In this document: piece by piece, positions 1-64,000 of the stretch
How positions within the stretch are numbered: the first letter of the stretch is position 1
How the letters are laid out: the number at the start of each line of letters is the position of its first letter
Assembly (NCBI GenBank): GCA_944323725.1
Contig: CALUTP010000022.1
Span: 62,001-126,000 of the forward strand
From: Candidatus Gastranaerophilales bacterium
Lineage (GTDB): Bacteria; Cyanobacteriota; Vampirovibrionia; Gastranaerophilales; Gastranaerophilaceae
Length of the DNA stretch: 64,000 nucleotides
Direction: 5' to 3'
Position numbers and translations under genes: made by a program
The notes under the pieces: model-generated
The model's input: only the letters and a program-made list of their open reading frames with translations
Told to the model about the DNA's origin: nothing
The model's database searches: none

Positions 1-121
1 TTAATGGGCCAGTTCCATCTTGAACTGCGGTAACATCAACATTTGCAATAACAAGTTCACCAGCTTTTACATTGTGTCCAGCATGTTCAGAAATTATTTT
101 TTCAGCTAAAGTCATTCCCAT
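1..121 (-). CDS. leuC: 3-isopropylmalate dehydratase large subunit / aconitase family, N-terminal fragment
   Basis: The first 40 residues of a gene that runs off the left edge; translated by hand from the minus strand. The protein begins MGMTLAEKIISEHAG, continues through GELV and ends in the window at QDGTGPL, the expected N-terminus of the LeuC/HacA/aconitase-like subunit (TLAEKI..HAG....GE.V...VD....D.TGP). The family binds a [4Fe-4S] cluster and isomerises isopropylmalate, homocitrate or citrate together with a small LeuD-type subunit; a separate leuD-type gene lies at 43066-43560. The cysteine ligands would be outside the window. A sequence like AAGGAGATATTTAT lies just before the ATG at 121 and supports this start. 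Whether the substrate is isopropylmalate, citrate or homocitrate cannot be told from this end. Confidence 0.8.
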   Translation of the reverse strand, partial: MGMTLAEKIISEHAGHNVKAGELVIANVDVTAVQDGTGPL

Positions 122-350
122 ATAAATATCTCCTTATTTATTATTGATTTAATTTTATCATAAAAAATAATTTGATATCAATGAAACTATTTAAAAAATA
201 ATAAGCTGATTTGTAATTGTTCAGAGTTATTAGTTGTAATTATGTTGTTTTCATATTTATAATACCAAACTAACTCTTGTAGAATAAAAATATTAATTTT
301 TAGATTTTACTTTTTAGGTTTTTATTTCATTTATGTAAATACAGATTTAA

Positions 351-1868
351 TTAGCCAAAGATTTTGAATGTAGATTCGACATTCTTTTCAATAACTCGTT
401 GTACTGCATCCATTTCTGTTGAAATTGCATCTTGTTCTGTATCTAATTGTTTTAATCTTAATTCTAAATTCTTGTCTTCTAATTGAGTAATCTCTATTTT
501 ATTATTTATATCTTCTATAGCTTTATCATAAGTTGTTTTATCATATTCGTACTGATTCATTGCATCATTGTATGCATCTTGATCAGTAATAGTTTCAGTT
601 GTTAACGCATAAGTAACTTCATCTTCTGTGCCAGGATTAAGTGTAATATTTATATATCTTCCTGAAGTATCTTGCTCAAGTTTAGCAGTTGTCCCCTTAA
701 TTTCGTTTGTTGTTCTGCTAGTGCCAATTTTATATGCCTCAATATAGGATAGGCTACCGCTTGTCGTATCCTTATATATTGCATTTTCAAGATCATTTAC
801 TTTGTAAAAATAAGGTTCCCAAGCTCCACTTGTGGTGTTTTGAATATATCTTACCATCCAGGCTCCACCGCCAAATTTTTGTGTAAGCATTGTAATATAT
901 TCGTTTTCTTCATTTTCCAATTCATTTAGTTGAGCTGCTGATAGTGTAGACAAATAGGCATCATTACCAGTATATTTTGTTATAAGACCATTTTCATCTC
1001 TTTCTGCCTCTTCTATTTTACCTAATGATCTTAATTTAGTTCCTCCTATATAGTAGATATCAGCTTCATTTCCAAAACTATTAATTAATTTAGTAACTCT
1101 GTTTTTAAGGTAGTCCTTTCTAGCTTGTGGAACATTATTACCTCTTTCTGCTCCATCAAGAATTGGTTTTGTTGCATCAACAGTTCCACCAGATACATCT
1201 TTTAAAAATTCATATAATAAATCAACGATTTCTTGTTGTTCTGGAGTCCCTACTAATTGTGCACTAATTTTATCCATTAAAACTTTGTTGCCATTTGAAC
1301 CTGAGGAAGCGGTAGTAGTCCACCAGCGAGAGTTTGTATAATTTTTATCCATTCCAAATGGAAATACAGTGAGTTTATTTCCATCAGAAGTAGTATAATC
1401 TCCAGCTACTAACATGTGAGTTAATGTGTGAGCAAAGTGTGCTGCATCATAATTTTGTATTGCCGTAGTATAGCAACCTCCATTAGTACCTGTTAAAAAT
1501 TGTTCATATAATTCTCTATTAATTGGGGTTTCAGTTAATCTAGTTACAACGTGAGATGGTGTAGATACGATAGAATTGTCATCTTGATAACTTCTTGTAT
1601 ATGAAATTAAATAATTACCATCACCTTGTGCAATAAGGGAAGTAATACAATTGGAAAGTGCTCCATCAGTAAAGGTATATACTGTTTTTGTATAATCTTC
1701 TACTGAAGGTGGAACTGGAACACTCATTCCTAATAATTGGTTGTAATAATTGGCAGATTGATTAGAAAGGGTAGTTCTTTGCTGATTTATTTGCTGCCCT
1801 TCATATTCAACATTAGTTTTTCTAGCTGTAAGCCCTAAAAATCGAGCTTGCGATGCTGCCATTCCCAT
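351..1868 (-). CDS. MG-family paralogue A: conserved-ends coiled-coil protein, 505 aa, function unknown
   Basis: Unrecognised function. It starts MGMAASQARFLGLTARK and ends in a predicted coiled coil with LDTEQDAISTEMDAV and KNVESTFKIFG. The first 48 residues are identical to those of the 361-aa protein at 16029-17114, and the last ~120 residues are almost identical. The middle (about residues 113-275) carries a ~150-residue segment absent from the paralogue. There is no signal peptide and no membrane segment. Many codons differ synonymously between the two genes while the end sequences hold, so the ends look selected. A Shine-Dalgarno AAAGGGA precedes the ATG at 1868. Conserved helical ends around a variable centre resemble flagellin, hook-associated and needle proteins in layout only; I see no sequence match to them. 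A half-site of the palindrome described at 17198 lies upstream (about 1930-1942). Confidence 0.85.
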   Translation of the reverse strand: MGMAASQARFLGLTARKTNVEYEGQQINQQRTTLSNQSANYYNQLLGMSVPVPPSVEDYTKTVYTFTDGALSNCITSLIAQGDGNYLISYTRSYQDDNSIVSTPSHVVTRLTETPINRELYEQFLTGTNGGCYTTAIQNYDAAHFAHTLTHMLVAGDYTTSDGNKLTVFPFGMDKNYTNSRWWTTTASSGSNGNKVLMDKISAQLVGTPEQQEIVDLLYEFLKDVSGGTVDATKPILDGAERGNNVPQARKDYLKNRVTKLINSFGNEADIYYIGGTKLRSLGKIEEAERDENGLITKYTGNDAYLSTLSAAQLNELENEENEYITMLTQKFGGGAWMVRYIQNTTSGAWEPYFYKVNDLENAIYKDTTSGSLSYIEAYKIGTSRTTNEIKGTTAKLEQDTSGRYINITLNPGTEDEVTYALTTETITDQDAYNDAMNQYEYDKTTYDKAIEDINNKIEITQLEDKNLELRLKQLDTEQDAISTEMDAVQRVIEKNVESTFKIFG

Positions 1869-1951
1869 TATTGGATTCCCTTTGATTATTTCCCAGTTAT
1901 ATAACGGTATTTTATGATTAAATCTTTAAATAATGTTACAAAACTTAAAAT

Positions 1952-2410
1952 TTAACAAACATCAATCCAAGTTAAGCAATTGCTTAATTTTTCAAGTTCA
2001 TCGCAAGTGAGTTCAATTGCTGAATTGCTACTGCCGCAGGCTGGAAATACTGTATTAAAGCGCTTTAATGAGTTATCTATATATACTTTTATGGGATTAA
2101 TTATACCAAAAGGACAGACGCCTCCAACGTTATGACCAGTATAAGCTAATACTTCTTCTGGGGATAACATTTTAGCTTTTTCGCCAAAAATTAGTTTGAA
2201 TTTTTTGTTGTTTATTTTCTTATCACCAGCCGTAATTATAAGAATCGCTCCATTATGAGTTTTGAATGACAAAGTCTTAGCAATACGAGCCTCTTCAACA
2301 CCTAGAGCTTGAGCAGCTAAAGTAACTGTGGCTGTTGATTTTGAAAGTTCAATTATATCTTTATCTTTATTAAATTTTTTTAAATATTCTTTAACTAGTT
2401 CAATTGACAT
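1952..2410 (-). CDS. ybaK: YbaK/EbsC-type aminoacyl-tRNA deacylase
   Basis: 152 aa, full length for the YbaK/ProX editing-domain family. These free-standing enzymes hydrolyse mischarged Cys-tRNA(Pro) or related aminoacyl-tRNAs in the cytosol. Family signatures visible: the lysine in AKTLSFK near residue 48, AGDKKINNKK, and VGGVCPFG at about residue 96, which lines the substrate pocket. It sits 3 bp downstream of the synthase gene on the same strand, so the two are probably co-transcribed, although their functions are not obviously linked. No clear Shine-Dalgarno precedes the ATG, which would fit translational coupling. The exact tRNA and amino acid specificity cannot be read from the sequence. 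Confidence 0.85.
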   Translation of the reverse strand: MSIELVKEYLKKFNKDKDIIELSKSTATVTLAAQALGVEEARIAKTLSFKTHNGAILIITAGDKKINNKKFKLIFGEKAKMLSPEEVLAYTGHNVGGVCPFGIINPIKVYIDNSLKRFNTVFPACGSSNSAIELTCDELEKLSNCLTWIDVC

Positions 2411-2413
2411 AAC

Positions 2414-3724
2414 TTATATTATTCTATGAGGTTTGGTAAGAATATGAGCATCTATTCTTTCTTTTATTGCACCTTGTGGTTCATAATATGGTGATACTGT
2501 CATGATTTTAGCTGCAATATCAGGATAATAATATATAAATCTTAGTTCACTGGATGTAAGAGGCTTTTGGGTGTGAACATTTGCGTATCTTACTAGTTCT
2601 AGAATATTTCTTGCTTCATGTTCATCTTTAAATTCCAATTCAAGGTTATCATACACGTTTCTAAAACCTTTAATTCCACCATATTCACCAGTAGTAATCA
2701 TTCTTCCGGTTTCTATAATTTCAGGCTCCCCTCTTCCTAGTTCTTCAAAATCGTACAATTCATAATTTCTACGATCCTTTAGAGCACCATCAGCATGTAT
2801 TCCAGATTCATGAGCAAACGCATTATCTCCGACTGCTGGCTGGTTCATTGGTATAGGAACTCCAAATGCGTACGCAGTGTATTTTGCAAGCTGCCATGCT
2901 TTACTAAGGTCAATATTAGGATCAATATGGTATTCACCTCTGAAACCTGCTGATTTAAGTATTGCAAGTAAACAAGAAACTAAATCTGCATTTCCAGCTC
3001 TTTCGCCCATACCATTAATTGCAGTATTTATATAAGCATCTACCCCTGCATCTATTGCTGCTTTTGCTCCCATTACAGAACAGCCTACAGCCATGCCTAA
3101 ATCATTATGATAGTGCAATTCAATTGCCATACCTGTTTCTTTAGCAATTTTATAAATTCTATCATAAGCAGTTTTAGGATCTTCAAAACCAAGAGTGTCA
3201 CAGTATCTAAATCTTTGTGCTCCAGCTTTTTGCGCAGCTTTTGCGTATTTTATTAAATAATCTATATCACTTCGAGATGCATCCTCAGCATTAACCCCAA
3301 TAATTTCAGCCCCTTTAGAAATTGCACACTTAATGGCTTCTGTTGTCATGTTTATTAAGTCTTCAGCTGTTTTTTTGCCTTGATATTTGCCATGAATCAT
3401 TTGCTCAGAAGTAGATTGAGAAAGATTAACATTTTTTAGTCTTGGAACATTTTGAAATGAAAGTTCAACATCACTAGCTATAGCTCTCATCCAGCCAGAT
3501 AATTTTGTTTTTGAAATTACATTACGCTCGACGAGTTCTAAATTTCCATTTAAGTAATTAATTTCGTGTTTTGTAGTTGGAAACCCGAATTCAGACTGAG
3601 TAATACCCATATCATCAAGCATAATATTAATAATGGTTTTTTGTAGCTTTGCCAGACCTAATCTTGAAGTTTGTACTCCATCTCTATTAGTTACATCCAC
3701 AAAGTAAATTTTATTTTCTTTCAT
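2414..3724 (-). CDS. Homocitrate/2-isopropylmalate synthase family enzyme, possibly Re-citrate synthase
   Basis: 436 aa from the preferred start. DRE-TIM metallolyase: acyl-CoA Claisen condensation on a 2-oxo acid. Visible motifs are DVTNRDG near the N-terminus (metal-binding Asp with catalytic Arg), IIGVNAEDASRSD, and ELHYHNDLGMAVG (HxHN metal site). The opening DVTNRDGVQTSRLGL and SEFGFPT differ from ordinary LeuA (TLRDGEQ) and resemble what I recall of proteins annotated homocitrate synthase in anaerobes, the group that contains the Clostridium kluyveri Re-citrate synthase; this is memory, not a search. The C-terminal LeuA regulatory domain is absent. A longer reading frame begins at 3748, but AAGGAG seven bases before the ATG at 3724 makes 3724 the better start. 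With an aconitase-type LeuC nearby it could supply glutamate precursors. Confidence 0.7.
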   Translation of the reverse strand: MKENKIYFVDVTNRDGVQTSRLGLAKLQKTIINIMLDDMGITQSEFGFPTTKHEINYLNGNLELVERNVISKTKLSGWMRAIASDVELSFQNVPRLKNVNLSQSTSEQMIHGKYQGKKTAEDLINMTTEAIKCAISKGAEIIGVNAEDASRSDIDYLIKYAKAAQKAGAQRFRYCDTLGFEDPKTAYDRIYKIAKETGMAIELHYHNDLGMAVGCSVMGAKAAIDAGVDAYINTAINGMGERAGNADLVSCLLAILKSAGFRGEYHIDPNIDLSKAWQLAKYTAYAFGVPIPMNQPAVGDNAFAHESGIHADGALKDRRNYELYDFEELGRGEPEIIETGRMITTGEYGGIKGFRNVYDNLELEFKDEHEARNILELVRYANVHTQKPLTSSELRFIYYYPDIAAKIMTVSPYYEPQGAIKERIDAHILTKPHRII

Positions 3725-3840
3725 TTCAGCTCCTTTTGCTTGCTGCATAAAACTTAATAACTTGCTATTTTAAATAAAGTTAATTATAATGATTAGTATG
3801 GAACACATTCAGCCAGAATGTCAAGAATTTTAGATAAATT

Positions 3841-5433
3841 ATGAATAATACTAAACAGTTAGAGAAAAAAATTAGAAAAGAGTATAAAACAGGTAATGTT
3901 AAATCAGCAATAGAGCTATGCCAAATTGGACTCCAAGAAGATCCTACCAATGCAGATTTGCATATAAGACTTGGAGATTTGTATTTAGCATGGCATCTTG
4001 ATATTTACAATTCCTGCCAGTATATTGACGAAGCTATTACTGAGTACCAAAGAGCGTTAGAAACTTATATTGATTCTGCTGAAATATATTTTAAAATTGG
4101 ACAGGCTCACTTTTATAAAGGAGATTTAGATAAAGCTGTAAATTATCTTGATATGGCGGTTTCTAAAGCTCCAAAATACGCAAGAGCATACTATTTACTC
4201 GCTGAAACTTATACTAAAAAGGCTAGATTTTTAGAAGCTACAATTAATGCTAGAAAATCAATTAAGTTTATGCCTTTAAGAAATTCTTGTGCACATTTTT
4301 TACTTTCAAATTTATATAGAGTTTCATCGGTGAAATCATTTAGAATGTGGTTTAAATCAAAGTGGGAGTATCTTCTATCTTTAACAACGCTGCCTTTTGA
4401 TATGCATGCCATAAAAAATGTTGCACGTTTTATGTCATATTTGAAATTTTTCCCAATACTTGCAAAAGGGTTTTATCTAGTTCAAACAAAAGGAGTTGAT
4501 AAAGCTATTGATATTTATATTGATGCTATTGAAAAAGCTCCTGGATTTATCCCGCTATATTGTTTGTTAGGTGATATATATTGTTCATTAGGCAGATATG
4601 AGGATGCTATTACAGAATATAAAATGGCTATATGGTTAGATTGTCTAAATATAGAAGCATATAGACATTTATGTCAGGCTTATGAAGAAATTGGCGATTA
4701 TGACAGTGCAGTTGAAATATATCAAAAGCTAATTCAAATTATGCCTAATATGCCTGATGTTCACTCAAATCTTGCAAATATTCTTTATGTTAAAGGGGAT
4801 ATTGATTCAGCGATTTCGCATTTTCAAACGGCCGTTACACTTAATCCTAAAAAACAATGGACTAGTGTTATTAATCAAACTTTAGGATTTGTTTATCAGG
4901 AATCAAAACGTGATATTGATGCTGCGATTACATCTTATCAAAGCGCATATTTACAAACACCAGATGACATTGATATTTATATAAATCTAGGAAGTGCTTT
5001 TTATGATAAAGAAGATTATAATAATGCTCTGACTGTATATAGAAATGCTTTGGATTTAGAACCTAAAAATGCAAAAATCCATTGTAATTTGGGATTTTTA
5101 TACTGGGGAAATGCTGAATTAGACGAAGCAATAAAGGAATATGAGCTTGCTATAGAATATGATCCAAATTATGATATCGCTTACAATAATTTAGGGGTTA
5201 TTTATCTCGATGATTTAGGCAGAGTGCAAAAAGCTATTGAGTTATTTAAAAAATCTATTGCTTGTAATCCTAATTATGCTTTAGCTCACTTTAATCTAGC
5301 GAGAGCTATTACAATTACAGGCGATAAAATTGAGGCTGCTAAGCTTTATCAAATTGCCCAAGATATTAATAAGGTTACAAACGAAGTTGATCCTCAGGAA
5401 ATTATAGATAAAATTAATGGTTTATTTAGTTAA
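3841..5433 (+). CDS. Tetratricopeptide-repeat protein, 530 aa
   Basis: Almost the whole protein is made of TPR units: about ten 34-residue repeats with the usual A/G and Y/F/P positions, for example ALETYIDSAEIYFKIGQAHF, then IYIDAIEKAPGFIPLYCLLG, AVTLNPKK, ALDLEPKNAKIHCNLG and AIEYDPNYDIAYNNLG. A region around residues 150-210 is less regular and rich in aromatic and hydrophobic residues. No signal peptide or enzymatic domain is visible, so it is probably a cytosolic or peripherally membrane-bound scaffold. It is transcribed divergently from the synthase operon and its end overlaps the convergent gene at 5426 by 8 bp. No strong ribosome-binding site precedes the ATG. The partner proteins cannot be deduced. 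Confidence 0.85.
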   Translation: MNNTKQLEKKIRKEYKTGNVKSAIELCQIGLQEDPTNADLHIRLGDLYLAWHLDIYNSCQYIDEAITEYQRALETYIDSAEIYFKIGQAHFYKGDLDKAVNYLDMAVSKAPKYARAYYLLAETYTKKARFLEATINARKSIKFMPLRNSCAHFLLSNLYRVSSVKSFRMWFKSKWEYLLSLTTLPFDMHAIKNVARFMSYLKFFPILAKGFYLVQTKGVDKAIDIYIDAIEKAPGFIPLYCLLGDIYCSLGRYEDAITEYKMAIWLDCLNIEAYRHLCQAYEEIGDYDSAVEIYQKLIQIMPNMPDVHSNLANILYVKGDIDSAISHFQTAVTLNPKKQWTSVINQTLGFVYQESKRDIDAAITSYQSAYLQTPDDIDIYINLGSAFYDKEDYNNALTVYRNALDLEPKNAKIHCNLGFLYWGNAELDEAIKEYELAIEYDPNYDIAYNNLGVIYLDDLGRVQKAIELFKKSIACNPNYALAHFNLARAITITGDKIEAAKLYQIAQDINKVTNEVDPQEIIDKINGLFS

Positions 5434-6232
5434 ATTTTGAAGCAAGCAGATCTTTTGTTTTGACAGCAATAGTTGAACTTAGTGCAAGGGAGAGTCCGCC
5501 TATAAAATAGCTTATATTGCTAAGTCGGTGCGTTCTTTTAACTATTTTTAGAATTTCATTAGGCAGTTTAACTTCTTTTGCGAATTTGTTCCCTTGATAA
5601 TTTGCACTTGCTTCGGCAGTTATCTTAGGTATAATAGCAAGAAATGTTAATTTTCCAGCATTGTTTCTTATAAAATTTATTGTTTTATCAATAGAGCTTA
5701 ATGATTTATTGGGTTTTTCCTGTTTGGTTTTTGTACATACAGCAAATATTGGTAAAATTACTCCAAATGTTCTTCCTAAATATTTTTCAGTTATCTGCAT
5801 TTTAGGTAAAAAACCGCTCAGAAAGTCTTTTGCGTGGGCCAATTCATGAAATCCAGGAGCTACTAGATTTTTGTTTAAATAAACCGTTCTATTTTTGCTT
5901 ATAAAACTTGCATTTAGCCCTTTTTTAACAGCTTCAATATGACTATTATTTGTTTTAAAATTTTCATCAATATATTTTAATTTAATTTTGTTTCGTTCTG
6001 CAATACCCTTATTAATTTTGTCATGAATAATTTGAAGTTTATCCATGATAATTTCATTTTGTTTATCATTAGTTCTTGTATATTTTATTTCTCTTTCAAA
6101 TAGGGGTTTGACAACGTATCTAGGAAAATATTTTCTAAATTCATACCCAGCTCCAATTCCGACAAGTGAAGCCCCACAATCCTGTAGAAGATGATATTTA
6201 GGGTTTGTGTTATTCTCATTAGATATTCGCAT
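5426..6232 (-). CDS. Putative membrane-associated HELAH zinc metallopeptidase
   Basis: 268 aa, not assigned to a named family. The clearest element is GFHELAHAKDF at about residue 127, an HExxH zinc-binding motif in an M48-like setting: a helix, then a hydrophobic segment (TFGVILPIFAVC), and later TAEASANYQGNKFA, whose glutamate could be the third zinc ligand, as ExxAD/ExxAN does in M48 peptidases. A C-terminal hydrophobic stretch ISYFIGGLSLALSS suggests membrane attachment. The N-terminus MRISNENNTN has no signal peptide. It lies 33 bp downstream of the histidine kinase gene on the same strand, so it may be co-transcribed. Proteolytic function is inferred from HELAH and the downstream glutamate only. 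Confidence 0.6.
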   Translation of the reverse strand: MRISNENNTNPKYHLLQDCGASLVGIGAGYEFRKYFPRYVVKPLFEREIKYTRTNDKQNEIIMDKLQIIHDKINKGIAERNKIKLKYIDENFKTNNSHIEAVKKGLNASFISKNRTVYLNKNLVAPGFHELAHAKDFLSGFLPKMQITEKYLGRTFGVILPIFAVCTKTKQEKPNKSLSSIDKTINFIRNNAGKLTFLAIIPKITAEASANYQGNKFAKEVKLPNEILKIVKRTHRLSNISYFIGGLSLALSSTIAVKTKDLLASKFN

Positions 6233-6265
6233 GGCATCAATAAAAATGCTAAATAAAAATTTTTG

Positions 6266-8053
6266 CTATACTCTAGCACATTCATCAATTTTTATTAAAG
6301 GTAGTCTAAAACCGAAAGTGGAGCCTTTTCCTAATTCTGAAAATACAAAAACTTTTCCATTGTGATGTTTTTCAATAGTAGTTTTTACAAGATTAAGTCC
6401 TAATCCAGTACCTTTAATAGTATGAGTATTATTTTCGACTCGATAGAACCTGTCAAATATCTTTTTCTGATGCTCAGGGGCAATGCCACATCCTTGATCA
6501 GTAACAGATACTTCAACTTCATTATCTTGAGAGCAATAGATAACTTTTACATCAATTTGAGAATTTGCAGGTGAATATTTAATAGCATTAGATAAAAGAT
6601 TAGTCAATGCTCTTTCTATGCTGTCGTAATTAAATAAAAATTCAGGAATATTTTCATCATTTGTGATTTTTATTTGGATATTATTATCTTTTGTTAATAC
6701 AGAAACTTGATTTACGCATTCTTCTATGAGATTTGAAATATTATTAATAGTTTTTTCAATTTTTACATTGGATTCAAGACGTGAAAAATCAAGAATATCA
6801 TTGACCATTCTATTAAGTCTTATAATTTCTTGATTGATTGTACCAATAAATTCTTTTTGAGTTTCATAATCAAATTCGTTACCATAGTTATAAAGAGTAT
6901 CTATATAACTTCTAAGAACAGTGACAGGAGTCCTTAATTCATGTGAAACGTTAGAAATAAAGTGAGCTCTCATTTGATCCATTTCAGCTTCTTTTGTCAT
7001 ATCAATTAATACGATTATGTAGCCCACATAATCTTTGCTTCGTGTAAACATTGGCGATATAATTGATTTTATAACTCTTTGATCTACAGAAATATTGAAT
7101 TCTATAGGTTTTTTTTCAATAATTTCTAATGGCGTATCTTTAAATTGTTCAATTTTTTCTTTGAAACATTCTTTACCTGATGTATCAATGTAATTTTGAA
7201 TTTTTGTATTCAAAAGCTGGTCTTCATTTACTTCAAGTAAAGTCTGAGCGTGATTATTAACTAAAACAACATTATCACTATCATTGCAAACTACAACTCC
7301 ATTTGCAATACTCATTAAGACTGATTCAAATTTATTTCTTTCCAGCATAATTCTATCAATATTCTGTTCTTCATAAAGATGAAGCCTATTAGACATGTCA
7401 TTGAACGAATTAAACAGTTCTTTAACTTCATTACTTACATCTTTACCTGAAATTTTATATCCAAATTCCCCAGTAGAAATTTTCTTAACACCTTCTTGTA
7501 AGATCCTTAATTCTCTAGTAATTAAATACGTATTAATAAGAATTACAAAAGCAAAAACAAGCCAAGCGACAGAAAATACAAATAAAAGTGAGGCTCTTGT
7601 TGTAGAAGAAATTTGGCTGATTATATTTCCAGAAAGTCCTACTGTAACAGAACCTATAGGATTTGCATTGTTTTCAGAAATAAGTGGTGATGTAACTGTA
7701 ATATTTGGTTTCCCCTTATTAAGGGTAGATTCGTGTTTGCCTGAATAAATCAAATTTCCATTTTTATCTCTAAATTCAATAAAAACGATGTCATTATGAC
7801 TTTTTAGAATACTGTCAGAATGCTCCTTGAGAGTTTCTTTAATCATATTATCAGAAAGATTTTTGGTAAGTTGAACACTCTCAATTGCAAGTGTTTTCGA
7901 AATAACCTGACCAAAATTCTGATAGCCTTCATTGAGTTTTTTTTGAATATTAAAAATCGCGAAAATAGCAATAGCAACAATTAAAATTGTGCTAAGAAGA
8001 AGTCCAGAAATAATAAGTCTATTTTGTGTGGTTAAACTAACTCGATTCTCCAT
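6266..8053 (-). CDS. Sensor histidine kinase (TM-HAMP-PAS-HisKA-HATPase), VicK/NblS-like
   Basis: 595 aa membrane sensor kinase. Two transmembrane segments (about 10-33 and 155-178) flank an extracytoplasmic sensor domain of ~120 residues; a HAMP linker follows (LITRELRILQEGVKKI), then a PAS domain (SIANGVVVCNDSDNVVLVNN). The H-box is NVSHELRTPV, the N-box NLLSNAIKYSP, the G1 box DQGCGIAPEHQKKIFDRF and the G2 box GTGLGLNLVK, so all catalytic elements are present. No response regulator is adjacent: it is an orphan whose partner lies elsewhere. The domain order matches the VicK/WalK group, which includes cyanobacterial NblS/Hik33, but that assignment is inference from architecture. Confidence 0.92.
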   Translation of the reverse strand: MENRVSLTTQNRLIISGLLLSTILIVAIAIFAIFNIQKKLNEGYQNFGQVISKTLAIESVQLTKNLSDNMIKETLKEHSDSILKSHNDIVFIEFRDKNGNLIYSGKHESTLNKGKPNITVTSPLISENNANPIGSVTVGLSGNIISQISSTTRASLLFVFSVAWLVFAFVILINTYLITRELRILQEGVKKISTGEFGYKISGKDVSNEVKELFNSFNDMSNRLHLYEEQNIDRIMLERNKFESVLMSIANGVVVCNDSDNVVLVNNHAQTLLEVNEDQLLNTKIQNYIDTSGKECFKEKIEQFKDTPLEIIEKKPIEFNISVDQRVIKSIISPMFTRSKDYVGYIIVLIDMTKEAEMDQMRAHFISNVSHELRTPVTVLRSYIDTLYNYGNEFDYETQKEFIGTINQEIIRLNRMVNDILDFSRLESNVKIEKTINNISNLIEECVNQVSVLTKDNNIQIKITNDENIPEFLFNYDSIERALTNLLSNAIKYSPANSQIDVKVIYCSQDNEVEVSVTDQGCGIAPEHQKKIFDRFYRVENNTHTIKGTGLGLNLVKTTIEKHHNGKVFVFSELGKGSTFGFRLPLIKIDECARV

Positions 8054-8101
8054 GATTAAATTATAGCACTTACATCATCTCTAAGCAATAAAATAAAATA
8101 A

Positions 8102-8128
8102 AAAGACCACTTGTATAAGCGGTCTTTT
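8102..8128 (-). terminator. Intrinsic terminator after the FAD dehydrogenase gene
   Basis: Inverted repeat AAAGACC/GGTCTTT with a 13-base loop, flanked by A and T runs on both sides. It lies between the stop codon at 8150 and the kinase gene start at 8053, so it should end transcription of the FAD gene before the kinase operon begins. Confidence 0.8.
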
Positions 8129-8149
8129 TATTTTATTAATTTTAAATAT

Positions 8150-9523
8150 TTATCTAGCGCAAATTGTTCTAGCAACGTGCACTCCTGAAGCTGAAGCTTG
8201 AATTAGTCCTCTTGTAACACCAGCTCCATCACCTATAGTGAATAGATTTTTTACGCCCTCAGTTTCAAGTTCATTAGTTAATTTTACTCTTGCTGAGTAG
8301 AATTTAACTTCTATACCATATAAAAGAGTATATCTAGAAGCAGTTCCCGGACAAATTTTGTCTAGTGCATACAGCATTTCAATGATACTTGTCATCTGTC
8401 TATAAGGGATTACAAGGCTTAAATCTCCAGGAGTTGCACAGCTTAGAGTTGGAGTAAGCACACTTGATTTAATTCTTTCTGGTGTAGAACGTCTTCCATC
8501 CAATAAGTCTCCGAAACGTTGGACTAATATTCCCCCACCTAACATATTGGCTAATCTTGCAATGTGCTGACCATATTGAATAGGTTCCTTGAATGGTTCT
8601 GTAAATTTTTCACTTACAAGTAAAGCAAAATTAGTATTGTTAGTAGTTTTTTCAGCATAACTATGTCCATTTACAGTAGAGATACCATTGTAATTTTCCT
8701 GAACTACTTCACCATTAGGATTCATACAGAATGTTCTTACCTCATCGCCAAATGTTGGAGAATGGTAAATAAGTTTTGATTCATAAAGTTTGTCAGTTAA
8801 TGGCTGAAATACCGGTGCAGGTAGCTCTACCCTGACACCTACATCAACAGCATTATTTACCATACCTATTTTGTTTTTTGCAAATTCTTGAGTGAGCCAG
8901 TCTGCCCCTTCCCTGCCAGGAGCTATAATTGTATATTCTGCAGAAATTGTTTCACCATTATCAAGAATGATTCCTTTGACCTGTTCACATTCAACAATTA
9001 AGCTTTTTGCTGATACATTATTTAGAATAGTAATTCTTTCAGCAAGGTAATCCTGCATATTTTTCAAAACGTCAAGGCTTCTTTCTGTACCTAAATGTCT
9101 TACAGGGGAATATACAAGTTTTAATTCTGCTAGAACAGCTTCTCTTTCCAATTCCTTATATGTTTTTATATCAGTTCCAAAGACTTCTTCTGTTGCTCCA
9201 AAATCAAGATATAACTGGTCAGAATAGCTTATTAAATCTTCCACTTTATCTCTTGACATATAATCAATAAGATGCCCGCCAACATCAGGTGTAAGTGTTA
9301 ATTTCCCGTCAGAAAATGCTCCAGCTCCTCCCCAGCCACATAGCAATCCGCATTTTTTGCAAGTTGGACATTTTTCCCAGCCTTCTCTTAAAAGACATTT
9401 TCTTTTTTCTATTTTTTCACCCTTTTCAATTAAAACAACTTTCCATTCTGGTTTTAACTTCATAATTTCAAGAGCCGCAAAAATACCAGCAGGGCCAGCT
9501 CCAATGATTGCTACATTATACAT
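8150..9523 (-). CDS. FAD-dependent dehydrogenase (COG2509-like)
   Basis: 457 aa flavoprotein. An N-terminal Rossmann dinucleotide motif GAGPAGIFAALE binds FAD; a cysteine-rich insertion follows (CPTCKKCGLLCGWGGAGAFSDGKL), characteristic of the uncharacterised FAD dehydrogenase group related to the electron-transfer GltD/HI0933-like proteins. TIIAPGREGADWL and the C-terminal FTIGDGAGVTRGLIQA are the second FAD-binding elements. The four closely spaced cysteines could hold a zinc or Fe-S centre, or simply be structural. Monocistronic: terminator downstream at 8102-8128. Substrate unknown. AAGGAAAG or similar precedes the ATG at 9523. Confidence 0.85.
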   Translation of the reverse strand: MYNVAIIGAGPAGIFAALEIMKLKPEWKVVLIEKGEKIEKRKCLLREGWEKCPTCKKCGLLCGWGGAGAFSDGKLTLTPDVGGHLIDYMSRDKVEDLISYSDQLYLDFGATEEVFGTDIKTYKELEREAVLAELKLVYSPVRHLGTERSLDVLKNMQDYLAERITILNNVSAKSLIVECEQVKGIILDNGETISAEYTIIAPGREGADWLTQEFAKNKIGMVNNAVDVGVRVELPAPVFQPLTDKLYESKLIYHSPTFGDEVRTFCMNPNGEVVQENYNGISTVNGHSYAEKTTNNTNFALLVSEKFTEPFKEPIQYGQHIARLANMLGGGILVQRFGDLLDGRRSTPERIKSSVLTPTLSCATPGDLSLVIPYRQMTSIIEMLYALDKICPGTASRYTLLYGIEVKFYSARVKLTNELETEGVKNLFTIGDGAGVTRGLIQASASGVHVARTICAR

Positions 9524-9620
9524 TTTCTTTCCTCATTTTTGTTATACTGCCAACTTATAAAAGATAACTCAAAAATATTTTAAATTAAAGGTTTTGTGAA
9601 GACATTGTAAATGAAAATTT

Positions 9621-10964
9621 CTATTCGGAAATAAAATTATCCTTAAAAGGTTTTTTATTAGTAGATATAGCATGTTGAATATTACTTATTAAATCCAAAA
9701 TTTCTTCATTACTATTTATCTGCTGTGCAGTTTGGGCATATTTTAATGCACTTTCTGGCTTATCATTGTTCATATAAACTACCGCATAATTATAATAAAT
9801 AACATACCTATCTTGATCTGTTTTAGCTAACTGAAGTGCTTTACCTAGATTTTCTGTAGCATCTCTTAATTTCCCTAGCTGTGCGTAAGCCACTGCTAAA
9901 TCAATATAACCTCCAGGTAAATCTGGTGCATTTTTTATGTAGTTTTTAGCTTCTTCTAATTTTTGATTGCTTATTTCTTCAGAATTCCCTAAAACAATTG
10001 GTGCATAAATTAATCCATCATTGTCAATTTCTTTTAAGGGTGTATTAGTTATGGTTGGTTCTAAATTATATAAAAGTCTAATCGTATTTAAATCTTTAGC
10101 TGAAATATATTGAAAACTGCTTCTGAATCTTGTAAAAATTTTATCTTGAGTCTCTTTTGATGACATATACATTAAATCATCTGTACTGTAGCTATGTCCC
10201 ATAATTCCTAGTGAATGGCCAATTTCGTGAAGAATCGTATTATATAATTCTTTATCAGAAAAATAATTTCCATAAGCATCCTTATCATATAGAGTTATAG
10301 TCATTTTTTTTAAAATATTCGCCTTAATTGTAGGATCAGTATATGCTACAACATACTTACATCCTTTTTCATTACAATTGTTCTTAGGTAGTGCTAAAAA
10401 TTTTACTACGATATCAGCATCATCAGGATTGTTTATGAATGTAAATTTTATAAAGGCAGTTGAATTTTGCCATTGATAAAAAGCCTTAGTAATCTCAGCG
10501 CGGTAATATGCTGGTAATGTGTCACCAGCAGGAAAATCTATGCTGACTTTTAGAGGCAAAGTTTTCAAATTCCATCTTAATATATGAGTATCAAGAGGAA
10601 CTTGCTCTATATAATTACTTCCATAAGCAAAAACTATTTTCATTTGCCAAGTTTCTATTTGATTTTCAGCTAATCTTTTTGCACTGTCATCATATCGATT
10701 ATCATGTGCTATCGCATACATTTCTTTTTGGATTTTGATTGTGGGTTTTAAGTGTGCAAGGGCTAATACATAATTATATCTATAATCTTTATTTGTCGGA
10801 GCTAATTTTCTTGCTTTTGCAAAATTTTTGTGAGCTTCTATATAATTGCTTTGTTTATAATATTTTTCTCCTGTTTTATAAAAATAATTAGGTAGCACTT
10901 TAACAATAATTGCAGTAATAATAACAATAATTATTGCAATTGTATAGCAAATTTTCTTAGTCAT
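9621..10964 (-). CDS. TPR-containing metzincin-type metalloprotease, membrane-anchored
   Basis: 447 aa. Residues 6-25 form a hydrophobic N-terminal anchor or signal. A short TPR region follows (SNYIEAHKNFAKARKLAPTN). The catalytic part contains LHEIGHSLGIMGHS, the extended HExxHxxGxxGH zinc site of metzincins (matrixin/M10, M57), and downstream DDLMYM supplies the Met-turn. The C-terminal third returns to TPR units (GGYIDLAVAYAQLGKL, YVIYYNYAVVYMNNDKPESA). The enzyme probably acts outside the cytoplasmic membrane. Its ATG overlaps the end of scpB by 8 bp, making it the last gene of the smc-scpA-scpB-protease operon, an unusual partner for a condensin operon. Confidence 0.8.
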   Translation of the reverse strand: MTKKICYTIAIIIVIITAIIVKVLPNYFYKTGEKYYKQSNYIEAHKNFAKARKLAPTNKDYRYNYVLALAHLKPTIKIQKEMYAIAHDNRYDDSAKRLAENQIETWQMKIVFAYGSNYIEQVPLDTHILRWNLKTLPLKVSIDFPAGDTLPAYYRAEITKAFYQWQNSTAFIKFTFINNPDDADIVVKFLALPKNNCNEKGCKYVVAYTDPTIKANILKKMTITLYDKDAYGNYFSDKELYNTILHEIGHSLGIMGHSYSTDDLMYMSSKETQDKIFTRFRSSFQYISAKDLNTIRLLYNLEPTITNTPLKEIDNDGLIYAPIVLGNSEEISNQKLEEAKNYIKNAPDLPGGYIDLAVAYAQLGKLRDATENLGKALQLAKTDQDRYVIYYNYAVVYMNNDKPESALKYAQTAQQINSNEEILDLISNIQHAISTNKKPFKDNFISE

Positions 10965-11472
10965 TTTCTTTTATTCCTTTGTCGATTTCAAGAAGTTTAA
11001 CTAAAGAACGAGTATCCCCTTTTAACTTAAAATATTCGGCAAATTTTGGTGTAGTTTTTAAATTATAACTCCTGCCATTTTTATCTTTTGTTCTGCTGAT
11101 CAATCCTTTATCTAGAAGTTCTTGAACATGTTCATAAGCGGTTGAGCCTCTTAGTTCTTTTAAATCTGTCTGTCTTATGGGCTCTTTTAGTGCAATAACC
11201 GAAAGTGTTCTTAATACAGCTGGTTTTAATTCTACAGGACATAATTTTTCAACAATATCCATATGTTCTTCTTTTACTTGTAAAATATAACCATTTTCAT
11301 CATCTATTTCTAAAGCACCCTCTCGTGATGCATAATCCATAATAAGCTCTAACATTGCTTCTTCTACTAAATTAATATCTTCTTCATTTAAAATATCAGC
11401 TATATCTTTTATAGAAAGAGCCTGTGCTGTTGTAAATAAAACAGCCTCAATTCTAGCTTTCAACTGTTCCAT
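10957..11472 (-). CDS. scpB: Segregation and condensation protein B
   Basis: 171 aa. ScpB (kleisin-interacting winged-helix protein) dimerises and binds ScpA to form the bacterial SMC condensin complex that organises and segregates chromosomes. Hallmarks: EAVLFTTAQALSIKDIADIL near the start, then LSVIALKEPIRQTDLKELRG and LLDKGLISRTKDKNGRSYNLKTTPKF, the second winged helix. A GTG at 11478 is possible, but AGAGGTG precedes the ATG at 11472 with good spacing, so 11472 is preferred. The gene overlaps scpA by 20 bp, implying translational coupling and balanced expression. Confidence 0.93.
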   Translation of the reverse strand: MEQLKARIEAVLFTTAQALSIKDIADILNEEDINLVEEAMLELIMDYASREGALEIDDENGYILQVKEEHMDIVEKLCPVELKPAVLRTLSVIALKEPIRQTDLKELRGSTAYEHVQELLDKGLISRTKDKNGRSYNLKTTPKFAEYFKLKGDTRSLVKLLEIDKGIKEND

Positions 11473-12259
11473 ATGCACCTCTGACTACATACAAATCTGA
11501 ATAAAACTCATTTTGTACTAATTCATAATCACTTTCTGCTGATAAAAATAATAATGCAATGTAAGCACTTATTTTATCCATTCCAAGAAGTGTTAATTCA
11601 TTTAATTCGATTTTATCTTCTCTTTCAAAAATTTGGGAAAGATTTTCTTTTAATTTTAATACGCAATCTTCAATATATTCTTCATGCGCAAGATTAATAA
11701 TGTCATCAGGAGTAAATCTTGCATAAGAGCGCACCCTATTTTTAGCACGCTCATGAGCCTGTTTTAAGGATTGTTTTTTCTCTAATTTTTCATAAAATTC
11801 TAATTGTCTAATCAAATCACGCAGAGTGACAACTCTGTTACGATTTAATCTAACACTTGTTCTACGCTGCAAAACATCATCAATTGTTTGTACATTTGCC
11901 ATTGGTACATAATCTTCTTCCGGATATTCTACAAGAAAGCCGTCATCATCATATTCTAGATGATTATCATCATCTTGTTGAAATTGAAGTATATCTACAC
12001 CATCAAGAACTTTTGATTTCATATTTAAAAGTACTGAAGCAAACAAAAAAGTTCTTCCAGTAAGTCTAAGGTTTTGAGATTTCATTTCACAAAGATGAGC
12101 AAGATATTTGTCTGTAACGTCAATAATATTAATATTCCAAGGGTCAATTTTCCCTGCTTTTGCCATATTTACAAGGAAACCAATACCCTCATTCTCAGTA
12201 TGTTTTTCAATTTCAGGTATATCATAATTTATTGATAAAGTCTCAGTACTGTTAATCAT
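11453..12259 (-). CDS. scpA: Segregation and condensation protein A (kleisin)
   Basis: 268 aa. ScpA bridges the head domains of the SMC dimer. Typical N-terminal segment: GIGFLVNMAKAGKIDPWNINI...VTDKYL, followed by MKSQNLRLTGRTFLFASVLLNMKS, which contacts the SMC neck, and a C-terminal winged helix (LTLLGMDKISAYIALLFLSA). A central acidic linker (residues ~95-120) is rich in D and E. The ATG at 12259 shares its A with the smc stop codon (TAATG), so translation is coupled to smc; the end overlaps scpB by 20 bp. Confidence 0.93.
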   Translation of the reverse strand: MINSTETLSINYDIPEIEKHTENEGIGFLVNMAKAGKIDPWNINIIDVTDKYLAHLCEMKSQNLRLTGRTFLFASVLLNMKSKVLDGVDILQFQQDDDNHLEYDDDGFLVEYPEEDYVPMANVQTIDDVLQRRTSVRLNRNRVVTLRDLIRQLEFYEKLEKKQSLKQAHERAKNRVRSYARFTPDDIINLAHEEYIEDCVLKLKENLSQIFEREDKIELNELTLLGMDKISAYIALLFLSAESDYELVQNEFYSDLYVVRGAYGTVES

Positions 12260-15200
12260 TAGTCTCTTAATTTAACTCCTGTTACTCTAGTGATACCTTT
12301 TTCTTTTTGAGTTACACCAATAGTTCTATTAGCTGATTCTATCATAGGTTTTCTGTGACTAACTACTATAAATTGCGTATCTTTTGATTGGTTCTGCACC
12401 ATATGAGCGATACGTTCAACATTCATCGTATCTAAACTCGCATCCACTTCATCAAATGCGTAGAATGGTGATGGCATATATCGCTGTATTGCAAATACAA
12501 ATGCTAATGCTGTAAGAGCTTTTTCTCCACCTGACATACTTTCTAATCTTTGTAACTTTTTATCCCTTGGCTGTGCTTCAATTGTCAGACCACCATTAAG
12601 CGGATCTTCAGGAAATTCAAGTTTTAGCTCACCTTCACCTTCAGAAAGCTGATGGAATACTTCTTTAAAGTTCTCATTTATATGATTATATGTCTTTAGG
12701 AAGGTCTCTTTTTTAAGTTGTTCATATCCATGCATTCTATCTAGTATTTCTTTGCGTTCTTTTGATAATACTTCAATTTGCTCTTTGATTTCTGTTTGCC
12801 TTGCAAGCTTTTCATCGTATGTAGTGAGCGCTCTCATATTAACATCACCTAATTCAGTCATTTTCTTATCGAGGCGTTGTATTTTTGAAGTTATTTCTTC
12901 AATTGAAATTTCTACTGGTTCAAGTTTGTTAATCTCAACTCCTGTATCTTCTAATTCTTTTTTAGCAGTTTCAAGTTGAGGTTCTAATTCACGTCTACGC
13001 GATTTAAATGATTCAATCTGCTCCGCAATTCTTTCAATATCAGAAGTCCTTATATGTTTTTGTTTTTCCATTTCAATAAGCTCAGAATTAATTTCATCAC
13101 GTTGCTTAAGCAGTTCGCCTAATTTCTCTTCTATTTGAGCAATTTCTTCTTTTAAAATTTCTGTTTTTTTATTTAATTCTTCTATTTCACCTTTAAATTG
13201 AATCTTATCCTGCTCTAATTTATTATTATTATGTTCTCTTTCAATAATTTCTTCTTCTCTTGTTTTTATTAAACTTTCGTTGAATACAATTTCACGTTCC
13301 AGTTCATTTTTATCATTGTTAGCAGACATTAAATTAGCTTGTAATCGCTTAATTTCATTTTCTACACCTTCTGTTTTTTCTTTTAAATCCTTTAAGTCTT
13401 TGTCATTTATTAATTGTTCAATTTCTGCAATCTTATCTTTAATATTTAAAATTTTATCATTAATAAAAATATCTTCTTCTTCCATTTTGTCGAGTTTTTT
13501 ATTTAATTCTACAATTCTAGGTTCAGAATTTTTAATAAATAATTCTTTTTCTCTTAGAATATTTTCACTATTTTCATAATTGCGATTCATATTATCAAGC
13601 TCGACTTTTGCTTTAGAAAATTCACTGACCGAATCAGAGTAATTCTGGCGGATTGTCTGAAGTTTATTTTCAAGAGAATTTTTCTTAGCTTCAAGTTCTC
13701 CCAGATGTTTTTCCATTTCTTTTACTTTGCCTTTAAAAGCTTCAAGTTCTGCATCATCATTCTGACTAAAGCTAAGCCCGCTTTTTCTGATAGAACCGCC
13801 AGTAATAGCTCCTGATTTTTCAAACAATTCACCTGCTAATGTAACCATTCTATATCGGCCAATTAGTTTTTTAGCACATTCCATATCTTCTACAACAATA
13901 GTATCACCTACTGCGTAATAAAAAGCATTAATATATTCATCATCAAAATCAACAAGATTAATAGCAAAATCAATAACGCCTCTATCTTTTGGCAAAGAAA
14001 GACGAGTAGGTGCTTTTTGAACCTTATTAAGCGGTATAAAAGTTGTCCTTCCGCCTCCTGATGATTTTAAAAGTTCTATAGCTACAGATGCAACATGTTC
14101 ATCATCTACGACAATATGAGCCATTCTGCCACCAAAAGCTACCTCCATTGCAGTTGAGTATTCTTTATCAACAGTACCAAGTTTAACTAAAGGTGCGTGT
14201 ACTCCCCTCAATTTTGCATTCATTACAGTATCAATGGCATTTCCCATACTGGCTTGAGCCGCTTGTTTTAACCCCTCCATTCGAGAAAGCTTTCCATATG
14301 CCATTCTTATATTGTAATTTGTGTCATTGATTTCATTATTAGTTTTATCCAGCTCATTCATTGTATTTTGCTGAATTGATTTAAAATCTTCAATTTCTTG
14401 TCCTAATTGCTCTACTAGTTGTTTTTTTAAATCGTAATTAGATGAAAAATTAGCTTTTAATTCTTCAAGTTCGGCTAATTTTTCTTTTGCTTCGTATAAA
14501 GAGTTTTGAAGATTTTTTAGCTCATTTTCTAATGGAAGTTTCTGCTGCAAAAGATTAGTAGACTTATCTTGAAGGTCTTCAAGGTCTTTACGCAAATTAT
14601 TACGAGTTTCAATATGCTGTTCTGCTGTGCTATTTAAGCCAGTCATATCTTCTAAAATCTTTTTTAGCTCTGATTTTTTAGCATCAATATTTTCATCTAT
14701 ACGTTTAATATTTTCCTCTTTTAATTTAATATTAAGTCTAATATCTTCAATCTTCTTTTTAAAGTTCTCAATACCGTTTTTAGCATTTTCTATAGTTTTT
14801 AATCCGTCAAGAATCTGTTTATCAGCAAAATTTAAAGCGTTTTGTTTTCGATCGATTGCTCCTTTTAGTTCTTCCTCTTGTTTTTTTAATTCAAGCTGTT
14901 TAGCTTCACCTTTTTCTTTTACAAGGTTAGAAATTTCTTGATATTTTGATTTTATAAGATTTAGTCTTTCATCTAAATCTTTATTTTTAAGTTCTTCTTC
15001 TTTTTTCTTTTTAGTAAATTCAAGAATATTTTCATGAGCCTGTTCTAGATTTCTTTTAATGTCAAAAAATCTAACTTTTGTAATTTGACTTTCTAAGCTG
15101 GTCTTTTCCTCCCTTAGTTTTTGATATTTAATAGCTACTTCTCGTTCTTCTTTTAACTGTTGCAACATAGCATCAATTTCTGTTAAAATTACTGAAGAAC

Positions 15201-15750
15201 GCTCAACCCGCTGTTCAACATTTGCCAATTCATTGGTTGCTTGCTCAATTCTTCTGTCAAAATCCGCAATCCCTGCTATTTCATCAATTATTTTGCGTCT
15301 ATTTTTAGGTGTGCAGTTAGTTATACCTTGCACATCACCTTGCATCATTACATTATAGCTATTAGGAGTGACATTATATTTTTCAAGTACAGCATGAATA
15401 TTTGATAAAGTTGTAACTGAATCATTAAGATAATAAGTACTTGCATAACCTTGAGTGGATTTCCTTATTTTCCTTGCAATAGTTAAATCCTCACCACCCT
15501 CCATTTCCCCGAAAGTTACTTTAACAAAGGCTTCATTCCTTTTAGTATAAGTAGAAATAAAATGAGAAAGGTTTTCAGCTCTTAATTCACCCGCATTAGC
15601 AAGCCCTAGCGCAAATAATACGCTATCAATAATATTACTTTTCCCAGAACCATTAGGCCCAGAAACAGTCGTAAAACCTTTTAAAAATGGAATTTCTGAT
15701 TTATTGGCAAATGATTTAAAATTATCAATTTCTAATTGCTTTATATACAT
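12259..15750 (-). CDS. smc: Chromosome segregation protein SMC
   Basis: 1163 aa, normal for bacterial SMC. The head begins MYIKQLEIDNFKSFANKS with the Walker A GPNGSGKSNIIDS; the Q-loop/DNA-contact region NRRKIIDEIAGIADFD follows. Two very long coiled coils flank the hinge (about residues 490-640, GVHAPLVKLGTVDKEYSTA and GGRTTFIPLNK). The C-terminal head has the ABC signature ESMSGGEKALTALAFVFAIQ and Walker B PFYAFDEVDASLD. The reading frame extends upstream to 15915, but the extension does not fit the family, and TAGGA lies just before the ATG at 15750. It heads an operon with scpA and scpB, so all three condensin subunits come from one transcript; in many bacteria smc is elsewhere. Confidence 0.95.
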   Translation of the reverse strand: MYIKQLEIDNFKSFANKSEIPFLKGFTTVSGPNGSGKSNIIDSVLFALGLANAGELRAENLSHFISTYTKRNEAFVKVTFGEMEGGEDLTIARKIRKSTQGYASTYYLNDSVTTLSNIHAVLEKYNVTPNSYNVMMQGDVQGITNCTPKNRRKIIDEIAGIADFDRRIEQATNELANVEQRVERSSVILTEIDAMLQQLKEEREVAIKYQKLREEKTSLESQITKVRFFDIKRNLEQAHENILEFTKKKKEEELKNKDLDERLNLIKSKYQEISNLVKEKGEAKQLELKKQEEELKGAIDRKQNALNFADKQILDGLKTIENAKNGIENFKKKIEDIRLNIKLKEENIKRIDENIDAKKSELKKILEDMTGLNSTAEQHIETRNNLRKDLEDLQDKSTNLLQQKLPLENELKNLQNSLYEAKEKLAELEELKANFSSNYDLKKQLVEQLGQEIEDFKSIQQNTMNELDKTNNEINDTNYNIRMAYGKLSRMEGLKQAAQASMGNAIDTVMNAKLRGVHAPLVKLGTVDKEYSTAMEVAFGGRMAHIVVDDEHVASVAIELLKSSGGGRTTFIPLNKVQKAPTRLSLPKDRGVIDFAINLVDFDDEYINAFYYAVGDTIVVEDMECAKKLIGRYRMVTLAGELFEKSGAITGGSIRKSGLSFSQNDDAELEAFKGKVKEMEKHLGELEAKKNSLENKLQTIRQNYSDSVSEFSKAKVELDNMNRNYENSENILREKELFIKNSEPRIVELNKKLDKMEEEDIFINDKILNIKDKIAEIEQLINDKDLKDLKEKTEGVENEIKRLQANLMSANNDKNELEREIVFNESLIKTREEEIIEREHNNNKLEQDKIQFKGEIEELNKKTEILKEEIAQIEEKLGELLKQRDEINSELIEMEKQKHIRTSDIERIAEQIESFKSRRRELEPQLETAKKELEDTGVEINKLEPVEISIEEITSKIQRLDKKMTELGDVNMRALTTYDEKLARQTEIKEQIEVLSKERKEILDRMHGYEQLKKETFLKTYNHINENFKEVFHQLSEGEGELKLEFPEDPLNGGLTIEAQPRDKKLQRLESMSGGEKALTALAFVFAIQRYMPSPFYAFDEVDASLDTMNVERIAHMVQNQSKDTQFIVVSHRKPMIESANRTIGVTQKEKGITRVTGVKLRD

Positions 15751-15836
15751 TATCCTACCCAAGTAAAGTCTTATATTTATTAGACAACAAGTTAGTAAAA
15801 TTGTCAAAAATGTTACGTCTTTGTTAATATTAAAGC

Positions 15837-15865
15837 AAAAAAAAACGACTTTTGATGTAAAGTCG
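15837..15865 (-). terminator. Intrinsic terminator downstream of paralogue B
   Basis: On the minus strand CGACTTT-ACATCA-AAAGTCG is followed by nine Ts. It lies between the end of the 361-aa gene (16029) and smc (15750), so it separates the two transcripts. Confidence 0.85.
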
Positions 15866-15986
15866 TCGGGAAATTTTGGGAAAATTTTATTAGGGAAATT
15901 TTTTATTATCGTCAAACGAATTATTTAAGAAATTCACAAAAGATTTCCTTATTAACATTCGGTGAACTTTTTAAAGAATTCGTTCT

Positions 15987-16027
15987 CGGATAATTGGCGA
16001 GTACATATACCTATTCGCCAATTTCCG
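15987..16027 (-). other. Long stem-loop directly after the stop codon of paralogue B
   Basis: CGGATAATTGGCGA and TCGCCAATTTCCG pair over 13 base pairs with one bulge around a 14-base loop. It starts one base beyond the stop codon at 16029 and is not followed by a U-run. A mRNA-stabilising 3' structure protecting a highly made transcript is one reading; a processing site is another. Confidence 0.6.
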
Positions 16028-16028
16028 A

Positions 16029-17114
16029 TTAACCGAATGTTTTGAATGTAGATTCAACGTTCTTTTCGATAACTTTTTGAACAGCATCCATTTCTGTTGA
16101 AATAGCATCTTGTTCAGTATCTAACTGTTTCAATCTTAATTCTAAGTTTTTATCTTCAAGCTGAATGATTTCTATCTTATTATTAATATCTTCGATAGCT
16201 TTATCATATGTTGTTTTGTCATACTCGTACTGATTCATTGCATCATTATATGCATCTTGGTCAGTTGTAGTTTGAGTAGTTAATGCATAAGTGATTTCAT
16301 CGTCTGTTCCAGGATTCAAAGTGATGTTAATATATCTTCCAGAAGTATCCTGTTCAAGTTTAGCAGTTGTACCTTTGATTTCATCAGTAACTCTTTCAGA
16401 GCCAGTTGCATAAGCTTGAATAAATGATTGAGAAGCACCAGTTTTGTCACTATAGATAGTAGTATCCTTAGTCAAATCATTAGTTTTGTAGAAGACTGGA
16501 TTCCAAGTGCCACTTGTTGTATCTTGTTTATAGTAAACTTGATAAGCATCATCTGCGCTAGCTTGACCTTTATTGTATTTTTGGTCTAACTTTTCTTTGT
16601 AAGCTTGTTCTTCTTGTAACAATTTTACAAGTTGAGGTTCAGTCAAAGTTGAAAGATATTCATCTTCTTCTGCGAATGCTTTAAATTCTTCAGTAAGTGC
16701 ATCCCCTGTTCCATCAAGTCCTTCTCCAAGTGTTCTAAGTTGTTTTGCACCTACGCTGTAAACATAGTTTCCAGCGTTGCCGCTTCTGGTGATAATTGAA
16801 GAAGTTGATGCAACCACTGAAGTATCATCAGTGTAACTTCTTGTGTAGCTTACCAAGAATTCGCCATCCCCTTGTGCGATTAATGATGTTACTACGTTTT
16901 CTAATGCACCATCTGTAAATGAATAAACAGTTTTTGTATAGTCATCTACTGAAGGTGGTACTGGAACTTCCATACCTAACAACTGGTTATAGTAGTTTGC
17001 AGATTGGTTAGATAGGGTTGTTCTTTGTTGGTTAATTTGTTGACCTTCATATTCAACATTTGTTTTCCTTGCGGTAAGGCCTAAGAACCTTGCCTGTGAT
17101 GCTGCCATTCCCAT
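16029..17114 (-). CDS. MG-family paralogue B: conserved-ends coiled-coil protein, 361 aa, function unknown
   Basis: Shorter sister of the 505-aa protein at 351. Residues 1-48 are identical, residues 49-110 are close (VPVPPSVDDYTKTVYSFTDG), and the C-terminal ~120 residues (GTTAKLEQDTSGRYINITL ... KNVESTFKTFG) differ at only a handful of positions. The middle is a different, shorter Glu/Gln-rich helical segment. No signal peptide, membrane segment or cysteine. The start has a strong Shine-Dalgarno (AAGGAAAGGG, 11-20 bases upstream of ATG). A long 3' stem-loop, a strong terminator and an upstream palindrome suggest a highly expressed, regulated monocistronic gene. Layout recalls flagellin-type export substrates without sequence identity to them. 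Structural or surface role is inference. Confidence 0.88.
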   Translation of the reverse strand: MGMAASQARFLGLTARKTNVEYEGQQINQQRTTLSNQSANYYNQLLGMEVPVPPSVDDYTKTVYSFTDGALENVVTSLIAQGDGEFLVSYTRSYTDDTSVVASTSSIITRSGNAGNYVYSVGAKQLRTLGEGLDGTGDALTEEFKAFAEEDEYLSTLTEPQLVKLLQEEQAYKEKLDQKYNKGQASADDAYQVYYKQDTTSGTWNPVFYKTNDLTKDTTIYSDKTGASQSFIQAYATGSERVTDEIKGTTAKLEQDTSGRYINITLNPGTDDEITYALTTQTTTDQDAYNDAMNQYEYDKTTYDKAIEDINNKIEIIQLEDKNLELRLKQLDTEQDAISTEMDAVQKVIEKNVESTFKTFG

Positions 17115-17197
17115 AGCATATTCCCTTTCCTTTTTTCTTTGCTTGTGATTTATGTATCGGCATGTTGATTTAAAAACTTTAATTTTTGTTTTAATAT

Positions 17198-17216
17198 CTG
17201 TAACATTTCTTTACAA
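17198..17216 (-). promoter_or_regulatory. Palindromic operator candidate upstream of paralogue B
   Basis: CTGTAA-N7-TTACAA, an inverted repeat with one flanking mismatch, centred about 93 bases before the start codon. Read on the minus strand it is TTGTAA-AGAAATG-TTACAG, matching 17 of 19 bases of the site at 46945-46963. The half-sites fit the published GlnR/TnrA consensus TGTNA-N7-TNACA, but no regulator of that type is in the window, so the binding protein is unknown. Confidence 0.5.
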
Positions 17217-17267
17217 ATATCATCTATATGAAGGTTGTTTTATTGGCTAGAATGGCTATTTATAAAC

Positions 17268-17302
17268 AAAAAAGACCGATTTGAAAATTATCAGTCTTTT
17301 TT
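17268..17302 (-). terminator. Intrinsic terminator after the glucan phosphorylase homologue
   Basis: AAAAAAGACCGAT and ATCAGTCTTTTTT pair with one mismatch around a 9-base loop, with T-runs on both strands. It follows the stop codon at 17334. Confidence 0.8.
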
Positions 17303-17333
17303 GTTTTATTAATATATTATTTATATCAATCTA

Positions 17334-19025
17334 TTATTTAATATTTGAGAAAGTCCAGGCATCAAATGTTGGAGTTTCTGAAATTTTCATCTCTTTTTTA
17401 TCTGAGCCAGTTGATGAATCATCATGAGCAATTGGTTTATATAATCTATTATAATACTCAACAACCATTCTATCAGAATTGAAGTAAGCTTCAGAAGTTC
17501 TAATAGCTTGTCGCATTAATCTAGCCCATTCTGCTTTATTTTCATAGTATGTTGGAATAATTCTATTTTCAATTATACTCATAACACACTCATGATCTTT
17601 CCAATGACGTTCTTCCCAAGGCATTTCATCATCTAGACCTGGATATTCAACAGTATAACCATTAATTCCATCAAATGTTCCCTCAACTGTCCAACCATCA
17701 TAAATTGATAAGTGTAATGCACCATTAGCATTAGCTGACATACCAGAAGTACCTGATGCTTCAAATGGTCGTAATGGAGTATTCAACCAGATATCTGAAC
17801 CACGTTTCAATAGTCCTGATAATTGTAGTTCATATCCAGGTAATACAACAACATTTTTCAGTGTGTGTGATCTGTTTAGTAATTTATTAAACATTTCTTT
17901 ACCCATAACATCATCTGGATGGAATTTACCAGCGAATATAATCTGTATTTTGTTTTCTTCTAAAAGTTTGTTGATTCTATCTTTGTCCATCAAGATTAAC
18001 CAAGCACGCTTGTAATCTGCAAATCGTCTTGCCCAAGTGATGGTTAATACATCTGGATCAAATCTTTTACCCGCAACGTTTGCTACGTGTTCGAATAATT
18101 CCATTTTCATTTCACGTTTAACTGCTAGTAATTGTTCTGGAGTTTGAGCATTTTTTATTCTATCATCTTGCCAATAGTGAAGGTTTACAGCATTGGTGAT
18201 AGCTCTAATTGGACATCTTCCGTCAACCCATTCCCACATTTTATTAGCAACAAGACCATGAAGTTGAGATACAGCATTTGCAATTCTAGACATTCTTAAA
18301 GCAGCAACTGTAAGAGAGAAGTTTTCTCCACCTAGGTTAACAGCAGTTTCTCTTGAAGCTCCAGCAAAAAAGCCGCCTTGCATTAGAGTATCTACCCAGT
18401 GGACTTCATTACCTGCAGCTACAGGAGTATGAGTCGTAAATACAGTTCTTTTCTTAACTTCTTCAAGATTTCCATTATACTGTCTTAATAGTTCAAATGC
18501 TGCAGGAAGAGCATGACCTTCATTCATGTGAATAATATCAAATTTATATCCAACAGCTTGAAGAATTCTAACACCAGCTACACCAAGTACAGTTTCTTGA
18601 GCAATTCTTATTTTTTCATTTCCATCATATAATTTGTGAGAAATACTCTTAGCCCAATCACTGTTTCCTTCTATATCTGTTGTTAATAGATACACAGGGC
18701 AAGCACCAAATAATTCTGGTTCTACATAGTAAGCTTTTACTTTAACTTTTTCTCCAAAAATTTCAACTTCGGTAGAAACATTTAAATCTTTAAGGAAGTC
18801 ATAATATTTTCTGATGTATGCAACTTCGACCTGACCATCATGAGCAATTCTTTGGTCATAGTAGCCGTATGACCATAGCATAGTTACACCAACCATAGGC
18901 ATTTGCAAATATCCTGCAGATAACATATGAGAACCTGCTAAGAATCCTAAACCGCCTGAATATGTCTTTAAAGACTGATCAAGTGCGATTTCCATTGAAA
19001 AGTATGCTACATTTGGTAATGACAT
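17334..19025 (-). CDS. Alpha-glucan phosphorylase homologue (GT35) lacking the PLP lysine
   Basis: 563 aa, short form of the GT35 alpha-glucan phosphorylase family, starting directly at VAYFSMEIALDQSLKTYSGGLGFLAG without the N-terminal domain of the ~850-aa enzymes. Family landmarks: HMNEGHALPAAFE at ~167, TTHTPVAAGNE at ~198, ARRFADYKRAWL at ~332 (the Arg and Lys that contact phosphate and cofactor in phosphorylases), and LRPFEASGTSGMS at ~418-430. In active phosphorylases this last motif is EASGT(S/G)xMK, with the lysine forming the Schiff base to pyridoxal phosphate; here that position is Ser430, followed by ANANGALHLS. Classical PLP-dependent phosphorolysis is therefore doubtful; a glucan-binding or altered transferase role is possible. 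Monocistronic, terminator at 17268-17302. Confidence 0.85.
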   Translation of the reverse strand: MSLPNVAYFSMEIALDQSLKTYSGGLGFLAGSHMLSAGYLQMPMVGVTMLWSYGYYDQRIAHDGQVEVAYIRKYYDFLKDLNVSTEVEIFGEKVKVKAYYVEPELFGACPVYLLTTDIEGNSDWAKSISHKLYDGNEKIRIAQETVLGVAGVRILQAVGYKFDIIHMNEGHALPAAFELLRQYNGNLEEVKKRTVFTTHTPVAAGNEVHWVDTLMQGGFFAGASRETAVNLGGENFSLTVAALRMSRIANAVSQLHGLVANKMWEWVDGRCPIRAITNAVNLHYWQDDRIKNAQTPEQLLAVKREMKMELFEHVANVAGKRFDPDVLTITWARRFADYKRAWLILMDKDRINKLLEENKIQIIFAGKFHPDDVMGKEMFNKLLNRSHTLKNVVVLPGYELQLSGLLKRGSDIWLNTPLRPFEASGTSGMSANANGALHLSIYDGWTVEGTFDGINGYTVEYPGLDDEMPWEERHWKDHECVMSIIENRIIPTYYENKAEWARLMRQAIRTSEAYFNSDRMVVEYYNRLYKPIAHDDSSTGSDKKEMKISETPTFDAWTFSNIK

Positions 19026-19249
19026 ATTTAACCCTTTCTTCTTAAACTATAAATACGCAATTTCATCACCCTTATTTGGGGTAATAACAGCATACCACAA
19101 AAAATATCTAGTCAATTGTAATTATTATATTTTTTAGAACTAATCCTTAAGAATTAGTCAGATAGTGCTATCTGGCATTAACAAAACTTAACAATAAGGC
19201 AATTTAATACAGAAAAAGCACTTTATTTAATTATAGGGGATATATTAAT

Positions 19250-20638
19250 ATGGGAATGGCAGCAGGAAAAATTGCATCTGTAGCACGTACTTTTGTAAAA
19301 GCGTGCAAGAAAAAGAGTATTCTTCAAACAAAACCTAATATTTTTCACGGGATAAACCCGACACTTACATATCCAAAAAGCGGAGAACCCTTTGCTCTGC
19401 CCAGATATATTTCTAAAGAGATGCAAGAAGTAAGGCAAATGAACAAAATTTCAATATATGAAGCGCGTGCTGCACAAAGAGCTGATTCTGTTTCATTTCC
19501 TAAAGCTTCTGCAGAAGATTTGCAGCGTCTGACTGCAAATACTTTTGAAGCAAGCTACTCAAGGTGTGTCTATGTAAGACCGAAAGACGGTGAGATTTTT
19601 AATCTTTTAAAGACAGGAGAAACAAAAGACGGTAAATATATTATGAGGGTGCTTGATAGTGAGGGTGCCTTCATTAAAGAAGTACAGGTTAAGCCTAAAG
19701 TTCATGTTATTATAGATGATTTAAGCGAAAAGTCTTTTGACCGGCATAATCCTGACTGGAGATTTCAGGAACTGTATAATTTATCACATGCTGAATATAT
19801 GAGTATCGGAGCTCGTAAAAATAATCCTTTTGAAAAAGTTGTCATATTTAATGTTTCAGAGCCTTGCAAAAATGGAAAAGTCAATGATGAGCTAAAGGTG
19901 CTTGAAATATACAGAGATCTTGCAAAGAAAATACAAAACGGCGAAAATATGGATATTATATCCATATCACGCGGTGCCGGCGGAATAGGACATGATTTAC
20001 CGGGTAGAATTACCGGCAGGGATTACAATGATATAATGACGAATGAATCATATCGAGCCCTTGTACAAATTGCGAACCAAAACGGAGTGAGAGTGCTAAA
20101 TTCCGCGGGAAACGGCGGGCCTTCAAAACTAAATAGAAACCTTTTGAACAGCGGAGCCGAGGGTGTAGGAGCACTGGGGCGCAACGGAAAAGTAATTGAG
20201 TATTCTTCAACAAGAAATACTTACTGGACGCAGCATTATGAACGCAGCGGCTTCCCTGTAATTTTCAGCAAGGATGGTATTAATATTACCGGTACCTCAG
20301 GAATTGATATTCCAGTAAAAAATATGCTTATAGGACAGGAGAATAATGCAGTACAGGCAAGATTTTATAGATTGAAAAGCATGATGCAAAAAATATCCGA
20401 CGAGCACTGGAAAACTACTGACAAAGCTTTAAAAGCAGAGCTTGAAAATAAGTTTAATTTTCTGAAAGGATGCCTGGATAAAATCGGCAACTGGTACTAT
20501 GTTCTAACCGTTGACAGCAGAACAGGCAAGCTTCAGATACCGGAGATGTGTTTTGGAAGCTGCGGCGGCACCTCGCTTGCGACAGCTGCAAGGGCGGCTA
20601 AAATTAACCTTCACGAAACAATGAAAGAAGTTTTGTAA
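19250..20638 (+). CDS. Subtilisin-like serine protease (S8) with MGMAA N-terminus
   Basis: 462 aa. The S8 fold can be followed: KVHVIIDDLSE (catalytic Asp strand), LSHAEYMSIGA (likely catalytic His helix), MDIISISRGAGG (core strand), VLNSAGNGG (oxyanion Asn) and CGGTSLATAARAA (catalytic Ser in GTS). The His loop lacks the standard HGTH form, so activity is probable, not certain. There is no signal peptide; instead it begins MGMAAGKIASVARTF, like the MG-family proteins at 351, 16029 and 60822, then a basic segment. Its G+C content (about 50% in the middle) is well above the surroundings and it abuts the PLP lyase gene with similar composition. AGGGGA lies before the ATG. Possible role: processing or export-linked protease; inference only. 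Confidence 0.8.
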   Translation: MGMAAGKIASVARTFVKACKKKSILQTKPNIFHGINPTLTYPKSGEPFALPRYISKEMQEVRQMNKISIYEARAAQRADSVSFPKASAEDLQRLTANTFEASYSRCVYVRPKDGEIFNLLKTGETKDGKYIMRVLDSEGAFIKEVQVKPKVHVIIDDLSEKSFDRHNPDWRFQELYNLSHAEYMSIGARKNNPFEKVVIFNVSEPCKNGKVNDELKVLEIYRDLAKKIQNGENMDIISISRGAGGIGHDLPGRITGRDYNDIMTNESYRALVQIANQNGVRVLNSAGNGGPSKLNRNLLNSGAEGVGALGRNGKVIEYSSTRNTYWTQHYERSGFPVIFSKDGINITGTSGIDIPVKNMLIGQENNAVQARFYRLKSMMQKISDEHWKTTDKALKAELENKFNFLKGCLDKIGNWYYVLTVDSRTGKLQIPEMCFGSCGGTSLATAARAAKINLHETMKEVL

Positions 20639-21871
20639 CTACTTCATTACTTTTTCCAGAATTTTTGTCAGCGCTATTTTTACGTGTGCGTAATTTAATC
20701 CGCCCTGCATATAGGCGACGTAAGGTGCTCTCATAGGCCCGTCTGCCGAAAGTTCAATTGTAGAGCCTTCTATAAACGTTCCGCCTGCCATGATAACTTT
20801 ATCTTCATATCCAGGAATGTATTCTGGAATTGGAGTTACGTATCCGTTAACCGGCGAGAGTGACTGAATTGTTCTGCAAAACTGTTCCAGAGGCTCTGGA
20901 GAATTGAAAGTAATATTCTGTATAATATCAGTGCGTTTTTCGTTAAATTTCGGCGAAGAATTGTAGCCGATCTCATCAAAGATTTTCGCAGCAAGGACGG
21001 CACCTTTTACGGCTTCCGACACAACTGAAGGCGCCATAAAAAGCCCCTGAAAAATTAGTCTGTGCTGATTAAACATTGCGCCGCCTTCTGCGCCAATTCC
21101 CGGTGCGGTAAGTCTGTTTGCTGCTCTGTCAACAAGTCTGGCTTTCCCTGCGATATAGCCTCCGGCCTCTACAATTCCGCCGCCGGGATTTTTAATTAGA
21201 GAGCCTGCAATTATATCGGCCCCGGCTTCAAGAGGTTCTTTAGCTTCTACAAATTCGCCGTAACAGTTATCCACAAAACAGATGCAATCAGGATTTTTCT
21301 TTTTTACAATTTTACAAATCTCACTGATTTCATCTACTGTCAGGGATTTTCTGGTCGAATAACCTTTTGAGCGCTGAATTAGAACCATTTTAACAGTTTC
21401 ATCAATAGCTTTTTCTATTGCTTCCAAATCAACGTTGTTATTTTTTAGCGGAACTTCATTGTACAAAACCCCGTGTGCAATAAGGGAATCCTCTCTGATT
21501 TCTTCTTCCCCTAAAGTTCCGATGACTTCCTGCATGGTATCATACGGTGCGCCGGCGACAGAGATAAGCCTGTCTCCAGGTCTGAGGTTCCCGAAAAGTA
21601 CACACGCAAGTGTATGGGTTCCTGAGGCAAAATGTATTCTGGCAATAGCTTTCTCAGCTTTGAAAACATCTGCAAAAACTCTATCCAGAATTTCCCGCCC
21701 CATATCATCATGCCCGTAACCTGAAACCGTATAAAAATGTTCTGGGGCAACTCTATTATTTATAAATGCATTAAGTACTTTTTCTTGATTGTAATCTCTT
21801 ATTTTATCTATATATTCAAATTCAACTTTTAAGTTTTTCTCAGCTTGCTTAATAATTGCTTTACTATTCAT
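20639..21871 (-). CDS. Methionine gamma-lyase/aluminium-resistance family PLP enzyme (YnbB-like)
   Basis: 410 aa, full length for the YnbB family (Pfam Met_gamma_lyase/'Alum_res'). Fold type I PLP protein: HFASGTHTLACVLFGNLRPGD near residue 80, FVDNCYGEFVE (Asp contacting the PLP ring) and AGSLIKNPGGGI, where the lysine should carry PLP. Later ADGPMRAPYVAYMQGGLNYAH is family-specific. Its true substrate is unsettled in the family. It converges on the subtilase gene with stop codons adjacent (20638/20639). Most of the gene is G+C-rich (for example 33 of 60 bases at 21121-21180), yet the first ~45 codons are strongly AT-rich (11 of 60 at 21781-21840), indicating a composition break inside the coding sequence. 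Confidence 0.85.
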   Translation of the reverse strand: MNSKAIIKQAEKNLKVEFEYIDKIRDYNQEKVLNAFINNRVAPEHFYTVSGYGHDDMGREILDRVFADVFKAEKAIARIHFASGTHTLACVLFGNLRPGDRLISVAGAPYDTMQEVIGTLGEEEIREDSLIAHGVLYNEVPLKNNNVDLEAIEKAIDETVKMVLIQRSKGYSTRKSLTVDEISEICKIVKKKNPDCICFVDNCYGEFVEAKEPLEAGADIIAGSLIKNPGGGIVEAGGYIAGKARLVDRAANRLTAPGIGAEGGAMFNQHRLIFQGLFMAPSVVSEAVKGAVLAAKIFDEIGYNSSPKFNEKRTDIIQNITFNSPEPLEQFCRTIQSLSPVNGYVTPIPEYIPGYEDKVIMAGGTFIEGSTIELSADGPMRAPYVAYMQGGLNYAHVKIALTKILEKVMK

Positions 21872-21973
21872 ATTTTATATCCCTTTATAATTATTTTATC
21901 ACAAAGAAAATTTGTAAATTTATTTTTTTGTGTAGTAAAATAATAATAAAAAATTAATAGAAAGGAGAATTAT

Positions 21974-22177
21974 ATGTATCACGTTTACAGAGAAAGAAAT
22001 CATTCCGAGTTTTCTAGAGCTTTAGTGGGAGAATTTACTGATTTAGATGAAGCAAGAGCTTGTGCGCAAAAAGCTATTGCTGGTAAAGATGATTATAACT
22101 ATATTATTATTGAAACTGATGGACATGTTAATAATTATGGAGATTTAATAACAACTGTTATTGAAGAAAGTGACTAG
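21974..22177 (+). CDS. Small conserved-looking protein, 67 aa, function unknown
   Basis: Begins MYHVYRERNHSEFSRALVGE, acidic at the C-terminus (TTVIEESD), no cysteines, no membrane segment. AAAGGAG lies six bases before the ATG, a strong ribosome-binding site, which together with normal codon use supports a real gene. The alternation of hydrophobic and polar residues (YNYIIIETDGHV) suggests a small alpha/beta domain. No family recognised. It lies between the divergent PLP lyase and the VWA protein on the plus strand. Confidence 0.7.
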   Translation: MYHVYRERNHSEFSRALVGEFTDLDEARACAQKAIAGKDDYNYIIIETDGHVNNYGDLITTVIEESD

Positions 22178-22226
22178 TCTATATTACTAATAGAATATTT
22201 TAATATTTTGATAAATAAGATTAAGT

Positions 22227-22940
22227 ATGAGGTACTTAATCTTATTTTTATGTTTTTTTAGCTTACCAGTATTTGCTTCAGGAGAGTACGGTATTTATAG
22301 ACCAGATACATATAAATATAATCAAAGTGATAAAGAAATGACACTTTTTATACTTGATTTCTCAAATAGTATGACAGAATTCCTTGATGGTGAAAGCAAG
22401 GTTGATTTAATGCTTGAGACTATGAGACAAATACTCCCAACTATCAGTTCAAATAGCTTAATAGGTTTAAGAGTTTATGGCCATAAAATGGGTTTCACAC
22501 CGATAGATGCTTGCAGAGCTTCTACTCTTCTTGTACCGATAGCTAGGGGAAATAATTATAATATAGAAGGTGCTTTATTAAGAACAAATCCTAGGGGAAT
22601 GACACCTATTACATACTCATTAAAACAAGCTATTAAGTATGATTTTATGGGCTTTACAGGTAAAAAGCATATTATACTGCTGACAGATGGTGGTGAAAAT
22701 TGTGATGAGAGTCCATGCAAATTTGTTATGGAGCTTATAAAAATAAGAAAAGATGTTGTTATTGATGTGATTGCATTTAATATTGACAACGAAGATGACC
22801 TAGCTCAACTTGAATGTACATCTCTTGTGACAAGTGGAAAATTTTATACTGCAAATACTGCTGCTGAATTAGCAAACAGCCTTAATAATTCAATTAATGT
22901 TCACAAAGAAGTTGACGCAAAAATTATCCCTAATTATTAA
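22227..22940 (+). CDS. Secreted von Willebrand factor A domain protein
   Basis: 237 aa. A signal peptide is visible (MRYLILFLCFFSLPVFASGE; likely cleavage after FAS). The rest is one VWA domain: LFILDFSNSMTEF carries the DxSxS MIDAS motif at ~45, RGMTPITYSL gives the MIDAS Thr, and HIILLTDGGENC the MIDAS Asp. Four cysteines (CRAS, NCDESPC, LECTS) could form disulfides, consistent with export. VWA domains usually bind protein partners through a divalent metal. It lies downstream of the 67-aa gene with a 49-bp gap; no strong Shine-Dalgarno. Partner unknown. Confidence 0.85.
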   Translation: MRYLILFLCFFSLPVFASGEYGIYRPDTYKYNQSDKEMTLFILDFSNSMTEFLDGESKVDLMLETMRQILPTISSNSLIGLRVYGHKMGFTPIDACRASTLLVPIARGNNYNIEGALLRTNPRGMTPITYSLKQAIKYDFMGFTGKKHIILLTDGGENCDESPCKFVMELIKIRKDVVIDVIAFNIDNEDDLAQLECTSLVTSGKFYTANTAAELANSLNNSINVHKEVDAKIIPNY

Positions 22941-23011
22941 ATTATTGAAAAAAAAATTTTTCTGTGTAAAAATTTATTTGTCGTTTTTAATAATATTAGG
23001 AGATTATATGT

Positions 23012-24193
23012 ATGAAGGTATTATTATGCCAAAATTATGCTCTAAAGTCGTTTAATACTCAGCATTTTTCATCAATTAGTGCTGAAAATTTAAAAAGTAA
23101 TGAAAGTAACTTACAAAAAGAAAAAATGGCTAAAACGTCTGTCTATGCTGCGTCTGCTCTTGCTTTATTAGGTACTGGTATATATATTTTAAAACATAAG
23201 TCGTTATCTAATAAAACTAAGAAAATTATTGATGATATTGTTCAAGATGTTAAGACTCCCCTTCCTGATGAACCGTTAGCTAATTCTTTACCTGCTTTTT
23301 TGAAAGAGAAGCTCTCAATCAATGATAAGTACAATTTATTTAAAAATTTTGTCACTTCTCCTGATGGGAATAAAGTACTTGGTAAAGGCGCTAATTCAAC
23401 AGTTTATGAAATGCCATTTTTAGATGAGTATGTGCTGAAAGTTATAAACCAAGATAAGCAGTTAGATCCAAATAAAGTACCAATAGGCATTTTCCCTGAA
23501 AATGCTAATATAGGACAGCCGGTATGGGTAAATCCAGAAAATGCAAAAATAATTTTATTAAAGAAAGTTACAGGTAAACCTAATTCTGTTGAGGATTGGT
23601 CAAGAATTATCTATGATCCTGAGATTGGTAAACCTCACTCAATTACACCTAGACAGGCTAAAGATTATTTTACTAATATTACTAAAATTTCTCAAATGGA
23701 TCAAAGTGTATTCGATGACTTTGCAAATCAAGTAAAAATACTAGATACAACTCCAAAATATAGTGGTGATATCAATATTGGATTTAAAACAGATAGTATA
23801 AACCCAAATAATTTACTAATTGATTTTAAAAATAACAAATTATCTGTAATAGATTATTTTGCGAAAGATCAACCAGAATATCAAAATTCATACATGGATA
23901 TGGTAGCTTTAATTACTGATTTTACACTTATGCCAGAGTTTTATGACTTATTAAAACCCAATTTACAAAGACAATTACTGACTTCATTCAAAAAAATTGA
24001 CGATAAGTGTTTTAAAGCTGCAGAAAAAGCGGGGTTATCTACAGATAAGACTGTTTTTATGATCTTTATAAATAAGACAAATAAGTATTTCCCAATACAA
24101 GGAGTCAAAAAAGCTGATGGAAATGGAGAATATATAAGACAATATGATAATACAGCTAAACATTTACTAAATGTATTAGAAAGCTTAAAATAG
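23012..24193 (+). CDS. Protein-kinase-like protein with N-terminal hydrophobic segment
   Basis: 393 aa. After a short N-terminus containing LKSFNTQHFSS, residues ~43-60 form a hydrophobic segment (SVYAASALALLGTGIYIL). From ~120 the sequence resembles a protein kinase/aminoglycoside phosphotransferase fold: VLGKGANSTVYEMP (glycine loop), YVLKVINQD (ATP-site Lys), then SINPNNLLIDFKNNKLSVIDYF, equivalent to the catalytic-loop Asn and the metal-binding D of DFG/IDF. The canonical HxD of the catalytic loop appears as KTDS, so activity may be weak or altered. A membrane-tethered or exported kinase is one reading. It is followed by a convergent phospholipase-D-like gene 1 bp away. Confidence 0.6.
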   Translation: MKVLLCQNYALKSFNTQHFSSISAENLKSNESNLQKEKMAKTSVYAASALALLGTGIYILKHKSLSNKTKKIIDDIVQDVKTPLPDEPLANSLPAFLKEKLSINDKYNLFKNFVTSPDGNKVLGKGANSTVYEMPFLDEYVLKVINQDKQLDPNKVPIGIFPENANIGQPVWVNPENAKIILLKKVTGKPNSVEDWSRIIYDPEIGKPHSITPRQAKDYFTNITKISQMDQSVFDDFANQVKILDTTPKYSGDINIGFKTDSINPNNLLIDFKNNKLSVIDYFAKDQPEYQNSYMDMVALITDFTLMPEFYDLLKPNLQRQLLTSFKKIDDKCFKAAEKAGLSTDKTVFMIFINKTNKYFPIQGVKKADGNGEYIRQYDNTAKHLLNVLESLK

Positions 24194-24194
24194 T

Positions 24195-25973
24195 TTACTT
24201 ACACCCAGCATCATCAGAATCAATTTTCCCGTCAAAATTATTATCTATACCATCATAACAGGAGCCGATAGAATACTTACTTTCGGCTCTTAGTGTCGAT
24301 TTCAAGTATCTATCAGGAATTTTCTGCCAAAGGTATACAAAAAATTCTCTATAAAAATTTGCCAAACGCGGGCTTTCTATAATAAGAGTATTTTCGTCAT
24401 TCTTATTTTCTCCGCTGTTTGAAAAATTTGCTGAGCCTATTATTATATATTTATTATCAATAATTATAGCTTTAGAGTGCATTTTACCTGCAAAATTCTC
24501 AACTTTTACAGGTATTCCACTTGTTCTTAGAAGTTTAAATTTAGAGTTTTTCCCTCGTGTATTTGTTGCGTCAACTATAATTTTAACATCAACCCCGCGT
24601 TTATAAGCTTTAATTAAAGAGTTGGAAAGTTCACAATGTGTTATTAAAAAGGCTGGCATATATATATAATCTTTTGAATTATTTATAAGAGGTATTACAT
24701 AATTAGTTATTTGTTTATCCTGCGGTGAAAAAAATACAGAATATTTATTTGAATCAACCGCTATATTAGTGTTATTAATAGTTTTATTTTTAAGTAGATG
24801 AAATCTTCCGTTATACATTTGCTCAAATTCACTAGTATAAAGTTCTGCAATTTTAGCAGAATTAATTATAATGACATTATTTTGGTTAAATCCTGATAGA
24901 CCAGTTAACGAAAAATTCATAGATCCAGTATAGACCTTAGTTCTATCGAATATTGCAAATTTGTTATGCATAAGCATATTTGTCAAAGTTGAATTACCAT
25001 CTATAATATCAGCTCTATTATTTTTAAATTTTTCTATAAATTCATCTGTCTCTGGGTAATAATTTTTAGAATTTGTTTTTTTATCATATATAATTCTAAT
25101 ATTTACCCCCCTTAATTCAGCATTTTTTAAAGCCAAAGTTATTTGAGGGATGTTTGTCCACCCATAGAGCGCAATATCAATATTTGACGAGGCAGAATTT
25201 ATAAGGTCGATAAATTCTTTGCATACAATATGATTGCAGGATCTATCAGGTTTTAGAATTACAGTAAAATCAGTTAATATAAGTTTAGTATTCCCATCAG
25301 TCATAATACTTGGCGGTGGCGGGATAGTTCTAGAAAATATTTTTTTATGTTTTATAGAATATAAGTTATTAATGTAGCAAAATTTACAAGGCTTAGCATC
25401 ATCTGGTAAGTCTTTTTTTAATAAAATAGCAGCATCATGTGCTATTTTACCATATTTACAATCTAATTTATGGTACTTTTTACTTTTATGGTTATAAATT
25501 ACTAAATTAAGCTTAGATGATCTTTCTTTAACCCTTCTAAATTCTGGAGAAGTAATATTAAAACCACTTTTATACAAAATGTCAGCATAATTGGATTTAT
25601 TTATAAAAATTTTAGCTTTTCTACAATCTGTCCTATTACTTTTTAGGAATTTCAACTTAACTTGTTTTCCTAAAATGTTTTTTGCAGCAAATTCATCTGC
25701 TAAATATCCAATCGAGATCATTTGGTTATATGTGAGTTTAGTGTTAATTGATTCATTATCAGATAATTTATTAAAATTTGCGGTGAAAATATCTACACCA
25801 TCAGCACAAATCGTTTCATTTACATCAATTTTATGATTATTATTCAGGTCAATTTGGATAATTTTAGGGGTAATAACACCTAATACTGCATGTTTTGATG
25901 AAAGTTTCAGCTGAAAAATAACAAACAAAAGAAATGTAAATATTATAAATATATAAATAATCGAATTTTTCAT
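24195..25973 (-). CDS. Membrane-anchored or secreted phospholipase D-like protein with two HKD motifs
   Basis: 592 aa. An N-terminal hydrophobic segment (residues ~5-23) precedes a calcium-loop-like DLNNNHKIDVNETIC. Next, a nuclease/thermonuclease-like region (GKQVKLKFLKSNRTDCRKAK) and a Cys/His pair region (YHKLDCKYGKIAHD ... CKFC) typical of small metal-binding domains. The PLD part has two HxK(x)4D signatures: MHNKFAIFDRTKVYTGSMNFS (first, ~327) and MHSKAIIIDNKYIIIGSANFS (second, ~500). The C-terminus SCYDGIDNNFDGKIDSDDAG is a DxDxDG calcium-binding repeat. Function: phosphodiesterase on lipid or nucleic acid outside the cytoplasm. It overlaps the start of the next upstream gene's stop by one base, suggesting co-transcription with the ChbG-like gene. 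Confidence 0.85.
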   Translation of the reverse strand: MKNSIIYIFIIFTFLLFVIFQLKLSSKHAVLGVITPKIIQIDLNNNHKIDVNETICADGVDIFTANFNKLSDNESINTKLTYNQMISIGYLADEFAAKNILGKQVKLKFLKSNRTDCRKAKIFINKSNYADILYKSGFNITSPEFRRVKERSSKLNLVIYNHKSKKYHKLDCKYGKIAHDAAILLKKDLPDDAKPCKFCYINNLYSIKHKKIFSRTIPPPPSIMTDGNTKLILTDFTVILKPDRSCNHIVCKEFIDLINSASSNIDIALYGWTNIPQITLALKNAELRGVNIRIIYDKKTNSKNYYPETDEFIEKFKNNRADIIDGNSTLTNMLMHNKFAIFDRTKVYTGSMNFSLTGLSGFNQNNVIIINSAKIAELYTSEFEQMYNGRFHLLKNKTINNTNIAVDSNKYSVFFSPQDKQITNYVIPLINNSKDYIYMPAFLITHCELSNSLIKAYKRGVDVKIIVDATNTRGKNSKFKLLRTSGIPVKVENFAGKMHSKAIIIDNKYIIIGSANFSNSGENKNDENTLIIESPRLANFYREFFVYLWQKIPDRYLKSTLRAESKYSIGSCYDGIDNNFDGKIDSDDAGCK

Positions 25974-26815
25974 TATTTAATATTCTTATAATTGGTAATT
26001 TCAAATCCTAATCTATAAATTGTATCTTGAAGCATTTTATTCTGAGTAGTTAAAAATTCACATACATGACTGTCAATTTTACTAGAAAGATATTTACGAG
26101 GATGTATTAGTGCTTCTACAATTATATTTTTACAATCAATTGATTTTAATCCGTATTCTAAAGTTTGAGAATCCATCATACCTGTATAACCTACGCCAAT
26201 GATATAGTCATTAGATTTTAAATCATAATCTTTCAATATTTTTTTATTTATGTGTGTAAAATTGTTTAAAAGAATAATTTTTAAAATATTAGGCGGATAT
26301 TTAAAATTAATATGTTTTTTAAAATCAGGAACTAAATAAAATTCTTCATGTTGAGATCTTACGTAATGAATATTATATTCTTTGGCAAGCTTACAAGTTA
26401 GTTTAAATATTTCAGGAATAGCATGAGTATGGACATGTGAGTCAATGTGGTCAACTGAAGTCCTGTTTAATATTCTTTCAATTTGAGCACGAAATTCCTT
26501 TTCTATTTGTTTTATAAATTCTTTATTTTTTGACTTATAAATAAGTCCCAAGTATCCGCAATTAAAATTATTATGATTATCAGTAATCATTTCACAATTG
26601 GTGAGTGCTTTACCCTCAATAATATTTAGATGGACACCAAGTCCTAAATTTTGGCATTCAGGTAGGATTTCATTAACAGCACTTTCAAAAGCTACTCCAT
26701 TTGCACAAATACTGGCACTTTTTAAAAACCCGTCATTACATGCACATAAAACTGCCCTGTTAATATCTTGCGACATTCCAAAATCATCAGCATTTAGTAT
26801 AAATTTATTAGTCAT
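25973..26815 (-). CDS. ChbG/HpnK (YdjC) family carbohydrate deacetylase
   Basis: 280 aa, full length for the family. LNADDFGMSQDINRAV at the N-terminus carries the conserved ADDFG metal/catalytic aspartates, and DHIDSHVHTHAIPEI supplies the metal-binding HxH. EALIHPRKY near the C-terminus is also typical. Members remove acetyl groups from chito-oligosaccharides or modified hopanoid sugars. It is divergent from a GT2 glycosyltransferase 90 bp away, a pairing that fits lipid-linked sugar modification, but the substrate is not deducible. The stop codon abuts the PLD gene start (shared base 25973). Confidence 0.85.
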   Translation of the reverse strand: MTNKFILNADDFGMSQDINRAVLCACNDGFLKSASICANGVAFESAVNEILPECQNLGLGVHLNIIEGKALTNCEMITDNHNNFNCGYLGLIYKSKNKEFIKQIEKEFRAQIERILNRTSVDHIDSHVHTHAIPEIFKLTCKLAKEYNIHYVRSQHEEFYLVPDFKKHINFKYPPNILKIILLNNFTHINKKILKDYDLKSNDYIIGVGYTGMMDSQTLEYGLKSIDCKNIIVEALIHPRKYLSSKIDSHVCEFLTTQNKMLQDTIYRLGFEITNYKNIK

Positions 26816-26904
26816 TTAAAAATTTTTATTGCACTCCATTAATAAATATTATATTATAAAATTAGTTGCAAAGGCAATTGTTTAATATAAGGATGATTTC
26901 TTTT

Positions 26905-27858
26905 ATGGAAAAACCTACTTTAGCTATAATTATCCCCTGCTATAATGAAGAATTGTGTGTAAAGAGTACTGTAGATAAACTTTTTATTGTATTGCAGGAC
27001 TTGATCAATAAAAATAAAATTAAGCCAAATAGCTATATATATCTTATAGACGATGGTTCAAAGGATAACACTTGGAATATTATTTCTGAAATGCATAGGG
27101 TAAACCCTTTAGTAAAAGGACAAAAATTTATAAGGAATTTTGGAAATCAAAAAGCACTAATCGCAGGTTTAGAAGGTGTTAGGGAAATAGGCTGCGATTG
27201 TGTAATTTCAATTGATGCAGACTTACAGCAAGATGAATGGGCTATTGAAAAATTTATTGATAAGTACTTGGAAGGTTATGATATTGTCTCAGGCATACGA
27301 AATGATAGAAAAACAGATTCATTATTTAAAAAATTAACAGCATGGCTATTTTATAAGACAATGAATATCTTAGGTGCCAAAATTCCAATGAATCACTCTG
27401 ATTATAGATTAGTAAGTAAAAGAGGACTTAATATTTTATCCGATTATGGTGAAAAGTATTTATTTTTGCGAGGTTTCTTTAATGAAGTTGGATTAAAAAA
27501 TGCATTTGTAAAATTTGATGTAAAACCTCGTATGGCAGGCGAATCTAAGTTTAATTTTGTAAGCCTAATGGGCCTAGCATTGAATGGAATAACATCTTAT
27601 AGCATTGTACCGCTCCGCTTTATAACTCTATTAGGATTTTTTATGGCTTTATTTGGTTTTTTTGTTGGAGCAGAGGCTGTATATGAAAAGATATTCCATA
27701 ATGATGCACCGAATGGTATGGTAACAACAATTATTTTACTTTGCGTATTTGGAGGTATTCAGCTTTTTTGTTTGGGAATAATAGGAGAATACGTAGGGCA
27801 AGTATTTAGAGAAGTGAAAGCAAGGCCACGTTATATTAAGGAAATTGAACTTAAATAG
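26905..27858 (+). CDS. GT2 glycosyltransferase with C-terminal membrane domain (GtrB/DPM1-like)
   Basis: 317 aa from the ATG at 26905. Catalytic GT2 domain: LAIIIPCYNEELCV (nucleotide-sugar strand), YLIDDGSKDNTW, and CVISIDADLQQDEW, the DxD metal motif with the LQQ(D/P) signature of polyprenyl-phosphate glycosyltransferases; NHSDYRLVSKRG follows. Two C-terminal transmembrane helices (FITLLGFFMALFGFFVGAEA; VTTIILLCVFGGIQLFCLGI) and the ending GEYVGQVFREVKARPRYI match GtrB/ArnC-like proteins that load a sugar onto undecaprenyl phosphate. The frame is open from 26866; the ATG at 26893 is an alternative, but the AAGGA upstream and homology favour 26905. Its end is 12 bp from the convergent SRP RNA. 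Confidence 0.85.
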   Translation: MEKPTLAIIIPCYNEELCVKSTVDKLFIVLQDLINKNKIKPNSYIYLIDDGSKDNTWNIISEMHRVNPLVKGQKFIRNFGNQKALIAGLEGVREIGCDCVISIDADLQQDEWAIEKFIDKYLEGYDIVSGIRNDRKTDSLFKKLTAWLFYKTMNILGAKIPMNHSDYRLVSKRGLNILSDYGEKYLFLRGFFNEVGLKNAFVKFDVKPRMAGESKFNFVSLMGLALNGITSYSIVPLRFITLLGFFMALFGFFVGAEAVYEKIFHNDAPNGMVTTIILLCVFGGIQLFCLGIIGEYVGQVFREVKARPRYIKEIELK

Positions 27859-27870
27859 TAAAAAATAAAA

Positions 27871-28126
27871 GCCGTGCCACTGTCTATCGAGATTAACAAA
27901 TAAAATTTTTAAATATATCATCTCTTTTTAAAAATATGATACCCGCAAGGATTGTTTTAGTGCTGCTATGTTTCCATCCTGACACGGTTCAACAGCTTAC
28001 GCCACCATATCCTTAAACGTCAACAACAATATATTTATCAAAATTACTTGCAAACCCCTCACAACAGGCTCTGCACCCCGCATTAACTTCGGGTCGAGGG
28101 ATTGCAATTCCCCGTGGAGCACGGCT
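27871..28126 (-). ncRNA. ffs: Signal recognition particle RNA, large bacterial type with Alu domain
   Basis: About 256 nt. The universal SRP domain IV is present: on the minus strand GTGTCAGG-ATG-GAAA-CAT-AGCAGCAC (27985-27960), with a GNRA loop GAAA, the asymmetric GUCAGG/AGCAGC internal loop and the preceding TTGAACC. The two ends pair, AGCCGTGC at the 5' end and GCACGGCT at the 3' end, and the 3' end is followed by a T-rich tract TTTTATTTTTT, giving termination. The 5' part holds two hairpins (GGGGAATTGCAATCCC and ACCCG..CGGGGT) consistent with the Alu domain of the Bacillus-type ~270-nt RNA. It scaffolds Ffh for cotranslational targeting to the SecY channel encoded at 57413. Confidence 0.9.
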
Positions 28127-28153
28127 GTAAAAATAATAACACAAAAATATTAA

Positions 28154-28927
28154 TTAGTCCATCAATTTTGTAACAACTACTGGCAATTCATTATAGTACA
28201 TAGGGATTTGTTTAGTTCTGTTTGTATAAGCTGTCCATACAACTCCGGAGTATGATTTTTTACTGATCTCAATTAATTGATTTTCAAGATTTGAATTATG
28301 TTTTTTAAAAATTTGCAGATTAATTAGATTATCCATATTGCCAATATCTATGAGTGTCATTTTCCCTTCTTTTTTAAAAGTTTCTTGAGCTTCTTTTATA
28401 GTTTCTTTTACCCATTTCATTTTGTTTTCTTTTTTCCTTGATACACATTCAGATATTCTTTTGCAATGAATCCCAAGATTATCAGCATGCTCATAGAATG
28501 CATCGAAAACTTCTTTGGTAGCTGAAATATCTGTATCAGCTATAATAACTCCTGATTTAAATAGTTTTTTATTTTTAATAATTGATTTATCGCCTGCAAG
28601 ATATGCTTTTAGCGGGTATAAAATTTTATTTTTCAGTTCATTAGCAGTTCTTTTATACGTTACTTTGTTTAATCCAAGATTTTTATCGGCTATATCTGTA
28701 ATAGACTCTGGCAGCTTTTTCCTGCCATTTATTCTAAATAAGGTAATACCAACAGCTATCGCGGCACAAGTTCCAAGAACTTTTTTTAGCATTTTCCCGT
28801 CAAATTCTTCATGACTTTCAACTTTTGGAAGATAAGCAAAACGGCTTATACTTTCAGTATTAGTATTCACTGCACAGGCTGGATTATTAAGATTATTTAA
28901 ACCAAAAGAAATGCGTTGAAGTTTCAT
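28154..28927 (-). CDS. Unknown protein with SFG N-terminal motif and one hydrophobic segment, 257 aa
   Basis: No family recognised. It begins MKLQRISFGLNN, then a low-complexity linker, then a short hydrophobic segment (VLGTCAAIAVGITLF, residues ~50-64). The remaining ~190 residues look globular: LFKSGVIIADTDISATKEVFDAFYEH, EGKMTLIDIGNMDNLINLQIF and GVVWTAYTNRTKQIP. Repeated beta-strand/acid motifs (IIADTD, LIDIGN) suggest an alpha/beta fold. Similar short N-termini occur at 34581, 42031 and possibly 23012. It lies just upstream of the SRP RNA on the same strand. Codon use is normal for the window. Confidence 0.7.
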   Translation of the reverse strand: MKLQRISFGLNNLNNPACAVNTNTESISRFAYLPKVESHEEFDGKMLKKVLGTCAAIAVGITLFRINGRKKLPESITDIADKNLGLNKVTYKRTANELKNKILYPLKAYLAGDKSIIKNKKLFKSGVIIADTDISATKEVFDAFYEHADNLGIHCKRISECVSRKKENKMKWVKETIKEAQETFKKEGKMTLIDIGNMDNLINLQIFKKHNSNLENQLIEISKKSYSGVVWTAYTNRTKQIPMYYNELPVVVTKLMD

Positions 28928-29057
28928 AATAGTATTTTAAGTTTAAACAAAACAAAATTTGCGGATATGTTAAGAATTATTGCATCTTTATAATTAGCTT
29001 AAATAGGTAATGTCTTTCCAGATTATAAGTTATATTCTCATAAGGAAAGGAGAATAT

Positions 29058-29453
29058 ATGACAGAAAAATTAGAAATGTACCGCTGTGAAATTTGCGGGA
29101 ATTTAGTTCAAGTTATATTATCAGGTGCTGGCGAACTCGTATGCTGTGGTCAGCCAATGAAACAAGTAGTAGCTAATAATATTGAGGAAGTATCGCTAGA
29201 AAAACATGTACCAGTATTCAGAAAAAAAGATAATAATGGTCTGGAAATTCAAGTTGGTACTCAGCTTCATCCAATGGATGATGATCACTACATAATGTTT
29301 ATAGAAACAATTTCTGAAGATAGAAAACACCTCTATCTTGAATACTTGCATCCTGGTCAGGAGGCAAAAATAGAATTACAAAGACAAATCGGAAAGGAAA
29401 AAGCATTAGCTTTTTGTAATCTTCACGGTTTGTGGGAGGGAGAAAATGATTAA
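29058..29453 (+). CDS. Superoxide reductase (desulfoferrodoxin, two-iron type)
   Basis: 131 aa. The N-terminal desulforedoxin-type Fe(S-Cys)4 site is MYRCEICGNLV...ELVCCG (CxxC and CC). The catalytic SOR domain follows: EKHVPVF (first His ligand), HPMDDDHYIMFIE (two further His), and CNLHGLW near the end (Cys and His ligands of the square-pyramidal iron). The enzyme reduces superoxide to peroxide in the cytosol of anaerobes without making oxygen. The frame is open from 29010, but GGAAAGGAG sits seven bases before the ATG at 29058. Its stop overlaps the ferritin start by 8 bp, coupling detoxification with iron storage. Confidence 0.95.
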   Translation: MTEKLEMYRCEICGNLVQVILSGAGELVCCGQPMKQVVANNIEEVSLEKHVPVFRKKDNNGLEIQVGTQLHPMDDDHYIMFIETISEDRKHLYLEYLHPGQEAKIELQRQIGKEKALAFCNLHGLWEGEND

Positions 29454-29952
29454 TAAAAAACTAGAGGATATTTTAAATGCACAGATTAATAAAGAATTCT
29501 ATTCCGCTTATTTATATCTTGCTATGTCTGCTCATTTTGACGAAATTGGTCTTAAAGGGTTTTCTCATTGGACAAAAATACAAGCTCGTGAAGAAGTAGA
29601 TCATGGAATGATTCTATTCGACTATATAATAGAACGTAATGGGAAAGTTGATTTGAAACAAATTGAAGCTCCTCATTATCACTTCGGGGAACCTTTAGAA
29701 ATATTCGAACAAATTTATGAACATGAATTAAAAGTAACTCAAAGTATAGAAAGTGTTGCATCTATGAGTGAGTCTGAATGTGACCTTGCGACAAGACATT
29801 TTATTAACTGGTATATTCAGGAACAAGTCGAAGAAGAAGCAAATGTTGATGAAATAATTAAAAAGATGAAAATGTTTGGTCAAGATAAAACAATTCTATA
29901 CCATATGGACATAGAGCTTGGTAAAAGAGAATATATGCCTCATAAATTTTAA
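29446..29952 (+). CDS. ftnA: Bacterial non-haem ferritin
   Basis: 168 aa, FtnA size. Four-helix ferritin: LNAQINKEFYSAYLYLAMSAHF holds the first ferroxidase Glu; SHWTKIQAREEVDHGMILFDYI the EExxH; YIQEQVEEEANVDEI the later Glu/Gln ligands. HMDIELGKREY is the typical C-terminal helix. It oxidises Fe(II) and stores iron as a 24-mer in the cytosol. GTGGGAGGGAG, inside the superoxide reductase gene, serves as ribosome-binding site. Followed by a strong terminator at 29954, so the operon is sor-ftnA. Confidence 0.95.
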   Translation: MINKKLEDILNAQINKEFYSAYLYLAMSAHFDEIGLKGFSHWTKIQAREEVDHGMILFDYIIERNGKVDLKQIEAPHYHFGEPLEIFEQIYEHELKVTQSIESVASMSESECDLATRHFINWYIQEQVEEEANVDEIIKKMKMFGQDKTILYHMDIELGKREYMPHKF

Positions 29953-29953
29953 T

Positions 29954-29987
29954 AAAAAAAGACGGGGAAATTTTCCTCGTCTTTTTT
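29954..29987 (+). terminator. Intrinsic terminator of the superoxide reductase-ferritin operon
   Basis: AAAAAGACGGGG and CCTCGTCTTTTTT pair (one G-T) around AAATTTT, followed by a T-run. Confidence 0.9.
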
Positions 29988-30045
29988 ATTGCAAATTTGT
30001 AAAGAATTTGTCTGAATAATAAAAAAAGCTTATTATTATATTATT

Positions 30046-31638
30046 ATGATAAGCGGGAAAATAGTAATTGTAGATGATGAAAAAATAGTTACCTCAGCTT
30101 TTAATACCTTGCTAAAAGTTGAAGGGTTTAGTGACGTGAATTGTTTTAACAATCCAGAAGATGCTGTTGAATTTTTAAGAACTAATATCCCTGATATTAT
30201 AATTTCAGACTTTTTAATGCCTCAAATGAATGGTTTAGAGTTTTTAACAAAAGCAAAAGAATTTTATCCAGAGGTTAGTATGATACTTCTTACTGGTTAC
30301 GCTGATAAAGAAAATGCCATTAAAGCTATTAATGAAATTGGGTTATATAAATATATAGAAAAGCCTTGGGATAATGATGACCTTTTGATGAATGTAAAAA
30401 ATGGCATAGAAAGAAGTCATTTATTAAGTGATTTGAGAGATAAAATTGTACAGCTAGAAGACGCAAAATCACAGTTAGAGGTATATTCTAATAAGTTAGA
30501 AGATCTAGTTACAGAGCGTACAAGAGATTTAATGATTGCAAATAGCAAATTGTCTGGGATTATCAATTATTGTGCTGATGGAATAATTATTCTAGATAAA
30601 AAAGGAAATATAGAACAAGCAAATCCAGCATGTGAAAATATGACAGGATTAAGTGAAAGTGCACTTTGCAAAAAGAAATTCCAAGAAGTAGCATTTGTGA
30701 CTACAGCAAATACCAATTCTTCTACTGATAATCCAGATGGAGTTATTTTCGGTCTAAATAAAGAAGCAAAAGACGTTCTAGTGAAGGATTGCTATATTAG
30801 AAATTCTTTAGGTGATGGGAAAATACCTGTAGAAATAAATTTTGCAGCAATTTCAACTGATGAGGATACTGAAGAAAAATATGTAGGCGTAATTCGGGAT
30901 GTAAGCAAGCATAAAGAAACAGAACGGCTTCGTGATGACTTTATTGCAACTCTCACTCATGATTTAAGAACTCCTTTGCTTGCGGCAATTCAAACATTAA
31001 AATTTTTTCTCGATGGTTCATTAGGCCCTGTTGAAGAAAAACAAAGTGTGTTATTGTCTACAATGCTCCAAAGCAATGAAGATTTATTAGGATTAGTTAA
31101 TGCACTACTTGAAGTGTATAGATTTGATAGTGGTAAACTTTCTTTATGTAAAACAGTTTTTCCAATAAAAGACTTAGTCACACAATGCTATGATGAGTTA
31201 AAACCCCTAGCAGATAAGAAAAATATTGATTTTAAACTTATTTGTGAATGTGAAGATAATACAGAAATTACAGCTGATAAATCCGAGTTAAAACGTGTTA
31301 TTATAAACCTTTGTGGAAATGCTGTAAATTATACAAATAAAAATGGAAAAATAGAAGTACTTGCCAAAGTTCAATCAGGTGACTTTATTTTTTCTGTAAC
31401 TGACAATGGAAATGGAATTCCAAAAGAAGATATTCCAAATTTATTTAACAGATTTTCTCAAGGTACAAGTAGAAAACGCTCAACAGGTACAGGATTAGGA
31501 CTTTATCTATCAAGGCAAATTATTGAAGCTCATGGGGGAAAAATTTGGCTGGATAGTAAATTAAATAAAGGTAGTGAATTTACTTTTTTATTAACAAATG
31601 TAGTAATAAATAAAGAAAGACGGGTAGTAAATGGTTAA
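30046..31638 (+). CDS. Hybrid receiver-PAS-histidine kinase
   Basis: 530 aa, no transmembrane segment, so a cytosolic sensor. Residues 1-125 are a receiver domain (IVIVDDEKIVTSAF; IIISDFLMPQMNGLEF with the phospho-acceptor Asp; LLTGYAD; IEKPWD). A coiled coil (~125-165) leads into a PAS domain (GIINYCADGIIILDKKGNIE, PACENMTGLS). The H-box is ATLTHDLRTPLLAA, the N-box INLCGNAVNY, then VTDNGNGIPKEDIPNLF and GTGLGLYLSRQII. REC-first kinases relay input from another kinase. It overlaps the following response regulator gene by 8 bp, which makes the pair a two-component system. No clear Shine-Dalgarno before the ATG. Confidence 0.93.
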   Translation: MISGKIVIVDDEKIVTSAFNTLLKVEGFSDVNCFNNPEDAVEFLRTNIPDIIISDFLMPQMNGLEFLTKAKEFYPEVSMILLTGYADKENAIKAINEIGLYKYIEKPWDNDDLLMNVKNGIERSHLLSDLRDKIVQLEDAKSQLEVYSNKLEDLVTERTRDLMIANSKLSGIINYCADGIIILDKKGNIEQANPACENMTGLSESALCKKKFQEVAFVTTANTNSSTDNPDGVIFGLNKEAKDVLVKDCYIRNSLGDGKIPVEINFAAISTDEDTEEKYVGVIRDVSKHKETERLRDDFIATLTHDLRTPLLAAIQTLKFFLDGSLGPVEEKQSVLLSTMLQSNEDLLGLVNALLEVYRFDSGKLSLCKTVFPIKDLVTQCYDELKPLADKKNIDFKLICECEDNTEITADKSELKRVIINLCGNAVNYTNKNGKIEVLAKVQSGDFIFSVTDNGNGIPKEDIPNLFNRFSQGTSRKRSTGTGLGLYLSRQIIEAHGGKIWLDSKLNKGSEFTFLLTNVVINKERRVVNG

Positions 31639-32296
31639 GGTTCTTATAATAGAAGATCAGGATATGGCAAGGGTAGCGCTTTCTGTTGTTTTAAGCAAGA
31701 ACCCTAATATTGAAATAGCAGATATGGCAGTAGATGGTCAGGAAGGTGTTGATAAAGCACTTTCACTAAAACCAGACTTAGTAATTATGGACATAGGGCT
31801 TCCGACAATTGATGGTATAGAAGCTACAAGACAAATAAAGGAAGCTAATCCTAGTATAAAAGTTTTAATGTACACTTCAAGAGAAGCAGAGGATGACATA
31901 TTTGATTCATTTCAGGCAGGTGCGGATGGGTATATTACTAAAGGTGCCACAGTTGATCAGACATTATCTGCAGTACTTGCAGTAAGTGAAGGTACAGGCT
32001 GGCTAGACCCTGCAATTGCAAAAGTTGTATTAACTAATATAAGACGTTCTACTCCGACTGAAGGGCGTAGAGGTGAAATCAATTATAAGCTTGGTAAAAA
32101 TTTATATGGGCTTACTGAACGTGAAATGGATGTACTTGCCCTTATTGTTGATGGGCTTACTAATCCACAAATTGCTGAGCGTCTTTATATTACAATTTCT
32201 ACTACTAAAACTCATGTACATAGTATTTTGCAAAAGCTTTACGTTAGAACTAGAGCGAAAGCGACAGCAATGGCAATGAAAGAGGGTTTGGTGTAG
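31631..32296 (+). CDS. NarL/FixJ-type response regulator (REC-LuxR HTH)
   Basis: 221 aa. Receiver: VLIIEDQDMARVALS, PDLVIMDIGLPTIDGIEA with the phospho-Asp, YTSREA and ITKGAT (Lys). Linker residues ~125-150, then a LuxR-type DNA-binding domain: YGLTEREMDVLALIVDGLTN, IAERLYITISTTKTHVHSI and LYVRTRAKATAMA. It overlaps the upstream kinase gene by 8 bp; the kinase should phosphorylate it. It directly abuts the GTG of the next gene, so the exported coiled-coil protein is in the same operon. Targets unknown. Confidence 0.94.
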   Translation: MVKVLIIEDQDMARVALSVVLSKNPNIEIADMAVDGQEGVDKALSLKPDLVIMDIGLPTIDGIEATRQIKEANPSIKVLMYTSREAEDDIFDSFQAGADGYITKGATVDQTLSAVLAVSEGTGWLDPAIAKVVLTNIRRSTPTEGRRGEINYKLGKNLYGLTEREMDVLALIVDGLTNPQIAERLYITISTTKTHVHSILQKLYVRTRAKATAMAMKEGLV

Positions 32297-33721
32297 GTGC
32301 AAAAATTAAGAGTTTTATTATTAGCTCTTTTAATTGGGAGTCTTTCTGTTCAGGCAATTGAATTCCCTGATTTTGATATGCCATCATTTAAAAAAGATGC
32401 ACGAGAAAGAGAGGCTGAATATCTGCATAATGTAGAAAAACAGGAGGTAAAAGAAGCACATGAGCGTAGAAAATTAAATCGTACTCCTTCAGGTTTTATG
32501 ACAGTCGAAGAGTATGAGATGCTTTCTGCACCTAAAGATAAAACTCAGCAAGAAATTGAAATACCGCAACTGGAAACACCTTCGGATATGAAATACGTAC
32601 CTCAACCTACTTATAAAATTGTAAGATATAATAATCCACCAGGTAGTCCAGAATTGTCAATTAAAAGAAAATTTTATGCAATGCGTCAGCAAAATGCTCA
32701 GGGAATTGCTTCACCTGACTTTCAGATTCTTGTTTATCCTTCGGTATATTATTATCCAAGTAGTGCAGCAGTTTCTTGTGATTTATTTGTAATTCCTCTT
32801 GAGCAAAGAGAAACTAACCTCAATAAAATATTAAAAGCTAACGTGATGCATCGCTGGGTAGAACCAATATTATCAACAGATAAATCTATAAGGGATCCTT
32901 ATTCTTTTAGAACACTTACTCCTATAGATTTTTCTGCGGATGGTACAAAACTCCTTGTAAAGGAAAAAATAGGTTACTCTGATAAAGAGGGGATCTGGCA
33001 AACAAATGCAATTGTATATGATTTTAATACAAAAACTTCATATAATCTTGTAGAATTGCGTGATGCTGTTGCTTATTATTGGAAAGAATATAGAAATGTA
33101 AATTTAGATGAAAAACGATGGGATTTATATCCACTAGGTTTTGATATCAATAATCCTGATAGAGTCGTTTCATATGCATATGCTTATACGGGTGATACAC
33201 CAGTTTTTCTTGGCACATGGAGTATTGATAGCCATGGAGAACAAGCTAGATTAATTTCATTCACAAATAAGGATGTTCAAGTTAGCATGAATGGCTTTAA
33301 AATAGTTCAAGATGGGGTTGTACCACCTGATTTGCTTAAAAACGAGGAAAAAGCTGTTAAAAAATATGAAAAATCAGAGGCTAAACGTAAAAAAGCTGAA
33401 GATAAAGCTGAGATTAAACAAATGGATGCAGAATATAAGCAAAAAATTAAAGAAATGGATGCTGCTTTTAAAGAACAACAAAAAGATTTTAAACTTCAAG
33501 ATAAAATTCAAGGTACCACTTCTCAAAATGACACTGTTGAAAAATATGAAGAATTAAAAGCAATCCAAGAACAAAAGGAAGCTGCAAAAAATGCTAAAAA
33601 ACAAGCTGCTGAGGCAAGAAAACAGCAAAAAGCCCTCGCTAAAGAAATAAGAAAACAAGAAAAATTAAAACAAAAACAACAAAAAGAACTTGAAAAACAA
33701 CAAAAAAATCAAAACCAATAA
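32297..33721 (+). CDS. Exported protein with lysine/glutamine-rich C-terminal coiled coil
   Basis: 474 aa, GTG start immediately after the response regulator stop. A signal peptide is visible (KLRVLLLALLIGSLSVQA, cleavage after VQA). Residues ~100-330 form a beta-rich domain of unknown family (ILVYPSVYYYPSSAAVSCDLF; TLTPIDFSADGTKLLVKEKIGY; NVNLDEKRWDLYPLGFDINN), where SADGTKLLVKE resembles a WD40/TolB-like beta-propeller blade. The last ~130 residues are a highly charged K/E/Q/A coiled coil. Position in the two-component operon suggests that it is the regulated output or an accessory sensor. Alternative: cell-envelope structural protein. No homologue recognised. Confidence 0.78.
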   Translation: MQKLRVLLLALLIGSLSVQAIEFPDFDMPSFKKDAREREAEYLHNVEKQEVKEAHERRKLNRTPSGFMTVEEYEMLSAPKDKTQQEIEIPQLETPSDMKYVPQPTYKIVRYNNPPGSPELSIKRKFYAMRQQNAQGIASPDFQILVYPSVYYYPSSAAVSCDLFVIPLEQRETNLNKILKANVMHRWVEPILSTDKSIRDPYSFRTLTPIDFSADGTKLLVKEKIGYSDKEGIWQTNAIVYDFNTKTSYNLVELRDAVAYYWKEYRNVNLDEKRWDLYPLGFDINNPDRVVSYAYAYTGDTPVFLGTWSIDSHGEQARLISFTNKDVQVSMNGFKIVQDGVVPPDLLKNEEKAVKKYEKSEAKRKKAEDKAEIKQMDAEYKQKIKEMDAAFKEQQKDFKLQDKIQGTTSQNDTVEKYEELKAIQEQKEAAKNAKKQAAEARKQQKALAKEIRKQEKLKQKQQKELEKQQKNQNQ

Positions 33722-33725
33722 TAAT

Positions 33726-33977
33726 TTAGTTTTCGTTAATTAACTTAAGTTTTTCATTATGTGAAAGTTGTTTTATTCTATATTCCTCTTTCATTGCATC
33801 TGATTTAGTATTAAATTCTTTTTTATAAACGACTTTTATTGGTCTATGGGCTCGAGTATATTTTGCACCTTTCCCCTCAATATGAGATTGAAAACGCTTT
33901 TCTACATCATCTGTATAGCCACAATAAAATGAGCCGCCTTCAATTAATAAAATATATGTGTAATACTTCTTTTCCAT
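33726..33977 (-). CDS. GIY-YIG domain protein (YhbQ-like)
   Basis: 83 aa, complete for the stand-alone GIY-YIG family. YYTYILLIEGGSFYCGYTDD contains the YTY/YCGYT pair corresponding to GIY..YIG; KRFQSHIEGKGAKYTRAHRP and KKEFNTKSDAMKEEYRIKQLSH provide the conserved Arg, His and the catalytic Glu. These small proteins are putative structure-specific nucleases of unclear physiological role. It converges on the exported protein gene (5 bp apart). Confidence 0.9.
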   Translation of the reverse strand: MEKKYYTYILLIEGGSFYCGYTDDVEKRFQSHIEGKGAKYTRAHRPIKVVYKKEFNTKSDAMKEEYRIKQLSHNEKLKLINEN

Positions 33978-33994
33978 AAGGAAATTTTACAATA

Positions 33995-34023
33995 AAAAAG
34001 CGGTTTTATAAAAACCGCTTTTT
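33995..34023 (-). terminator. Intrinsic terminator after the Ser/Gly/Cys-rich small protein gene
   Basis: Perfect AAAAAGCGGTTTT/AAAACCGCTTTTT with a 3-base loop; on the minus strand it is followed by a T-run. It lies 41 bp beyond the stop codon at 34064. Confidence 0.85.
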
Positions 34024-34063
34024 CCCATTTTCATTTATTTCTTATTTTTCACATCTTTTAAAA

Positions 34064-34426
34064 TTATACGAATGAAGAAAATCCACCACCAGAAGAACAA
34101 GATGCTCCGGCACTTGCTCCAGAAAAGCTTCCACAACTACCTGATGAAACTCCAGAGCAATCTGTTCCGATTGTTGCAACTGCTGTAGCAAATCCTGCCA
34201 TAAAATTAGAAGATGCTACAGTCTCTCCATCTGTATATGGTGTATAATTTGAAAAATCAATTGTTTGAGCAAAAGGGTTTGAAGGACTAAAAGTATCATA
34301 TGTATTTTTTGCAAACCAGCTTTTTTCTGCTTGATAAGCAAGTGAACCTGCAGTTTCAGCAGTTTCTACCGGTTTTGCATTTACTGTGTTATTAAGATTG
34401 CTGGATGATTTAGTTTCGATATTCAT
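34064..34426 (-). CDS. Small protein with Ser/Gly/Cys-rich C-terminal tail, 120 aa
   Basis: Begins MNIETKSSSNLNNTVNAKPV; the middle is ordinary (SFMAGFATAVATIG-like, SWFAKNTYDTFSPSNPF), while the last ~35 residues (about 87-120) are almost only S, G, C, A and F (TDCSGVSSGSCGSFS, then ASCSSGGGFSSFV). AAGGAGAG lies before the ATG at 34426, and the terminator at 33995 shows a dedicated short transcript. The tail composition resembles azole-forming RiPP cores or repetitive Gly/Cys tails of unknown small proteins, but no cyclodehydratase or other maturation enzyme lies nearby. A degenerate version of the AGAAATG/TNACA motif lies upstream (34507-34525). Function unknown. Confidence 0.72.
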   Translation of the reverse strand: MNIETKSSSNLNNTVNAKPVETAETAGSLAYQAEKSWFAKNTYDTFSPSNPFAQTIDFSNYTPYTDGETVASSNFMAGFATAVATIGTDCSGVSSGSCGSFSGASAGASCSSGGGFSSFV

Positions 34427-34580
34427 AAACTCTCCTTGATCTATTCTGTCCTCGTTACATATATATAAAAAATTTAAAAATTGCCTGATTTCAGCATGCT
34501 TATTTTTGTGTTACATTTCTTAATGAAAGTATCAAAAATTTATTTTTACAGGTATTCTATACTTAGAAAGGATTTTGTGT

Positions 34581-35420
34581 ATGAAAGTTAGTAGTATAGG
34601 ATATAACCAATTACTTGTAAATAGTTTTGGAAATAAAACTAAAAAAAATCATGAAGAAAGAAATCAAAAATCAAATATTCAACCTAATTTAAATAATAAG
34701 GCAGATAAAGCTTTAAAAACATTATTAATAAGTGCAATGATAGCTTCACCATCCGTAATAAATACGTCTTGTGACAAGTGGGTTGAAACAGATTATGATC
34801 ACTGGGAAAATGAAAATCCAATGCACTTTAAGGATTATTTATATGTAGTTCCTTCAAGGAAGCTGGACAATATTATGCTTCCTGTAGATAGTATTTCTGT
34901 TAAACATAATTTTATTCAAGATGAGAATTTAAACAAGAATTTAAATAATATGTTAAATGCTCTTAACATTCCAAGGATGACAGAAGGTAATTTACCAGTT
35001 AATATGTCATATCTAACTGATGGAAAAGCAAAAAAAGTTATAAACATGTCACTTAATGATACAGCATCAGAAGATGGCAAATATGTATATGAAGTAACAA
35101 AATATGAACAAGATGGATCTGAAAATAGTTGTTCTTATACTTTTTCAGCTAGCGGTAATGATATAAAATTAAGTATAGATTCAAATGGACAAAATTCCGA
35201 ATACCTTCTTAAATTAAGAGGCAATGAAGTTGATTGTTATAAAAATTCTAATGGAGAAGAAAAAAGATGCGCAATTTTCTGCGAGTCTAAACTACCGAAT
35301 CAGACAGGGAAAAAAGCTCATTGTATAGTGAAAGAAAGTTTTGATGATCAAGGCATAACTTCAGATTTAGCTGTTATGAGCAATTTTAATTTATGGTCAT
35401 ATTCGCCAGATATTCCTTAA
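34581..35420 (+). CDS. Unknown probably membrane-associated protein with SFG N-terminal motif, 279 aa
   Basis: From the ATG at 34581 (AAAGGA upstream; a TTG at 34575 is a weaker alternative) it begins MKVSSIGYNQLLVNSFGNK, followed by a charged linker and a short hydrophobic segment (LLISAMIASPSVI) ending near a cysteine. The rest (~residues 65-279) is a beta-rich, acidic domain: DYLYVVPSRKLDNIMLPVDS, KYVYEVTKYEQDGS, SCSYTFSASGNDIKLSIDSN. It looks like an exported substrate- or polymer-binding domain, but I recognise no family. The N-terminus resembles those at 28154 and 42031. Confidence 0.7.
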   Translation: MKVSSIGYNQLLVNSFGNKTKKNHEERNQKSNIQPNLNNKADKALKTLLISAMIASPSVINTSCDKWVETDYDHWENENPMHFKDYLYVVPSRKLDNIMLPVDSISVKHNFIQDENLNKNLNNMLNALNIPRMTEGNLPVNMSYLTDGKAKKVINMSLNDTASEDGKYVYEVTKYEQDGSENSCSYTFSASGNDIKLSIDSNGQNSEYLLKLRGNEVDCYKNSNGEEKRCAIFCESKLPNQTGKKAHCIVKESFDDQGITSDLAVMSNFNLWSYSPDIP

Positions 35421-35515
35421 ATTTAAATCTAAAGATTGATAATATATGAACTTATGATTGATGACCTTTGCCTCACAAAATTGTATTCTAAATATAAAAG
35501 AAGGATTAGGGAATC

Positions 35516-36163
35516 ATGAAAAAGTTAGTAATTTTTATCGCTATACTAATATTAAATATTTCAGGCGCAATTGCTTCTGACAATTTATTAAATACTATTA
35601 TTCTTGAAGGAACAGATAATAGTTATAATGTAGTACTACGTTCTGATAAAGTAGCAAACGTTAGAAGAATAATCACGTCTAATGATAAATTAACACTTGA
35701 TATAAAAGGACTTAGTTCTTCAAATAATCTAAGTACTATATATAGAAATACTTCTGAAGCTAATAGTGTCATTGTAGAGAATGCTGGCAATAATGAGGTA
35801 AAAATACATATTCAAGCAAAAGATATTGTTAATGCTAATATAATATTTGATACACCAGCATCCTCTCCTATTGTAGTTTCAGATAAAGTATCAAATGATA
35901 CTATAGCTTGGAGTGTCTTAGCTTTTGTTGTGTTATACTTTATTTTTGCTAAGAGCAAAAACATTAAAGATAATCCTCAGGAAGAAATTGCAGATGCAAT
36001 TAAACAAAATATGAGAAATAGAGAAATTGCAATGTATAAAAGCTATAAAAAAGAGCTTCTCACTATTCCAAGTATTGACTACAAAATCAAAAATCCAAGG
36101 ATTAAAGAAGCAATAAGACGTGCGGATACTATTAGGCATTTACAAAGAGCAGTTAACAAATAA
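35516..36163 (+). CDS. Exported/membrane protein of unknown function, 215 aa
   Basis: Signal peptide MKKLVIFIAILILNISGAIA followed by a ~95-residue extracytoplasmic domain with alternating beta strands (SYNVVLRSDKVANVRRII; DKLTLDIKGLSSS; NEVKIHIQAKDIVNANIIF) that resembles an AMIN-type domain in pattern. A transmembrane helix (AWSVLAFVVLYFIFA, ~123-137) leads to a basic cytoplasmic tail (KSYKKELLTIPSIDYKIKNP). AMIN domains bind peptidoglycan in secretins and amidases; the assignment is a guess. Followed 18 bp later by a small membrane protein, probably the same operon. Confidence 0.75.
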   Translation: MKKLVIFIAILILNISGAIASDNLLNTIILEGTDNSYNVVLRSDKVANVRRIITSNDKLTLDIKGLSSSNNLSTIYRNTSEANSVIVENAGNNEVKIHIQAKDIVNANIIFDTPASSPIVVSDKVSNDTIAWSVLAFVVLYFIFAKSKNIKDNPQEEIADAIKQNMRNREIAMYKSYKKELLTIPSIDYKIKNPRIKEAIRRADTIRHLQRAVNK

Positions 36164-36181
36164 GAGAGTAATAGGACAAAA

Positions 36182-36373
36182 ATGGCAATTAGAGTATTAT
36201 TTTTATTATTATCATTAGTTATTATTACAAATATAGTAATTATTGTGTGCAGCTATTTATTTAATGTAAATTTGTACAAGAAACATGGTAAAGCTATTAC
36301 AAGTGGATTTGGAATTCTGGCAATATTAATAGTGATTTTATATGTAGTATTAGCATTTCTTGGATTAATTTAA
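36182..36373 (+). CDS. Small two-helix membrane protein, 63 aa
   Basis: Two hydrophobic helices (residues ~5-27 and ~42-61) separated by a short polar loop NLYKKHGKAITS; no other features. Correct start supported by position in an apparent operon between the 215-aa protein and the SPFH protein. No recognisable family; could be a small subunit of a membrane complex with its neighbours. Confidence 0.65.
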   Translation: MAIRVLFLLLSLVIITNIVIIVCSYLFNVNLYKKHGKAITSGFGILAILIVILYVVLAFLGLI

Positions 36374-36397
36374 CAAATAAATTTTAGGAATTTTTGA

Positions 36398-37405
36398 ATG
36401 AATATGGATTTTATATTTTTAATAGCATTATTTTCAGTTTTCGTTTTTGTAATTTTAGGAGAAAATTTTATCAATTTTTTAAAGGATAAAATGCGCAAAA
36501 AACGGAGAAAGACTAAAACTAAAAGGCAGCAAGAGCTAGAAAATATTGAAAAACAATTTGACTATATGCCAACAATTAAGAATTATATAAAAGAGAGGGT
36601 TAATTTTATGGAAGGAAAAAATTTAGCAACACCTGTTATGGTAACAATACTTTTAATAGTATTTATCATAATATGCAATCCTATTGCTATAGTAGGAGTA
36701 GGCGAACGAGGAGTAAAAGTGACTCTTGGACAAGTTTCTCCACAGAGTTACACTGAGGGTATCCACCTTATTACTCCATTTATTTCAAAAATTAAGAATA
36801 TGGATGTAAAGACTCAAAAAACTTATATAGAAACTGATTTGTACACTAAAGATATACAACAGGCAAAAATTTCTTATGTAATTAATTATAATCTTCAGCC
36901 TCAAAACGCACATAAGATGTATAGAGAAGTCGGAACAAACTATGTAGATAATATATTAATGCCAGTTGTAGAAGGCACAATTAAAGATGTTATAGGAAAG
37001 TGGAATGCTCAGGATTTAGTTGCAAATAGAGAAACTGCTACAATTGATATTTTAAGGAAATTACAAACTCAGCTAGAACCTAGATATATAAATGTAACAG
37101 GATTCCAAATTACTGATATAAATTACTCAGGAGGCTTTGAAAGAGCTATTGAAAGCAAAGTAACCGCAGAACAAGAAGCTCTTAAAGCCAAGAATAGAAC
37201 TGTACAAATTCAAGAAGAAGCAAAACAAAAAATTATATCTGCTGAAGCTGAAGCAAAATCTATGGCAATAAGAGCGAATGCTCTAAGTCAAAATAAAGCG
37301 CTTGTTGAGTATGAAGCAGTTCAAAAATGGGATGGTAAACTTCCTCAATATATGATGGGTAATTCTATTCCGTTCATTAATATGACACCAAACTCAAAAA
37401 GATAA
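36398..37405 (+). CDS. SPFH/prohibitin-family membrane protein
   Basis: 335 aa. First hydrophobic helix at ~4-22, then a basic segment (RKKRRKTKTKRQQ), a second helix at ~79-98 (VMVTILLIVFIIICNPIAIV), and an SPFH domain (VGERGVKVTLGQVSPQSYTEGIHLITPFISKIKNMDVKTQKT). The C-terminal coiled coil is rich in A/E/K (TAEQEALKAKNRTVQIQEEAKQKIISAEAEAKS), typical for oligomer assembly. Prohibitin-like proteins form ring scaffolds that control membrane proteases. TAGGA precedes the ATG at 36398; an internal ATG at 36608 would still leave the second helix and the SPFH domain. Upstream genes 35516 and 36182 may form an operon; terminator at 37435. Confidence 0.9.
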   Translation: MNMDFIFLIALFSVFVFVILGENFINFLKDKMRKKRRKTKTKRQQELENIEKQFDYMPTIKNYIKERVNFMEGKNLATPVMVTILLIVFIIICNPIAIVGVGERGVKVTLGQVSPQSYTEGIHLITPFISKIKNMDVKTQKTYIETDLYTKDIQQAKISYVINYNLQPQNAHKMYREVGTNYVDNILMPVVEGTIKDVIGKWNAQDLVANRETATIDILRKLQTQLEPRYINVTGFQITDINYSGGFERAIESKVTAEQEALKAKNRTVQIQEEAKQKIISAEAEAKSMAIRANALSQNKALVEYEAVQKWDGKLPQYMMGNSIPFINMTPNSKR

Positions 37406-37434
37406 TTATATTTAACCTTAAATAATCCTTAATC

Positions 37435-37468
37435 ATCCGCTTTTAGTTATATGAAGCGGATTTTTTTA
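37435..37468 (+). terminator. Intrinsic terminator after the SPFH gene
   Basis: ATCCGCTT/AAGCGGAT with an 11-base loop and a following T-run. Confidence 0.88.
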
Positions 37469-37480
37469 TTATTTAAAAAA

Positions 37481-38605
37481 CTAAATTCCAAAAAATTTAT
37501 TAATAATTTTAGAGATTTTGTCAGCAGAAGTACCATCTCCATAAGGATTTGAAGCTTTTAATCTAGTATTATCTCTTGTGTTAGATAAGATTTTTTCACT
37601 TAAAGAAACAATTTTATTATAATCAGCACCAACTAAAACAGATACACCAGCATCAATTCCCTCTTGTCGTTCTGTTTCATACCTCATAACCAAAGTTGGA
37701 CAACCAAAAGACGGAGCCTCTTCTTGAATTCCACCAGAATCAGTAAGAATTAATTTAGCATTTTTCATTAAATAAACAAGGTATGGATAATCAAGAGGTT
37801 GTAATAACTTAACATTAAAATAGTTTCCTAACCTTTCATGAATTTTATTTTTAACATTAGGATTAGGATGTACCGGAATTACAAAGGTATGATCTATATA
37901 TTTTTCTGCAAGATATTTTATTGCTTCAATTATTCTATCAATGCGTTCACCATGATTTTCTCTGCGATGAGCAGTAACTAAAACTAATTTGTCATCAATT
38001 TTAATTTCTTGAGAAGCATAGAAATCTGCAGCCATCTGCATAGTGTGATTTGAAAGACAAAAAAGTGCATCTATTACAGTATTGCCTACTACATGGATTT
38101 TTTTATCATCTATATTTTCCATCAATAGAGCTTGGCGATTTTTCTCAGTAGGCGCGAAATGCAACTCAGCAACACGCGAAGTCATTTGTCGCATAATCTC
38201 TTCCGGGAAAGGTTCATATATATCATAAGAGCGTAATCCAGCTTCAACATGAAATACAGGTATTTTATTGTAAAAACTAGCTAAAGCTCCGCACAGCACA
38301 GTCATTGTATCGCCCTGCACAATTGTTGCATCTACTTTATTTTCTAAATAAACTTGATTTAAAGCATTTAAAATCCTTGTCTGTACTTCAAGTAAAGACT
38401 GATTAGGTCTCATAACATCTAAATTAATATCAGCTTTAAGACCAAAATAAGCAAGAGTCTGATTGGAAAGCTCTTTTTGCTGTTCTGTATTACATACTAT
38501 AACATTATACTTATCCGCATATTTCTTTAAAGCTAAAATAACTGGTGCTAATTTTATAACTTCTGGTCTTGTTCCAAAAACAACTAATATATTCTTCTTA
38601 TTCAT
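37481..38605 (-). CDS. wecB: UDP-N-acetylglucosamine 2-epimerase, non-hydrolysing
   Basis: 374 aa from the ATG at 38605. GT-B fold: LVVFGTRPEVIKLAPVI at the N-terminus; IVQGDTMTVL; FHVEAGLRSYDIYEPFPEE; VTAHRRENHG; and TDSGGIQEEAPSFGCPTLVMR near the C-terminus. All are signatures of WecB/MnaA, which interconverts UDP-GlcNAc and UDP-ManNAc for cell-wall or surface polysaccharide linkage. The frame extends to a TTG at 38641, which is less likely. No polysaccharide genes flank it here, so the destination of ManNAc is unknown. Confidence 0.94.
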   Translation of the reverse strand: MNKKNILVVFGTRPEVIKLAPVILALKKYADKYNVIVCNTEQQKELSNQTLAYFGLKADINLDVMRPNQSLLEVQTRILNALNQVYLENKVDATIVQGDTMTVLCGALASFYNKIPVFHVEAGLRSYDIYEPFPEEIMRQMTSRVAELHFAPTEKNRQALLMENIDDKKIHVVGNTVIDALFCLSNHTMQMAADFYASQEIKIDDKLVLVTAHRRENHGERIDRIIEAIKYLAEKYIDHTFVIPVHPNPNVKNKIHERLGNYFNVKLLQPLDYPYLVYLMKNAKLILTDSGGIQEEAPSFGCPTLVMRYETERQEGIDAGVSVLVGADYNKIVSLSEKILSNTRDNTRLKASNPYGDGTSADKISKIINKFFGI

Positions 38606-38726
38606 ATTTTGAATTCTAATATAAAAATTATTCTTATGCAAACATAATTAATCAATAATATTATGCCGATTTGGAGAATTAATTTACTAATTTATAATTT
38701 ATAATTTACAGGTAAAGGAGATAAAA

Positions 38727-38966
38727 ATGCTTGAATTATATTACTCACCATCTTGCCCTTATTGTAAAAAAGTACTTTCATTTTTTGAAGCAAATAATAT
38801 AGATTTTTTACCAAAAGATGTAAATATACCCGAAAATTATGATAATTTAATAAAAATTGGAGGTATTGAACAAGTTCCATTTCTAGTAGATACAACTAAT
38901 AACAAACATATGTATGAGTCAGATAAGATTATTGAATATGTTGAGCAGAGTAAAAAAGGTAACTAA
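38727..38966 (+). CDS. Glutaredoxin-like thiol-disulfide protein
   Basis: 79 aa. LELYYSPSCPYCKKVLSF contains the CPYC dithiol active site of glutaredoxins; VPFLVDTTNNKHMYESDKIIEYV is the cis-Pro and C-terminal substrate-binding region. AAAGGAG precedes the ATG with perfect spacing. Only 3 bp separate it from the hybrid-cluster-protein-like gene, so the two are translationally coupled and probably act together in a redox process. The glutathione-binding residues are not fully clear, so it may use another thiol. Confidence 0.88.
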   Translation: MLELYYSPSCPYCKKVLSFFEANNIDFLPKDVNIPENYDNLIKIGGIEQVPFLVDTTNNKHMYESDKIIEYVEQSKKGN

Positions 38967-38969
38967 GCT

Positions 38970-40574
38970 ATGTTTTACAATTATTATCATCAGAATAACG
39001 AATCAGACTACAATGAATGCACTGCAAGAGGTGCTTGCTCAATTTCACCTAATATTTCTTCTCTTCAGGAAGTCTTATTAATACTACTAAGACAACTTTC
39101 ATATTACATTATCAAGCTGAATAAATTTAATTATGATTCTTTAAAAATCAAAAATGAAATTATAGAAGCCCTATCTACACTTGTTTCAACAACTGACTAC
39201 AGCGATAAACTTTTATTAAATATAGTTAACGAGCTATACACCAATTTCACTGAAATTAAAGAGCAATACTTAATTTTATGTAAAGAAAATAATGAAAAAC
39301 CTGAAAATTTAAAATTTGAACTAAAAATAGACAAATCAACAAGTCTTTCAAATATAATTGCTCAAGGAGAACGTGCGTTTTTAGATAAATATAAAAAAAT
39401 GTCTATAAGTCAGAAAAACCTATCAGAAGTAATGATTTTTATACTGAAAAGTTTAAGCCGTAACATTCTAAAATTAAGAGATTTATCTGAAGATGCATCT
39501 GATTATGTTAATGAAGTAATTAACTCCTTAAATATTTTTAACACCCAAAAAATAGAAATCTCCAGTATCAAAGATCAGATTAAATTACTTGTTGAAGCTG
39601 ATAATCGATTATTAGGGAGAATTAATAGCGCTCAGAAAAATATTTATGGTAAATTACAAAAAAAAGAAGTTTCACATTCAACATCTCCAGGAAAAGCTAT
39701 TTTAGTATCTGGGACTAGTCTTGATAATTTACATAAATTACTTAAAACGGCAGAAAATGAGGACATAGATATATATACGCATGGAGATTTACTTATTGCC
39801 CATGCTATGAGTGAATTTGAAAAGTTTAAAAATTTAAAAGGACACTATGGAGACAGTATTGAAAATTGTATCCTTGATTTTGCAACTTTTCCTGGAGCAA
39901 TACTTCTTACTAAAAATTTTTCTCAAAATTTAGAATTTCTATATAGAGGACGTCTTTTTACAACATCTACTATTCAACCACAAGGTGTTATAAAACTTGA
40001 TAAAAATGATTATACTAAAGTTATTGAATCTGCAAAATCTGCTAAAGGTTTTGCAAAAGGTCGAATAAAAGAAAATGAAATTGTTGGTTATAATGAAGAT
40101 GAAATTAATAATGCAATTAAGAATATTGCAGATAAATTTAAAAACAAAGAAATTCAACACATTTTTATAATAGGAGAAGCAACATTTAATTATAATAATC
40201 AAGAGTATTTTAAAATACTATTTAAAAATCTACCAAAAAGCACATATATAATAAGTTTTTCATATAATGCAGACCTTCCTAATTTTTTACATATTAATCT
40301 TGTAAATAACTTACCACTTATATATGGAATTATTGAAAAATTATTCAAAGAAATTCCAATTGACTCTGATAAAATAGCATTCTTCTTAAGTCGATGTGAC
40401 GTAAGCTCAATTTCCAATATGCTGGGATTGAAATTTTCAGGGGCAAAAAATATATTCCTAACAAAATGTCCACCAAATGCGATGAATCCATCAATTTTAA
40501 AAACTTTAGTTGATGATTACAATATAAATATTACAACAACTCCTAAAGAAGATATTGATAAAATTGTAAAATAA
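38970..40574 (+). CDS. Hybrid-cluster-protein (Hcp/prismane) homologue without cluster ligands
   Basis: 534 aa, family length. The whole chain aligns by eye with Hcp: N-terminal ECTARGACSISP (normally CxxC...C(x)GVCGKTP), AILVSGTSLDNL at 243-254 (normally VSGHDLKDL), IDIYTHGDLLIAHAM (normally VYTHGEMLPAHGYP), LKGHYGDSI, FPGAILLTKNFSQN (normally MTTNCIQ), FTTSTIQPQGV, and FFLSRCDVSSISNMLGLKFSGAKNIFL (normally LSWYEQKAV...GVKNIRLGP), ending PSILKTLVDDYNI. Every hybrid-cluster ligand position I can align is changed: His to Thr249, Glu to Asp273, Cys to Phe317, and the other Cys/Glu sites likewise; only two of four N-terminal Cys remain. A redox enzyme seems excluded, so it may be a regulator or scaffold paired with the glutaredoxin. 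Confidence 0.75.
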   Translation: MFYNYYHQNNESDYNECTARGACSISPNISSLQEVLLILLRQLSYYIIKLNKFNYDSLKIKNEIIEALSTLVSTTDYSDKLLLNIVNELYTNFTEIKEQYLILCKENNEKPENLKFELKIDKSTSLSNIIAQGERAFLDKYKKMSISQKNLSEVMIFILKSLSRNILKLRDLSEDASDYVNEVINSLNIFNTQKIEISSIKDQIKLLVEADNRLLGRINSAQKNIYGKLQKKEVSHSTSPGKAILVSGTSLDNLHKLLKTAENEDIDIYTHGDLLIAHAMSEFEKFKNLKGHYGDSIENCILDFATFPGAILLTKNFSQNLEFLYRGRLFTTSTIQPQGVIKLDKNDYTKVIESAKSAKGFAKGRIKENEIVGYNEDEINNAIKNIADKFKNKEIQHIFIIGEATFNYNNQEYFKILFKNLPKSTYIISFSYNADLPNFLHINLVNNLPLIYGIIEKLFKEIPIDSDKIAFFLSRCDVSSISNMLGLKFSGAKNIFLTKCPPNAMNPSILKTLVDDYNINITTTPKEDIDKIVK

Positions 40575-40605
40575 AAAAGCACCTATATTTTATAGGTGCT
40601 TTTTT
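40573..40605. terminator. Bidirectional terminator between the Hcp-like gene and rpsG
   Basis: Perfect 15-bp stem AAAAAAGCACCTATA/TATAGGTGCTTTTTT with a TTT loop; A- and T-runs allow function on both strands. It serves both convergent genes. Confidence 0.92.
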
Positions 40606-40618
40606 ATTAATTAAAAAA

Positions 40619-41089
40619 TTAATATCTATAATGCGCGAAAGCCTTATTAGCTTCAGCCATTTTATGGGTATCTTCACGCTTTTTACAAGCTGCACCAGAA
40701 CCATTTGAAGCGTCAATCAACTCATTAGTTAATTTATCTATAAATGATTTACCGCCTCTTTTCTTAGCAGCTTCAATAATCCAAGAAGAAGCCAGCGCAA
40801 ATCCCCTATCAGCCTTTACTTCAATAGGAACTTGATAAGTAGACCCACCAATACGTCTTGCTTTTACTTCTAATAATGGAGTTGCATTAGTTAAAGCTTT
40901 CTGGAAGATTTCCATAGCTTTTTCATTAGTTCTTTCTTCAATTCTTTCCATAGTAGAATAGAAGATTTTTTCAGCTAATGACTTTTTACCACGTCTCATT
41001 ATGCGGTTAATAAATTTTGATATATCAACACTGTTATATACTGGATCTGCTAAAGGAATTCTTTTAGCTGGTTTAGAACGTCTAGACAT
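40619..41089 (-). CDS. rpsG: 30S ribosomal protein S7
   Basis: 156 aa, full length. SRRSKPAKRIPLADPVYNS at the start, then FINRIMRRGKKSLAEKIFY, KALTNATPLLEVKARRIGGS, QVPIEVKADRGFALASSWII and the C-terminal AEANKAFAHYRY. S7 initiates assembly of the 30S head. Its ATG shares a base with the rpsL stop (TAATG), so there is no intercistronic region of the kind S7 binds in the E. coli str operon. EF-G and EF-Tu genes do not follow. Confidence 0.97.
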   Translation of the reverse strand: MSRRSKPAKRIPLADPVYNSVDISKFINRIMRRGKKSLAEKIFYSTMERIEERTNEKAMEIFQKALTNATPLLEVKARRIGGSTYQVPIEVKADRGFALASSWIIEAAKKRGGKSFIDKLTNELIDASNGSGAACKKREDTHKMAEANKAFAHYRY

Positions 41090-41475
41090 TATTTCTTACC
41101 TCCTTTAGCATTTTTCTTAGCACCGTATTTAGATCTGCTTTGAGCTCTATTAGCAACACCTGCAGTATCTAAAGTACCTCTAACGATGTGATAACGAACA
41201 CCTGGAATGTCTTTAACCCTGCCGCCTCTAATAAGAACAACACTGTGTTCTTGAAGGTTGTGTCCAATACCAGGAATATATGAAGTAACTTCAAATCCGT
41301 TTGTTAATCTAACCCTTGCAACTTTTCTTAAAGCTGAATTTGGTTTTTTAGGGGTTGTAGTATAAACCCTGGTACATACTCCACGTCTTTGAGGACAATC
41401 CATCAAAGCAGGAGATTTAGTTTTGTCAACTAGCTTTTTACGTTCTTGACGAACAAGCTGATTAATTGTAGGCAT
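41089..41475 (-). CDS. rpsL: 30S ribosomal protein S12
   Basis: 128 aa. [42 protein letters not shown] (decoding-centre loop with the streptomycin-related Lys), [39 protein letters not shown] and a lysine-rich C-terminus. Good Shine-Dalgarno (AAGGAG) before ATG. First gene of a two-gene operon with rpsG, driven by the promoter at 41651 through a ~170-nt leader. Confidence 0.97.
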
Positions 41476-41644
41476 TTTTTTCTCCTTTATTAAGTTACAA
41501 ATATTTGTGAAGATTGAATCCTGAAACCCTTACGCATTCCGGTTCAACGAGCCATCCTTTCAATAGTGCACTCTTATGCTTCTTGCTTCGGCTCTGCTTC
41601 ACTCACCTATAGTAATTTCAGCACGAAAAATTCGACTAAGGTGT
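41476..41644 (-). promoter_or_regulatory. Long structured leader upstream of rpsL
   Basis: The region between the promoter at 41651 and rpsL is about 170 nt, G+C-rich compared with its flanks and predicted to fold. CACCT..TAGT near the 5' end pairs with ACTA..AGGTG about 25 nt later; GAACC and GGGTTTC flank a loop nearer the gene; a purine-rich stretch (GAAGCAGAGCCGAAGC) lies between. No ORF spans it. Because rpsL and rpsG overlap, an autoregulatory site for a ribosomal protein might sit here. Assignment as a leader is from position and pairing only. Confidence 0.5.
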
Positions 41645-41650
41645 ACTATT

Positions 41651-41679
41651 ATTAAACAATGATGAATGGACTATGTCAA
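41651..41679 (-). promoter_or_regulatory. Sigma-70-type promoter of the rpsL-rpsG operon
   Basis: TTGACA (41679-41674), 17-base spacer, TTTAAT (41656-41651); a TAATAA alternative lies two bases farther. This is the best match to a consensus promoter that I noticed in the window. Confidence 0.7.
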
Positions 41680-41698
41680 GTACTTTTTGAATTTTAAG

Positions 41699-42002
41699 TT
41701 AGAAATTTACTGGATAATCTGATTTTATCTGCCATCCGTCATGCATTATTAACGCAGCACAAAAGCGCCTATTAGAGTTGCTTTTTTTTTGCCACAGCCA
41801 AAAGTTGAATTATTAATCAAATCATCTCTATCCCTATAATTTACTACATTATGCTGACCATATGGAAATAGCATCCTTTTTTTGTATCTAATGCAAAGTA
41901 AATAGTATCTTTTCCGTCTAATCCATCATCTATAGAAGCAACAGGATAAAAAAGCACATGAGAACTTCCATAAATTTTATATATTAGGTTTAATTTACTC
42001 AT
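41699..42002 (-). pseudogene. Broken small gene with two homopolymer indels, about 100 aa when repaired
   Basis: The frame opens MSKLNLIYKIYGSSHVLFYP from ATG 42002 and stops after 52 codons. Adding one A in the A7 run (minus strand, near 41870) continues as KKRMLFPYGQHNVVNYRD through NNSTFGCGKK, where removing one A from an A8 run (near 41790) continues as RRFCAALIMHDGWQIKSDY to a stop at 41699. The three joined parts look like one small conserved-looking protein, unrecognised. Either a real pseudogene, a phase-variable gene, or base-calling errors at homopolymers; the opposite signs of the two indels are notable. Confidence 0.6.
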
Positions 42003-42030
42003 TATATTATTTTAAAATATTTTATACATA

Positions 42031-42999
42031 TTATTCTGATATTTTTGAGACAACTTTTAATATTAAATTAGCCTTATTTATATCAAAGAAATTATTACCT
42101 AAATCAGCTGTACCTTTTGCTTTCAACGCATACTTAATTGAGTCATTAATCGGAAGTTTTTTATTTAAGTTATTAATTAGATTAAACATATTTTGTTCAT
42201 AAAAATCTTGCCCCATTTGGTCTTTAAAAACAGAGGCATTAAGCATATTAATCGCAATTCTGGGATCTACATCTCGATTTTCAATCACATCAAAGGCATC
42301 ATTAAACATTGTCAAATTTATACGCTCATTTCCATATAAATCTTGTAAAACAGAAGCCTCTTTTATTTGCCTTACAGTATTAAAATCATGGCCTTTACAT
42401 AGCTTTGAAATCATAAGATTTTTAGCTTGATCTGAAGGTACTTTTTTACCATAAATTTTTAATTCAGATGCTTTTTTTACTTTTTCTACAGGAATTTCAA
42501 AATCAGTTTTTAATAAAGCTGGGTATTTTTCATAAATATCAACATCAGGACAATAGTTAATATCAACAGCAGGAGAATCAATATTTCTAGGAGAAATATC
42601 TGTATCAGCAACAAATGATTTATTTTCAGAGAATTGACTGCCTTTTGCTGTATAGTAATCTTCTAAAATTGGACTATGAAAAACTGAATTAGAAGGCACA
42701 ACATCGTTTTGATCATAAATCATGTATCCCCTTTTATCTACGTCTAAATTTCTATCAAAAAGTTCCTCATCTCGAAAGAAATTTGGCTCAAAAGTTTCTT
42801 CTAATTCAGCTCTGTCAGACTCATATAATGAATCTGACAACTCAAAGGACTCTGGAGACTGAAAATAATTATTTGAATAAACCTTAGATCTACTATTAGA
42901 GACATCATTATGCTTATACTGTAATTTAACACCAAAAAAATTTGTATTAAACCTAAATGATGAATTAGCTATACAAGTATTAATATTTGGCGCTTTCAT
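42031..42999 (-). CDS. Unknown protein, 322 aa, with FG-type N-terminal motif
   Basis: No family recognised. The N-terminus MKAPNINTCIANSSFRFN is followed by FFGVKLQYKHN, similar in layout to the SFG motifs at 28154 and 34581. Residues ~45-160 are acidic, low-complexity and probably disordered (SPESFELSDSLYESDRAELE, DEELFDRNLDVDKRGYM). Residues ~185-322 are helical (DQAKNLMISKLCKGHDFNTV, INMLNASVFKDQMG, LINNLNKKLPINDSIKYALK), resembling a helical-repeat module. No signal peptide or membrane segment. It is isolated between the broken gene and leuD. Confidence 0.7.
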   Translation of the reverse strand: MKAPNINTCIANSSFRFNTNFFGVKLQYKHNDVSNSRSKVYSNNYFQSPESFELSDSLYESDRAELEETFEPNFFRDEELFDRNLDVDKRGYMIYDQNDVVPSNSVFHSPILEDYYTAKGSQFSENKSFVADTDISPRNIDSPAVDINYCPDVDIYEKYPALLKTDFEIPVEKVKKASELKIYGKKVPSDQAKNLMISKLCKGHDFNTVRQIKEASVLQDLYGNERINLTMFNDAFDVIENRDVDPRIAINMLNASVFKDQMGQDFYEQNMFNLINNLNKKLPINDSIKYALKAKGTADLGNNFFDINKANLILKVVSKISE

Positions 43000-43065
43000 A
43001 TAATTCCTTTCTTAGTATGAAATTGTAATTATACAAAAAACAATAATAAAAATTTTTGCTTAAAA

Positions 43066-43560
43066 TCATGTTAATTTAAAATCGCCATATTTTTTGATAT
43101 GTTGAACTAACCCCCCATCATTAAGAAGTTTAATCATGACCGGCGGGAGTGGTTCAATAGGAATGATGGCACCATTTGTTAGGTCAGTTAAGATACCTTT
43201 TTCAACATCTAATTCAAGTTCATCACCTGCATTAATGCCATCAGTATCACATTCAATAGCGAGAAGACCTATATTAATAGCATTTCTGTAAAAAATTCTA
43301 GCAAAGGATTTCGCAATAACAGCACCCACACCTGCAATTTTAATAATTTGAGGGGCATGCTCTCTAGAGGAACCAAGACCAAAATTATTTCCTGCAACAA
43401 CAAAATCACCCTTGTTCATTTTTGAAGCAAATTCAGGATCTGCATCCTCAAGAACATGCTTTGCAAACTCAGGTAAATTAGAACGTAAATGGAATAATCT
43501 GCCAGGAGCAATATGATCTGTCGAGATATTATCACCGAATTTAAATGCTTTTCCCTTCAT
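43066..43560 (-). CDS. leuD: 3-isopropylmalate dehydratase small subunit
   Basis: 164 aa, archaeal/HacB-type short small subunit. KFGDNISTDHIAPGRLF, VVAGNNFGLGSSREHAPQII (swivelling domain with the GSSREH substrate loop), IAKSFARIFYRNAINIGLLAIE and GDELELDVEKGILTD. It pairs with a LeuC-type large subunit such as the gene at the left edge, ~43 kb away, to isomerise 2-isopropylmalate or a related acid. AGAGGA lies before the ATG. The loop preceding GSSREH usually helps define substrate; citrate or homocitrate cannot be excluded. Confidence 0.9.
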   Translation of the reverse strand: MKGKAFKFGDNISTDHIAPGRLFHLRSNLPEFAKHVLEDADPEFASKMNKGDFVVAGNNFGLGSSREHAPQIIKIAGVGAVIAKSFARIFYRNAINIGLLAIECDTDGINAGDELELDVEKGILTDLTNGAIIPIEPLPPVMIKLLNDGGLVQHIKKYGDFKLT

Positions 43561-43655
43561 AAAATCCTCTTTTCTATCTATTTTATATTTCTATTTTACT
43601 ACAAAATAATAAATCTGTGCTATAATTAAGAAAAATGAAGATTTGAGGTAAATTT

Positions 43656-44282
43656 ATGTATTTTAGTAGAAAATGTAAAATAACATTTATATGTCACGGG
43701 GCAACTATTTATTCAGATGAATTTAGATTTTCAGATGTAGAAAATTATCCACCAATCACTGAAAACGGATATGAAGAAATGACAAAAATATGTGATTATC
43801 TTAAAAAGCGTGCTGTAAAAAATGATAAAATATACTCTTCACCAGCAACAAGAGCACTGCAATCTGCAAAGATGGTATCAAAAGTTTACGGGAAGAAAGA
43901 TTTCGAAATACTGGAAGACTTAAAACCAAGAAAATGCGGTAGTTTTAATGGTCTTACTTTTGAACAGGTCGAAGTAAAGTATCCAGATTTATTGAATCAG
44001 CTTATTGAAGAGCCAGATAAAAGAACTCCAGAAGATGCTGAATCCGTATCTGAATTCATTATAAGAGTTGGGAAAACCATAAATAGGGTTGTAGAAGACA
44101 ATTTAGGCAGTCGTATTATCATAGTAACTCATCCTGATGTTATAAAAGCTGCAATATGTGATGCACTTGAAATTCCACATTCATCTCTTCAGCATATATA
44201 CATTAAAACAGGAAGTGCGACACAAATAAGTTATTATGAAAGCTGGAAAAGTTTAGTTTACTCAGATTATACACCACTATAA
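43656..44282 (+). CDS. Histidine phosphatase superfamily protein with altered RHG motif
   Basis: 208 aa. Phosphoglycerate-mutase-like fold: ITFICHGATIYSDEF near the N-terminus, KIYSSPATRALQSAKMV (phosphate-pocket Arg), LKPRKCGSFNGLTFEQVE (normally LRE..G.WEG), and IIIVTHPDVIKAAICDAL (second His). The catalytic RHG tripeptide is CHG here (Cys13-His14-Gly15): the nucleophile His remains but the Arg that clamps the phosphate is replaced, so activity may be lost or altered. Stop overlaps the convergent radical SAM gene by 16 bp. Confidence 0.8.
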   Translation: MYFSRKCKITFICHGATIYSDEFRFSDVENYPPITENGYEEMTKICDYLKKRAVKNDKIYSSPATRALQSAKMVSKVYGKKDFEILEDLKPRKCGSFNGLTFEQVEVKYPDLLNQLIEEPDKRTPEDAESVSEFIIRVGKTINRVVEDNLGSRIIIVTHPDVIKAAICDALEIPHSSLQHIYIKTGSATQISYYESWKSLVYSDYTPL

Positions 44283-45814
44283 GTCAATAATCTCTTGTTT
44301 TCTTTTATCAAAAATTCTTTACCTGGTTTTATATCAATAAAATCCCAAGGTAAAATTTTGTCATATAAATAATTTTCTAAAGCATAATAATCGGTATTTA
44401 TGTTAAATTTTTTAGCAGCCGATTTAAAAGCACCAAGTTTTCCCCCTTTTTTATATACATCAATAAGGAAATCAGTTAAATTTCTATCACCTCTTGATAA
44501 TACAGCTTGCCAGTAATCCCATTTAGCACTTGAAAAGGAAGCTTTAACGCCTAACTTATGAAGTTCTTTTTTTAGAAAATTTTCTTTTTCTTCTAATGAT
44601 TTAGTATTTTCTCTGCCACACCACTGAAATGGAGTATTAGCCTTTGGTACGAACGTTGAAAAGCCAAAAGAAATATCAAATCCTTTGTATAAATTCTTAA
44701 TTTTAGCCGCAAGCTTAACTATTTCAATTATATCATCTTCAGATTCAGTAGGGAGTCCAAGCATTCCATAGAACTTAAACCCTCTAAGTCCTTCTTTTGC
44801 GGCAATATCAACCGCATTAATAATCTGCTCTTCAGTAAGATTTTTATTTATAATCTTCCTTAAACGTTCACTACCTGCCTCTATAGCAAGAGTAATATTT
44901 TTTTGTCCTGTAGCTATTAATGTCTTCAATATTTTAGGAGTAATTGAATCTGTTCGTAAAGATGACACACTCATCTCGATTTTTTGACCACTTTCTACTT
45001 TAGAATATATATAATCACAAATTTTTTCAAATTGTGGATGCGCACTAAGTTGTGCACCCAAAAGTGCTATTTTATTAGTATATTTAATACCCAAATCCAA
45101 AGCATTAATTACGTCTTGATATGGCATAAACCTTAAAGGCAAATTTAAATATGATGCTAGGCAAAAACCACATCTATTAGAGCAGCCACGAGCAACTTCT
45201 AGAATAAAAGTATTATTAAAAAAAGCTGAATTACTTAATATTGGAGTATAAATACATTCCTCAAGCTTTTTAGTAAGCTTTTTTACAAATTTTTGTTCAA
45301 CAGATGGAACATAAATACCATCGATTTTTGATAGATTATTTAAAATAATAGTTTTACTGCAAGATTTAAATTGTTTACATAAATCAACTATCTTAAGATT
45401 AACATCCTCGCCATCACCTATAATAATAAAATCAAAGAAATCAGCATAAGGCTCAGGATTTGCCGAAACAACAGGACCGCCAGCAAAAATTAAGGGGGTA
45501 TTCTCAGGTCTATCAGCAGTTTTGATTGGAAAATTATACTTTTCAAGCATTGAAAAAATAGTTAAAAAATCCATATCAAAAGAAAATGAAAAGCCAATTA
45601 AATCTATCTCTTCAGGCCTTAGATTTGTTTTATCAGTATCTGAACATATTCTTTCAATGTTAATATCATCTAATTCATCTATACATTTAAACATCCATAA
45701 ATACCCTAGCGAAGACAAAGAAAAAGCCTCACAGCCTGGAAAAGCCATCCACATATTTAAGAGAGCATTTTTATTTGTCTTTGGAAAATATAAATATCTA
45801 TCAGCACGATTCAT
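44267..45814 (-). CDS. B12-binding-domain radical SAM protein
   Basis: 515 aa. N-terminal B12-type Rossmann domain without visible DxHxxG (LIGFSFSFDMDFLTIFSML; TPLIFAGGPVVSANPEPYADFFD; IIIGDGEDVNLKIVDLC), then a radical SAM core: EVARGCSNRCGFCLASYLN with CxxxCxxC for the [4Fe-4S] cluster, ITLAIEAGSERLRKIINKNL, and GFKFYGMLGLPTESEDDI. The C-terminal part (SRGDRNLTDFLIDVYKKGGK) resembles the YgiQ/TIGR03960-like group. Substrate unknown. Overlaps the AI-2E permease gene by 14 bp on the same strand, so translation is coupled. Confidence 0.88.
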   Translation of the reverse strand: MNRADRYLYFPKTNKNALLNMWMAFPGCEAFSLSSLGYLWMFKCIDELDDINIERICSDTDKTNLRPEEIDLIGFSFSFDMDFLTIFSMLEKYNFPIKTADRPENTPLIFAGGPVVSANPEPYADFFDFIIIGDGEDVNLKIVDLCKQFKSCSKTIILNNLSKIDGIYVPSVEQKFVKKLTKKLEECIYTPILSNSAFFNNTFILEVARGCSNRCGFCLASYLNLPLRFMPYQDVINALDLGIKYTNKIALLGAQLSAHPQFEKICDYIYSKVESGQKIEMSVSSLRTDSITPKILKTLIATGQKNITLAIEAGSERLRKIINKNLTEEQIINAVDIAAKEGLRGFKFYGMLGLPTESEDDIIEIVKLAAKIKNLYKGFDISFGFSTFVPKANTPFQWCGRENTKSLEEKENFLKKELHKLGVKASFSSAKWDYWQAVLSRGDRNLTDFLIDVYKKGGKLGAFKSAAKKFNINTDYYALENYLYDKILPWDFIDIKPGKEFLIKENKRLLTYSGV

Positions 45815-46853
45815 TTTCTAATCCTGAATTTTTCGATTCATTAATTGGAGCTAAATACAATTCATCTATTAATACACAAATAGTAGCTGCAATCGCTGGT
45901 GAAAGAATAACCCCCCAAAATCCTAGAAACTGATCAGCAAGAAATAGCGCCAAAAAAATCATCAACGGATGTAATTGCATAAATTTTCCAAATAATATTG
46001 GTCTTACAACATAATTTGACAATTGTTGAACAAGTAAAAATCCAGCAATTATAAGTACAACTTTAAGGAAGCCTAACGGATAAGCAACTAATAATATTAC
46101 ACCAAGAGCAATTGTAGGACCTAAAATAGGAATAATATCAAGAATACCGGTAATTAATCCTAATAAAAGTGCATAATCTACACCAAGTATCATAAGCACT
46201 ACCATCATCATTATACCTACAGCAGCCATTGATATAATTTGAGCTCTAACGTAACCTCCAACCTTTGTACTAATAGTAGTAAGAATTGATGACGCTTTAT
46301 CTTTCATTTTAGGTGGGAAAAATTCAATAAATTTTGTTTTTAAATACTCTTTGTCAACAAGTAAGTAATAAATAATCATCGTCAGTGCAACGACAATAAT
46401 TGCTACCTGAAAAATTCCCATTGTGATTGACCAGGATTGAGTAACAATATTTTGTGCAACATTTTGGCTAGAATCAAATAAGTTATTGAAAGTCACTAAA
46501 TCAGAAAGCTTATAACCAAAAATACTTTGAGATGTAATGTAATTAACTGCAGTCATAAATTTATGCGGCAAGGTCATCAAAAAAGTACTTATTTCTTTAT
46601 ATGCAATTAGTAAAATTGGAATAATAAGAGCAAATATAATAGAAACAGCTACAGTAACCGCAATACCAGCTGCAGCATTTCTTGTAAATTTTTTACCCTG
46701 TAATTTGATAACATAAGGATTTAATGCACAAGCGATTACATATGCTGCAAAAAATAGCATAATTATTCCTGTAATTTTGGGAATAATAAATAATAAGAAA
46801 AGAACTAAAATTAGAAATATAATATTTTTCCCAGTAAAATATTTTTTAAGCAT
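45801..46853 (-). CDS. AI-2E family (PF01594) membrane transporter
   Basis: 350 aa. Eight or so transmembrane helices: IIFLILVLFLLFIIPKITG, IIMLFFAAYVIACALNPYVI at the start, the C-terminal LLGLITGILDIIPILGPTIALG and VLIIAGFLLVQQLSNYVVRP plus LHPLMIFLALFLADQFLG, which are the conserved PF01594 motifs. Members are trimeric exporters or antiporters (for example of AI-2, sodium or small metabolites); substrate not inferable. A GTG at 46856 precedes, but AAGGAG lies five bases from the ATG at 46853. First gene of an operon with the radical SAM protein. Confidence 0.92.
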   Translation of the reverse strand: MLKKYFTGKNIIFLILVLFLLFIIPKITGIIMLFFAAYVIACALNPYVIKLQGKKFTRNAAAGIAVTVAVSIIFALIIPILLIAYKEISTFLMTLPHKFMTAVNYITSQSIFGYKLSDLVTFNNLFDSSQNVAQNIVTQSWSITMGIFQVAIIVVALTMIIYYLLVDKEYLKTKFIEFFPPKMKDKASSILTTISTKVGGYVRAQIISMAAVGIMMMVVLMILGVDYALLLGLITGILDIIPILGPTIALGVILLVAYPLGFLKVVLIIAGFLLVQQLSNYVVRPILFGKFMQLHPLMIFLALFLADQFLGFWGVILSPAIAATICVLIDELYLAPINESKNSGLENESC

Positions 46854-46944
46854 CACATCTCCTTAATCAATTTATTTATTATATTTTATATAAAAATGAA
46901 AAAACATGCAATTATCATAAAAAATACCAGTAGTATAAAATAAT

Positions 46945-46963
46945 TTGTAAAGAAATATTACAA
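46945..46963 (+). promoter_or_regulatory. Perfect palindromic operator candidate upstream of the 170-aa MG-family gene
   Basis: TTGTAA-AGAAATA-TTACAA, a perfect 6+6 inverted repeat, centred ~86 bases before ATG 47040. It agrees at 17 of 19 bases with the site upstream of paralogue B. The half-sites fit the GlnR/TnrA consensus TGTNA-N7-TNACA; the distance of the inner GTA/TAC elements (N9) argues against NtcA (GTA-N8-TAC). Confidence 0.55.
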
Positions 46964-47039
46964 GATATTTATATAAAAGCAATTATCACGAGAGTATATA
47001 CTTTATATATTTAAGAGTAATAAACACGAAGGACGAGAC

Positions 47040-47552
47040 ATGGGTTTCTTAACCGGCGCATTTCTGAAAATGTATACAACACGAATGCGGATTCAGCTCC
47101 AACATCAGCTGACCACAATCACCATGCGTCAAAACCGTATCACTAAACAAATAGGTGATATGGAAAAGAAACTTACCCAAATGAAACAAGCTGCTACTAT
47201 GGGTGTTAGTGCTAGTATGCAAATGCAGAATGCTGAAGCTGCAAGCATATTCCAGCAAGCATCTGCTAGCGGAGATACTAACGCAATGACACAAGCTAAC
47301 GTACAATACCAAAATGCAATGGCTCTAAATGCTATGAATGCTCAAATGTCTAAGAGTATGATCGAGCAGCAATATGAACAAATGAGTGAAGCACAATTAG
47401 AACCATTAAAGAATATGGAAGAACAGCTAGCTATGGAAAAAGCAAACCTCGAGTCAAGAATCAAACTCATCGAAGGTCAAGAACAAGCTTCCAGAGAAAT
47501 GGAAAAATCAAGTCAAAAAGACTTCGTTCCGGAATACACCGGAGGGGGTTAA
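47040..47552 (+). CDS. Coiled-coil MG-family protein, 170 aa, function unknown
   Basis: Starts MGFLTGAFLKMYTTRMR, then a Gln/Met-rich coiled coil (ITMRQNRITKQIGDMEKKL; AMNAQMSKSMIEQQYEQMSE; LEPLKNMEEQLAMEKANLES) and a flexible acidic tail (QKDFVPEYTGGG). Alanine/glutamine/methionine-rich, no cysteine, no signal peptide. The rich Shine-Dalgarno region, a strong terminator at 47572 and optimal-looking codons suggest high expression. Shared MG-hydrophobic start and a common operator link it to the paralogue set at 16029 and 60822. Plausibly a filament- or needle-type subunit or a chaperone for export; inference only. Confidence 0.82.
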   Translation: MGFLTGAFLKMYTTRMRIQLQHQLTTITMRQNRITKQIGDMEKKLTQMKQAATMGVSASMQMQNAEAASIFQQASASGDTNAMTQANVQYQNAMALNAMNAQMSKSMIEQQYEQMSEAQLEPLKNMEEQLAMEKANLESRIKLIEGQEQASREMEKSSQKDFVPEYTGGG

Positions 47553-47571
47553 TAATCAAAAATATAAATTC

Positions 47572-47601
47572 AAAAAGGTTCGGTCACCACCGAACCTTTT
47601 T
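47572..47601 (+). terminator. Intrinsic terminator after the 170-aa coiled-coil gene
   Basis: GGTTCGG/CCGAACC stem with a 6-base loop, A-run before and T-run after; may also serve the ferredoxin gene on the other strand. Confidence 0.88.
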
Positions 47602-47615
47602 ATTATAAATTATTT

Positions 47616-47798
47616 TTAATCATCAATCACAATTGCACCATTAGGGCAGTTTATTGCAGCATCTATACATGAATTCTCATTACCACAAACTTTATCTTGA
47701 TTTGGTATGGCTGAGTTTTCCCATATATCAAAAACCTCAGGGCTTATTTTTGCGCAAGCTCCGCACCCTTTACAACGATTTGAAATACTTACAAACAT
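47616..47798 (-). CDS. Small [4Fe-4S] ferredoxin
   Basis: 60 aa. One cluster site: CKGCGACAKISPEVFDI (CxxCxxC) and CIDAAINCPNGAIVI, where the last Cys-Pro completes the ligand set; an additional Cys lies in KVCGNENSC. This single-cluster layout matches archaeal/thermotogal-type monocluster ferredoxins. A low-potential electron carrier in the cytosol. Starts 58 bp downstream of thrB on the same strand, so co-transcription is possible. Confidence 0.9.
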   Translation of the reverse strand: MFVSISNRCKGCGACAKISPEVFDIWENSAIPNQDKVCGNENSCIDAAINCPNGAIVIDD

Positions 47799-47857
47799 AA
47801 TATAAGTATTACGGATTATTATATTAATGCATTACACAAATGCGGTAATACACCAGG

Positions 47858-48805
47858 TCACTCATCATGAGATATAACTTGCGCACCCTGAGCTTCAACT
47901 GGCAAAGTTAAAATGTCAGCTTTTAAATTCAAATCATTCCAAGTTTCTCTAACTATTGATTTTATTCTATCAAGGTTATTTTTTTCTGAAATTATTAATA
48001 TCGAAGGTCCTGCACCACTAAGCACACAACCTAAAACATTTTCCTCATGTTTAAGATTTTCTATAATTTTTTCTAATCCTGGAACTAATTTCATACGATA
48101 AGGCTGATGTAATTTATCTTTTAAGGCTAATTTCATTAGAGCAGTATCCTTTGTATTAACAGCCTGAATAAACATTCCCATCCTTTGTGCATTGAAAACT
48201 GCATCTTGCATTGGAACTTCTTTTGGCAATACAGAACGAGATATATCTGTTGCAAGCTCATATTCTGGAATACAAACGGTAATAGTCCACTCCTCTGGCC
48301 ATTCAATTTTTCTATAGACGATACTACCATCATCCTCACTAGAAGTAATAGTGAGCCCACCTACAATTGCAGGAGTAACGTTATCAGGATGCCCTTCTAC
48401 TTCAGTTGCTATAGATAAAAGAGCAGCTTCATCTGCTGGCCTGCCAAGTAATTCATTAGCAGCAATTAGACCACCTACTATAACGGAGGCACTGCTTCCT
48501 AAACCTCTTGCTACAGGAATTTGAGAATGTATATTAATCCTTAACTCACTAGGAGTCTGACCAATAGAATTATAGAGTAATTCTACAGCCTTATAAATTA
48601 TGCTATTTTCATCCATTGGTATATGTTCTAAAGAAAATTCATTTGTAGCATCTTCATCTGCTATTACATTTATTTCTATCCCTGAACCAGGTAGAACAGT
48701 TTCTTCAATTGTAACCGTATTATAAATCGGCAAAGCCATCCCCAAACAATCAAATCCGGGGCCTAAATTGGCTGTAGTAGCCGGTACTTTTACGCTAACT
48801 TTCAT
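47858..48805 (-). CDS. thrB: Homoserine kinase
   Basis: 315 aa. GHMP kinase: VSVKVPATTANLGPGFDCLG at the N-terminus, PVARGLGSSASVIVGGLIAA (ATP loop), EGHPDNVTPAIVGGL, and GCVLSGAGPSILII near the C-terminus. ThrB phosphorylates L-homoserine with ATP before threonine synthase (ThrC). Neither hom nor thrC is adjacent in this window. Good family length (~300). Confidence 0.95.
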   Translation of the reverse strand: MKVSVKVPATTANLGPGFDCLGMALPIYNTVTIEETVLPGSGIEINVIADEDATNEFSLEHIPMDENSIIYKAVELLYNSIGQTPSELRINIHSQIPVARGLGSSASVIVGGLIAANELLGRPADEAALLSIATEVEGHPDNVTPAIVGGLTITSSEDDGSIVYRKIEWPEEWTITVCIPEYELATDISRSVLPKEVPMQDAVFNAQRMGMFIQAVNTKDTALMKLALKDKLHQPYRMKLVPGLEKIIENLKHEENVLGCVLSGAGPSILIISEKNNLDRIKSIVRETWNDLNLKADILTLPVEAQGAQVISHDE

Positions 48806-48919
48806 ATCTTCCTCATCAATAAATTTCTATAGTATTATAGCATAAACATAAAAAATAATACTAATATTGCAAATTATAACAAATTTGTTAAGCAGTCAAA
48901 ACCTCTCTATAATTAGATT

Positions 48920-50179
48920 ATGAGAGAAATTTATCCATACTTCACTAATGACTCCTCTGTAGGGCTATATTCTCCAGAGGATAATGACATTTATCATTCA
49001 ACATATGGTGCCTTAACTGAAGCTTATGAAAAATTTATTTACCCAGCAAATTTGGAAGAATTTTTTATAAATAATTCTGAAATAAAAATTTTAGATATTT
49101 GTTTTGGAATCGGATACAACACAAAAAGTTTTTTAAATTTTCTATATAGCGCTCAGATATATACCAATAATAATACTACTAACAACAATTATATCGATAA
49201 GATATATACCGATAACTACAATACTATTAAAAACTTACATGAAGCTATAAAAAATAAAAAAATAAAAATTTTCATTAAGGCAATTGACACTGACAAAATT
49301 TTAGCAGGAATTTCTCCATTTATAATTTGTAACAAAAATAATTTACCTGATAATTATACATTACCATTTCAAAATGAAAAAATTCAAAAATTGTTAAATA
49401 AACCTATTAAAAATAAAATAAAATTTTATGAAGAAATAAATTTAATTTTGATGACAAAAATTCAAGAAAACTACCCAGAAATTATAAATAATTCAGAAAT
49501 CTTCAAAATTCTTCGATCCAAAAAATATAATGAATATTTTGCAAAGAATTATGCCTTAATAAAAGCCTTTTATTACAGTATTGGGTATATTATCACCCCT
49601 CTAGAAAGATTAAATATGTTCTTACATAATATATATTATCAGTATGTATCAACAAGCTATAAAAAGGCTTTAAAATGGCTTAGATTTAATGATTTTACTT
49701 TTGAACTAAAAATAGATGACGCACGAAATGAATTATTAAATGATAATAATCTATATAATTTCATATTTTTAGATGCATTTACTCCTGCAAAATGTCCTTG
49801 TTTATGGACAATTGATTTTTTTAAATTATTATACAAGCATCTAGCTAATGATGGTATGGTGTTAACATACTCAAATTCTGCCTCAATTAGAAATGCATTA
49901 ATAAATGCTGGATTTTTTGTCGGCAAAATTTATACACCTTCTTCAAATAAATTTATGGGAACAGTTGCAGTTAAAAATAAATCGCTTATAAAAAATGAGC
50001 TCTCAGAATACGATTTAAGCCTTATTAAAACCAAAGCTGGTATATTTTATCGTGATGAAAATTTAGATGCCCTTAACGACGAAATTATAATAAGACATAA
50101 TAATGATATTAAAAACTCTGATTTAATATCAAGCTCCAAATTCATAAAAGAATATCGTAAACAACACGTCAAACTATAA
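48920..50179 (+). CDS. MnmC-like (DUF752) SAM-dependent methyltransferase, extended
   Basis: 419 aa. The beginning SVGLYSPEDNDIYHSTYGAL matches the MnmC N-terminal domain, which carries out the last methylation of mnm5U at the tRNA wobble position; IKILDICFGIGYNTKSFL (SAM-binding GxGxN), and FIFLDAFTPAKCPCLWTIDFFKLL with ANDGMVLTYSNSASIRNAL are typical. A ~190-residue AT-rich insertion (Asn/Ile/Lys-rich, ~75-270) separates the halves of the fold and is unlike the usual ~220-residue DUF752 domain. FAD-dependent MnmC C-terminal half is absent. tRNA-modifying activity is an inference. Confidence 0.72.
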   Translation: MREIYPYFTNDSSVGLYSPEDNDIYHSTYGALTEAYEKFIYPANLEEFFINNSEIKILDICFGIGYNTKSFLNFLYSAQIYTNNNTTNNNYIDKIYTDNYNTIKNLHEAIKNKKIKIFIKAIDTDKILAGISPFIICNKNNLPDNYTLPFQNEKIQKLLNKPIKNKIKFYEEINLILMTKIQENYPEIINNSEIFKILRSKKYNEYFAKNYALIKAFYYSIGYIITPLERLNMFLHNIYYQYVSTSYKKALKWLRFNDFTFELKIDDARNELLNDNNLYNFIFLDAFTPAKCPCLWTIDFFKLLYKHLANDGMVLTYSNSASIRNALINAGFFVGKIYTPSSNKFMGTVAVKNKSLIKNELSEYDLSLIKTKAGIFYRDENLDALNDEIIIRHNNDIKNSDLISSSKFIKEYRKQHVKL

Positions 50180-50451
50180 AAACAACTCATATTTAAATCT
50201 ACGCTAAAAATCCAGCTGATTTTTATATTAACAAATAACATACAAATTTTTAATAATAAATTAAAAGCAAAATATTATAGGTATATAGCTGTACGATATA
50301 ACATTTTATATATATTTTTATAAATTTTTTCTTAACTAAATTTTATAAATTAGAGAGTTAGAAAATTATTTTATCAAATAGTTAATTTTGGTAAATTAAG
50401 TTTTAATAATAATTAATGATTTTGCAAAATAAAAAATAGAATTTATAATAA

Positions 50452-51753
50452 ATGATTATGAACAAATACGATGTAATAATTATTGGTGGGGGGACAGCAG
50501 GTTGTGCTGCAGCTTATACAGCGGGGAAATTAGGATTAAAAACACTTTTGATAGAAAGAAAGGTGCATCTTGGTGGAACTATCACTTCTGGACTAGTAGT
50601 ACCAGCTATGAAATGCGGAAACAATCAAATTAACACAGAATTTTACATTGATTTAATTGAAGAATTGAACAAATTAGGAGGCCAAGCAACCTATCAGGAT
50701 AATCCCGGATGGTTTAACCCTGAATTAACAAAAATTGCTCTGGATAATCTAATGCTAAAAGCCAATGTAGAAGTGTTTTTTGATACCCATATACAAGATG
50801 TTTTACTTAAAAACAATAAGATTAAGAGCATTATAATCTCTAAAGAAATCTTATCAGTATATAACGATGAGATAGAAAATGCGAGAAACAAGTTATCGGT
50901 ATCTATCGGAGCGAAATATGTAATTGATGCAACAGGTGATTGCGAAATTGGAAAAATGTGTGGTTGTAATTTTCTTGAAGAAAAGGGGGAACATCAGCCA
51001 GTAAGTTTAAGGTTTATGATGGGTGGTGTTGATGTCCCAAAATTTGCAAATTGGCTAAAGCAATTTGATAAAGACAGAACTGTTACCACAGTAGAAGACA
51101 TTGATGGATTCATACATTTATCTACCGCATACACTTGGGATAAAGATAAAAAATGGGCTCTTGCACCTCTTTTCGATGATGCCGTAAAAAAAGGTATTCT
51201 AAAAGACCATGATAGGAACTATTTTCAAATATTTACAGTAGCTGGAATGCCGACTACTATTGCGTTTAACTGCCCAAGAATTGTAGATTATGCAAATAAT
51301 CTTGAAGTTAAAAATATATCTAAAGCTTTACTCTTAGCAAGAAGAATCATATACAGACTAGCTAATTTTTGCAGAATTTATTTACCAGGTTTTGGAAATA
51401 GCTATATTTCAAACATTGCAGATATGCTTGGAATAAGGGTTTCCCGCAGAATAAAGGGGAAATATATCTATACCATAGAGGATGTAAAATCAGGTAAAAA
51501 ATTTGAGCATCCAGTTGTTGTTTCAAATTATCCCATAGATATTCATTCTAAAAAACGCGGGAAATCAACACTACATAAAGTTCAAGATTATCAGCTTCCG
51601 CTGGAAAGCTTAATATCCGCTGATATAGATAATTTATTTGTAGCTGGTCGTTGTATTTCAGCTGATTTTATGTCACAGGGCGCTTTAAGAGTTCAAGCAA
51701 GCTGTTTTTCAATGGGTGAAGGACTTGCAAAATACCTTAAGACCTTATTTTAG
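50452..51753 (+). CDS. FAD-dependent oxidoreductase (PF12831-like)
   Basis: 433 aa. Rossmann motif YDVIIIGGGTAGCAAAYTAG with GLKTLLIERKVHLGGTITSGLV, YVIDATGDCEIGKMCG, and C-terminal LFVAGRCISADFMSQGALR. A GGT-type FAD-dependent reductase or dehydrogenase family member, often with glucose/methanol or heterodisulfide-type partners. Substrate unknown. ATG at 50452 or 50458 (MNKYD) both lack a clear Shine-Dalgarno. The preceding 272 bp (50180-50451) is AT-rich with nothing recognised. Its stop overlaps the convergent flavoprotein gene by 17 bp. Confidence 0.85.
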   Translation: MIMNKYDVIIIGGGTAGCAAAYTAGKLGLKTLLIERKVHLGGTITSGLVVPAMKCGNNQINTEFYIDLIEELNKLGGQATYQDNPGWFNPELTKIALDNLMLKANVEVFFDTHIQDVLLKNNKIKSIIISKEILSVYNDEIENARNKLSVSIGAKYVIDATGDCEIGKMCGCNFLEEKGEHQPVSLRFMMGGVDVPKFANWLKQFDKDRTVTTVEDIDGFIHLSTAYTWDKDKKWALAPLFDDAVKKGILKDHDRNYFQIFTVAGMPTTIAFNCPRIVDYANNLEVKNISKALLLARRIIYRLANFCRIYLPGFGNSYISNIADMLGIRVSRRIKGKYIYTIEDVKSGKKFEHPVVVSNYPIDIHSKKRGKSTLHKVQDYQLPLESLISADIDNLFVAGRCISADFMSQGALRVQASCFSMGEGLAKYLKTLF

Positions 51754-53092
51754 AAATAAGAATTTGAGCAGCATTCAGCAAAGGGTCAATAGTCGTTGAA
51801 AATGGCGGCGCATAAGTCATATCATTTTTGTAGAATTCATCAACTGTTAATTTACCAATTAAAGCTGAGGTTATAGTATTTATTCTTTTATCAACATCAC
51901 CAGAGCCAATTCCTTGAGCACCAAGCAGTAAGCCTGATTTTTTATCTGCAACTACTTTTAATGTAATATTATTTGCATCAGGCATATAACCAACTTTATC
52001 ATATTTAGTAACAGTGGCACAAACTGGAGCAAAACCTAACTCATTTGCTTTATACTCGGTAATACCGGTCATTGACATTGTAAGGCCTAAACATCTTGTA
52101 ACTGCAGAACCAAGAACACCCTCGAATAAGTCTTCAAAACCACAAGCATTAATAGCAGCACATCGGCCCTCTTTATTTGCATTAGAACCTAGTGGCACCC
52201 AAATTGGAGTATTAGTTATAAGCAGTTTTTCTTCAACACAATCACCGCAAGCATATATATCAGGAATATTAGTTTCCATTTTATTACTAACTTTTATAGC
52301 ACCAGTTGCTCCTAATTCAATACCCGCATCTTTTGCAAGATCAACATTCGGAATTACTCCAGAACAAATACAAACTATATCTGCGGGAAATTCTTTCCCA
52401 GAATCAGTTTTTACAGTTTTAACGCCATTATTATCCCCAGAAAGCTCTACAACAGTTTCAGATGTTAAAATTTCAAATTTGTTTTCAGAAATTGAAAGAA
52501 GTTGTTCTTTGATAAGAGTTGAAATTTCTTGATCAAAAAGACTCATAATATTAGGACTTCTTTCAATTAAAATCGTTCTTACGTTTTGACGAACAAATGC
52601 TTCTAGCATTTCGATGCCTATATATCCACCCCCAATAATCACTGCATTTGAGGACTTCTCTAATTGATTTCTTATTGCAATTGCATCTTCAATTTTTCTT
52701 ATAGTAAATACATTGCTTAAAGCGATATTCTTAATATTAGGGACAAAAGGCTTTGCTCCAGTTGCTATTATTAATTTGTCATAATCCTTTAAAAAAACTT
52801 TATGTTCTTTTTCAGATTCAACAAGCACCTGCTTAGCAAAAGGAATAATTTTAGTAACCTTATGCTCAAGATGAACAAATACATTATCCTTAGCAAATTC
52901 CTCTGGGGTTCTTACCAGAAGCATTCTATAGTCTTCAAAATTACCTTCAACATAATATGGAATACCACATGCAGAATAGGAAACATGAGTATCATCAGTA
53001 TATAAATCTATTTCTGCATCAGGTAAAAGTCTTCTTGCCTTTGCAGCAGCCTTAGCCCCTGCTGCAACACCACCAATAATTACAATTTTCAT
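51737..53092 (-). CDS. CoA-disulfide reductase / NADH oxidase family flavoprotein
   Basis: 451 aa. IVIIGGVAAGAKAAAKARRL (FAD), YSACGIPYYVEGN with the redox-active cysteine of the CoADR/Nox/Npsr group, NAVIIGGGYIGIEMLEAFV (NAD(P)H), VCICSGVIPNVDLAKDAG, ACGDCVEEKLLIT and PLGSNANKEGRCAAINA. The C-terminus carries the dimerisation domain (KSGLLLGAQGIGSGDVDKRI). Could reduce CoA disulfides, elemental sulfur/polysulfide, or O2 with NADH; oxygen or thiol stress in an anaerobe is the likely context. Preferred ATG at 53092. Confidence 0.9.
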   Translation of the reverse strand: MKIVIIGGVAAGAKAAAKARRLLPDAEIDLYTDDTHVSYSACGIPYYVEGNFEDYRMLLVRTPEEFAKDNVFVHLEHKVTKIIPFAKQVLVESEKEHKVFLKDYDKLIIATGAKPFVPNIKNIALSNVFTIRKIEDAIAIRNQLEKSSNAVIIGGGYIGIEMLEAFVRQNVRTILIERSPNIMSLFDQEISTLIKEQLLSISENKFEILTSETVVELSGDNNGVKTVKTDSGKEFPADIVCICSGVIPNVDLAKDAGIELGATGAIKVSNKMETNIPDIYACGDCVEEKLLITNTPIWVPLGSNANKEGRCAAINACGFEDLFEGVLGSAVTRCLGLTMSMTGITEYKANELGFAPVCATVTKYDKVGYMPDANNITLKVVADKKSGLLLGAQGIGSGDVDKRINTITSALIGKLTVDEFYKNDMTYAPPFSTTIDPLLNAAQILISKIRS

Positions 53093-53141
53093 AACATGGC
53101 TATACTATCAGATTTAAAAATTCAAAACATTCTCTTGCCGG

Positions 53142-53282
53142 CTAATTTATTCCAGAAGTAGCTAGAAAAGTTTCACGCATGAATTCACAATAACAATCAA
53201 CATCATCTTTAAATTCATCCGCTTTATTAATCAATTCCTTAAGTTCAACAATAATTCTTTCTTTTTTCAATTCTTCATACAT
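53142..53282 (-). CDS. Small acidic ORF, 46 aa
   Basis: Found by hand: MYEELKKERIIVELKELINK, then ADEFKDDVDCYCEFMRETFL and a short tail; stop TAG at 53142-53144. GGAGAG nine bases before the ATG supports translation. Amphipathic helices with a CxC pair; reminiscent in size and charge of Spo0E-like or anti-sigma-like small proteins, but no family match is claimed. It lies just upstream of the CoA-disulfide reductase gene on the same strand. Confidence 0.5.
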   Translation of the reverse strand: MYEELKKERIIVELKELINKADEFKDDVDCYCEFMRETFLATSGIN

Positions 53283-53383
53283 GATACACACTCTCCAATA
53301 AACATAAATTTATTGACGGAAAGCATGGAGTAAAACTTTAAACATTAAAAAAAACTCTTAACAAAGATTAATAATAAAAAACA

Positions 53384-54277
53384 TTAGTCAATTTCATTAT
53401 AAACAAGTTTTTTACGAAAAGCCCATTGGATAAGAGTTAATACAAGGATTATTACAAAAAGCACATAAGCAATTGCGCTTGCTTTGCCAATATTAAAATA
53501 TTCAAAAGCATTTTTATAAATTGCATATACTAAAACATTTGTACTATCTAAAGGTCCGCCTTGAGTCATCAGATAAATTAAATCAAAGATTTGAAAAGAA
53601 TTAATTGCACTAATTATAACAACAAAAAATATAGTAGGTGACAACAAAGGAATAGTAACATACCAGAAAATTTCTACAGAATTAGCACCATCAATTTTAG
53701 CGGCTTCAAACATACTTTCAGATATCGCACTAAGTGATGCTAAAAATATTATCATATTATAGCCAATAAGCTTCCAAACAGATACAATAATAAGTGCAGG
53801 CATTGCCCAATGAGGATCATACAGCCAATTAATATGCAGTTGCAAAACCTTATTTAATAACCCGATATTAGGATCAAATATCCATTCCCATACTATTCCG
53901 ATAACAATCATAGGTGTTATGAACGGTAAAAAATAAGCAGTTTTGAAAAATTCAGCTCCTCTAATTTTAGAATTTAGTATAACAGCAAGTACAAGTGGAA
54001 TAATTACACCAAATACCGAAGTTGACACCGCAAATACTATAGTATTAAAAAGAATTTTAAAAAATAATGGCTCTGTAAAAAGATTTCTATAATTATCAAG
54101 TCCGACAAACTTCATAGGATTAAGCAAATCCCATTTCATAAAACTTAATCCAAAAGAACATATGACTGGAATTATTATAAATATAAAAATTCCAATTATA
54201 GCAGGAAAAATAAAAAGAAAACCTGCATTTTTTTGATTATTTGAAATGTTTTGTAATAAATTTCTAAACATGTTCAT
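53384..54277 (-). CDS. Carbohydrate ABC transporter permease (MalF/UgpA type)
   Basis: 297 aa from ATG 54277. Six transmembrane segments; FLFIFPAIIGIFIFIIIPVI first, then LFTEPLFFKILFNTIVFAVSTSV, and the conserved EAAxxDGA loop as EAAKIDGANSVEIFWYVTIPLLSPT, which docks the ATPase. This is the MalF-like subunit; no MalG, solute-binding protein or ATPase gene adjoins it, so the other components are elsewhere or missing. The longer frame to 54343 would overlap the divergent gene at 54326 and adds a non-family N-terminus. Confidence 0.88.
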   Translation of the reverse strand: MNMFRNLLQNISNNQKNAGFLFIFPAIIGIFIFIIIPVICSFGLSFMKWDLLNPMKFVGLDNYRNLFTEPLFFKILFNTIVFAVSTSVFGVIIPLVLAVILNSKIRGAEFFKTAYFLPFITPMIVIGIVWEWIFDPNIGLLNKVLQLHINWLYDPHWAMPALIIVSVWKLIGYNMIIFLASLSAISESMFEAAKIDGANSVEIFWYVTIPLLSPTIFFVVIISAINSFQIFDLIYLMTQGGPLDSTNVLVYAIYKNAFEYFNIGKASAIAYVLFVIILVLTLIQWAFRKKLVYNEID

Positions 54278-54325
54278 GGTATGATAAAAGATATTATAGA
54301 ATAAAAAGAGGCGAGAAGGACGATT

Positions 54326-55801
54326 ATGAAAAAATATGAACACGCTTTTGGGAAAAATGATATTAGAGGTATTTACGGAGAAGATATAACTGAAGAATTA
54401 TATAAATATACAGGTAGAGGATTAGTTGAGTATTTAAAAGCTAAATCCGGATTAACCCCATCAGATATGTGGATTACTGTATGTATGGATGCTAGAACAC
54501 ATTCTCCATCATTATCAGAAGCGCTAATTGAAGGACTTACCTCAACTGGTGCTAATGTAATTAATCTAGGACTAGCACCAACACCAATAGGATATTATTC
54601 AGAAGCTGTAGGTGTTCCAAAAGACCTAACTGATGGGAATAAAATTACAGCTTCCTGCATAATAACAGCAAGTCATAATCCAAAAGAATATAATGGTATG
54701 AAAATGACATACAACCGACAAACCCTTAATGAATCCCAAATTAAAGAAGTCAAAGAATTAACTTTTAAAGAATTTAATAAACCAGAACCTCAGATTGAAT
54801 CTGGGAAAATAATTAAATACAATATTATTCCGAACTATATCAAAGATATGGAAGAAAGATTCGGACATATTGGTAAAGGTGTAAAAGTTGTAGTAGATAG
54901 CGCAAATGCTACTGGAGGTATAGTAGGGCCTGAGCTCTACAGAAAACTTGGCTGTGATGTAATAGAGTTATATTCTGAACCTGATGGAACTTTCCCTAAT
55001 CATCATCCAAATCCTAGTGTAGAAAAAACTCTTGATGTACTAAAACTTACAGTAGTAAAAGAAAATGCTGACATAGGTATAGCCTATGATGGTGATAGTG
55101 ACAGAATTGGTGTTATTGATAATAAAGGTAACTTCCTTACAGGGGACAAACTACTTTTAATTTATGCAATTGATTTAATTGATAAATACAAAAAAGAAGG
55201 TAAATGTCCTAAAGTAGTAAGTGAAGTTAAATGCTCACAAGTATTATATGATACCATTGATAATTATGGCGGTGAAGCAATAATGTGTAAAACTGGTCAT
55301 GGTTATATAAAAGAAAAAATGAAAGAAACAGGAGCTGTTCTTGCAGGAGAAATGAGCGGTCATACATTTTTTAAAGATAGGTACTACGGATTTGATGATG
55401 CCATTTATGCAGGATGCCGCATAATAGAAATTATTGCTAAACAAAAAGTAAAAAATCCTAACTTTACAATTCAAGATATGCTTGAGCCATATAATAAAGT
55501 TTCATCATCTCCAGAAGTAAGGTTCCCTTGTCCAAATGAGCTTAAAAAGCTTGTTCTTGAAAAAGTAAAGTCATTTGTTGATGAAGATAAAAGTATATTT
55601 GGCGCAACAATAAAAGATATAATTACATTAGATGGAATGAGAATAGTCTTTGATGGCGGGTTTGCTTTGATTAGACAGAGTAATACTGAACCGGTATTTA
55701 CACTAAGATTTGAAGCAAGAAATCAGACTGAATGTGATAAATTTCAAGCCTGCATGATAAATCTTTTGGAAATGGCACTAGAAGAAATAAAAGTTAAATA
55801 A
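54326..55801 (+). CDS. Phosphomannomutase/phosphoglucomutase
   Basis: 491 aa, four-domain alpha-D-phosphohexomutase. FGKNDIRGIYGEDITEEL (domain 1), CIITASHNPKEYNGMK with the phosphoserine Ser, GIAYDGDSDRIGVIDNKG (metal DGDxDR), GEMSGHTFFKDRYYGFDDA (sugar-binding GEMSGH), and C-terminal RQSNTEPVFTLRFEA (phosphate-binding). Interconverts hexose-6-P and hexose-1-P for glycan and glycogen routes, consistent with the glucan-phosphorylase homologue and WecB in this window. GAGAAGGACG before the ATG is the ribosome-binding site. Confidence 0.95.
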   Translation: MKKYEHAFGKNDIRGIYGEDITEELYKYTGRGLVEYLKAKSGLTPSDMWITVCMDARTHSPSLSEALIEGLTSTGANVINLGLAPTPIGYYSEAVGVPKDLTDGNKITASCIITASHNPKEYNGMKMTYNRQTLNESQIKEVKELTFKEFNKPEPQIESGKIIKYNIIPNYIKDMEERFGHIGKGVKVVVDSANATGGIVGPELYRKLGCDVIELYSEPDGTFPNHHPNPSVEKTLDVLKLTVVKENADIGIAYDGDSDRIGVIDNKGNFLTGDKLLLIYAIDLIDKYKKEGKCPKVVSEVKCSQVLYDTIDNYGGEAIMCKTGHGYIKEKMKETGAVLAGEMSGHTFFKDRYYGFDDAIYAGCRIIEIIAKQKVKNPNFTIQDMLEPYNKVSSSPEVRFPCPNELKKLVLEKVKSFVDEDKSIFGATIKDIITLDGMRIVFDGGFALIRQSNTEPVFTLRFEARNQTECDKFQACMINLLEMALEEIKVK

Positions 55802-55825
55802 CTAATAATTAAATGAATATCTAAG

Positions 55826-55869
55826 AAAAATCCGCTTGTTTTATTGCATGGTATAAGACAGCGGTTTTT
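55826..55869 (+). terminator. Intrinsic terminator after the phosphohexomutase gene
   Basis: AAAAATCCGCTTGTTTTAT and ATAAGACAGCGGTTTTT pair with one bulge and a mismatch, followed by a short T-run. Confidence 0.8.
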
Positions 55870-55961
55870 CTTATAATATATTATAGTTAAGTAAAATTAA
55901 GCTTCCTCTTGATTTAAAAATACTTTTATTATAAATTTAATATGTCAGAAAAGTTTAACCT

Positions 55962-56008
55962 GAATACGAATTCCATGTAGCTTTAATTAGCTTTATTTTG
56001 GCGTATTC
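55962..56008 (+). promoter_or_regulatory. Hairpin in the leader of the rpsE-rpmD-rplO-secY operon
   Basis: GAATACG (55962-55968) pairs with CGTATTC (56002-56008); AGCT/AGCT inside can extend the stem. It lies 47-93 nt before the rpsE ATG. Position suits a regulatory mRNA hairpin; no family recognised. Confidence 0.4.
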
Positions 56009-56054
56009 AATTCATATAGAAATTATTACAACTAATTTATGAAAGGTAAAATCA

Positions 56055-56693
56055 ATGGATTTAGAAAACAAAGAAGAAATTACAGTTGAAGAAGTAACAG
56101 CAGATGTATCAGAAGCTACTGCTGAAACTCCTGCTGAAACTGAAGAAAAACCTGCTAAAGGTAAAAAAGGTCGTGGTAGAAAACAGAAAATTGAAACATC
56201 TGAAGAAAAACCACAAAGTGAATGGACAGAAAGAGTTGTTCAAATCAGCCGCGTTACAAAAGTTGTAAAAGGTGGTAAAAAATTAAGCTTCAGGGCAATT
56301 GTCATTGTTGGAAACCAAAAAGGACAAGTAGGTGTTGGCTGTGCTAAGGCTTCAGAAGTTATCATTGCTATACAAAAAGCTATTGCTGACGGTAGAAAAA
56401 ATCTTATCACAGTTCCTATTTTCAAAACTACAATCCCTCATCCTATTACAGGTAAATCAGGTGCTGGTGCTGTAATGTTAAGACCAGCTTCAGAAGGTAC
56501 AGGTATCATTGCAGGTGGAGCTGTTCGTTCAGTACTTGAGCTTGCTGGTATTGGTAATATTTTATCAAAATCATTAGGTTCAAAATCACCACTTAATGCA
56601 GCTAATGCGACTATGGATGCTTTAAAAAGATTAACTCCATTTACAGAAGTAGCGAAAAGACGCGGTCTTACAATGGCAGAACTTTTAAATTAG
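56055..56693 (+). CDS. rpsE: 30S ribosomal protein S5
   Basis: 212 aa. About 55 N-terminal residues are an acidic/Ala-Lys extension ([20 protein letters not shown]...[10 protein letters not shown]) not present in standard S5. The core follows: [58 protein letters not shown] and [21 protein letters not shown]5 lies at the mRNA entry site of the 30S subunit. Heads an rpsE-rpmD-rplO-secY cluster; rplF and rplR, which normally precede, are missing. AAAGGTAAA before ATG. Confidence 0.96.
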
Positions 56694-56749
56694 TCACTGC
56701 TCTAATTGTTTTTAGAATTTGAATTACAATAATAAAAAGGAAAAATATT

Positions 56750-56935
56750 ATGGCACAAAATAAACAAATTAAAATAAAACTAGTAAGAGGTTTAATCGGT
56801 GCTTCTGAGACTCAAAAAAGAGTTGTAAGAGGCTTAGGTCTTACTAAAAAAGATCAAGTTGTTGAACATTTCAACACACCTACTATCATGGGTATGGTTA
56901 ATAAAGTATCACACCTTGTAGAAGTAGCAGAATAA
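56750..56935 (+). CDS. rpmD: 50S ribosomal protein L30
   Basis: 61 aa. KQIKIKLVRGLIGASETQKR, VRGLGLTKKDQVVEHFNTPT, and MGMVNKVSHLVEVAE, all standard L30. Located between rpsE and rplO as in most bacteria; L30 is, to my knowledge, missing in oxygenic cyanobacteria, so its presence helps to place the organism outside that clade. Confidence 0.95.
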   Translation: MAQNKQIKIKLVRGLIGASETQKRVVRGLGLTKKDQVVEHFNTPTIMGMVNKVSHLVEVAE

Positions 56936-56960
56936 TTTATCAAAAGAAAGAGGAAATAAA

Positions 56961-57413
56961 ATGGCAAATACAATAACATTAGAAGATTTAAGACCTGCTG
57001 AAGGTTCTACTCATAAATCTAAACGTGTAGGCAGAGGCCGTTCATCTGGTCATGGTAAAACTTCTTGTCGCGGTCACAATGGTGAAGGTCAACGTTCAGG
57101 AAGCGCAGCTAAAAGAGGTTTTGAAGGCGGTCAGATGCCAGCATATAGAAGATTACCTAAATTAAAAGGTTTCCAAATCATTAATAAACTTAACTATGCT
57201 GAAATAACAGTTACTAAATTAGAAAGATTAGGTATGAAAGATGTTTGTCTAGCATGCTTAAAAGAAGCTAAAAAAGTTCATCCAACTTGTGATGGCTTAA
57301 GAATTATTGGTAATGGTGATATTAAAACTGCAGTAAATGTTAAAGCTAACTACGTAACACCGTCAGCTAAAGCTAAAATTGAAGCTGCAGGCGGAAAGGT
57401 TGAGTTAGTATAA
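56961..57413 (+). CDS. rplO: 50S ribosomal protein L15
   Basis: 150 aa. LEDLRPAEGSTHKSKRVGRG, GRSSGHGKTSCRGHNGEGQR, SAAKRGFEGGQMPAYRRLPK and C-terminal PSAKAKIEAAGGKVELV, all family hallmarks. Its stop TAA shares bases with the secY ATG (57413), indicating coupling. Good Shine-Dalgarno AAAGAGG. Confidence 0.96.
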   Translation: MANTITLEDLRPAEGSTHKSKRVGRGRSSGHGKTSCRGHNGEGQRSGSAAKRGFEGGQMPAYRRLPKLKGFQIINKLNYAEITVTKLERLGMKDVCLACLKEAKKVHPTCDGLRIIGNGDIKTAVNVKANYVTPSAKAKIEAAGGKVELV

Positions 57414-58750
57414 TGGCACAAGGAATGAGAATGCCTTCTACCGATGATTTGATGTCAATGTGGCATGCTTCCGGTTTAAAGCAAAAAATCATATTTACTT
57501 TTATAATGATTGCAGCATTCAGATTTGGAGCTCAATTACCTTTATATGGTATAAACAATTCTGTGTTCAGCAACATTGCTCAAGGTAATAACATAATTGG
57601 ATTTTTAGATTTATTTTCAGGCGGTGCACTTGGTAATGTATCTATATTTGCACTAGGTATAGGACCATTCATTACATCTTCAATCATAGTCCAGCTTATT
57701 TCTGTTGTAATTCCTTCATTAGAAAAATTACAAAAAGAAGAAGGTGAAGCAGGCAGAAGAAAATTATCACAGTACACACGTATATTTACTGTGGTTCTTG
57801 CAATATTCCAGTCATTGATATTCATGATGTTTATGCACCACTTACCTGGTGCTATCCAACCAAACGTGAATCATTTAATGTTCTACGTAAGTTCAATTAC
57901 AGTACTTACTGCCGGAGCAATGCTTGTTATGTGGATTTCAGAACTTATAACTGAAAAAGGTATAGGAAATGGGGGTTCTTTAATCATTTTTATAGGTATT
58001 CTGTCAGGGATTCCGGTATATGCTTCTAGAACAGCTCAAATGGTATCTCATAGCACGCAATTACAATTAGGACTTTTAGCACTTCTTGCTATTTTCTTTT
58101 TAACAATGGTATTCATTGTTATAATGCAAGAAGCGGTTAGGAAAGTAATTATTGTTAATCCAAAACGTCAGGTGGGAAATAAAGTTTATGGTGGAATGAA
58201 TTCATATATTCCATTCAAACTTAATCCAGGTGGTGTAATGCCAATAATCTTTGCAGTAGCTATTTTATTGTTTCCATCAACCGTATTAAGCCTTGTGGGA
58301 CAAGCTAATTTTAAATCAGTTGCTGCAAAAGATGCTGTAATGAATCTTGCTCATTGGTTAAGTCCAGATGGCATTGTTTACTATATTATGTATTTCTTAC
58401 TAATTGTTGCATTGACTTTCTTTTATGCATCAATTATGCCAAATATGCAGCCAAAAGACATTGCGACAAACCTTAAGAAATATGGCTCTTCAATTCCAGG
58501 AATTAAGCCGGGTAAACCAACCGCTGATGCATTGGATAAGATATTAACTAAAACAACATTTATCGGAGCTATGGGACTTGGTATCATTGCGCTTGTACCA
58601 TCTTTTGCAAGTTATCTAACTAATATTAAAACTTTGCAAGGTATTGGAGCTACATCATTAATAATCATGGTCGGTGTTGCTCTTGATTTGATAAATCAAG
58701 TAAGAACCCATCTTTTAGCAAGAAACTATGAATCTTTCTTAAAAGAATAA
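57413..58750 (+). CDS. secY: Preprotein translocase subunit SecY
   Basis: 445 aa, ten transmembrane helices. LKQKIIFTFIMIAAFRFGAQ (TM1), GALGNVSIFALGIGPFITSS (plug region), LITEKGIGNGGSLIIFIGIL, QEAVRKVIIVNPKRQVGNK, SYIPFKLNPGGVMPIIFAVA (cytoplasmic loop and TM7) and C-terminal LDLINQVRTHLLARNYESFL. Core channel for Sec-dependent export and membrane insertion, working with the SRP RNA at 27871. Last gene of this ribosomal cluster; adk, map and infA do not follow. Confidence 0.97.
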   Translation: MAQGMRMPSTDDLMSMWHASGLKQKIIFTFIMIAAFRFGAQLPLYGINNSVFSNIAQGNNIIGFLDLFSGGALGNVSIFALGIGPFITSSIIVQLISVVIPSLEKLQKEEGEAGRRKLSQYTRIFTVVLAIFQSLIFMMFMHHLPGAIQPNVNHLMFYVSSITVLTAGAMLVMWISELITEKGIGNGGSLIIFIGILSGIPVYASRTAQMVSHSTQLQLGLLALLAIFFLTMVFIVIMQEAVRKVIIVNPKRQVGNKVYGGMNSYIPFKLNPGGVMPIIFAVAILLFPSTVLSLVGQANFKSVAAKDAVMNLAHWLSPDGIVYYIMYFLLIVALTFFYASIMPNMQPKDIATNLKKYGSSIPGIKPGKPTADALDKILTKTTFIGAMGLGIIALVPSFASYLTNIKTLQGIGATSLIIMVGVALDLINQVRTHLLARNYESFLKE

Positions 58751-58776
58751 CCATAAATTTATTAATAAACGACATT

Positions 58777-58808
58777 AAAAAGCGGTCTTATAAATAAGAT
58801 CGCTTTTT
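58777..58808 (+). terminator. Intrinsic terminator after secY
   Basis: AAAAAGCGGTCTTA/TAAGATCGCTTTTT (one G-T pair), loop TAAA, followed by a T-run. Confidence 0.9.
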
Positions 58809-58885
58809 AACTATTATTGAATTTAATAGATTTTTATTTAACTTTAAAATTGTAATCCTTTTGGATAAAAATTTATAAACAAAAA

Positions 58886-58998
58886 TTACATATTTATGGC
58901 AATGAATTAGAAGAATTAAGGGATTAGTATTATTATGTAAATCCTCAACTCTTCTGATTGCTCAGTATTTGCCCCGCCGGTTTTGGACGGGGCTTTTC
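58886..58998 (+). ncRNA. Candidate small RNA or leader with two hairpins
   Basis: This stretch between secY and the PilZ gene (58751-59070, 320 bp) contains no ORF. A promoter-like pair, TTGTAA (58850) and TATAAA (58874), 18 bases apart, would start RNA near 58886. A long imperfect hairpin follows (AGAAGA 58909 with TCTTCT 58950; GGGATT 58920 with AATCCT 58940) and then a G+C-rich terminator hairpin GCCCCG...CGGGGC (58971-58993) with TTTTCTTT. The layout matches a ~110-nt independently terminated RNA; alternatively it is an attenuator for the PilZ gene. Confidence 0.4.
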
Positions 58999-59070
58999 TT
59001 TGTTAAATGTTTGCAATATTACATTAAATATAATATAATTGAACTATAAATATATTAGAAAGGGTTTAAA

Positions 59071-59661
59071 ATGAGAGAATTACTGGAAAAAGGTCAAAGA
59101 GTTATAATGGTTCCTGCAGATTTTAAATTTGCTAACAAAGGTACAATTACGGATGTAACCCCTCAAGGTTTCAGTTTAGAATTAGACTATAATCCCGATG
59201 GAATTTTAAAAAGTAATTATTGTGAATTTTACTTAGAAACAAAAAATGGAACTCTTTACTTTGATTCCTATGCCAAATCAATTGAAGGTAATACTCTTTT
59301 AATTGCAAACCCTGCAAAACATAAATTTTTACAAAGAAGACGTTTTACTCGTATAAAATTTATAAAAGATATTGATTTATTTACTGATAGCGTAAATCAC
59401 AAAATTTCTACTCTTGATATTTCTGCAGGCGGTATGAAATTTAGGACTGCCGAAAATGTAAATATTGAGTCTGAATATAAAGTTACCTTACCTCTTTCAG
59501 AAGAAATGCATGTAACCTGCAAATACATTCCAATAAGAATTGAAAAAGGTGATGACAATAAATACACACATTCTGGACGTTTTGCATTTTTTGATAATAA
59601 AGACAAAATGACATTGATTCAGTATTGCGCAAAAAGAAGCATAGAAATAAAAAATAAATAA
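59071..59661 (+). CDS. PilZ domain c-di-GMP receptor (YcgR-like)
   Basis: 196 aa. N-terminal flagellar-brake-type domain (LEKGQRVIMVPADFKFANKG) followed by a PilZ domain: QRRRFTRIKFIKDIDLF carries the RxxxR c-di-GMP motif and STLDISAGGMKF the DxSxGG motif. YcgR-type proteins sense cyclic di-GMP and alter motility or envelope functions. No GGDEF or EAL protein is in the window. AAAGGG precedes the ATG. Separated by 2 bp from the following gene, so in one transcript with it. Confidence 0.9.
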   Translation: MRELLEKGQRVIMVPADFKFANKGTITDVTPQGFSLELDYNPDGILKSNYCEFYLETKNGTLYFDSYAKSIEGNTLLIANPAKHKFLQRRRFTRIKFIKDIDLFTDSVNHKISTLDISAGGMKFRTAENVNIESEYKVTLPLSEEMHVTCKYIPIRIEKGDDNKYTHSGRFAFFDNKDKMTLIQYCAKRSIEIKNK

Positions 59662-59663
59662 CC

Positions 59664-60704
59664 ATGAGTTTAATAAATTTATTAAGAAAAACCTCACGAA
59701 ATAAGCTATTCACAACTCCATCACACGCCCAAAAATTTTTTATATTTCATAAGTTGAGGAATCTTTACAAATTAGATATTTCAGAAACAGAAACTCATAA
59801 TCCTCAAGAGGCACTTTTAAAAGCTCAATATAGAGCTTCAAAAATTTATGGGGTAAAATCTACATCTTTTTTATTAAATGGCTCTACCAGCGGTATAATA
59901 GCTTCAGTATTGGCATGTGTAAATCCTAGTGATAAAGTTCTTTTATGGAGAAATGCCCATCCTTGTCATGCAAATGCGGTAAAATTAGCTGGTGCTACCC
60001 CTATATATTATGAACTTGATATAGACAAAGAATTTGGAGTCCCGCTAGAAACAAAACCTGAAGTTATCGAAAGTTATCTAATAAATAACAAAATTAAGGC
60101 TGTCATAATAACATCGCCATCTTATGAAGGAATTGTTTCTGAGATAGAATTAATTAAAACAATATGTAATAAATATGACGCATATTTAATAGTAGATGAA
60201 GCTCATGGAGCATTATATCCGTTTTCAGAAAATCTTCCAAAAAGTGCAGTACAAATTGCAGACTTTACAGTTCAATCTTTGCATAAAACAGCTGGAGGGC
60301 TCAATTCCACAGCATTACTTCACTGCAATTGCGATATAGATGTATCTAAGGCTTTGAGTATTATAAATACGACGTCTCCATCATATCCATTGCTTGCATC
60401 AATTGAAGCTAATATCAATTATATTAACTCTAAAAAAGGACGGGGGGAAATTGAAAAGATTATTTCTCAAATTAAGACTTTAAAGCTAAACTGCAATAAT
60501 TGTAAATTTTATGGAGATGATATTACAAAAATTCTAGTTAAACATAAAAACTATAGTGGATATGACTTGTCTAAAATATTATTTGAAAAATATAATATTG
60601 AGGATGAAAAAACAAATAAAAAATCAACAATGCTTTTATGTGGAATTGGAACTTCAATAAAAAAAATTAATCAGTTATTTTTTGCACTTAACAACATTAA
60701 ATAA
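59664..60704 (+). CDS. Orn/Lys/Arg decarboxylase major-domain PLP protein, shortened
   Basis: 346 aa. PLP fold: RASKIYGVKSTSFLLNGSTS, IIASVLACVNPSDKVLLWRN, AVIITSPSYEGIVSEIE, YLIVDEAHGALYPF (Asp binding the PLP nitrogen), and FTVQSLHKTAGGLNSTALLH with the Schiff-base Lys in HKT. That corresponds to the major domain of biodegradative arginine/lysine decarboxylases; the C-terminal domain of ~100+ residues is short here (family ~480). Either a compact decarboxylase (polyamine or lysine product) or a related aminotransferase-type enzyme. The start follows the PilZ stop by 2 bp. Confidence 0.82.
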   Translation: MSLINLLRKTSRNKLFTTPSHAQKFFIFHKLRNLYKLDISETETHNPQEALLKAQYRASKIYGVKSTSFLLNGSTSGIIASVLACVNPSDKVLLWRNAHPCHANAVKLAGATPIYYELDIDKEFGVPLETKPEVIESYLINNKIKAVIITSPSYEGIVSEIELIKTICNKYDAYLIVDEAHGALYPFSENLPKSAVQIADFTVQSLHKTAGGLNSTALLHCNCDIDVSKALSIINTTSPSYPLLASIEANINYINSKKGRGEIEKIISQIKTLKLNCNNCKFYGDDITKILVKHKNYSGYDLSKILFEKYNIEDEKTNKKSTMLLCGIGTSIKKINQLFFALNNIK

Positions 60705-60771
60705 TTGTTAAAAATTGTAAAACTTAAGTGATACATTTTAAAGATTTAACCCCAAATAGCCGTATTCCATA

Positions 60772-60786
60772 GTAAGAATATGTTAC
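60772..60786 (+). promoter_or_regulatory. Weaker palindrome GTAA-N7-TTAC upstream of paralogue C
   Basis: GTAA-GAATATG-TTAC, the core of the operator seen at 17198 and 46945, centred ~43 bases before the ATG. The flanking T and A of the full TTGTAA/TTACAA site are missing, so significance is modest. Confidence 0.35.
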
Positions 60787-60821
60787 GATAATATATTTTG
60801 GAAAGGAAAACATCGTAAACT

Positions 60822-62879
60822 ATGGGATTGGCAGCATCACAAGCTAGATTATTATCAATCACATCTCGTATGGCTGACAACGAGTTGAGATCTCAGATGA
60901 TAAATAATGCTAAAATGCGCCTTACTGCAGAAAGTTCTCAAGTCAGTGAGGAGTACGTTGATGCCTTAAATAGAACCCAGCTTATGATGAAGAATTATAA
61001 CACTGCCGGAGAGTCACAATATCAGACATTAACATTTAATAATTTAACAGCTTATAGTGCCTACAATAATCAGTATGGAATTAAAAATAAAGGTGGAGAA
61101 CTTCTAGTTTCAGAATCAGATGCAGCAAAATTTGAAGAAGCCTTTAAAGAAGCTAAATTAGATGAATCAATTCTTGAAGGTGATACCGAAGGACTTAATG
61201 CAAAAGCCTTAGAAGAGTTTTTAAAATCATATGGGTTGGAAAAATCTACAACTTACTTTGAAAATCAGGATGTATTCACAATTGATCCAAATATTCAAAA
61301 AATGTTTGAAGGCGATATGATTTATAATACAGATGGAACCAGAGTATCTGGAATCCATTACGGATATGAATTATCTAAAACATCAACTGAATATGGTATA
61401 TATCTTGAATTATTAAATGATTATACCAAAACAAGCGATGCTTACACTAATGCGACAATAAAAGAAATGCAAGATACTGTATTTAACACAACAAGTGGAG
61501 GGCAAACCTATAAAGAATGGTATAATAAAATGGCCCAGTTTGATGCTGTTTTAAATATAGTAAGTGATGAAGATGGCAATGAACATATAGACACTCCAGC
61601 TGATGCAGTAAACCAAGCAACACAGCTTAAAAATGCAATGCAAGAAGTCTACAATGCAATAAAAAGTCATTTAAAAAAATCCGAAGAAGGTGGAGATGGA
61701 ACATTTGCAACTGCAATGGAAGAATACCTCTCTATGCCAGGTATAGGCTTAACTCAGTATGATGAAATTGGTGTAGCACAAAATCGTGTTCCACTTGGTA
61801 CTGTCGTACTAACTCACCCTGTAACAGGAGAGCCTTGTAAGTGGATAGTATATGATGAATCACTTCTAGAAAGTCTTGATCAAGAATCATTAGACTCAAA
61901 TGGTTTACCTCCTCTAGACACAGTTATTACAGGAGATTACTTAGATGGAACCTATACAGAAGTAATTTCATCAACTGTAACTGACGTAGATTATGTAGAA
62001 TCAGTAATCGCAATGTATGAATACTTCCAAACAAATGTTATGTCTGCACTAAAAAGAGAAGACTTCTCTGCTGGTACAGAAGCACAACAAGCAAAAAGTG
62101 AATACTACGCCGCTGCTAAAAAACTATCAATGTTTATATTCGGACAAGATGTTGGCTCAGATTTTTATGACAAACTTGATGATATGGAATGGTGTGCTGG
62201 CAAACAAGTCTGGGATGAAACAACAGAGATGTGGGGTACCCTATTCCCAACTACAGCACTTGATCCTAGTGAGGGCGGGGTAGTTGTTACCGATGAATCC
62301 CAATGGGTAGATGTACCTTTGCAAATAAAGAATCCTGATGGCACAGTTACAACAATAAATACAAAATATCAACCAAACTTCCAAGCAATTTTAGACGTAT
62401 ATTTATGCGATAAAATGATGGAAGAATATGGAGTACCAAAATATACCTGGATTGATGTTAATAATCCTAATGAAAATGCAGATGCAAAAGCTCAATGGTA
62501 CACAAATTTATTTGAAAGAATGCTCGAAGGTGGATATAAAGCTATTGAAAACGGCTTAGCATCAAGCTCTGAATGGCTTCAATTTGCATTTGAAAGTGGC
62601 TTAGTATCTATGGAACAGGTAAATGACGACAATAATTGGATTTCGACAATGTATACAAACTGTAGCGATATAACAGAGTCTTCAATTGAAATTGACATTA
62701 CAAAAGCTGAAGCTGAATATAACAAAGCTATGAAGAAAATTGAAGTTAAAGATAAACGCTACGATTTAGAATTAAAAAATATAGATACTGAACACCAATC
62801 ACTACAAACCGAATATGATTCTATAAAATCGGTCATAGATAAAAATGTTGAACGAAACTTTAAGTATTTCAATGCATAA
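60822..62879 (+). CDS. MG-family paralogue C: conserved-ends coiled-coil protein, 685 aa, function unknown
   Basis: Distant, larger member of the family. It starts MGLAASQARLLSITSRM (A/B: MGMAASQARFLGLTARK) and ends IEVKDKRYDLELKNIDTEHQ then SLQTEYDSIKSVIDKNVERNFKYF, matching the A/B tail (LELRLKQLDTEQDAIST, VIEKNVESTFK). The ~550-residue centre is acidic, low in cysteine, and unlike A or B apart from mid-protein PVTGEPCKWIVYDES; it has no clear domain. AAAGGAAAAC precedes the ATG. No signal peptide. Architecture suggests a filament, hook-like or tail-like protein exported by a signal-independent route; no such exporter lies in the window. Confidence 0.85.
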   Translation: MGLAASQARLLSITSRMADNELRSQMINNAKMRLTAESSQVSEEYVDALNRTQLMMKNYNTAGESQYQTLTFNNLTAYSAYNNQYGIKNKGGELLVSESDAAKFEEAFKEAKLDESILEGDTEGLNAKALEEFLKSYGLEKSTTYFENQDVFTIDPNIQKMFEGDMIYNTDGTRVSGIHYGYELSKTSTEYGIYLELLNDYTKTSDAYTNATIKEMQDTVFNTTSGGQTYKEWYNKMAQFDAVLNIVSDEDGNEHIDTPADAVNQATQLKNAMQEVYNAIKSHLKKSEEGGDGTFATAMEEYLSMPGIGLTQYDEIGVAQNRVPLGTVVLTHPVTGEPCKWIVYDESLLESLDQESLDSNGLPPLDTVITGDYLDGTYTEVISSTVTDVDYVESVIAMYEYFQTNVMSALKREDFSAGTEAQQAKSEYYAAAKKLSMFIFGQDVGSDFYDKLDDMEWCAGKQVWDETTEMWGTLFPTTALDPSEGGVVVTDESQWVDVPLQIKNPDGTVTTINTKYQPNFQAILDVYLCDKMMEEYGVPKYTWIDVNNPNENADAKAQWYTNLFERMLEGGYKAIENGLASSSEWLQFAFESGLVSMEQVNDDNNWISTMYTNCSDITESSIEIDITKAEAEYNKAMKKIEVKDKRYDLELKNIDTEHQSLQTEYDSIKSVIDKNVERNFKYFNA

Positions 62880-62982
62880 AGAAAATCTTTATACGATATA
62901 AAGATTATGTAAGGAAATCAAAGTTCATAGTTATTTTGAATTATAATAATAACATAGGTTAGAAAAATAATTGGAGATAATT

Positions 62983-63267
62983 ATGGAAACAGTTAATGAA
63001 ATTCTTACAAAGTTAGAAAATGCAGATAATACAACTAAAAATGAACTTGAAAATAAATTAGTAGAGCAAGGTAAAGAAGTGCTTCCACAACTTGTTGATG
63101 AGTTGCAAGTTATTAAAGGTATTAAAAGAGGAGTTGTAGCTATGACTTTGATAAGAATTGGTGATGCTTCTATTAAATATCTTGAAAAAGCAGCTCAAGC
63201 AAATAAAGACTTTGAATGGGTGGCTGAATACTTAATAAGAGAAATTAAAGGTGAAATAGCAGCTTAA
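62983..63267 (+). CDS. Small HEAT-repeat-like protein, 94 aa
   Basis: METVNEILTKLENADNTTKN, ELENKLVEQGKEVLPQLVDE, GVVAMTLIRIGDASIKYLEK: two to three helical pairs with the A/L pattern of HEAT repeats. No other domain. GGAG six bases before the ATG at 62983 selects this start over an upstream one at 62971. May be a protein-interaction module. Terminator directly after. Function unknown. Confidence 0.75.
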   Translation: METVNEILTKLENADNTTKNELENKLVEQGKEVLPQLVDELQVIKGIKRGVVAMTLIRIGDASIKYLEKAAQANKDFEWVAEYLIREIKGEIAA

Positions 63268-63291
63268 TAAAACTATTTTATGTACATAAAA

Positions 63292-63318
63292 AAAGTCTGC
63301 TTTAATAGCAGGCTTTTT
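63292..63318 (+). terminator. Intrinsic terminator after the HEAT-like gene
   Basis: AGTCTGC/GCAGGCT (one G-T pair) with a TTTAATA loop and eight Ts. Confidence 0.88.
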
Positions 63319-63337
63319 TTATGCTAAAATATATTTT

Positions 63338-64000
63338 GTGGAAAAGTTTAAACCTATTTTATTTTATATAACATTATTACTATTAATATCAGCAATATGC
63401 ATAAATGCTTCTAATTATGATTATGACTTATGGGCAAGATTAATTGCAGGAATGGGAGTTATTGATGGAGGTCACGTTTTAAAACAAGATTTTTTATCTT
63501 ATACTCCAACTCATATTTGGTATGACCATGAGTACGGTTCCGGTATTATATTTTATTTACTGCTCAAATTATTCGGGCCATACAGCCTAATCATATTTGA
63601 AATAATTTTGTACTTTGGAATATTTTTTATAATAACAAAAGTTATAAAACTAAGAAATCCGAATATAGATATATACAACTTATTATTTTACCTTTTCCCA
63701 ATAATGGCACTTGGCGAAAACTTCAATAACCCAATAAGATGCCATCTTTTTAGCTTCCTGCTTTTTACTGTATTTATTTATATTCTTGAACTATCTAGAA
63801 AAGGGGTTAATAAGCTACTATTTCTTATACCATTCCTTATAATATTATGGAATAATTTACATGGTGGAGTTATAGCTGGAATTGGCTTGCTTTGCATGTA
63901 TATTATAGGTGAAATTTTAAATAAGAAACCCTTCAAAAAATACATTATTGCACTTACATTATCAATACCAGCACTTATAATAAATCCTTGGGGATATAAT
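63338..64000 (+). CDS. Polytopic membrane protein, N-terminal fragment (GT-C-like)
   Basis: Translated by hand from a GTG at 63338 and open to the window end (221 codons). It begins VEKFKPILFYITLLLLISAI and contains many hydrophobic helices; DYDLWARLIAGMGVIDGGHV, DFLSYTPTHIWYDHEYGSG and LGENFNNPIRCHLFSFLL resemble the D-x-W/Y.H..A.G..I...G..P..D.fSyT pattern of GT-C membrane glycosyltransferase-like or O-antigen polymerase-like proteins. The exact start is uncertain: no Shine-Dalgarno is obvious. Product and substrate unknown; the right part lies outside the window. Confidence 0.7.
   Translation, partial: MEKFKPILFYITLLLLISAICINASNYDYDLWARLIAGMGVIDGGHVLKQDFLSYTPTHIWYDHEYGSGIIFYLLLKLFGPYSLIIFEIILYFGIFFIITKVIKLRNPNIDIYNLLFYLFPIMALGENFNNPIRCHLFSFLLFTVFIYILELSRKGVNKLLFLIPFLIILWNNLHGGVIAGIGLLCMYIIGEILNKKPFKKYIIALTLSIPALIINPWGYN

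Follow-up and report, generated by a model that had tools for sequence, protein, structure and literature searches.

A candidate HLR1-type operator upstream of MG-family genes in a Candidatus Gastranaerophilales bacterium

MG-family genes and upstream palindromes in the window

The window, i.e., the whole 64,000-nucleotide stretch of DNA analysed here (G000:C22:62001-126000), belongs to a genome of 1.91 Mb (99% complete) that was scanned in full. It contains three paralogues of the MG family, namely A (351..1868, minus strand, 505 aa), B (16029..17114, minus strand, 361 aa) and C (60822..62879, plus strand, 685 aa), together with gene 47040 (47040..47552, plus strand), whose 170-aa product has no family match, the small gene 34064 (34064..34426, minus strand), coding for a Ser/Gly-rich protein of 120 aa, and gene 19250 (19250..20638, plus strand, 462 aa), a possible further member of the set whose subtilase match is weak and below the cut-off. 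The MG proteins displayed no family match above the cut-off. In the structure model of paralogue B, whose overall confidence is low (mean pLDDT 55.8), confident helices were found at positions 3-47 and 286-360, with a poorly modelled middle, and a Foldseek search of this model against the PDB returned nothing with E ≤0.001. The predicted helical ends and poor middle of B are reminiscent of flagellar axial proteins, though no fold match was found, and our guess is that the MG proteins are surface or exported proteins.

An earlier note on this DNA had described a palindrome shared by the upstream regions of these genes, and its positions were confirmed. The perfect TTGTAA-N7-TTACAA palindrome before gene 47040 lies at 46945-46963 (TTGTAAAGAAATATTACAA), the minus-strand copy before paralogue B lies at 17198-17216 (TTGTAAAGAAATGTTACAG) and agrees with it at 17 of 19 bases, and a GTAA-N7-TTAC core is present before paralogue C at 60772-60786. 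The half-sites before A and 34064 are also present, and a matrix scan (see below) identified both as degenerate copies of a direct repeat.

Allowing two or fewer mismatches, the palindrome was not enriched in the window (76 seen vs 85 expected), so that its weight comes only from position, genome counts and orthologues. The perfect TGTAA-N7-TTACA form occurs twice in the window and 17 times genome-wide, against one genome-wide occurrence in the reversed control, and a genome scan with the extended 19-mer at one mismatch or fewer returned 43 sites vs 25 in the control. Summed over 60 genomes of the family, own genome included, 611 palindromes were counted vs 322 in the control, the palindrome count being higher than the control in 49 genomes, equal in 3 and lower in 8. 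Twelve of the 17 perfect sites are followed, in one direction or in both, by the start of an ORF of 60 aa or more at a distance of 60-101 bp, one of these ORFs (L005) being doubtful and antisense to another; the other five sites do not fit this rule.

Direct repeat and palindrome in orthologous promoters

Upstream regions were available for 24 of 30 loci of gene 47040 and its relatives, and 18 of them could be anchored on their promoters (unanchored: L115, L117, L126, L128, L129 and L133). The orthologues of 47040 have a common upstream arrangement, in which a TTGTAA-like half-site and a second half-site are followed, after 16-17 bp, by GCAAT and TTATAT, about 24 bp apart. The GCAAT...TATATACTTTATATATTTA arrangement (46979-47020 in the window) is in itself an unusual promoter, conserved in the orthologues and common to 47040-type genes.

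Across the 18 promoters that were anchored, TGTWAM-N4-TGTWAM was present as a direct repeat with a mean of 0.61 mismatches in 12 positions (one or fewer in 16 of 18), while the other direct-repeat spacings from N1 to N9 gave means of 1.94-3.22. The boxes of WalR (YycF) and PhoB are likewise OmpR-family direct repeats with TGT-like half-sites, and have an 11-bp period; the corresponding N5 spacing fits the promoters studied here with 2.06 mismatches, vs 0.61 at N4. The palindrome at N7 averaged 1.94 mismatches in 10 positions, with one or fewer in only 4 of 18 promoters: its second arm, TTACA, is mostly lost, whereas the direct repeat is kept, and some promoters, e.g., that at L108 (TGTAAAGTTTTGTAAA), are pure direct repeats. 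Conversely, of the 17 sites in the own genome that are perfect palindromes, 14 can also be read as the direct repeat at one mismatch or fewer, against 7.05 when the spacer letters were shuffled. Judged from these sequences, the palindrome is a frequent by-product of the direct repeat, because TGTTACA, a common second half-site plus the next base, itself ends in TTACA.

Read on the other strand, TGTWAM-N4-TGTWAM corresponds to HLR1, the binding site of the cyanobacterial response regulator RpaB. Applied to the 18 promoters, the HLR1 consensus KTTACAWW-N2-KTTACAWW, as given in the review PMC13421787, displayed a mean of 1.61 mismatches in 16 positions vs 4.63 (sd 0.20) after shuffling, and two promoters fit the published consensus perfectly. 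The conserved element is thus very probably to be read as an HLR1-type direct repeat with a 10-bp period, rather than as a palindrome.

HLR1-like boxes and their promoters

The window was scanned with a matrix built from 15 promoters of other genomes; of the 18 anchored promoters, L105 (own genome) and L123 and L125 (poor fit) were omitted. The best five hits lie before 47040 (score 20.3), B (19.0), C (17.4), 19250 (15.9, reversed) and 34064 (11.8). Four window hits exceed 12, and all of them fall between genes rather than in coding DNA; under a second-order Markov background, 0.044 hits of at least 12 would be expected per kb per strand. Paralogue A has a weaker box (10.5), and a few hits without known meaning score above it (11.0-11.1). 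Upstream sequence was available for 11 starts of MG-family genes in the own genome; 10 of them carry a box in the gene's own direction, with scores of 7.7-19.0, L041 being the single MG gene scored without one.

The box before 47040 (TGTAAAGAAA/TATTAC, 46946..46961, plus strand) lies within the palindrome and is followed by GCAATT and TTATAT at the -35 and -10 positions (46979..47008, plus strand), conserved in the orthologues. Before B, the box TGTAAAGAAATGTTAC (17200..17215, minus strand) lies 18 bp from a sigma28-like promoter, TAAAG-N15-GCCGA (17157..17181, minus strand). Before C, where the palindrome core had been pointed out, the best-scoring box is found elsewhere (TGTTAAAAATTGTAAA, 60706..60721, plus strand), 17 bp from TAAAG-N15-GCCGT (60739..60763, plus strand), and the degenerate box of A (TTTTAAGTTTTGTAAC, 1935..1950, minus strand) lies 6 bp from TAAAG-N15-ACCGT (1904..1928, minus strand). 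Promoter geometry or orientation departs from the rule at two genes. The box of 34064 (34510..34525, minus strand) is 41 bp from TTATAT, as at 47040, with no GCAAT at the -35 position; at 19250, a perfect direct repeat (19178..19193, minus strand) is reversed relative to the gene and adjoins GCAATT (19199-19204).

The boxes are located 6-7 or 16-19 bp upstream of a -35 element, the elements being mostly sigma28-like (TAAAG-N15-GCCG), and elements of this type with the same spacing precede 10 MG-family genes. This spacing is that of FliA promoters plus one base. In DNA fetched for the MG proteins or for the window and not selected by motif, promoter-like matches of the two types numbered 23, and 13 of them have an ORF start downstream; 11 of these 13 promoters have a box scoring at least 7, and in all 11 cases the gap to the -35 element is 6-7 or 16-18 bp. 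In shuffled upstream DNA the mean was 0.65 boxes (maximum 5 in 2000) and 0.09 boxes in phase (maximum 4), the number of boxes being a cleaner statistic than the phasing, since the phase classes were set after the first examples had been seen. Further gaps were 19 bp at L271 and, at loci selected by motif, 6 bp (L149), 7 bp (L265) and 18 bp (L037). In relatives' loci fetched for other genes, none of seven sigma28-like promoter matches had a box scoring 9 or more. Going by the promoter elements, the boxes are predicted to be centred near -61 or -51 relative to the start; a shift in spacing by one helical turn would be required by an activator that contacts RNA polymerase from a single face. The earlier note had proposed that these genes form one co-regulated set, a proposal with which the matrix hits, the 10 boxed MG starts and the 11 boxed promoters agree well, and the co-regulation of the MG-type genes appears highly probable.

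A strong box with a sigma28-like promoter was also observed at L276:3257-3310, with a tRNA-Leu on the opposite strand, and may correspond to a small RNA; at L265 and L276 the combination is followed by no long ORF, and Rfam matched only the tRNA on the other strand.

Candidate regulators and related systems

Three OmpR-type DNA-binding genes of the genome score above the cut-off, namely RpaB, L165 and L166. RpaB is encoded at C22:4064-4813, outside the window (equivalog NF045944, 362.1 bits, cut-off 330), and shares 99% identity with its counterpart in a Candidatus Gastranaerophilales MAG, which places the organism in the non-photosynthetic sister group of cyanobacteria. The stretch covering its recognition helix (DTRVVDVHISRLRSKLE) recurs unchanged in a Synechococcus MAG and is unlike those of the other two OmpR-type regulators. 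Among the 80 loci kept as RpaB relatives, 37 display 71-99% identity (Gastranaerophilales, other Vampirovibrionia and unlabelled MAGs), two come from cyanobacterial MAGs (69% and 62%) and the remaining 41 belong to other phyla, with identities not exceeding 49%. With regard to rpaB autoregulation, no clean box was found before rpaB itself, and 38 upstream regions gave scattered weak hits.

With a probability of roughly 70%, we propose that the direct repeat is an HLR1-type operator for which the RpaB orthologue of this genome is the likeliest binder. The two TGTWAM half-sites, arranged head to tail with a 10-bp period, would be occupied by an OmpR-family response regulator in dimeric form, RpaB being the likeliest, on a single helix face and some 61 or 51 bp ahead of the predicted start. 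From there it would activate promoters of two kinds: the sigma28-like kind (TAAAG-N15-GCCG), presumably read by a FliA/WhiG-type sigma factor, and a second kind with GCAAT at -35 and TTATAT at -10. Its targets would be the proteins of the MG family, along with helical and small proteins associated with them.

The genome does encode a FliA/WhiG-family sigma factor (TIGR02479, 243 bits, cut-off 189.6). Among 14 regulator and sigma genes scored, this gene alone has a same-strand hit above 20: a box scoring 20.6 adjoins its start codon (L275:10696-10720, minus strand, G000:C31). The sigma gene L140 has a hit of 18.2 on the opposite strand. A TATAGA -10 element, recognized by eye in this one gene, lies just upstream of the FliA/WhiG box, which would place the box over the start, i.e., in a repressor position, and an RpaB-type box there would suit repression. 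Two short FliA-like sigma paralogues of 201-221 aa, L142 and L143, share an RRYKWYSL/IRYKWYSL motif, L143 being below the curated FliA/WhiG cut-off.

The main rival to RpaB as binder is RpaA (L166), or its paralogue L165, acting at the same boxes. Both genes are present and have RpaA as nearest relative among solved structures, L166 with 273 bits vs 135 for the next; a box-like site scoring 13.8 lies 67 bp upstream of rpaA; competition between RpaA and RpaB at some promoters is described in the available excerpts of PMC13421787, and RpaA may bind such sites too. Nevertheless, the recognition-helix stretches of L165 and L166 are unlike that of RpaB, whose published consensus fits the site, and we regard RpaA or L165 as an unlikely binder.

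Considerably less probable is a regulator bound to the palindrome as such, whether GlnR/TnrA-like (MerR family), Crp/NtcA-like, BlaI-like or MarR-like. The string does fit the GlnR/TnrA consensus (TGTNA-N7-TNACA) to which the earlier note referred, and the BlaI-like and MarR-like genes of the own genome each have a perfect palindrome upstream. However, the regulator genes that the note suggested looking for did not appear above the cut-off: a search of the 99% complete genome with PF13411 (MerR family) gave a sole hit of 15.7 bits, below the 21.6 cut-off, and PF13545 (Crp family) a sole hit of 20.5 bits, below its cut-off, in a protein whose sequence reads as Lrp/AsnC-like. The GlnR/TnrA reading is further weakened by the loss of the second arm in 47040 orthologues. 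BlaI-like and MarR-like regulators acting through the palindrome were rejected, as their relatives lack it: near-perfect palindromes (one mismatch or fewer) occur in 2 of 30 BlaI-like orthologues and 1 of 30 MarR-like relatives, which is no better than at other spacings. As a separate observation, the BlaI/MecI-like gene (L004:1429-1560, orthologues L046-L066) has a conserved TTACAATGTTAG-like element over its -10, likely an autoregulatory operator. Finally, an A+T-rich coincidence, or a core-promoter part without a regulator, agrees with the lack of enrichment of the loose motif in the window, but is very improbable given the sharp optimum at one spacing, the fixed phase to two promoter kinds, the conservation in orthologues, and genome and family counts exceeding the reversed control.

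Binding by RpaB would relate these boxes to the NblS-RpaB/HLR1 system of photosynthetic cyanobacteria, which, according to the available excerpts of PMC13421787 and PMC6331805, likewise relies on a direct repeat with a 10-bp period, of near-identical consensus on the other strand. An RpaB orthologue is present here too. According to the excerpts of PMC13421787, HLR1 activates when located between -66 and -45 and represses when located between -38 and +23; the boxes studied here are predicted to lie before the core promoter, the arrangement described for genes that RpaB activates. On the other hand, photosynthesis genes are not expected as targets in this lineage, as far as the excerpts of PMC3787301 indicate; the targets here are of MG type, with boxes paired with sigma28-like promoters, and the half-sites allow TGTTAA besides TGTAAA.

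RpaA, RpaB and NblS were reported in Melainabacteria in 2013, where a different function was considered possible (excerpts of PMC3787301), and their presence was repeated later (excerpts of PMC5877343 and PMC4040986). Among the matches listed for RpaB/HLR1 with Melainabacteria, Vampirovibrio or Gastranaerophilales, of which the review PMC8066212 names HLR1 and Melainabacteria once each, the excerpts contained no operator or regulon for this lineage.

A tentative wider reading, to which we give somewhat less than an even chance, is that the RpaB-HLR1 code predates the photosynthetic way of life that it serves today. Acting with the FliA/WhiG-type sigma factor, this code might in Gastranaerophilales drive a large protein family with helical ends and variable middles, which may form structures that are exported or lie on the surface, and it might restrain the sigma gene through the box over that gene's start. 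In that case, an envelope or appendage programme of earlier origin would have been the basis of the cyanobacterial light regulon. With a concrete operator and target set, the role of RpaB in the non-photosynthetic sister group of cyanobacteria would become testable, and an uncharacterised paralogous protein family would gain its first regulatory link. RpaB is a light-response regulator in cyanobacteria, and the boxes suggest what its role may be in a gut relative that lacks photosynthesis.

What the first reader, a model, noticed from the sequence alone, without database searches (positions are those of the whole stretch)
60822..62879. Third, divergent member keeps only the two ends
Paralogue C (685 aa) retains MGxAASQARxL at the start and a LD/IDTE...VI.KNVE..FK.F tail although its 550-residue centre is unrelated to A or B. 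Conservation limited to the ends over such divergence implies that the ends do something specific: assembly, export or partner binding.
Basis: partly seen in the sequence, partly recalled or inferred. Interest (0 to 1): 0.7.

Follow-up and report, generated by a model that had tools for sequence, protein, structure and literature searches.

The report
Flagellin-style proteins for a flagellum-less exporter
The gene is one of at least 13 in a gut bacterium's genome that share paired helical ends around a changeable middle and a flagellar-type promoter; the genome keeps a flagellum-type protein export machine but has no flagellin, so these proteins are probably what that machine now exports.

Summary
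C's ends match models built only from A/B-type ends (N E=4e-8, C E=1e-15; no other window ORF better than 0.1; far above 5000 shuffles), so this is not coiled-coil composition. C is one of at least 13 paralogues in its genome. Against C-like relatives the conserved ends are about residues 1-147 and 520-684; only the middle varies. Minimal members of 109-125 aa are the two ends alone, modelled as one helical hairpin (pLDDT 93); N-C covariation fits antiparallel pairing. A, B and C each carry a sigma28-like promoter (TAAAGWTT-N13-YCGW): 10 of the genome's 28 matches sit 26-60 bp before family genes. The genome encodes a flagellar-type type III exporter (FliE/F/H/I/O/P/Q/R, FlhA/B, rod-like proteins, a FliA-like sigma factor) but no detectable flagellin. 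In 194 genomes of the class the family never occurs without that exporter's ATPase, and occurs in 75 genomes without flagellin. Best explanation: late, flagellin-like substrates of a flagellin-less exporter, with helical ends for export and assembly and a variable middle for display. Export and polymerisation are inferred, not shown.

The parts
60822..62879 (+). C: 685-aa family member (the finding)
60739..60763 (+). sigma28-like promoter of C, TAAAGATT-N13-CCGT, 58 bp before the ATG
60822..60971 (+). N-terminal helix, residues 1-50 (MGLAASQARLLSIT...), conserved in the whole family
60972..61262 (+). rest of the N-terminal conserved region of the C-like subfamily (residues 51-147)
61263..62378 (+). 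variable middle, residues 148-519; predicted mostly folded, with a low-confidence stretch at 308-343; absent in the 318-aa relative L090
62379..62687 (+). C-terminal conserved region before the last helix (residues 520-622; WYTNLF...EWLQFA motif)
62688..62873 (+). C-terminal helix, residues 623-684 (IDTEHQSLQTEYDSIKSVIDKNVERNFKYF)
351..1868 (-). A: family member, 505 aa
1904..1928 (-). sigma28-like promoter of A
16029..17114 (-). B: family member, 361 aa, next to smc
17157..17181 (-). sigma28-like promoter of B
53316..53340 (-). fourth sigma28-like promoter match in the window, upstream of a 49-aa ORF (about 53142-53291, -)
59071..59661 (+). PilZ-domain gene; conserved neighbour of C orthologues
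59664..60704 (+). PLP-dependent Orn/Lys/Arg-decarboxylase-like gene; conserved neighbour of C orthologues

Best explanation
C belongs to a multigene family with flagellin-like architecture. A helix at the very N-terminus and a helix at the very C-terminus pair into an antiparallel hairpin and carry a variable middle. The genes are preceded by sigma28-type promoters, as late flagellar genes are. The products are most likely late substrates of a flagellar-type type III export machine that the organism keeps although it has no flagellin. The hairpin is the export and assembly part; the middle is shown on the cell surface or released. Shown by computation: the family, the hairpin model, the promoter motifs, the export genes, the missing flagellin, the co-occurrence. 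Inferred: export through that machine, use of the FliA-like sigma factor, and whether the subunits polymerise.
For: Ends homologous beyond composition. 109-125-aa members consisting only of the ends; AF2 hairpin H3-45/H53-108, pLDDT 93; C model with helices 2-50 and 623-684. Covariation between N and C columns peaks at i+j=102-104, close to the hairpin register. Promoters: 4 window matches against 0.09 expected; 28 in the genome against 10 for the reversed pattern, 10 of the 28 at family genes; all members 28/91 strict against 13/1331 control genes, spacing clustered at 40-49 bp. The motif is one base longer in the spacer than the E. coli sigma28 consensus TAAAGTTT-n11-GCCGATAA (PMC2859248). 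A FliA/WhiG-type sigma gene is adjacent to flhB. Export genes in G000: FliP, FlhB (32), FliF (33), FliH, FlhA, FliMN (37), FliO/Q/R (38), FliE (64), rod and FliK/FliJ-like (56, 84), FliI (78). No flagellin. Family in 116 of 194 genomes, none of them lacking the FliI-type ATPase; 75 lack flagellin. In L132 an A-type and a C-like member lie a few kb upstream of fliE-fliF.
Against: No direct evidence of export. 25 genomes (mostly families f5-f7) have the exporter ATPase but no detected family member. A family member lies near the export operon in only 5 of 20 sampled genera, about 3 being expected by chance. About half of all members show no recognisable promoter, and G000's C13 member has none. 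No similarity to flagellin or any Pfam family, and no significant fold match. Co-occurrence follows phylogeny, so genomes are not independent observations.
Confidence: 0.72

Rival explanations
1. The proteins leave through the same exporter but do not polymerise: they are secreted effectors, adhesins or enzymes. The conserved ends are only an export and chaperone-binding module. (This overlaps with the best explanation on export and differs on assembly.)
For: The middles are large and diverse (members from 109 to 838 aa) and C's middle is predicted as folded domains. Several unrelated ORFs share the same promoter type, as a mixed set of secreted products would.
Against: Both ends are conserved and pair with each other, as in axial proteins; 109-aa members have no cargo at all. 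Type III effectors typically carry only an N-terminal signal (general knowledge).
Confidence: 0.35
2. The proteins are co-regulated with the exporter but are not exported: cytoplasmic chaperones, stalks or scaffolds comparable to FliJ.
For: Helical hairpins of this size are typical of FliJ/CdsO-like parts (6wa9_N among weak fold matches). The small homologue S lies in the core cluster.
Against: A separate FliJ-like gene exists (L200:2537-3028, weak match). A family of 13 or more with hypervariable middles does not look like a machine part.
Confidence: 0.12
3. Substrates of another system (for example a WXG100/LXG type VII-like system) that share only regulation with the flagellar genes.
For: EsxA/CFP10 and LXG partner chains appear among the weak hairpin matches.
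Against: The co-occurrence is with the flagellar-type exporter. The presence of EssC or other exporters was not tested.
Confidence: 0.06
4. Chance or composition: coiled-coil tails that look alike.
For: The tails are rich in K, E, L and Q.
Against: Shuffle and cross-subfamily HMM tests; 91 distinct members carry both ends.
Confidence: 0.01

Closest known systems
Bacterial flagellin (PF00669/PF00700)
   Same: Conserved helical N- and C-terminal regions around a hypervariable middle (PMC7018530); sigma28-type promoter; multiple copies; genome with a flagellar-type exporter.
   Different: No sequence similarity; no flagellin gene in this genome; ends begin MGxAASQAR and finish DTExxxxxTE...KNxE; minimal members of 109 aa; flagellated relatives have both families.
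Type III needle, inner-rod and filament subunits (PrgI/PrgJ/EspA type)
   Same: Short helical hairpins built from both termini; some have inserted domains (general knowledge).
   Different: No sequence or significant fold match; FliP, FlhA and FlhB of the machine score higher against flagellar than injectisome models.
Flagellar export genes retained in the non-flagellated Lysobacter enzymogenes OH11
   Same: Non-flagellated bacterium with flagellar export genes, shown there to be functional (PMC7277350).
   Different: There the genes affect type IV pilus twitching; no dedicated multigene substrate family is described in the abstract.
Flagellar genes of Gastranaerophilales/Melainabacteria (Di Rienzi 2013, Soo 2014)
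   Same: Same lineage; Soo et al. [quoted passage not shown]
   Different: They read the subset as loss of the flagellum. Here it looks like a second exporter, distinct from the flagellar one where both occur, kept after flagellin loss and paired with this family.

Membership tests
Flagellin | PF00669/PF00700 sequence domains | tested here: not met
   No flagellin match for C at E<=10, nor for A, B or the minimal member at E<=1; PF00669 finds nothing in G000
Flagellin | Paired N- and C-terminal helices with variable middle | tested here: met
   (models and covariation, no solved structure)
Flagellin | Late-gene sigma28 promoter | tested here: met
   (sequence match only; spacer one base longer than in E. 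coli)
Flagellin | Exported and polymerises into a filament | not testable with these tools
   needs an experiment
Flagellar-type type III export apparatus (the machine in G000) | FliP/Q/R, FlhA, FlhB | tested here: met
Flagellar-type type III export apparatus (the machine in G000) | MS ring FliF, FliH/FliI, FliE and rod proteins | tested here: met
Motile flagellum (whole organelle in G000) | Flagellin | tested here: not met
Motile flagellum (whole organelle in G000) | FliG rotor and MotA/MotB stator | tested here: inconclusive
   The gene at the fliG position has no FliG match in Pfam; MotA/B and FliG elsewhere were not searched
Injectisome needle/translocon proteins | Sequence or fold match | tested here: not met
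   (no fold match at E<=0.001)

The most novel reading that the evidence does not exclude
The non-photosynthetic sister class of cyanobacteria carries a second flagellum-derived machine, separate from its flagellum. It has outlived flagellin loss in the gut lineages and builds a variable surface filament, or secretes a variable protein set, from a new protein family that is analogous to flagellin but unrelated to it in sequence.
Probability: 0.4. Interest if true: 0.88.

Novelty: new variant of a known kind. Interest (0 to 1): 0.76.

Why it matters
Flagellar genes in gut Gastranaerophilales without flagellin have been read as remnants. Here they come with a dedicated, co-regulated, fast-varying protein family present in all 97 sampled genomes of the window's taxonomic family. 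That suggests a working secretion or filament system in common animal-gut bacteria, and gives a concrete list of candidate surface or secreted proteins to look for. It would also be a natural case of a flagellar exporter being reused with a new subunit.

Tried and rejected
Pfam, NCBIfam, PHROGs and PDB sequence searches of A, B and C gave nothing significant. Foldseek of the hairpin and of C against PDB gave no match at E<=0.001; the hairpin matches are generic. The idea that A, B and others are recent gene-conversion copies was tested: A and B ends are only 77-82% identical in DNA, so recent conversion is not supported; the identical 127 bp at ends of contigs C1, C7 and C47 explains assembly breaks. 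The window gene 47040-47552 looked like a relative of the small homologue S, but profile comparison gave 4% probability. No paper describing a type III system in this lineage was found. A Pfam call with a wrong coordinate range failed and was repeated correctly.

Full report
What was checked. The ORF 60822-62879 encodes 685 aa. Models built from A/B-type ends alone pick out C's two ends among all window ORFs (N E=3.8e-8, C E=1e-15; next ORF 0.1 or worse), and 5000 shuffles of each end reach at most 14.9 and 10.5 bits against 33.3 and 56.1.

Family size and anatomy. The window's genome G000 (1.91 Mb, 48 contigs, 99% complete) holds at least 13 members, counting contig-end fragments conservatively. 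Two subfamilies are clear: A/B-like (MGMAASQARFLGLTARK) and C-like (MGLAASQARLLSITSR). In 97 non-redundant members collected, including G000's own, length runs from 109 to 838 aa. Compared with C-like relatives, C is conserved at residues 1-147 and about 520-684, with a variable middle; a 318-aa relative (L090) joins the two directly. Members of 109-125 aa are the ends only. In genomes of another family of the class (f4), the 109-aa gene sits beside smc-scpA-scpB, as B does in the window, and is followed by the same two genes (K, R) that follow member C13 in G000.

Structure. The 109-aa member is modelled as one helical hairpin (3-45, 53-108; pLDDT 93). C is modelled with helices 2-50 and 623-684 at its ends and a mostly confident middle apart from 308-343 (mean pLDDT 85, pTM 0.65). 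Mean-field covariation over 96 sequences (about 43 effective) gives its highest antidiagonals at i+j=102 and 104 in the numbering of the 109-aa member, next to the register of the model; I count 14 of the top 30 N-C pairs in the band 96-108, which holds about a fifth of all pairs. This is moderate support, from a shallow alignment, and the best parallel diagonal scores only slightly lower. No solved structure matches significantly.

Promoters. Upstream of nearly all G000 members lies TAAAG(T/A)TT-N12-N(C/T)CG(A/T), close to the E. coli sigma28 consensus TAAAGTTT-n11-GCCGATAA (PMC2859248; G000 sites). The pattern occurs 4 times in the window (0.09 expected), at A, B, C and one small ORF; in G000 it occurs 28 times against 10 for the reversed control, and 10 of the 28 lie 26-60 bp before a family ATG. 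Across all members with enough upstream DNA the strict pattern is found in 28 of 91 against 13 of 1331 control genes, the relaxed one in 46 of 91 against 21 of 1331, with distance to the ATG clustered at 40-49 bp. A FliA/WhiG-type sigma gene lies next to flhB (E=6.7e-22, below that model's curated cut-off).

The machine. G000 encodes FliP, FlhB, FliF with its flagellar C-terminal domain, FliH, FlhA and a FliMN-type protein, FliO, FliQ, FliR, FliE, FlgB/FlgC/FlgF/G-like rod proteins, a FlgE/F/G-like protein, and FliK-like and FliJ-like proteins below their curated cut-offs, and a FliI-type ATPase. It has no flagellin. At the fliG position is a protein without a significant Pfam match. The operon fliE-fliF-X-fliH-flhA is present in all 20 genera sampled from the window's family, except that fliE was not detected in one. 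Genomes with flagellin mostly have two FliP genes, a longer one and this shorter type, so this exporter is probably distinct from the flagellar one; the split into two types rests on score and length, not on a tree.

Distribution. Of 194 genomes in the class, 116 have the family, 137 FliP, 141 the FliI-type ATPase, 50 flagellin. By my count from those tables every family-positive genome has the ATPase, 41 have flagellin and 75 do not; the listed genomes of families f3 and f8, which have no exporter ATPase, have no family member. 25 genomes have the ATPase but no detected family member, mostly f5-f7. These counts are not phylogenetically independent. Named relatives are mostly Gastranaerophilales/Melainabacteria metagenome assemblies.

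Linkage. In L132 an A-type and a C-like member lie upstream of fliE-fliF. In G000 member C13 ends about 7.5 kb upstream of fliF. In 20 sampled genera 5 have a member within the 20-kb stretch; since a genome has a dozen or more members, about 3 are expected by chance, so only the single-copy K-R-S cluster (4 of 20, plus G000 and L132) counts as linkage, and those genera may be close relatives. Four flagellar-type fliF loci have none.

Interpretation. Ends that pair, a variable middle, sigma28-type promoters, an exporter without flagellin and strict co-occurrence fit late substrates of that exporter, working like flagellin. By sequence they are not flagellins. Whether they polymerise, coat the surface or are released is open.

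Limits. No experiment; promoter calls are sequence matches; the AF2 models and the covariation test use overlapping alignments; MotA/B, FliG elsewhere and other secretion systems were not searched.

Noticed in passing
L028:5243-10285 (G000:C16) and IMG/VR contigs L231-L234, L236, L237: A family member of the C16 subtype sits directly downstream of a portal-like (about 550 aa), terminase-like (429 aa) and 76-aa gene in G000 and in several viral contigs; a conserved prophage remnant or phage cargo. The portal and terminase labels are by eye.
   Followed up: partly
L202-L229 (sigma28-like pattern matches in G000): 18 further matches, several 23-60 bp before unrelated ORFs (L205, L206, L207, L210, L213, L222, L227, and small ORFs L219, L224): candidate further substrates or chaperones.
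   Followed up: no
window 57413-60704: secY, PilZ and PLP-enzyme genes upstream of C are in the same order in at least 11 relatives; a PilZ (c-di-GMP-type) gene next to a sigma28-type gene is suggestive.
   Followed up: partly
L156:5030-6121 (gene X): 363-aa protein at the fliG position of the export operon, no significant Pfam match, conserved in all 20 sampled genera.
   Followed up: no
L029:9822-11536 (K, R, S): Three genes following the core family member in several relatives; S (107-112 aa) is a distant homologue of the family's ends, K (MxYKNDxxLVI) and R have no significant Pfam match.
   Followed up: partly
window 47040-47552: 170-aa helical protein starting MGFLTGAFLKMY, similar in style to S but not confirmed as homologous.
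   Followed up: partly
G000 contigs C1, C7, C47: Contigs break inside the N-terminal coding region because at least two members share an identical 127-bp start.
   Followed up: yes
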